The notes under the pieces: generated by a model
Told to the model about the DNA's origin: nothing
Databases searched by the model: none
What the model saw: only the letters and a program-made list of their open reading frames with translations
Program-made: the position numbers and the translations under genes
Assembly: GCA_945901825.1 (NCBI GenBank)
Contig: CAMDMC010000025.1
Coordinates: forward strand, 1-22,850
From: Bordetella parapertussis
GTDB lineage: Bacteria > Pseudomonadota > Gammaproteobacteria > Burkholderiales > Burkholderiaceae_A
Reading direction: 5' to 3'
Length of the DNA: 22,850 nucleotides
Shown: in pieces, positions 1 through 22,850 of the stretch
How positions within the stretch are numbered: position 1 is the stretch's first letter
Layout of the letters: the number at the start of each line of letters is the position of its first letter

Positions 1-160
1 CCGCCTCGGATGGGTCGGGAAGGCTTGCGCAAAACCCTTTTAGGCTGGGAATAATTCCGTTGGGACTGCGGTGGGGCCGAAGTCGGACCTCGCCGTTTTC
101 TTCATATTCTTCGAAGGGTTGTCGGTGATACACCAATACAAATCGGGCCGATTCTGTCAT
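1..160 (-). CDS. ggpS: Glucosylglycerol-phosphate synthase-like glycosyltransferase, N-terminal part (runs off the window)
   Basis: Only the first 53 codons are present. The start is the ATG at 158-160, with a good ribosome site (AAAGGAAA) just upstream. The translation begins MTESARFVLVYHRQPFEE and later contains SPNGIIPSLKGF. From memory of the family, a YHRQP-type opening followed by SPNGIIPTLKGF-type sequence fits glucosylglycerol-phosphate synthase, which joins ADP-glucose and glycerol-3-phosphate. Trehalose-phosphate synthase (OtsA) instead opens with VSNRLP-like sequence. The upstream gene, 24 bases away on the same strand, is a HAD sugar-phosphatase, as expected if the pair makes and then dephosphorylates the osmolyte precursor. 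The catalytic domain lies outside the window, so substrate identity is an inference; another GT20 enzyme is the alternative. Confidence 0.65.
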   Translation of the reverse strand, partial: MTESARFVLVYHRQPFEEYEENGEVRLRPHRSPNGIIPSLKGFCASLPDPSEA

Positions 161-184
161 GGCGTTAGGTTTCCTTTGGTCTTG

Positions 185-907
185 TTATAGCCATCCAAGC
201 TGCCTGAACGACTCATGAATGCCTGCAGCGCCATCTTGGCTTGCAAACATAAGGCCTGGATTTGCTTTTCGATTTAGAAGCTCTTCTTTAAGCGCTGGCT
301 CGGCGTTAGCAACCACCACTGCGGGTAACGGCAGGCTTAGCATCGCTAGATCGTTCAGGCTGTCTCCTGCCACTAGAACCTGGTTGGCATTAAGCCCCCA
401 ATAAGCCATGAGCCAGTTCACTGCGAATCCTTTGTTGACGCCCCGAGGTAGCGCATCAAGGTACTGGTTGTCAGAAATAAGGCTGTCAAAGCCAAGCGCC
501 TCAATGCGTCTCGCTGCGCGTTTGGCGACTGTGGGGTTGGTGAAGTTCAGGCTGTAACGGCGCGGGCCCAAGATGGCCTGCTCACTAAGACCCTGGTGAA
601 GGAACTCCTTAAGCTGCTCTCTTAGAAGATGCTGCCCGTCTTTCCAACGGGCGTGCACAAGACTTTCGTAGTCTTGGCTTAAGGCGTCGCCATTGCTGTC
701 CCAGATGCTTGTACCGACATCGCCGATAACAGCACTAGGCCTGGCAAGCTCAAGGGAATTGATGGCTGGAAAAATACGCGGGTGGCCGCGACCCGAGACA
801 TAAACGAGACCAATACCAGAGGATTCAATGGCCTTAAGCAGACACACTTGGTCCTGCTTGGTCCCGCCAAGAAAAGTGCCATCTAGATCCGTAAAAAGAA
901 ATTTCAT
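185..907 (-). CDS. HAD-IIB sugar-phosphate phosphatase, probable osmolyte phosphatase partner
   Basis: A 240-residue HAD-superfamily hydrolase of the sucrose-phosphatase/mannosyl-phosphoglycerate-phosphatase type. Motif I is DLDGT at residues 7-11 (nucleophile D7, acid D9), motif II is S38 in VSGR, motif III is probably K159 in GVNKG, and motif IV is GDSLND at 181-186. The stretch between motifs II and III is the C2B cap that sets sugar specificity. It lies just upstream of the synthase starting at 160. The order phosphatase then synthase matches the domain order I recall for the fused glucosylglycerol enzyme of pseudomonads. The likely role is removing phosphate from glucosylglycerol-3-phosphate. 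No clear ribosome site precedes the ATG; the ~25 bases before it are very AT-rich. Family assignment is firm and substrate is inferred. Confidence 0.85.
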   Translation of the reverse strand: MKFLFTDLDGTFLGGTKQDQVCLLKAIESSGIGLVYVSGRGHPRIFPAINSLELARPSAVIGDVGTSIWDSNGDALSQDYESLVHARWKDGQHLLREQLKEFLHQGLSEQAILGPRRYSLNFTNPTVAKRAARRIEALGFDSLISDNQYLDALPRGVNKGFAVNWLMAYWGLNANQVLVAGDSLNDLAMLSLPLPAVVVANAEPALKEELLNRKANPGLMFASQDGAAGIHESFRQLGWL

Positions 908-1090
908 GAATATTTTTATAAATATAAATACTTAGCCAGAGGGTCGTCCTATAAAAGCCTGGTTTGGCCTGCTGTTTGTTGACCATCTGTTGAGGTGAAT
1001 GACGAGGCATCGGGCGAGTGATTCACCTGGCATGCCACGCAGTGATTACAACAACATGCCTAGACCTTGGTTATTCGTTATTGTTACTCT
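908..1090. other. Intergenic region between the HAD gene and tRNA-Arg
   Basis: The stretch of 183 bases has no credible gene. The first 25 bases upstream of the HAD start (908-932) are almost pure A+T, including ATATTT/AAATAT arms, and contrast with the GC-rich surroundings. They may hold the HAD promoter, but I found no convincing -35/-10 pair on either strand. No clear hairpin-plus-T-tract terminator follows the tRNA. Confidence 0.5.
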
Positions 1091-1167
1091 TGGCGCGCCC
1101 GGCAGGATTCGAACCCACGACCCCCTGGTTCGTAGCCAGGTACTCTATCCAACTGAGCTACGGGCGC
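1091..1167 (-). tRNA. tRNA-Arg (anticodon ACG)
   Basis: The reverse complement folds as a full cloverleaf. The acceptor arm GCGCCCG pairs with CGGGCGC, followed by discriminator G and an encoded CCA at 1091-1093. The D-arm has AGCTCAGTTGGATAGAGT, the anticodon stem CCTGG/CCAGG encloses loop CTACGAA (anticodon ACG), and the T-arm has GTGGG-TTCGAAT-CCTGC. ACG (inosine at the wobble position) reads CGU/CGC/CGA Arg codons. The gene is co-directional with and 39 bases below the response-regulator stop, so it may be partly transcribed from that operon; a weak TTGATT lies upstream without a good -10. Confidence 0.96.
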
Positions 1168-1206
1168 GCGGTCCGTAGAAGCAACGAAAGCCTTTTAAAT
1201 CAAGCG

Positions 1207-1848
1207 CTACAGTGTACCACTGCCACTTGGCTGTGCATCGCCCTCACTTGCTGCAAGGGCCGTCTTCATAAGATCGGCCATGGTTCTTGCCTCAATCTTA
1301 TCCATAATGTTTGCACGATGGGCCTCGACGGTTTTAATGCTGATGTTGAGGTCGTCTGCGATTTGCTTGTTGAGCCTTCCATAAACAATACGTTCGAGCA
1401 CCTGCTGCTCACGGGGTGTCAGCCGGGCAAGGAGCTCCTTGGCGCGTTTCGCGCCATGGGTTTTTTCCTCGTCATCACGCAGTTGCTGAAAGGCCTTGGC
1501 TACAAGGGCGCAGAGCTGTTCGTCATTGAAGGGCTTTTCAAGGAAGTCCACGGCACCTTTTTTCATACTGTCGACGGCCAGGGGAACGTTGCCATGCCCT
1601 GTGATAAAAATAAGTGGAATGCGAAGGCCGCGCTCCAGCAACTCTTCATGCAACTCGGTTCCAGTCATTCCGGGCATTCGTACATCAAGAATGAGGCAGG
1701 CTATTTGATTTGAAAGCTTAGGAAGGCTTGCGAGAAAGCGCTCAGCGCTCTCAAGCGAGGTAACTCGAAAGCCATTGGCCTCAAGTAGCCATCGCAACGA
1801 GTCGCGAACCGCCTCATCATCATCTACAACATAGACCATCTCAATCAT
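1207..1848 (-). CDS. FixJ/NarL-type response regulator of the aceE-adjacent two-component system
   Basis: 213 residues: receiver domain at about 1-125, then a LuxR-type helix-turn-helix at about 140-197. The acidic pocket is DDDE at 9-12 and the phospho-acceptor is D55 in LILDVRMPG; the conserved Lys is in FLEKPF. The DNA-binding part contains LTPREQQVLE and NKQIADDLNISIKTVEAHR, typical of FixJ-like activators. The start ATG overlaps the kinase stop in an ATGA at 1845-1848, implying translational coupling. Met1 and Met4 are both possible starts. Because the pair is divergent from aceE, control of pyruvate dehydrogenase or of related carbon or redox genes is a reasonable inference, but the target is not shown by the sequence. 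Confidence 0.93.
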   Translation of the reverse strand: MIEMVYVVDDDEAVRDSLRWLLEANGFRVTSLESAERFLASLPKLSNQIACLILDVRMPGMTGTELHEELLERGLRIPLIFITGHGNVPLAVDSMKKGAVDFLEKPFNDEQLCALVAKAFQQLRDDEEKTHGAKRAKELLARLTPREQQVLERIVYGRLNKQIADDLNISIKTVEAHRANIMDKIEARTMADLMKTALAASEGDAQPSGSGTL

Positions 1849-3416
1849 TGTGTTTTCTCCGTTACAGGCGATCGTTCGCTCTCGGGAACAGGCTCCAGTG
1901 GCAGGCTAAACTGAAATAGGCAGCCACCCTCAGGGTTGTCTTCGAACCAAAGCCGGCCCTGATGAGACTCAATGATAGACCGACATATGTTCAGACCCAT
2001 GCCCATGCCCTCGGTCTTTGTTGTGTAGAAGGAATCAAAAATATGGTCCCGCACCTCGGGGGCCATGCCCTTGCCATGATCACGGACGGCAAAAACAATT
2101 TGGTCGTCCCGGGTTGCCACAAAAAGTGCCAGCTCTTTTTCCAGAGTGTCTTTCATGGAATCCATGCCGTTTTTTAAGAGATTCATGAGCACCTGTTCAA
2201 TCAGTATGGGGTCCACGTGAATGGCAGGCAGGTTAGGAGCAATGGATTTTTTTATCGAGATGCCCAAGGACTGCGCGTCGATTTCAGCCAGTCCGAGGGC
2301 ATCGGCAATAATGGCCGAGGGGTCTACAAATTTTCGTATTGGGTCGCTGCGCTTCACGAAGCTTCGTATCCGGCGTATCACTTGGCCTGCTCGCTCCGCT
2401 TGTCTTGCGGTTTTAACCAACATACCCTCGAGTTCTTCGCACGATAGGTTCTCGCCTCGTTGGGCTGCGGCCCGAACCTTTGCGGCAGCCCCCATGGTGT
2501 AGTTTGATATGGCCGTTAAGGGCTGGTTGAGCTCATGGGCAAGCGACGAGGCCATCTCGCCCATATTAATTAAGCGCGAGGTCTGTTCAAGCCTCTCGTA
2601 CTGAAGCCGCTGGTTTTCTTCAGCAATATGACGTTGCGTAATGTCGGTTGCCACGACCAGTTGCACCAAACGACCGTCCACCCATTGAATGCTTCGGCTA
2701 CGGACATCGAACCAGCGTTGCACAGCTGCGTTAAAAAACTCCCGACTGTCAGCCCACGGGGAGCGATGCGCAGCACTTAGAAGCCTGTGGCCAATTTCTA
2801 AAGAGTCGCCGAACCATTTGCGATAGGCCTCATTGGCAAAAAGCAGCTCGTCCTCGGGCGCGGGTGGGGCAACCGACACCGCCGCATCAAGGGACTGCAA
2901 CACTGTAATGAAGCGCTCCTGCGCCTGTGCAAGTTCTGCCCGAATACGACTTGGCTCGGTGATGTCAGTGACGGAAGTCATCCAACCGGCCTGAAGCCCA
3001 TCCGGGCCTCGTAAGGGCGAGGTGTACATACGGCAGATCAGTCGCCGCCCGTCGCTGTGCATGACATTGACCTGGGTGTTGACTTGTTTTAAGTCACCCT
3101 TAAGTAGTCTTTTAAAGTTGACCTCAAGCTGGCGGCGTTCCTCGGGGGGCCAGTAAGGGAAGGGTGGCTCGGCCCCCACCAAAGACTCTTGAGGCAGGCC
3201 AACAATTCGACAAAAGGCTGGGTTGACATACGTAATGCGCCCTTCGGGGGCAATGGTGCGCATGCCGGTCGGCATGGAATCTTCCATGGCTCGACGGAAG
3301 GCGATTTCGCGCAATAGCTCCTGCTCGGCGCGAGGGTGACCAGGGCGTAGAAGGCTTAACAGCCACTCTTTCATGCTCGACAGTGTAACGGGGTTTAAGC
3401 AGAAGGCTGGTGGCAT
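1845..3416 (-). CDS. Soluble PAS-PAS sensor histidine kinase
   Basis: 523 residues as the longest frame. Two PAS domains (about 35-155 and 165-260) are followed by a short coiled linker, a HisKA domain with H294 in LAHELNQPL, and a HATPase domain: N box around N412/N416 in MNLLKNGMDSM, G1 DHGKG at 446-450, and G2 GMGMG at 470-474. The H-box and ATPase style resembles FixL/DctB-type (HPK4) kinases. No transmembrane segment or signal peptide is visible, so it should sense a cytoplasmic cue; haem or flavin binding by a PAS domain cannot be judged here. The internal ATG at 3374 (MKEWLL) is a plausible alternative start, since neither start has a strong ribosome site. It heads an operon with the response regulator. 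Confidence 0.92.
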   Translation of the reverse strand: MPPAFCLNPVTLSSMKEWLLSLLRPGHPRAEQELLREIAFRRAMEDSMPTGMRTIAPEGRITYVNPAFCRIVGLPQESLVGAEPPFPYWPPEERRQLEVNFKRLLKGDLKQVNTQVNVMHSDGRRLICRMYTSPLRGPDGLQAGWMTSVTDITEPSRIRAELAQAQERFITVLQSLDAAVSVAPPAPEDELLFANEAYRKWFGDSLEIGHRLLSAAHRSPWADSREFFNAAVQRWFDVRSRSIQWVDGRLVQLVVATDITQRHIAEENQRLQYERLEQTSRLINMGEMASSLAHELNQPLTAISNYTMGAAAKVRAAAQRGENLSCEELEGMLVKTARQAERAGQVIRRIRSFVKRSDPIRKFVDPSAIIADALGLAEIDAQSLGISIKKSIAPNLPAIHVDPILIEQVLMNLLKNGMDSMKDTLEKELALFVATRDDQIVFAVRDHGKGMAPEVRDHIFDSFYTTKTEGMGMGLNICRSIIESHQGRLWFEDNPEGGCLFQFSLPLEPVPESERSPVTEKTQ

Positions 3417-3456
3417 TTCTTAATGTGAAATGTTATGCCGCATCGCGAAAATTCGC

Positions 3457-3485
3457 TTGCTTGAGAGAAAAAAGCCTCGGACAAT
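3457..3485 (+). promoter_or_regulatory. Candidate aceE promoter (weak match)
   Basis: TTGCTT at 3457-3462 is followed 17 bases later by GACAAT at 3480-3485, giving partial matches to -35 and -10 boxes. It lies in the 96-base region between the divergent sensor kinase and aceE, which must hold the control sites of both. Match quality is low and was judged by eye. Confidence 0.25.
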
Positions 3486-3496
3486 CAAGCTATTGC

Positions 3497-3505
3497 AAAA
3501 GGAGA
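3497..3505 (+). promoter_or_regulatory. aceE ribosome binding site
   Basis: An AAAAGGAGA stretch ends 7 bases before the ATG at 3513. It is a near-perfect Shine-Dalgarno sequence that fixes the aceE start. Confidence 0.8.
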
Positions 3506-3512
3506 CTTCTCT

Positions 3513-6221
3513 ATGTCCACGCTTCCTCCTCATGTCAGCCAGCAGGTCCATACCGCCGCAGACACCGATCCTCAGGAGACCATCGAATGGCGTGAGGCCC
3601 TTGATGCCGTCATTGCCCGCGAGGGGCCTGAGCGGGCACGGTTTCTTGTTGAGACCCTTATTGACGAAACGCGCAGGGCCGGTGGCTTTATCCCGTTTTC
3701 GGCAAACACCTCTTACGTCAATACCATCCCGGTCGCCCGGGAGGAGCATTGCCCTGGCAATTTGGAGTACGAGGAACGCCTGCGATCTTGGATGCGCTGG
3801 AATGCCATGGCCATGGTGGTGCGTGCCAATCGCCACGATGGCGATCTTGGCGGCCACATTTCAAGCTTTGCCTCGTTGGCCAACATGCTTGGTATTGGCT
3901 TTAACCACTTCTGGAAGGGCCCTGACCATCCTCAGGGTCAAGACCTTCTTTTCATTCAGGGGCATTCCAGTCCTGGAATTTATGCACGAGCTTTTCTTGA
4001 AGGCCGCTTAACGGAAGATCATTTAAATAACTTCCGTCGCGAGGTCGATGGCCAAGGCCTATCAAGCTATCCCCATCCGCAGCTTATGCCGGACTTTTGG
4101 CAGTTTCCAACGGTCTCGATGGGTCTTGGCCCTATCATGGCCATCTACCAGGCGCGGTTTCTTAAATACCTTCATGCCCGTGGAATTACAGACACCGCCG
4201 AGCGGAAAGTCTGGGCCTTCTGTGGCGATGGCGAAATGGATGAGCCGGAGTCCATGGGGGCCATTGGATTGGCCTCGCGCGAGAAGCTCGACAACCTTGT
4301 AATGGTGGTGAACTGCAACCTGCAGCGCCTTGATGGCCCCGTTCGAGGTAATGGCAAGATTATTCAAGAGCTCGAAAGCGACTTCCGCGGTGCGGGCTGG
4401 AACGTTATAAAGGTGATCTGGGGCGGTTACTGGGATCCACTCTTAGCCATGGATCACGACGGTATTCTGAAAAAAGTCATGATGGATACCGTGGATGGCG
4501 AGTACCAGAACTACAAGGCCAATGACGGTGCCTACGTTCGTAAGCATTTCTTTGGTAAGCACCCCAAGTTATTGCAACGTGTTGCCACCATGTCGGACGA
4601 CGACATCTGGCGTCTGAACCGCGGAGGGCATGACCCCCATAAAATCTACTCCGCCTTCTCGGCTGCTTCACGTCACAAGGGGCAGCCCACGGTCATTTTG
4701 GTGAAGACCATCAAAGGCTTTGGCATGGGCAAGGTGGCCGAGGGCCGCAACACGGCGCACCAGACAAAAAAACTTGATGACACCGCCATTAAAGAGTTTC
4801 GTGATCGGTTTGGCATTCCTATCTCTGATGAGCAACTGGCCTCTGTGCCTTTCCTTAAGCCTTCCGATGATTCCCCGGAGATGAAGTACATGCAAGAGCG
4901 TCGCAAGGCTTTGGGTGGCTATCTGCCGTCGCGCCGTGTGAAGGCTGAGGAGTCTTTGGTGGTTCCAGGCCTTGATGTCTTTGCCCCCGTACTTGAGCCA
5001 ACCGCAGAGGGCCGTGAAATTTCAACCACCCAGGCCTATGTGCGTTGCCTCACACAGCTATTGCGTGATAAGTCCCTAGGGCCTCGCGTGGTCCCCATTC
5101 TGGTGGATGAGGCACGTACCTTTGGTATGGAGGGATTGTTCAGGCAAATTGGTATTTACTCTGTTGAGGGCCAGAAATACGAGCCCGTAGATCGCGACCA
5201 AGTAATGTATTACCGCGAGGACATCAAGGGTCAGATTCTTCAAGAGGGTATTAACGAGGCAGGCGGCATGAGCTCGTGGATTGCGGCAGCAACGTCCTAC
5301 TCCACCAACAACCGCATCATGATCCCCTTCTACATTTATTACTCCATGTTTGGCCTGCAGCGGGTGGGCGATCTCGCCTGGGCGGCAGGCGATATGCGCG
5401 CGCGAGGCTTTCTGCTTGGCGGAACGGCAGGCCGCACCACGCTCAATGGCGAGGGCCTACAGCACGAGGATGGGCACAGCCAAATTCTTGCCTCAGCCAT
5501 ACCCAATTGCGTGTCCTACGACCCCACCTTTGGTCATGAGGTTGCCGTGATTCTTCACAGCGGATTAAAGCGTATGGTTGAGTACCAAGAAGATGTCTTC
5601 TTCTATCTCACGCTAATGAACGAGAACTACGAGCATCCCGGTCTTGTTAAGGGAACAGAAGACCAGATTCTTAAGGGCATGTATCTTCTGAAGTCGGTGG
5701 GTGAAAAGAAGGCCAAACAGCGTGTTCAGCTTATGGGCAGCGGCACCATACTTCGAGAGGTTATTGCCGCAGCCGACCTTCTTGCGGCTGACTTCGGCAT
5801 TGCCAGCGACATCTGGAGCTGCCCAAGTTTTAATGAACTGCGCCGTGAAGGGCTTGATGCCCAACGCTACAACCTGTTGCATCCCACCAAAAAGCCCCGT
5901 ATGGCCTTCGTCACCCAGCAGCTACAGGGTCACGAGGGCCCTGTGGTTGCAGCAACCGACTACATGAAGACTTTTGCCGACCAGGTTCGACCTTTTATTC
6001 CTGAAGGACGTCACTACACCGTTTTAGGTACCGACGGCTTCGGCAGGTCCGACACCCGCGCGAAGCTTCGTGAGTTCTTTGAGGTGGACCGCCGTTATGT
6101 GGCTATTGCTGCGCTCTACAGCCTCATGCAAGACGGCGCGTTGGATGCAAAGGCTGTTGACGCGGCCATTAAGAAGTACGGAATCAACACCGAGCGGTCG
6201 AACCCCGCAATGGTTCTTTAA
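3513..6221 (+). CDS. aceE: Pyruvate dehydrogenase E1 component, homodimeric type
   Basis: 902 residues, normal for the AceE family. It performs the thiamine-diphosphate-dependent decarboxylation of pyruvate and reductive acetylation of the E2 lipoyl group. The TPP motif is clear: GDGEMDEPES starts at about residue 237 and ends about 30 residues later at NCNLQRLDGPVRGN (about 267-280). The central pyrimidine-binding and C-terminal transketolase-like domains are intact, with no frameshift. A strong ribosome site precedes the ATG. It is followed after 21 bases by the lipoyl-lpdA gene, without the aceF (E2) gene usually found between them in betaproteobacteria. The divergent kinase/regulator pair upstream is a candidate controller. 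Confidence 0.97.
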   Translation: MSTLPPHVSQQVHTAADTDPQETIEWREALDAVIAREGPERARFLVETLIDETRRAGGFIPFSANTSYVNTIPVAREEHCPGNLEYEERLRSWMRWNAMAMVVRANRHDGDLGGHISSFASLANMLGIGFNHFWKGPDHPQGQDLLFIQGHSSPGIYARAFLEGRLTEDHLNNFRREVDGQGLSSYPHPQLMPDFWQFPTVSMGLGPIMAIYQARFLKYLHARGITDTAERKVWAFCGDGEMDEPESMGAIGLASREKLDNLVMVVNCNLQRLDGPVRGNGKIIQELESDFRGAGWNVIKVIWGGYWDPLLAMDHDGILKKVMMDTVDGEYQNYKANDGAYVRKHFFGKHPKLLQRVATMSDDDIWRLNRGGHDPHKIYSAFSAASRHKGQPTVILVKTIKGFGMGKVAEGRNTAHQTKKLDDTAIKEFRDRFGIPISDEQLASVPFLKPSDDSPEMKYMQERRKALGGYLPSRRVKAEESLVVPGLDVFAPVLEPTAEGREISTTQAYVRCLTQLLRDKSLGPRVVPILVDEARTFGMEGLFRQIGIYSVEGQKYEPVDRDQVMYYREDIKGQILQEGINEAGGMSSWIAAATSYSTNNRIMIPFYIYYSMFGLQRVGDLAWAAGDMRARGFLLGGTAGRTTLNGEGLQHEDGHSQILASAIPNCVSYDPTFGHEVAVILHSGLKRMVEYQEDVFFYLTLMNENYEHPGLVKGTEDQILKGMYLLKSVGEKKAKQRVQLMGSGTILREVIAAADLLAADFGIASDIWSCPSFNELRREGLDAQRYNLLHPTKKPRMAFVTQQLQGHEGPVVAATDYMKTFADQVRPFIPEGRHYTVLGTDGFGRSDTRAKLREFFEVDRRYVAIAALYSLMQDGALDAKAVDAAIKKYGINTERSNPAMVL

Positions 6222-6232
6222 GTCATCTCATT

Positions 6233-6240
6233 AAAGGAAG
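6233..6240 (+). promoter_or_regulatory. lpdA ribosome binding site
   Basis: AAAGGAAG lies 2 bases before the ATG at 6243 and 8 before the ATG at 6249. The spacing to 6249 (MAHIEIKV) is the more usual one, so the start could be either Met1 or Met3. Confidence 0.6.
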
Positions 6241-6242
6241 AC

Positions 6243-8126
6243 ATGCCAATGGCACACATTGAGATCAAGGTTCCGGACATTGGGGACTTTAAAGAGGTGG
6301 AGATTATTGAGGTGCTGGTTTCGCCGGGGGATTCGTTGTCGGTGGAGCAGAGTCTTATTACGGTGGAGAGTGACAAGGCCTCGATGGAGATACCGAGCTC
6401 GCATGCCGGGAAGCTTATTAGCTTGTCGGTGAAGGTGGGCGACAAGGTGGGTGAGGGGTCGGTGCTGGGCGTTATTGACGTTGCGCCGTCTGCCCTTGCT
6501 GCACCGCCTGCGGCGGAGACACCCACCTCAGCCGAAAAGATCACGTCTTCGGAGGCCATCTCAGCCTCGGCTTCGTTGACTTCAGCAGGAGCGAGGGCTG
6601 TTGGGACCGAGGGCGTGAAGTCCTCGCCCGAGGGGTCAATAGCCAGGGCTCCATCAGCAACGCTCGCCGCTGCCGCCTCCCACTCGCCTGTTCAAACATA
6701 CGTGGGCAAAGCCGACCTCGAGACCGAGATGCTCGTGCTTGGCGCAGGCCCAGGGGGCTACTCCGCCGCCTTCCGAGCCGCAGACCTTGGCATGGGCACG
6801 GTGTTGGTGGAACGTTTTGGCACGCTGGGTGGTGTCTGCCTGAATGTGGGCTGCATTCCGTCCAAAGCGCTGTTGCACGTGGCTGCGGTAATGGACGAGA
6901 CCAAGACCATGGCAGCCCACGGCATTTCTTTTGGTGAGCCTCAGGTCGACCTCGACAAGCTTCGTGCCTGGAAAGAAAAAGTAGTGGGTAAGCTCACCGG
7001 TGGCCTTTCCGGCATGGCCAAGGCCCGTAAGGTAACCGTGGTGCAAGGTGTAGGCCAGTTCCTTGACTCCTTTCATATCGAAGTCACGAACGACACAGGG
7101 GTCAAGCAGGTTATTAAGTTTGGAAAGGCCATTGTGGCGGCTGGCTCGGAGGCCGTGAAGCTTCCTTTCCTTCCGAATGACCCCCGCGTAATGACCTCCA
7201 CCGGCGCACTTGAGCTTCGCCAACAACCCAAGCGAATGCTTGTTATTGGCGGGGGCATTATTGGGCTAGAGATGGCCACTGTGTATTCCACGCTGGGTGC
7301 CCGGGTTGATGTTGTCGAGATGATGGACGGCCTGATGATGGGCGCGGACCGCGACCTTGTGAAGGTCTGGCAGAAGTTCAACGAGCATCGGTTCGACAAC
7401 ATTTGGTTGGGAAGTAAAACCGTTGGGGCCGAGGCTAAAGTCGATGGTATTTATGTTCGCTTTGAAGGTGGTAAGGCTCCGGCAGAGCCGCAACGCTACG
7501 ACCTTGTCCTGCAGGCGGTTGGTCGTAGGCCCAATGGCAAGGCTATTGCGGCAGAGCGTGCTGGTATTGAAGTGAACGACAGAGGCTTTCTAAATGTCGA
7601 TGCCCAGATGCGTACGACACAGAGCCATATTTTTGCGATTGGCGACCTTGTTGGCCAGCCCATGCTTGCCCACAAGGCTGTTCATGAAGGGCATGTGGCG
7701 GCTGAAGCCGCGGCGGGGCAGAAGTCCTTCTTCGATGCCCGTGTTATTCCCTCTGTTGCCTACACCGATCCGGAAGTGGCCTGGGTGGGCCTTACCGAAG
7801 AAGAGGCCAAGGCCAAGGGCGTAAAAATTGAAAAGGCTGTTTTTCCGTGGGCCGCCTCTGGCCGAGCCATTGCCAATGGCCGTGACGAAGGCTTCACTAA
7901 ATTATTGGTGGATGCCGAGAGCCACCTTGTTGTGGGTGGTGGCATTGTGGGTACCCATGCAGGTGACATGATTGGCGAGCTGGCTTTAGCCATTGAAATG
8001 GGCTGCGACCCAACCGACATTGGCAAGACCATTCATCCTCATCCCACCCTGGGCGAATCGATTGGCATGGTGGCCGAAGTCTTTGAAGGCATTTGTACCG
8101 ACTTGCCTCCAACAAAGAGACGTTAG
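6243..8126 (+). CDS. lpdA: Dihydrolipoamide dehydrogenase (E3) with N-terminal lipoyl domain
   Basis: 627 residues. Residues 3-80 form a biotinyl/lipoyl domain with K45 in [10 protein letters not shown] as the lipoylated lysine. Residues 81-155 form an Ala/Ser/Pro/Thr-rich flexible linker. The flavoprotein disulfide reductase core follows: FAD motif GAGPGG at 167-172, redox disulfide C199/C204 in [13 protein letters not shown], an NAD-binding GGGIIGLE, and the C-terminal HPHPTLGES with the catalytic His. It reoxidises dihydrolipoamide with NAD+. Lipoyl-E3 fusions are known from betaproteobacterial and neisserial pyruvate dehydrogenase complexes. The lipoyl segment uses codons (GAG, GTG, TCG, GGG, CCG) noticeably unlike the rest of the gene. 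Its stop overlaps the convergent argH stop by 4 bases. Confidence 0.96.
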
Positions 8127-9520
8127 ACCCCCAATAGCTTTTTGGCTTTGGCCGCCTGCAGCCTGACCTGGCTCGGTGCTGTTCCGCCCACATGGTCTCT
8201 GGCCTGCATGGCGCCTTCAGGATTCAGGACCGCATAAACATCGTCTTCAATAAGGCCCTGAAAGCTTTGCAGTTCAATCAAGGAAAGATCTTCCAGACCG
8301 CACTGCTTGTCTACGGCCTTACGCACGGCAAGGGCTACAGCCTCGTGGGCATCCCGAAAGGGTAGACCCTTCTTCACTAAATAGTCTGCCAGGTCGGTTG
8401 CGGTGGCATAGCCCTCAAGCACCGCAGCCCGCATGGCCTCAGCCTGGGGTTCGAGCCCCGCCACCATGTCAGCAAAGGCCTTCAAGGTATCGCGCACGGT
8501 ATCGGCCGTGTCGAACAAAGGCTCTTTGTCCTCTTGATTGTCCTTGTTGTAGGCAAGGGGCTGGCCTTTCATTAGCGTTAGCAGAGCCACCAAATGCCCG
8601 TTCACCCGACCAGTCTTGCCCCTGGCAAGTTCAGGCACGTCGGGGTTTTTCTTCTGGGGCATGATGGAGGAGCCCGTGCAGAAACGGTCGGGCAGCTTGA
8701 TGAAGCCGTAGCGGCTCGTCATCCAAAGAATAAGCTCCTCGGACAGTCGTGAGATATGGGTCATGATCAGCGCGCAGGCGGCGGTGAACTCAATGGCAAA
8801 GTCACGGTCGCTTACAGCATCAAGCGAGTTCTCGCACAGGGCCTCAAAGCCCAGCGTTTTTGCCACCCGTTCGCGGTCAATGGGGTAGCTTGTACCGGCA
8901 AGCGCGGCCGCACCCAGGGGCAGTCGGTTCACTCTGCGACGCGCGTCCACCAACCGCTCGTCGTCACGCGCAAACATGGCCTCGTAGGCGAGCATGTGAT
9001 GGCCAAAGCTTATGGGCTGGGCCACCTGAAGATGGGTAAAGCCCGGCATGATGGTCTCTGCATGGGCCTCGGCCTGGCTAATAAGAGCAAGCCTTAAGGC
9101 CTTGAGCTCCAAGCGAATGGCATCTATTTCTGCGCGCAGCCAAAGCCGAATGTCGGTGGCCACCTGGTCGTTGCGACTGCGTGCGGTGTGAAGTCGTTTG
9201 CCTGCATCGCCGACAAGATCGGTCAGCCGCTTTTCAATATTCAGATGGACATCTTCAAGGGCGATGGACCACTCAAAGCGGCCCGCACGAATGTCGTCCA
9301 AAATGGTGGCCATACCCTTCTCAATGGCCTGAAGGTCGTCTTTTGACAGCAGGCCCACATGGCAGAGCATCTCGGCATGGGCCAGTGAGCCCTGAATATC
9401 GACCTCGGCCAACCGCTGGTCAAAGCCTACCGAGGCAGTGTAGCGCTGCACAAGTTCGGAGACGGGCTCGGCAAAGCGCCCCGACCAGGCTTCATTTTTG
9501 TTGTTCAAGGAATTTGTCAT
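8123..9520 (-). CDS. argH: Argininosuccinate lyase
   Basis: 465 residues, the normal length. It splits argininosuccinate into arginine and fumarate, the last step of arginine synthesis. Diagnostic features are [13 protein letters not shown] at 111-123, TH at 162-163 (general acid/base region), and the fumarase/aspartase superfamily signature [12 protein letters not shown] at 283-294 carrying the catalytic Ser. The ATG at 9518-9520 lacks an evident ribosome site and is preceded by a 12-bp palindrome. In the ancestral order argH was almost certainly head-to-head with hemC, as shown by the hemC remnant starting ~27 bases upstream. Its stop overlaps that of lpdA. Confidence 0.97.
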
Positions 9521-9525
9521 GGCTG

Positions 9526-9537
9526 CATTACGTAATG
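9526..9537. repeat. 12-bp perfect palindrome upstream of argH
   Basis: CATTACGTAATG is its own reverse complement and lies 5 bases before the argH ATG. The right-hand junction copy has CATTACACTA instead, so the symmetry is not shared. It could be an operator or chance. Confidence 0.45.
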
Positions 9538-9546
9538 GCGGTGGGG

Positions 9547-9618
9547 GTGATTATCGCATCGCGTGAACGCCGTCTTACCGACTGGCGTGCTGCAGGTCGT
9601 TATCAGACACTTTTTCAG
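9547..9618 (+). pseudogene. Remnant of the hemC 5' end (about 24 codons)
   Basis: Read from the GTG at 9547 it gives [20 protein letters not shown] and continues TLFQ. It aligns with the start of the intact HemC at 10839 ([20 protein letters not shown] and on). IIASRE, RL, W and several later positions are identical, with one extra codon in the remnant. Similarity stops at about 9618, where ATPase-associated sequence begins. This is a dead hemC fragment at the original hemC position next to argH. Confidence 0.75.
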
Positions 9619-9630
9619 ATCAGGTATTTC

Positions 9631-9667
9631 CCTTGCAATTTGAATATTCAATGTTTAAATTGCAAGG
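9631..9667. repeat. Inverted repeat abutting the first ATPase start codon
   Basis: Perfect 11-base arms CCTTGCAATTT (9631-9641) and AAATTGCAAGG (9657-9667) are separated by 15 bases. The right arm ends directly at the ATG (9668). Nested inside is a 12-bp palindrome, TTGAATATTCAA, at 9640-9651. It could be an operator for the downstream protein, an mRNA hairpin, or an element boundary. Confidence 0.9.
9633..9661 (+). promoter_or_regulatory. Candidate promoter inside the inverted repeat
   Basis: TTGCAA at 9633-9638 and TAAATT at 9656-9661 are separated by 17 bases; each matches the sigma-70 consensus at 4 of 6 positions. Transcription would start about 7 bases on, at the ATG (9668), giving a leaderless message. 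That fits the lack of room for a Shine-Dalgarno site. Confidence 0.35.
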
Positions 9668-10807
9668 ATGTTTAAGCGCCTTGCCACCTCTAAGGTCGAT
9701 CGTGCCTTGGCTCGAAGCCCCGCCGTGGCAATCCTTGGCCCTCGACAGGTGGGCAAAACAACACTTGCCCGCGCTGCCGCCGCCGTGCGTCCGGAGTCGA
9801 TTTATCTTGATCTAGAGACCGCCGCCGATCAGGCCAAGCTCGCCGACCCGCCCCGATTTTTCGCCTCACGCCGCGGATCTCTGATGGTGCTTGACGAGGT
9901 GCAGAATCTGGCCGAACTTTTCTCGGAGTTACGCGCAGAGATCGATGCTGATCGCAGGGTAGGGCGGTTTCTTCTGCTTGGGTCGGCCTCTTTTCAGCTG
10001 CTTCGTCAGGCGCAGACTCTTGCCGGACGGCTCGAGGTCATTGACATGGCGCCGCTGCTCTTGCCCGAGGTCACGCAGCGGTTCGAAGATATCGAGCAGC
10101 TATGGGTGCGGGGAGGTTTTCCTTGCAGCTATACCCCACTGGCTGATGAAGACTCCTGGCAGTGGCGACAAGACTTCATTCGACATTTTTTGAATGTGGA
10201 TCTCCCCGCGCTTGGCATTGGCGTAGACCCTCCAAGCATGGGGCGATTCTGGCGCATGCTTGCGCATTTAAATGGACAACTTTTAAATGCCTCGGTTTTG
10301 TCGCGTTCTCTTGGGGTGTCTGCTCCCACCGTGAGCCGTTGGCTTGACCACCTGGTTGATGCGCTTGTTGTGCGCCGGCTTGAGCCTTGGCATGCAAATC
10401 TTGGAAAGCGACTGGTTAAATCTCCAAAGATCTACCTTCGCGACACGGGGCTCTTGCACGCACTACTTGGAATTCGTGACGCGGAGGCCTTGGCCGGTCA
10501 TCCTGCATCGGGCGCCTCTTGGGAAGGTTTTGTGGTGGAACAGATCTGCGCCCGATTACCTGCAGGAACACCCACCAACTTCTACCGTACCTCGGCCGGC
10601 GCCGAGCTGGACCTGGTTATCGAGCATGAAGGCCGGCTGGTCGGCATTGAGGCAAAGCTCTCGTCGGCGCCCACTGTGACCAAGGGATTTTGGCAGGCAT
10701 GTGAAGACGTCGGTGTGCACGAGGCATGGGTGGTTGCGCCGGTGCGCGAAGGCTGGCCCATTGGAGACAGTGCCCGCGTGGTGTCGCCAATGGAGTTACC
10801 AATTTAA
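9668..10807 (+). CDS. AAA ATPase with DUF4143 nuclease-like domain (copy 1)
   Basis: 379 residues of the COG1373 type (AAA_14 plus DUF4143). Walker A is GPRQVGKT at 24-31 and Walker B LMVLDE at 72-77, with a sensor-like LLLGSASFQ at 102-110. A winged-helix-like segment at about 204-235 contains [16 protein letters not shown]. The C-terminal part has WEGFVVEQI at 285-293, ELD at 313-315 and EAK at 328-330, matching an E...(E/D)xD...ExK PD-(D/E)XK nuclease pattern. The biological role of the family is not established. The gene sits between argH and hemC, flanked by junction repeats, directly behind an inverted repeat. Its stop codon (10805-10807) overlaps the first bases of the right repeat. 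It reads into hemC, 31 bases downstream. Confidence 0.9.
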
Positions 10808-10910
10808 TTTGTCATGGCTGCATTACACTAGAAGAATTATGTGGATTATTGCATCGCGTGAAAGCCGTCTTGCTATGTGGCAGGCCGAGCATGTCCAGGC
10901 TTTACTGCAG
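10806..10910. repeat. Right copy of the argH-hemC junction repeat
   Basis: It begins inside the ATPase stop codon. It carries 21 bases identical to the argH start region (the antisense ATG falls at 10813-10815 but opens no gene), then the true hemC start at 10839 and its first 24 codons. It pairs with 9511-9618. Confidence 0.85.
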
Positions 10911-11753
10911 AAGTCCTCAGGTCAGGCTGTGAGCATACTGGGCATGACCACCCGTGGCGACCAGATTCTTGACAAGACACTCTCCAAGGTGGGTGGCAAG
11001 GGGCTTTTTGTCAAAGAGCTTGAGACTGCGCTTGCCGAGGGCAGGGCGCATCTGGCCGTGCACTCCTTAAAAGACGTGCCCATGGAACTGCCCGAGGGCT
11101 TTGAACTTGCCGCTGTCATGCTGCGCGAAGACCCCCGTGACGCCTTTGTCTCCTCAGAGTTTGAAAGCCTGGAGTCTCTGCCCAATGGGGCTGTAGTGGG
11201 TACCAGCAGCCTTCGTCGTGAATCCCAGCTGCGTCATCGGTTTCCCCATCTCAAGATTGTTCCCCTGCGGGGCAATCTTGATACCCGGCTTGCCAAGCTC
11301 GACCGCGGCGAGATGCAGGCCATTATTCTTGCAGCAGCCGGTCTGAAGCGCCTTGGGTTGGTCGAACGTATTCGTCAAGTCATTGCCCCGGAGCTCATGC
11401 TTCCTGCTGCGGGGCAGGGCGCCTTGGGCATTGAGATTCGGGCAGGTGACCAGCCAAGCCATGCTCTGGTCTCTAGCCTTGCCGATGCAAATACCTTTGA
11501 AGAGGTTCGCGCCGAGCGGGCGGTATCGCGTGCCCTAGGCGGAAGCTGCCAGGTGCCGCTTGCAGCCTATTGCACACGTGAGGCCAATGGCCAGCTTCGC
11601 CTGCGCGCAAGGCTTGGCATGCCCGATGGCTCGGTTCTGCATGCCGTCGACCTTCAAGGGGAGCAGCCCGAGGCCCTTGGCATGCAGGCGGCGCAAGAAC
11701 TGCGTGGCATGGGGGCCGATACGATCATGGCGGCGCTTAATCAGGCCTCTTAA
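10839..11753 (+). CDS. hemC: Hydroxymethylbilane synthase (porphobilinogen deaminase)
   Basis: 304 residues. It polymerises four porphobilinogen units into hydroxymethylbilane in haem synthesis. Recognisable family segments are [22 protein letters not shown], the [11 protein letters not shown] loop, [26 protein letters not shown], and [12 protein letters not shown]. In the last, the Cys at about residue 237 carries the dipyrromethane cofactor. The start is the ATG at 10839, preceded by AGAAGA; the open frame upstream belongs to the ATPase region. It is the first gene of hemCDXY. The argH-hemC intergenic region it once used now lies on the far side of the ATPase gene, so its transcription may depend on that gene's promoter. 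Confidence 0.96.
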
Positions 11754-11757
11754 TGCC

Positions 11758-12573
11758 GTGAACAGCGCTAAACCTGCGCTGGTCATTGACACACGGCCCG
11801 TCTGGGAGTCGGGTACGAGCGGTCTTCAAGCACCGAACCTGTCTTACGTTGCAGCGCCTTTGCAATTCTTACGCCGGCAGCCGCAGGATCAATTACTTAA
11901 GCAATGGTTCGATCTTAGGTTCGCCGAGGCAAAAGACGGCGCTGCAGTGGCGCTTGTGGCTACAAGTCCCGCCTCGGTCGAGGCCTTGCAGGGTATGCCT
12001 GCACTCTGCGAAGAACTGGCGAAAGGGCTTTCGCACAAGCCTGCGCTTTTTGCCGTGGGCTCTGGGTCGGCAAGCAGCTTGGCTGCATGGGCCGCGTCTT
12101 GTGGGCTCGACCCCGTGGTGATCTCGCCACCCAAAGGGTCCGGTGTTGAGGCTTTTCTGCAGATCTTTCAGGCCAACACCGGGGTGCCTGCGCAACAGGC
12201 CAATAGACTTTTTGTCTTATTGGAATCCACCAGCAATCAGCCCGATCTCGCCCTGGGGCTTCGCGAGAGCGGCCTTCGAGCCGCGCGCTTTGGTCTCTAC
12301 GAGCGCATCGACCACCCCTTGGAACTCTCGCTGGGAACCACTGAGTCTTCCATGGCTTGTGTGGTGGTCTCAAGTTCGGCCTTGGTCGGTCCAGCCATCT
12401 CAGGCCTTCAGAAAAATGGATTCAACCCTAAAGAAGTGTTTTGGCTTTGCCATCACCTCAAAATTGCGCAAGCACTTGAAAAAGCCTCTGTGTATCGAAT
12501 TCATCAACTCGCAGACCTCAATCCTCAGACGATTATTACGAAGGTCATCGAGTTGTCGCGCATGAACGACTAA
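11758..12573 (+). CDS. hemD: Uroporphyrinogen-III synthase
   Basis: About 271 residues from a GTG start at 11758, 4 bases after the hemC stop. There is no in-frame ATG nearby, and translation is probably coupled to hemC. HemD proteins are poorly conserved. The evidence here is length, the two alternating alpha/beta domains, short patches such as VIDTRPVWESG, FAVGSGSASSL, GSGVEAFL and VVVSSSALVG, and position between hemC and hemX. It cyclises hydroxymethylbilane to uroporphyrinogen III. In some Burkholderiales hemD and hemX are fused; here they are separate, 9 bases apart. Confidence 0.88.
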   Translation: MNSAKPALVIDTRPVWESGTSGLQAPNLSYVAAPLQFLRRQPQDQLLKQWFDLRFAEAKDGAAVALVATSPASVEALQGMPALCEELAKGLSHKPALFAVGSGSASSLAAWAASCGLDPVVISPPKGSGVEAFLQIFQANTGVPAQQANRLFVLLESTSNQPDLALGLRESGLRAARFGLYERIDHPLELSLGTTESSMACVVVSSSALVGPAISGLQKNGFNPKEVFWLCHHLKIAQALEKASVYRIHQLADLNPQTIITKVIELSRMND

Positions 12574-12582
12574 ACTAAGCAC

Positions 12583-13554
12583 ATGACCACTTCCGATTCA
12601 TCCACCACCGAAAAACCTGCAACTGCAACGACCAGCGACGACTCGCGAAAGGCCAGCCCTTCAGGGTCTTCAGCGGGTGCTGCCAGCACACCCTCTGCAA
12701 CAGGCTCTAACACCAAGGCCGGGCTTGTACTCGTGCTCGTTATCGTCTTGGTTCTTGTTGTGGGGGCCGGTTTTTTAGTGAAGAACAACGAGACCGTTGC
12801 CCGACAGCTTCTTAGCTGGAATGTGCAGATTCCTGCCTGGCTTTTGCCCGCCTCGGTCTCGCAGCAGTCTGTCGGCAACGGTTCCAACACGGCATCGCAG
12901 TCGTCCTCAGGCGAAGAGGGCGTTTCGTCTCAGGCCCCTTCAACAGGCGCGTCCACTGGCGGGGCAGACTCCTTGCGCCCGGGCAGCCCGCCTGACGCAT
13001 CCGCCAGTGCATCGGGTGGTGTTATGCAGGGCGCTACCTCGACTGCGGCCCAGCCCCCTGCACCCATTCGACCCGCACCCCAGCTTGACCCTGCTTTTCG
13101 TAAGTCACTTCAGGATATCGATAGGCTGTCTCGTTCGTTACTAGCCCTGCCTGCTGGGCCTCAAAAGCCCAGCCTACCCGAGGCAGCTATGCCGAAACCC
13201 TCGGGCAGTCTTCTTGCTGGCGCAGCAGAGCAGCCCGATGTCCCAATGCTCGAGCCCGGTGTCTTTGATAAAAGCCTGCAGTTCTTGCAGAGTCTTGTGC
13301 GGGTGCAGACTGTTCAAGGCCCCGACCTTGCCGCTCGGCCCCAGGCTTTTTACCAACTGATAAATCAGCAGATGCAGGCCCAGCTTGCGGCAGCACGCCT
13401 TGCCCTCTTGCTTGGCGAGGTAGCGCTTGCCGGGCGTGAACTTGAGCAGACAGAGTTACTTCTTGAACGTCACTTCGATCGAGCCGACCCCAAGGTCTTT
13501 CAGTTGCAGGCCGAGTTCTCGGGGCTAAGACGTCAGGTTGAGTCTTTGCAATGA
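12583..13554 (+). CDS. hemX: HemX-family membrane protein
   Basis: 323 residues. A Ser/Thr-rich N-terminal cytoplasmic tail (1-45) precedes a single transmembrane helix at about 46-67 (GLVLVLVIVLVLVVGAGF). Then comes a long low-complexity Ser/Gly/Ala/Pro region (about 90-165) and a helical C-terminal domain (about 165-323) with repeated Leu/Gln/Arg. It is assigned to HemX (PF04375) by topology and by position between hemD and hemY. These proteins are annotated as uroporphyrinogen-III C-methyltransferase-like but are not shown to be methyltransferases. The low-complexity stretch occupies the place where a periplasmic coiled coil is often seen. Function is unknown; a role in organising haem enzymes at the membrane is only an inference. 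Confidence 0.8.
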   Translation: MTTSDSSTTEKPATATTSDDSRKASPSGSSAGAASTPSATGSNTKAGLVLVLVIVLVLVVGAGFLVKNNETVARQLLSWNVQIPAWLLPASVSQQSVGNGSNTASQSSSGEEGVSSQAPSTGASTGGADSLRPGSPPDASASASGGVMQGATSTAAQPPAPIRPAPQLDPAFRKSLQDIDRLSRSLLALPAGPQKPSLPEAAMPKPSGSLLAGAAEQPDVPMLEPGVFDKSLQFLQSLVRVQTVQGPDLAARPQAFYQLINQQMQAQLAAARLALLLGEVALAGRELEQTELLLERHFDRADPKVFQLQAEFSGLRRQVESLQ

Positions 13555-13555
13555 C

Positions 13556-13561
13556 AAGGAG
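13556..13561 (+). promoter_or_regulatory. hemY ribosome binding site
   Basis: AAGGAG, 6 bases before the GTG at 13568, decides that GTG rather than the upstream in-frame TTG at 13538 is the start. It overlaps nothing but the gap after the hemX stop. Confidence 0.75.
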
Positions 13562-13567
13562 CCACCC

Positions 13568-14782
13568 GTGAAGTGGTTTCTTGCCAAGCTCATTGGGCTC
13601 GCCGTACTTATTGGGCTCGTGCTGGCCCTGCAGTCCAAGGGGGGTATGGTCAGCATCTGGTGGGATGACCTTCGAATTGATCTCTCGTTGGCAACCGCCA
13701 TTTTCGCGCTTTTGGCATTGCTCTTGGTTGCGGTTGTCTGGGTTCGTACCTGGGACTGGCTTCGTGCCTTTCCGGATCGAATTCGTGGTTTTCGTCAGCG
13801 CAGTCGGGAGGCGAAAAGGCTTTCGGCACTGGCCGACATGGTGCTAGATTATTTTGAGGGCCGTTTTGCACGTGTGACCAGTTCGGCCAAGCGGTTTGAG
13901 CGCGATTTCCGCGCGCTCAGTGCGCCAACCGATTCGCTCATGCGGCTTGCCGCGGCTCTTGCCTCGCGCGCAGCCCATCAAATTAACGACTACAGCCTGC
14001 GCGATTACTGGCTTGACCGACTGAGCACGAATGGACAGAAGGTTGACCATCCGCAGCTTCAGGCACTCACCCAGGCGATGTTTGCCCTTGACGACCGTGA
14101 CCCCGAAAAGGCCAAGTCAATCCTTTCCAAAGAACTTGCCTCCGAGCGCAAGCAGATTCACACCATGCGCATGATGCTAAAGCTTGCCGAGGCAACGCTC
14201 GATCTGCCTGAGGCTTTTCGGCTTGCGCGGTTGCTTGAGAATCGCCATGCCCTTCAGCCCGAGCAGGCGCTTGAACAAAAGAGCAGGCTGCTTAAGCAAA
14301 GCCTTGTGAATGCAACGCCTCCAGCCACAGCAGCGCAGATACGTGCCGCTCAAGATTTATTAACATCAGCTGAGAAGCAGGAGCCTTCATTGGTTGCTCC
14401 CCTTGCACGCGCATGGCTGACTGCAGGTGTGCATCGCGAGGCCCGCCAGATGCTTGAGTCTGTTCTAAAGCGCGGGCTGCATGAGCCTCTTATTGAACTC
14501 TACGGAGGCTGCCTCGATAACCCTTCTGAGCAACTTAGTCGCTTGCAGGGCTGGCTCGCCCAGTCGCCCTCGAAGACAACCGGGTATTCAAGTCTGCTTG
14601 CCCAGGGCCTTTTGGGTCTTGCCGCGGGTGACTGGCAGTTGGCCAAAGACCGGCTTGAACAAGCCGCCACACAAAAGAAAACGGCCAAGGTGCAAATGGC
14701 CTTGGCCGAGGTCTACAGCGTGCTGAACGATCTTCCTGCGAGCCGTGCAGCGCTTCGCACCGCACGGGAACTGGCAGACTAA
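13568..14782 (+). CDS. hemY: HemY-type TPR membrane protein of the haem operon
   Basis: 404 residues from the GTG at 13568. Two N-terminal transmembrane segments (about 3-25 and 40-60) flank a short loop containing MVSIWWDDLRIDLS, typical of the HemY N-terminal domain (PF07219). The rest is helical, with TPR-like repeats and many ALA/LLE motifs. It is found with hemX in proteobacterial hem operons and is thought to assist late haem synthesis steps; its biochemical activity is not settled. It is not protoporphyrinogen oxidase, which carries the same name in Gram-positive bacteria. Its stop lies one base from the stop of convergent hppA. Confidence 0.9.
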   Translation: MKWFLAKLIGLAVLIGLVLALQSKGGMVSIWWDDLRIDLSLATAIFALLALLLVAVVWVRTWDWLRAFPDRIRGFRQRSREAKRLSALADMVLDYFEGRFARVTSSAKRFERDFRALSAPTDSLMRLAAALASRAAHQINDYSLRDYWLDRLSTNGQKVDHPQLQALTQAMFALDDRDPEKAKSILSKELASERKQIHTMRMMLKLAEATLDLPEAFRLARLLENRHALQPEQALEQKSRLLKQSLVNATPPATAAQIRAAQDLLTSAEKQEPSLVAPLARAWLTAGVHREARQMLESVLKRGLHEPLIELYGGCLDNPSEQLSRLQGWLAQSPSKTTGYSSLLAQGLLGLAAGDWQLAKDRLEQAATQKKTAKVQMALAEVYSVLNDLPASRAALRTARELAD

Positions 14783-14783
14783 G

Positions 14784-16820
14784 TTACAGAATGGGCACGA
14801 TCAGCAGTGCCACGATATTAATAATTTTGATAAGCGGGTTTACAGCAGGCCCTGCCGTGTCCTTGTAAGGGTCGCCCACGGTGTCGCCGGTTACAGCAGC
14901 CTTGTGGGCATCAGACCCCTTGCCACCGTGGTTGCCGTCTTCAATGTACTTCTTGGCGTTATCCCAGGCGCCTCCCCCCGTGCACATTGAAATGGCTACG
15001 AAGAGCCCCGTGACAATGGTGCCCATAAGCATGCCACCGAGGGCCTGAGGGCCAAGAATAAGACCCACTGCAATTGGCACGATGACAGGCAGTAAGGATG
15101 GAATGATCATTTCTTTAATCGCGGCTGCCGTCAGCATATCCACAGCTTTGTGATACTCGGGCTTTGCCGTGCCCTCCATGATGCCGGGAATCTCGCGGAA
15201 CTGGCGGCGCACTTCGGTTACAACCGCACCCGCGCAGCGGCCCACCGCCTCCATGGCCATCGCGCCAAACAAGAAGGGAATAAGACCACCAATAAAGAGA
15301 CCCACAATCACCATGTGGTTGGACAGGTCGAAAGAGACCGACTGTCCCGTCTTTTCAAGCGCATGGGTGTAGTCGGCAAAAAGAACCAGTGCTGCAAGTC
15401 CTGCCGACCCAATGGCATAGCCCTTGGTAACCGCCTTGGTGGTGTTGCCTACAGCATCAAGGGGGTCGGTGATGCTTCGAATCTCGGGCGGCAACTCGGC
15501 CATCTCTGCAATGCCACCGGCGTTGTCGGTGATGGGGCCATAGGCATCAAGCGCCACGATAATGCCCGCCATGGACAGCATGGAGGTTGCTGCAATGGCA
15601 ATACCGTAAAGACCGGCAAGTGAGTGGGATGCAAGAATGGCTAGAACCACCGCAATAACAGGCCAGGCGGTGGACTTCATTGACACGGCAATGCCTGCAA
15701 TGATATTTGTGGCGTGACCAGTCTCTGATGCCTTGGCTACATGACGCACCGGTGCGTATTCCGTGGCAGTGTAGTACTCGGTAATAATGACCATCGCCGC
15801 GGTTAACAGAATTCCAACTACCGCCGAGCCCCACAGGCTTGCAACCGTCATACCGGGTGCAATGCTTGCAATGTTGCCCATGAATGCCTCGGTGACGAAC
15901 CAGAAAAAGACAATCGACAACAGCGCAGCCACCACGAGGCCCTTGTACAACGCGGTCATAATTTTGCCTGTGCCACTGTAGCGAACAAAGAAGCAGCCAA
16001 TGATGGAGGCAATAATTGATACGCCGCCCAAGGCCAGCGGGTAGATGGCGGCAGATTCGCCAAGGCCTTTTAAGGTCAGCGCCCCTAAAAGCATGGTGGC
16101 AATAACGGTAACGGCATAGGTTTCAAAAAGATCGGCTGCCATGCCTGCGCAATCGCCCACGTTGTCGCCCACGTTGTCGGCAATTACAGCGGGATTACGC
16201 GGGTCGTCTTCGGGAATGCCTGCCTCCACCTTACCAACCAGGTCAGCGCCGACGTCTGCGCCCTTGGTGAAAATGCCACCACCAAGACGGGCGAAGATGG
16301 AAATAAGAGACGAGCCAAAGGCAAGTCCAATAAGTGGCTGCAGTGCCTGGTAGACATCGTCACTCTGGCTGCGCATGACACCGTAGAACACCGCAACGCC
16401 AACCAGGCCCAAGCCAATGACGAACATGCCGGTGACGGCGCCGCCCTTAAAGGCTACGTTGAGCGCGGCGTTAATGCCTCCTTTTGCTGCCTCCGCGGTT
16501 CTTACATTGGCCCGAACATTAATGTTCATTCCAATAAAGCCTGCAGCCCCCGACAGAATGGCACCCACCGCAAAGCCAATGGCAGTAGGTATTCCTAGGC
16601 CAGGAATGACCGCAATAAGAACGAAGATAATGACCCCGACAATGGCAATGGTCTTGTACTGCCGAGCCAGATAGGCCGAAGCACCCGCCTGAATGGCGGC
16701 GGCGATTTCTTGCATACGTGCGTTGCCCGCGGGCTGAGCCAGAATCCATCGGCTTAAGACAAGCGCATAAATAATTGCCAAGACCCCGCAGGCTATGGCA
16801 AAGGTGAGTCCGTCCATCAT
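14784..16820 (-). CDS. hppA: Membrane H+-translocating pyrophosphatase, K+-independent type
   Basis: 678 residues with about 15-16 hydrophobic helices. It couples pyrophosphate hydrolysis to proton pumping. The substrate site is seen in [18 protein letters not shown] (184-201) and [22 protein letters not shown] (205-226). [17 protein letters not shown] has Lys at 462 and Thr at 465; in this family Lys at that place marks the K+-independent, H+-pumping class (K+-dependent enzymes have Ala). The start is the first of two consecutive Met codons, with AGGGGGAT seven bases upstream. It is divergent from the soluble pyrophosphatase gene. Confidence 0.97.
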
Positions 16821-16949
16821 GACAACATCCCCCTAAAAGGTTAAGAAACAGCAGACCGCATGGAATTGAGTGAGCAGTCGGAAGTGTAAGCCAATGCTCT
16901 TTGGAACTTTTGTCGGGGCGCTAGGCTGCAGGCTCGCTTCGGCTTTTCT

Positions 16950-16979
16950 TTGCCCCAACCTAGGGGAATCCCTTATGAT
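16950..16979 (+). promoter_or_regulatory. Candidate ppa promoter
   Basis: TTGCCC at 16950-16955, an 18-base spacer, then TATGAT at 16974-16979 (5 of 6 to the -10 consensus). It predicts a start near 16986 and a short leader containing the GGAGA ribosome site at 16993-16997. It lies in the 186-base hppA-ppa divergent region. Confidence 0.4.
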
Positions 16980-17006
16980 GAGAGCCTTTATTGGAGACCT
17001 CTGCTC

Positions 17007-17546
17007 ATGGCCCTCAAAAGCGTTTCGGCGGGCAAAAACTGCCCCGAAGAATTCAATGTCATTGTGGAAATCCCCGCCCACAGCGACCCTATTAAATACG
17101 AAGTCGATAAAGACTCGGGTGCGCTTTTTGTTGATCGCTTCATGATGACCTCGATGCATTACCCCTGTAACTACGGGTACGTGCCCGAGACGGTCTCCGA
17201 TGACGGAGACCCGGTGGACGTGCTTGTTATCACTCCGTTTCCCGTGGCCATGGGTGCCGTGGTGCCCTGCCGTGCCATTGGCGTTCTAAAAATGGAGGAC
17301 GAAGCAGGGCAGGACGCCAAGCTTCTGGCGGTTCCAATTGACAGAGTTCTGCCCATTTACAAACACTGGCGCAAACCTGAGGACATCGCGCCCGAGCATC
17401 TTCATCAAATTCAACACTTTTTCGAGCATTACAAGGATCTTGAAAAGGGAAAGTGGGTGAAGGTGCGGGGCTGGGAAGGGCCTGAGTCGGCAAAACAAGA
17501 AATCATCGACGGCGCTCAACGCTACCAAAAAAGTCTTTCCTTATAG
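17007..17546 (+). CDS. ppa: Soluble inorganic pyrophosphatase, family I
   Basis: 179 residues. It hydrolyses pyrophosphate to phosphate in the cytoplasm. Metal-binding DGDPVD falls at 66-71 (D66, D68 and D71, as in the E. coli enzyme). Other family patches are [37 protein letters not shown] and the C-terminal [10 protein letters not shown]. The ATG at 17007 has GGAGA 9 bases upstream; the frame extends further upstream, but those codons do not look like the family. It is divergent from hppA, so the two kinds of pyrophosphatase are neighbours. Confidence 0.97.
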
Positions 17547-17574
17547 GGCGCAGCCCAGCAACGGAAAGTTAATA

Positions 17575-17623
17575 GGGGAAGGGCTAAGGGGCTGAAGGAT
17601 TAGGGGGCTAAGAAGCTAAGGGG
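17575..17623 (+). repeat. G-tract-rich degenerate repeat between ppa and the DUF482 gene
   Basis: Five runs of three to five G (17575, 17581, 17588, 17603, 17620) are separated by AA, CTAA and longer A/C/T spacers, with repeated GGCTAAG units. The last run lies in the 3' end of the minus-strand gene. It could be a quadruplex former or a decayed tandem repeat. No function is shown. Confidence 0.5.
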
Positions 17624-18788
17624 CCAAGCCCGAAACCTTAAACGCGGTGCGCTCCTCAAGCTCGTTGAAATAAGACGACATTCCCTCGCCTTCCCTTTCT
17701 AAAAAGCGGGTTACGGCATCCCGAAATCTGGCTTCGGAAATCCAGTGGGCTGAGCCCATTGGAATGGGCTCAAAGCCTCTTGCCATTTTGTGCTCCCCCT
17801 GGGCGCCACCTTCAAACCGTTGAATGCCCTGGGCAATCGCCCACTCAATGGGCGTGTAGTAGGCCAGCTCAAAGTGCAGGCAGGGCACGTACTGGGTAGA
17901 CCCCCAGTACCGGCCATAAAGCACGTTCTCATTTGCCTCTGCGTCCCGATGGTTCATGAGCAAGGCGCAGGCAATGGGCTTGCCGGTGGCGTCTTCGGCA
18001 AGGCTTAGCACCAGGTTCTCGGGCATGGCCTGCAGAAGGCCCGTAAAAAAGCTTTCTGAGAAGTAAGGCGGGTTGCCATGTTCATAGTAGGTATTGGAAT
18101 AGCAGCGATAAAAAAAGGCGAGTAGGTCTGGGCTTATGGCTTCGCCTTTCACCATCCGGCAATGAAGCCCCGCCTCGCTTACCTTACGACGCTCGGCCCG
18201 AATCTTCTTGCGCTTTGGCTGACTGAGCTGGTCTAAAAAAGCTTCGAAGTCCGTGTAGTTTTTGTTGAACCAATGAAACTGCACGCCCTTACGAATGAGC
18301 CAACCGGTGCTCTCCAGGGCCTCCTGGTCCGATTCATGGGCAAAAAGAATATGGCAAGACGACAGACCGGATTCCTTCGTTAGCTGTGAAAGTGCCACGG
18401 CAAGGGCATGTCGAGCATCAGCGCTGACCCCCAAGAGCCTGCTTCCAGGCACTGGGCTAAAGGGGCTTGCCACGAGCCACTTGGGGAAATAATTCAGCCC
18501 TGCCTGCTCATAGGCTCGCGCCCAGGCCCAGTCAAAAACATACTCGCCATAACTGTGGGCCTTGGCGTAAAGTGCGGCCGCTCCCACCAAGTCGTTAGCC
18601 TCCGTAAAAAGCAAAAGGGGCCGAGCGGTCCAGCCGGTCTGTGGGCCGGCTGACTCGGTCTGCTCGGCAAGTCGCAAAAAGGCATGCTGCATGAAAGGGG
18701 TCGGGCGCGGGCTGGCGGCCACAAGTGCATCCCAGGCTACTGGGTCTACCTCGGCAAAGCTGGCCGCAAGCTGCATGCGATAATTCAT
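17616..18788 (-). CDS. DUF482 (COG3146) FemAB/GNAT-like protein
   Basis: 390 residues of the family annotated as 'peptidogalycan biosynthesis' or GNAT-like (PF04339). Family-like segments are SPRPTPFMQHAFLRLAE near the N-terminus, YGEYVFDWAWARAYEQ and YFPKWLVASPFSPVPG in the middle, and the C-terminal WGSTQYVPCLHFELAYYTPIEWAI and EGGAQGEHKMARGFEP. The fold resembles acyl- or aminoacyl-transferases. The substrate is not known and the peptidoglycan label is historical. No signal peptide is evident. Its ATG is 2 bases from the nadE ATG on the other strand; GAAGGG about 7 bases upstream could serve as ribosome site. Met5 (18776) is an alternative start. Confidence 0.9.
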   Translation of the reverse strand: MNYRMQLAASFAEVDPVAWDALVAASPRPTPFMQHAFLRLAEQTESAGPQTGWTARPLLLFTEANDLVGAAALYAKAHSYGEYVFDWAWARAYEQAGLNYFPKWLVASPFSPVPGSRLLGVSADARHALAVALSQLTKESGLSSCHILFAHESDQEALESTGWLIRKGVQFHWFNKNYTDFEAFLDQLSQPKRKKIRAERRKVSEAGLHCRMVKGEAISPDLLAFFYRCYSNTYYEHGNPPYFSESFFTGLLQAMPENLVLSLAEDATGKPIACALLMNHRDAEANENVLYGRYWGSTQYVPCLHFELAYYTPIEWAIAQGIQRFEGGAQGEHKMARGFEPIPMGSAHWISEARFRDAVTRFLEREGEGMSSYFNELEERTAFKVSGLAP

Positions 18789-18790
18789 GT

Positions 18791-20773
<1,983 letters not shown>

Positions 20774-20775
<2 letters not shown>

Positions 20776-20803
20776 AAAAGGGGGGCTTAAGGCCCTAGTT
20801 TTT
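20774..20803 (+). terminator. Probable Rho-independent terminator after glnB
   Basis: A-run, GGGGC (20782-20786), loop TTAAG, GCCCT (20792-20796), then TAG and TTTTT. The stem is short, but A/T tracts on both sides could extend it. It directly follows the glnB stop. Confidence 0.5.
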
Positions 20804-20827
20804 ACTTTCCTTTGTGCCCTCCCTTTT

Positions 20828-20862
20828 CCTGTAAAATGAAGAAAATTTCTTCATTTTACAGG
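20828..20862. repeat. Perfect 17-bp inverted repeat upstream of the second ATPase
   Basis: Arms CCTGTAAAATGAAGAAA (20828-20844) and TTTCTTCATTTTACAGG (20846-20862) are exact reverse complements around a single central base. The right arm ends 20 bases before the ATG at 20883. This is near-perfect cruciform or operator symmetry. The sequence is unrelated to the repeat before the first ATPase, but the placement is similar. Confidence 0.95.
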
Positions 20863-20870
20863 TTTTAGGT

Positions 20871-20876
20871 TATGCT
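20871..20876 (+). promoter_or_regulatory. Candidate -10 box before the second ATPase
   Basis: TATGCT, 4 of 6 to the consensus, is placed so that transcription would begin at about 20883, the ATG. The matching -35 would fall inside the right arm of the inverted repeat but is weak. Confidence 0.25.
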
Positions 20877-20886
20877 TCTTCGATGA
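20872..20886 (+). CDS. Possible four-codon leader (MLLR) overlapping the ATPase start
   Basis: ATG CTT CTT CGA TGA ends in an ATGA overlap with the ATPase ATG at 20883-20885. If transcription starts upstream, it could couple translation to the ATPase, which has no obvious ribosome site of its own. It could equally be chance. Confidence 0.15.
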   Translation: MLLR

Positions 20887-22048
20887 TCGCCCGCGACATT
20901 GAGAGCCCCCTTAAAAAGCTTGCCACAAAGTTTCCTGTCGTCACCCTCACGGGTCCAAGGCAGAGCGGTAAAACCACCTTGGCCAGGGCGTGCTTTCCTC
21001 ACCTGGCATACGTAAGCCTAGAAGACCCTGATACTCGGCGCTTTGCCTTGGACGACCCAAGAGGTTTCTTAGGGTCTTTATCAAGCGGGGCCATCCTCGA
21101 TGAAATTCAGCGGGCCCCAGAACTTTTGTCGTACCTCCAAACTCTGGTTGATCAAAACCCCATTGCAGGGCGATTCATCCTTACTGGAAGCCAACAGTTT
21201 GAGCTTCTGCGGCATGTCTCTCAGTCGCTTGCGGGTCGAACAGCCTTATTGAAGCTCCTTCCTTTCACACTCGGCGAATCGGTCCGCGCATGCGCGGGCC
21301 CTCCTTCGGTTAAGAGCCTCGAGGGAACCTTGTTTACAGGCTTCTATCCGCGAATTCACCATCGCGGCCTCGACCCCACGCAGGCACTTGGCGATTATTT
21401 TTCAACCTACATCGAGCGTGATCTTCGGCAGCTTGCTGCTGTCCATGATTTGCAAAGGTTTGAGCGCTTTGTGCGCCTCTGCGCTGGGCGTATTGGTCAG
21501 GTTCTGAATCTGGTTAGCCTGGGTAACGACGCGGGTGTCTCGCATGCAACTGCAAGGGCCTGGGTTGATTTATTGCAGACCAGCTACGTCCTGCACCTGC
21601 TTCCGCCTTGGTCCACTAACACCAGTAAGCGCCTCATTAAGTCTCCCAAGTTATTTTTTATCGATGTTGGTCTTGCTTCTTGGCTCTTGGGTATTCGGTC
21701 GGAAGACCAGTTAAAAAGAGATCCCTTGTATGGCTCACTCTTTGAGAACTTCGTTGTTATTGAGGCCATGAAAGACCGTCTAAACAGGGGGGAATCTGCC
21801 GAAATGTATTTTTATCGGGATTCCGAGGGTAACGAGATTGACCTGCTTCTTCCGCTGGGTCGGCAGGTTCATGCCATTGAGGTCAAGGCTGGCCAGACGG
21901 TTACAAACGACTATTTCCGGGGCCTGAGAAGCTTCGCAAATACATTCCCAGAGGCCTTAGCGGGAGGGGGAGTTGTGTTTGGTGGTGAGGCAGGACAGGC
22001 TCGAAGCACCTGGCCGGTTTACTCATGGAAAGCTCTCGCCCAACGCCC

Positions 22049-22052
<4 letters not shown>
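20883..22052 (+). CDS. AAA ATPase with DUF4143 nuclease-like domain (copy 2)
   Basis: 389 residues with the same architecture as the protein at 9668-10807 but only distantly similar. Walker A is GPRQSGKT at 24-31, Walker B AILDE at 70-74 and the sensor region FILTGSQQFELL at 98-109. A winged-helix-like segment lies at about 209-240 (NDAGVSHATARAWVDLLQTSYV). The nuclease-like C-terminal part has SLFENFVVIEAM at 285-296, EID at 318-320 and EVK at 333-335. The cellular role is unknown. It lies between the glnB terminator and the convergent smr gene, whose stop it overlaps by 4 bases. No good ribosome site precedes the ATG; a perfect inverted repeat does. Confidence 0.9.

Positions 22053-22850
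<798 letters not shown>

Follow-up and report, generated by a model that had tools for sequence, protein, structure and literature searches.

Insertion sequences, which are moved by DDE, Y1, serine or tyrosine transposases, are small single-gene units with precise edges, and their target is duplicated over a short fixed length. The unit considered here, composed of a gene for an ATPase with a DUF4143 domain and of a short dyad in front of it, resembles them in being small, single-gene and precisely edged and in having its target duplicated. Unlike them, it contains no transposase and no inverted repeat that pairs its ends, no multicopy spread of it was seen, and its duplications, instead of having a short fixed length, measure 34-269 bp where present and are absent at a second unit of the same stretch of DNA. 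The VapC toxin-antitoxin loci, whose proteins are unrelated, are like the family in the frequency of abutting repeats and in their minimal shared units.

Genes of this type (AAA_14 with DUF4143; COG1373) have been designated PDC-S01, a phage-defence candidate of PADLOC in which an ATPase is fused to a PD-(D/E)XK member and which the consulted part of a 2026 survey ranks as the fourth most common defence in prokaryotes (PMC12988326). The same part of the survey describes several transfers of PDC-S01 between Bacteria and Archaea and a pending validation for most such candidates, but does not mention the unit edges, the start-codon dyad or insertion scars (PMC12988326), and in an excerpt of another work COG1373 is placed among the genes common to different genera (PMC10782964). 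Among the open-licence matches listed for the family and insertion-scar topics, no description of the mobility of such genes was found by title or abstract.

The doubled argH-hemC junction

The window, that is, the whole analysed stretch of 22,850 nucleotides from Bordetella parapertussis, contains an intact argH for argininosuccinate lyase on the reverse strand (8123-9520; NCBIfam TIGR00838, E 1.2e-183) and an intact hemC for hydroxymethylbilane synthase on the forward strand (10839-11753; NCBIfam TIGR00212, E 3.8e-102 on the frame 10701-11753, with the start codon read by hand). Between them lies a forward-strand AAA_14/DUF4143 gene (9668-10807), and the sequence joining argH to hemC is present on both its sides. 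The left junction copy (9511-9594, firm to 9576 and weak to about 9594) consists of the first argH bases and a decayed hemC start, while the right copy (10806-10889) gives the hemC start and, with its first two bases, the last two of the TAA that stops the ATPase frame. Bases 9511-9531 recur exactly at 10806-10826, as an earlier note on this DNA had read from the sequence, and 9549-9576 agree with 10844-10871 at 26/28 positions, with the spacing of 1295 for both blocks; the 17-18 bases between the two conserved blocks, which the same note had described as non-matching, indeed agree at 3/17 only. Over 66 bp the repeat is firm, and the left copy of the relative M30B18, less decayed at its far end, allows it to be followed to about 84 bp (9594), which replaces the length of about 105 bases given earlier; the hemC-like fragment that had been placed at 9547-9618 is present in a shorter form, clear to 9576 and, via M30B18, to about 9594. 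The content reported between the copies, an inverted repeat and one gene without a transposase, was found again as a dyad and one recognisable gene (9668-10807), the only Pfam matches over the cut-off being AAA_14 and DUF4143.

Eleven genomes of the same genus were searched. In nine of them argH is next to hemC and the gene is missing, the matches to the two gene starts overlapping or being 50-85 bp apart; one is occupied (M30B18, G006) and one (G001) gave no match. The junction is single in 5/5 of the gene-free relatives aligned, which supports the suggestion of the earlier note that the gene entered between these two genes and that the junction is doubled, and M30B18 has the whole arrangement, including both junction copies, at 93% identity over 3.9 kb. 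When the middle block is compared with the gene-free sites in G011 and G007, the left copies of the window and M30B18 agree at 3-8/17 positions and the right copies at 13-15/17; the two left copies have 12/17 in common. The right copy is the native version, because the right copies agree with the gene-free sites, and the insertion is older than the split of the window organism and M30B18, because the left copies share the changed block, so that a single insertion took place before this split, with the left hemC piece decaying afterwards. It is supported that one AAA_14/DUF4143 gene was inserted between argH and hemC, that the junction was doubled and that no known transposase was involved.

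The middle block of the left copy (9532-9548), wholesale different from the native one and partly common to M30B18, is today in the upstream region of argH, whose leader it may have become by remodelling.

The ATPase protein, its dyad and the edges of the unit

The gene encodes a protein of 379 aa, an AAA+ ATPase with PD-(D/E)XK-like residues in its C-terminal part, assigned to PDC-S01 by PADLOC. The Pfam models PF13635 and PF13173 were matched with 157.6 and 78.2 bits vs the curated cut-offs of 28.1 and 27, and both family proteins of the window match the PDC-S01 models (E 8e-86 and 4e-106). In an alignment of 45 proteins, the residues G29, K30, T32, D76, E77, E313, D315, E328 and K330 are invariant; the first five we take to be those of Walker A/B and the other four to be PD-(D/E)XK-like, which, in our reading of the alignment, may form a nuclease site. 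The protein is regarded as a putative ATP-dependent nuclease and plausibly as a defence protein, as the family name proposes. A sequence search of the PDB with the protein gave weak P-loop or partial matches only, and the archaeal Walker-type ATPases PABY2304 (2qen) and SSO1545 (2fna), at 19-20% identity, have matches that barely cover the window protein after residue 300.

An imperfect 37-bp dyad (9631-9667) ends right before the ATG and may hold the gene's own promoter, for which TTGCAA (9633-9638) and TAAATT (9656-9661), separated by 17 nt, are a candidate recognised by eye that failed the consensus scan; the family promoter consensus, also by eye, is TTGCAw-17-TAAAAT. In the family the dyad measures 37-43 bp and ends at the start codon. 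At least 12/17 positions are paired at the identical offset in 52/82 family genes, and such a score is attained anywhere near the start by 64/82 of the genes vs 6.7% of 820 random positions. For 64 selected sequences (63 distinct), in an alignment that omits 6/69 candidates (L060, L062, L083, L091, L092 and L104, some of them without a dyad there), 81.3% of cells are paired with G-U allowed, vs 72.7% in the shuffled sets (0/500) and 31-41% when the arms are slid, and the covariation score is 0.270 vs 0.124. With all 70 candidate sequences and Watson-Crick pairs only, the pairing is 73.3% vs 60.4% shuffled (0/500). The signal belongs mainly to the inner pairs 15-18/26-29, the outer pair columns 9/35 being uncoupled (CG 24, UG 15, UA 9, other 15). 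As single-stranded DNA, both dyads of the window fold as hairpins, with z of -4.8 and -7.8. Terminal inverted repeats were not found, since 0/7 inverted repeats in 9000-11500 pair both ends and the dyad stands at the left end only.

The edges of the unit were read from copies that are at least 78% identical and stand between unrelated flanks. They form 37 pairs, which have members in common and so do not represent as many separate events; 38 other pairs, in which one flank is shared, were left uncounted. In 34/37 pairs the homology has its beginning at positions -36 to -60 relative to the ATG, and in 37/37 its end lies within -60 to +21 of the stop. These edges suggest that the family moves as a minimal unit, made of the dyad ending at the start codon and of the frame to its stop; they could have resulted from later trimming of useless flank. 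A retrocopy made from the gene's own mRNA was rejected because the unit contains the putative promoter.

Several further observations concern the same borders. A related unit, 82% identical, stands on the other side of argH in G002, beside a lipoamide-dehydrogenase-like gene, and has in common with the window unit the stretch upstream of the dyad (9611-9630), the homology of both units starting at 9611. In the related unit pairs L034/L035, L050/L051 and L098/L100, only one of the flanks is conserved, the other changing at the unit edge, and these edges look as if they were repeated breakpoints. An extra copy of the family dyad was seen about 200 nt past the ATPase stop in L063 (6357-6398) and L066 (about 6361-6402), with no second family frame of at least 200 aa called behind it.

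The second AAA_14/DUF4143 gene of the window (20883-22052, forward strand) lies between glnB (P-II) and an Smr-domain gene and has a dyad of 35 bp (20828-20862), which, compared with M30B18, shows matched changes on both arms within a region that is 95% identical. This second unit is missing at the glnB/Smr site in G007 and G011, and no long duplication was found at the site. Since the second unit and most of the tested family members are without one, the duplication is either not obligatory or fast-decaying.

Repeats at other family sites and around VapC modules

Occupied and empty forms were obtained as pairs for two sites, argH-hemC and erpA-argC. At the latter (Fe-S_biosyn and semialdehyde-dehydrogenase domains), a 37-bp repeat that starts from the ATPase stop codon was found in G007 and G006, and the same sequence is single-copy in G002 and G003. 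The erpA/argC unit is frame-broken in M30B18 (L141, G006:C5) and open in G007 (L142, G007:C249), with a second family gene about 3.7 kb away in both. In Limnohabitans Bal53, a 68-bp repeat takes in the end of a PIN-domain (vapC-like) gene as well as the first bases of the right flank; its right-flank portion is single in congeners, G353 and G363 among them, that lack the PIN gene at this place, and in three Limnohabitans congeners with the ATPase at this site the left copy of the PIN gene is missing, so the history is not simple. The start of a branched-chain amino-acid permease gene is repeated over 46 bp in Thermodesulfovibrionia, and a cNMP-binding regulator gene over 269 bp in G071, where the left copy is open to its end and the right copy is a remnant followed by the apparent start of another family gene. 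A 58-bp repeat of the 3' end of tRNA-Ser in G027 is not abutting, being 388 nt upstream of the start. A comparison with Rfam at the gathering threshold gave a tRNA only. At L256, L211 and L218 there are repeats of 104, 91 and 34 bp, which may be dispersed ones. An overlap of the repeat with the stop codon of the ATPase gene occurs in the window and at L142 and L218.

Other flanks were less informative. At six sister-genome loci searched with the flanks of L264, the right side was not orthologous and no full empty site was obtained; no empty site was worked out for L061 in six genomes, and among 40 Limnohabitans genomes a flank related to the left one of L273 occurred in two, with no clear empty site. 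The plasmids of Thermus thermophilus contain many partial DUF4143 copies (about 515 and 173 bp, 95-98% identity), among which no clean occupied/empty pair was worked out; for the DUF4143 gene TT_P0211 of this species, the consulted portion of one study gives a fold change of 6.6 when plasmid DNA is present (PMC4406477). Three other plasmid loci had no repeat of note. By judgement, the repeat cases L226, L215, L207/L153 and L217 were doubted or dropped as looking like dispersed repeats, and L063/L066 as a dyad copy or a distant repeat.

Abutting repeats scoring at least 20 occur at 10/198 family loci (8 after the removal of L344, a dispersed repeat, and L092, copies of its own dyad; 34-269 bp), at 5/105 VapC loci, uncurated, and at 0/365 of the other neighbouring genes; flank-to-flank repeats with such a score occur at 19/184 family loci vs 2/366 neighbouring genes, a clear excess. 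The VapC control comprised 110 VapC/PIN loci as small accessory modules (L380-L489), 105 of them usable, and its repeats, which may likewise be dispersed ones, had no curation like that of the family, only a word search being made for seven repeats in VapC loci. In equal windows, repeats were counted at 22/195 family vs 9/105 VapC loci (Fisher P 0.55). An example is the abutting repeat of L383 at 1062-1131 and 1899-1968; in L485, a larger stretch may have been duplicated in tandem. Among the VapC loci, the part common to five pairs of 86-93% identity is 679-766 bp long, roughly the size of the two-gene module, although three of the five come from one trio and one pair shares an extra 121-bp piece beside the module.

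Family-specific transposition, which had been favoured at first on the basis of 19/184 vs 2/366, was demoted by this control (P 0.55; 10/198 vs 5/105). Because the VapC modules show both, the scar and the minimal unit are not peculiar to DUF4143, and the doubled-junction signature is not specific to the ATPase/nuclease family.

Origin of the insertion and its meaning

Established are a single ancestral insertion, the doubled junction with the native right copy, a defined unit, its recurrence at unrelated sites and the like pattern around VapC modules. In our opinion, held with somewhat better than even confidence, a minimal unit of about 1.2 kb (the start-codon dyad and the AAA_14/DUF4143 gene) was captured at the argH-hemC junction via a generic, transposase-free process. 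Such a capture is favoured over a possible transposition driven by the unit's own nuclease-like domain, because the VapC control shows abutting repeats equally often. The capture would have occurred once, in the common ancestor of the window organism and M30B18. Staggered nicks or template switching would have joined the two ends of the unit to the two target strands, at points separated by about 84 bp, and the stretch between these points would have been doubled by fill-in. We infer an uncoupled joining of the unit ends to strands that were broken or nicked tens to hundreds of bases apart, most likely through a generic process of the host or of DNA uptake and not through the ATPase protein. 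The left copy would have been kept by argH and the right one by hemC, and both neighbours would have survived because each kept one intact junction copy; the ATPase stop codon would have been completed by the target, and the unused left hemC start would have decayed later.

The best surviving alternative, which is rather unlikely, is an autonomous mobile element, whose PD-(D/E)XK-like nuclease, guided by the AAA+ domain and through recognition of its own dyad, would nick two distant points, insert a copy and leave long variable duplications. The invariant Walker residues together with E313, D315, E328 and K330 in the 45 proteins, the dyad fixed at the start codon with its pairing kept by compensating changes (73.3% vs 60.4%), the sharp unit edges and the long duplications at unrelated sites are consistent with such an element. 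However, equally frequent abutting repeats and similarly minimal units are shown by the VapC modules, no near-identical copies were found within one genome, the best protein identity being 59% among 66 family genes of eight genomes with some family matches left out, and a conserved right-end sequence was not noticed, though it had no dedicated search.

Less probable still is that the junction was tandemly duplicated first and the gene landed between the copies later. The order of events is unreadable from the present sequence alone, which leaves room for such a course, but a doubled hemC start without the ATPase gene, the finding that the earlier note had set against the insertion, was not seen in the five gene-free relatives aligned, and the repeat abuts the unit at several unrelated sites. 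The suggestion that the two junction copies come from different strains, by recombination of a foreign argH-ATPase-hemC segment into the ancestor, was prompted by the middle block, which differs between the copies (3/17), and is now very unlikely: the relatives G011 and G007 are about as close on the argH side (84% and 83% identity) as on the hemC side (82% and 79%), the changed block is already present in the left copy of M30B18, the right copies match the gene-free relatives, and the foreign donor's own duplication would need explaining. Of the two options left by the earlier note, the old duplication therefore fits, and the two strains are unneeded, as M30B18 has both copies and the flanks are equally close. 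That the repeat arose by chance or as an assembly artefact can be practically dismissed, no point in its support having been found, the flank-to-flank local alignment scoring 29 vs a maximum of 23 among 1925 random pairs of window stretches, and the separate assembly of M30B18 having the same arrangement with 93% identity.

Returning to the generic capture, we tentatively suggest, at a confidence well below even, that the PDC-S01 genes and the VapC toxin-antitoxin pairs share one unrecognised integration route, by which a promoter-to-stop unit is taken up, tens to hundreds of target bases are duplicated and both border genes are spared.

If the PDC-S01 genes move as small units, mobility and not defence may account for part of their abundance and of their occurrence in islands, and the arguments of guilt by embedding would be weakened. 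The long duplicated gene border is a scar that is usable to count the captures and to date them roughly, and it makes the old question of how single genes spread without transposases directly testable. The VapC control makes this question broader than the DUF4143 family, and the similar scars found beside other small accessory genes may be the trace of a general, so far unrecognised route of entry into genomes.
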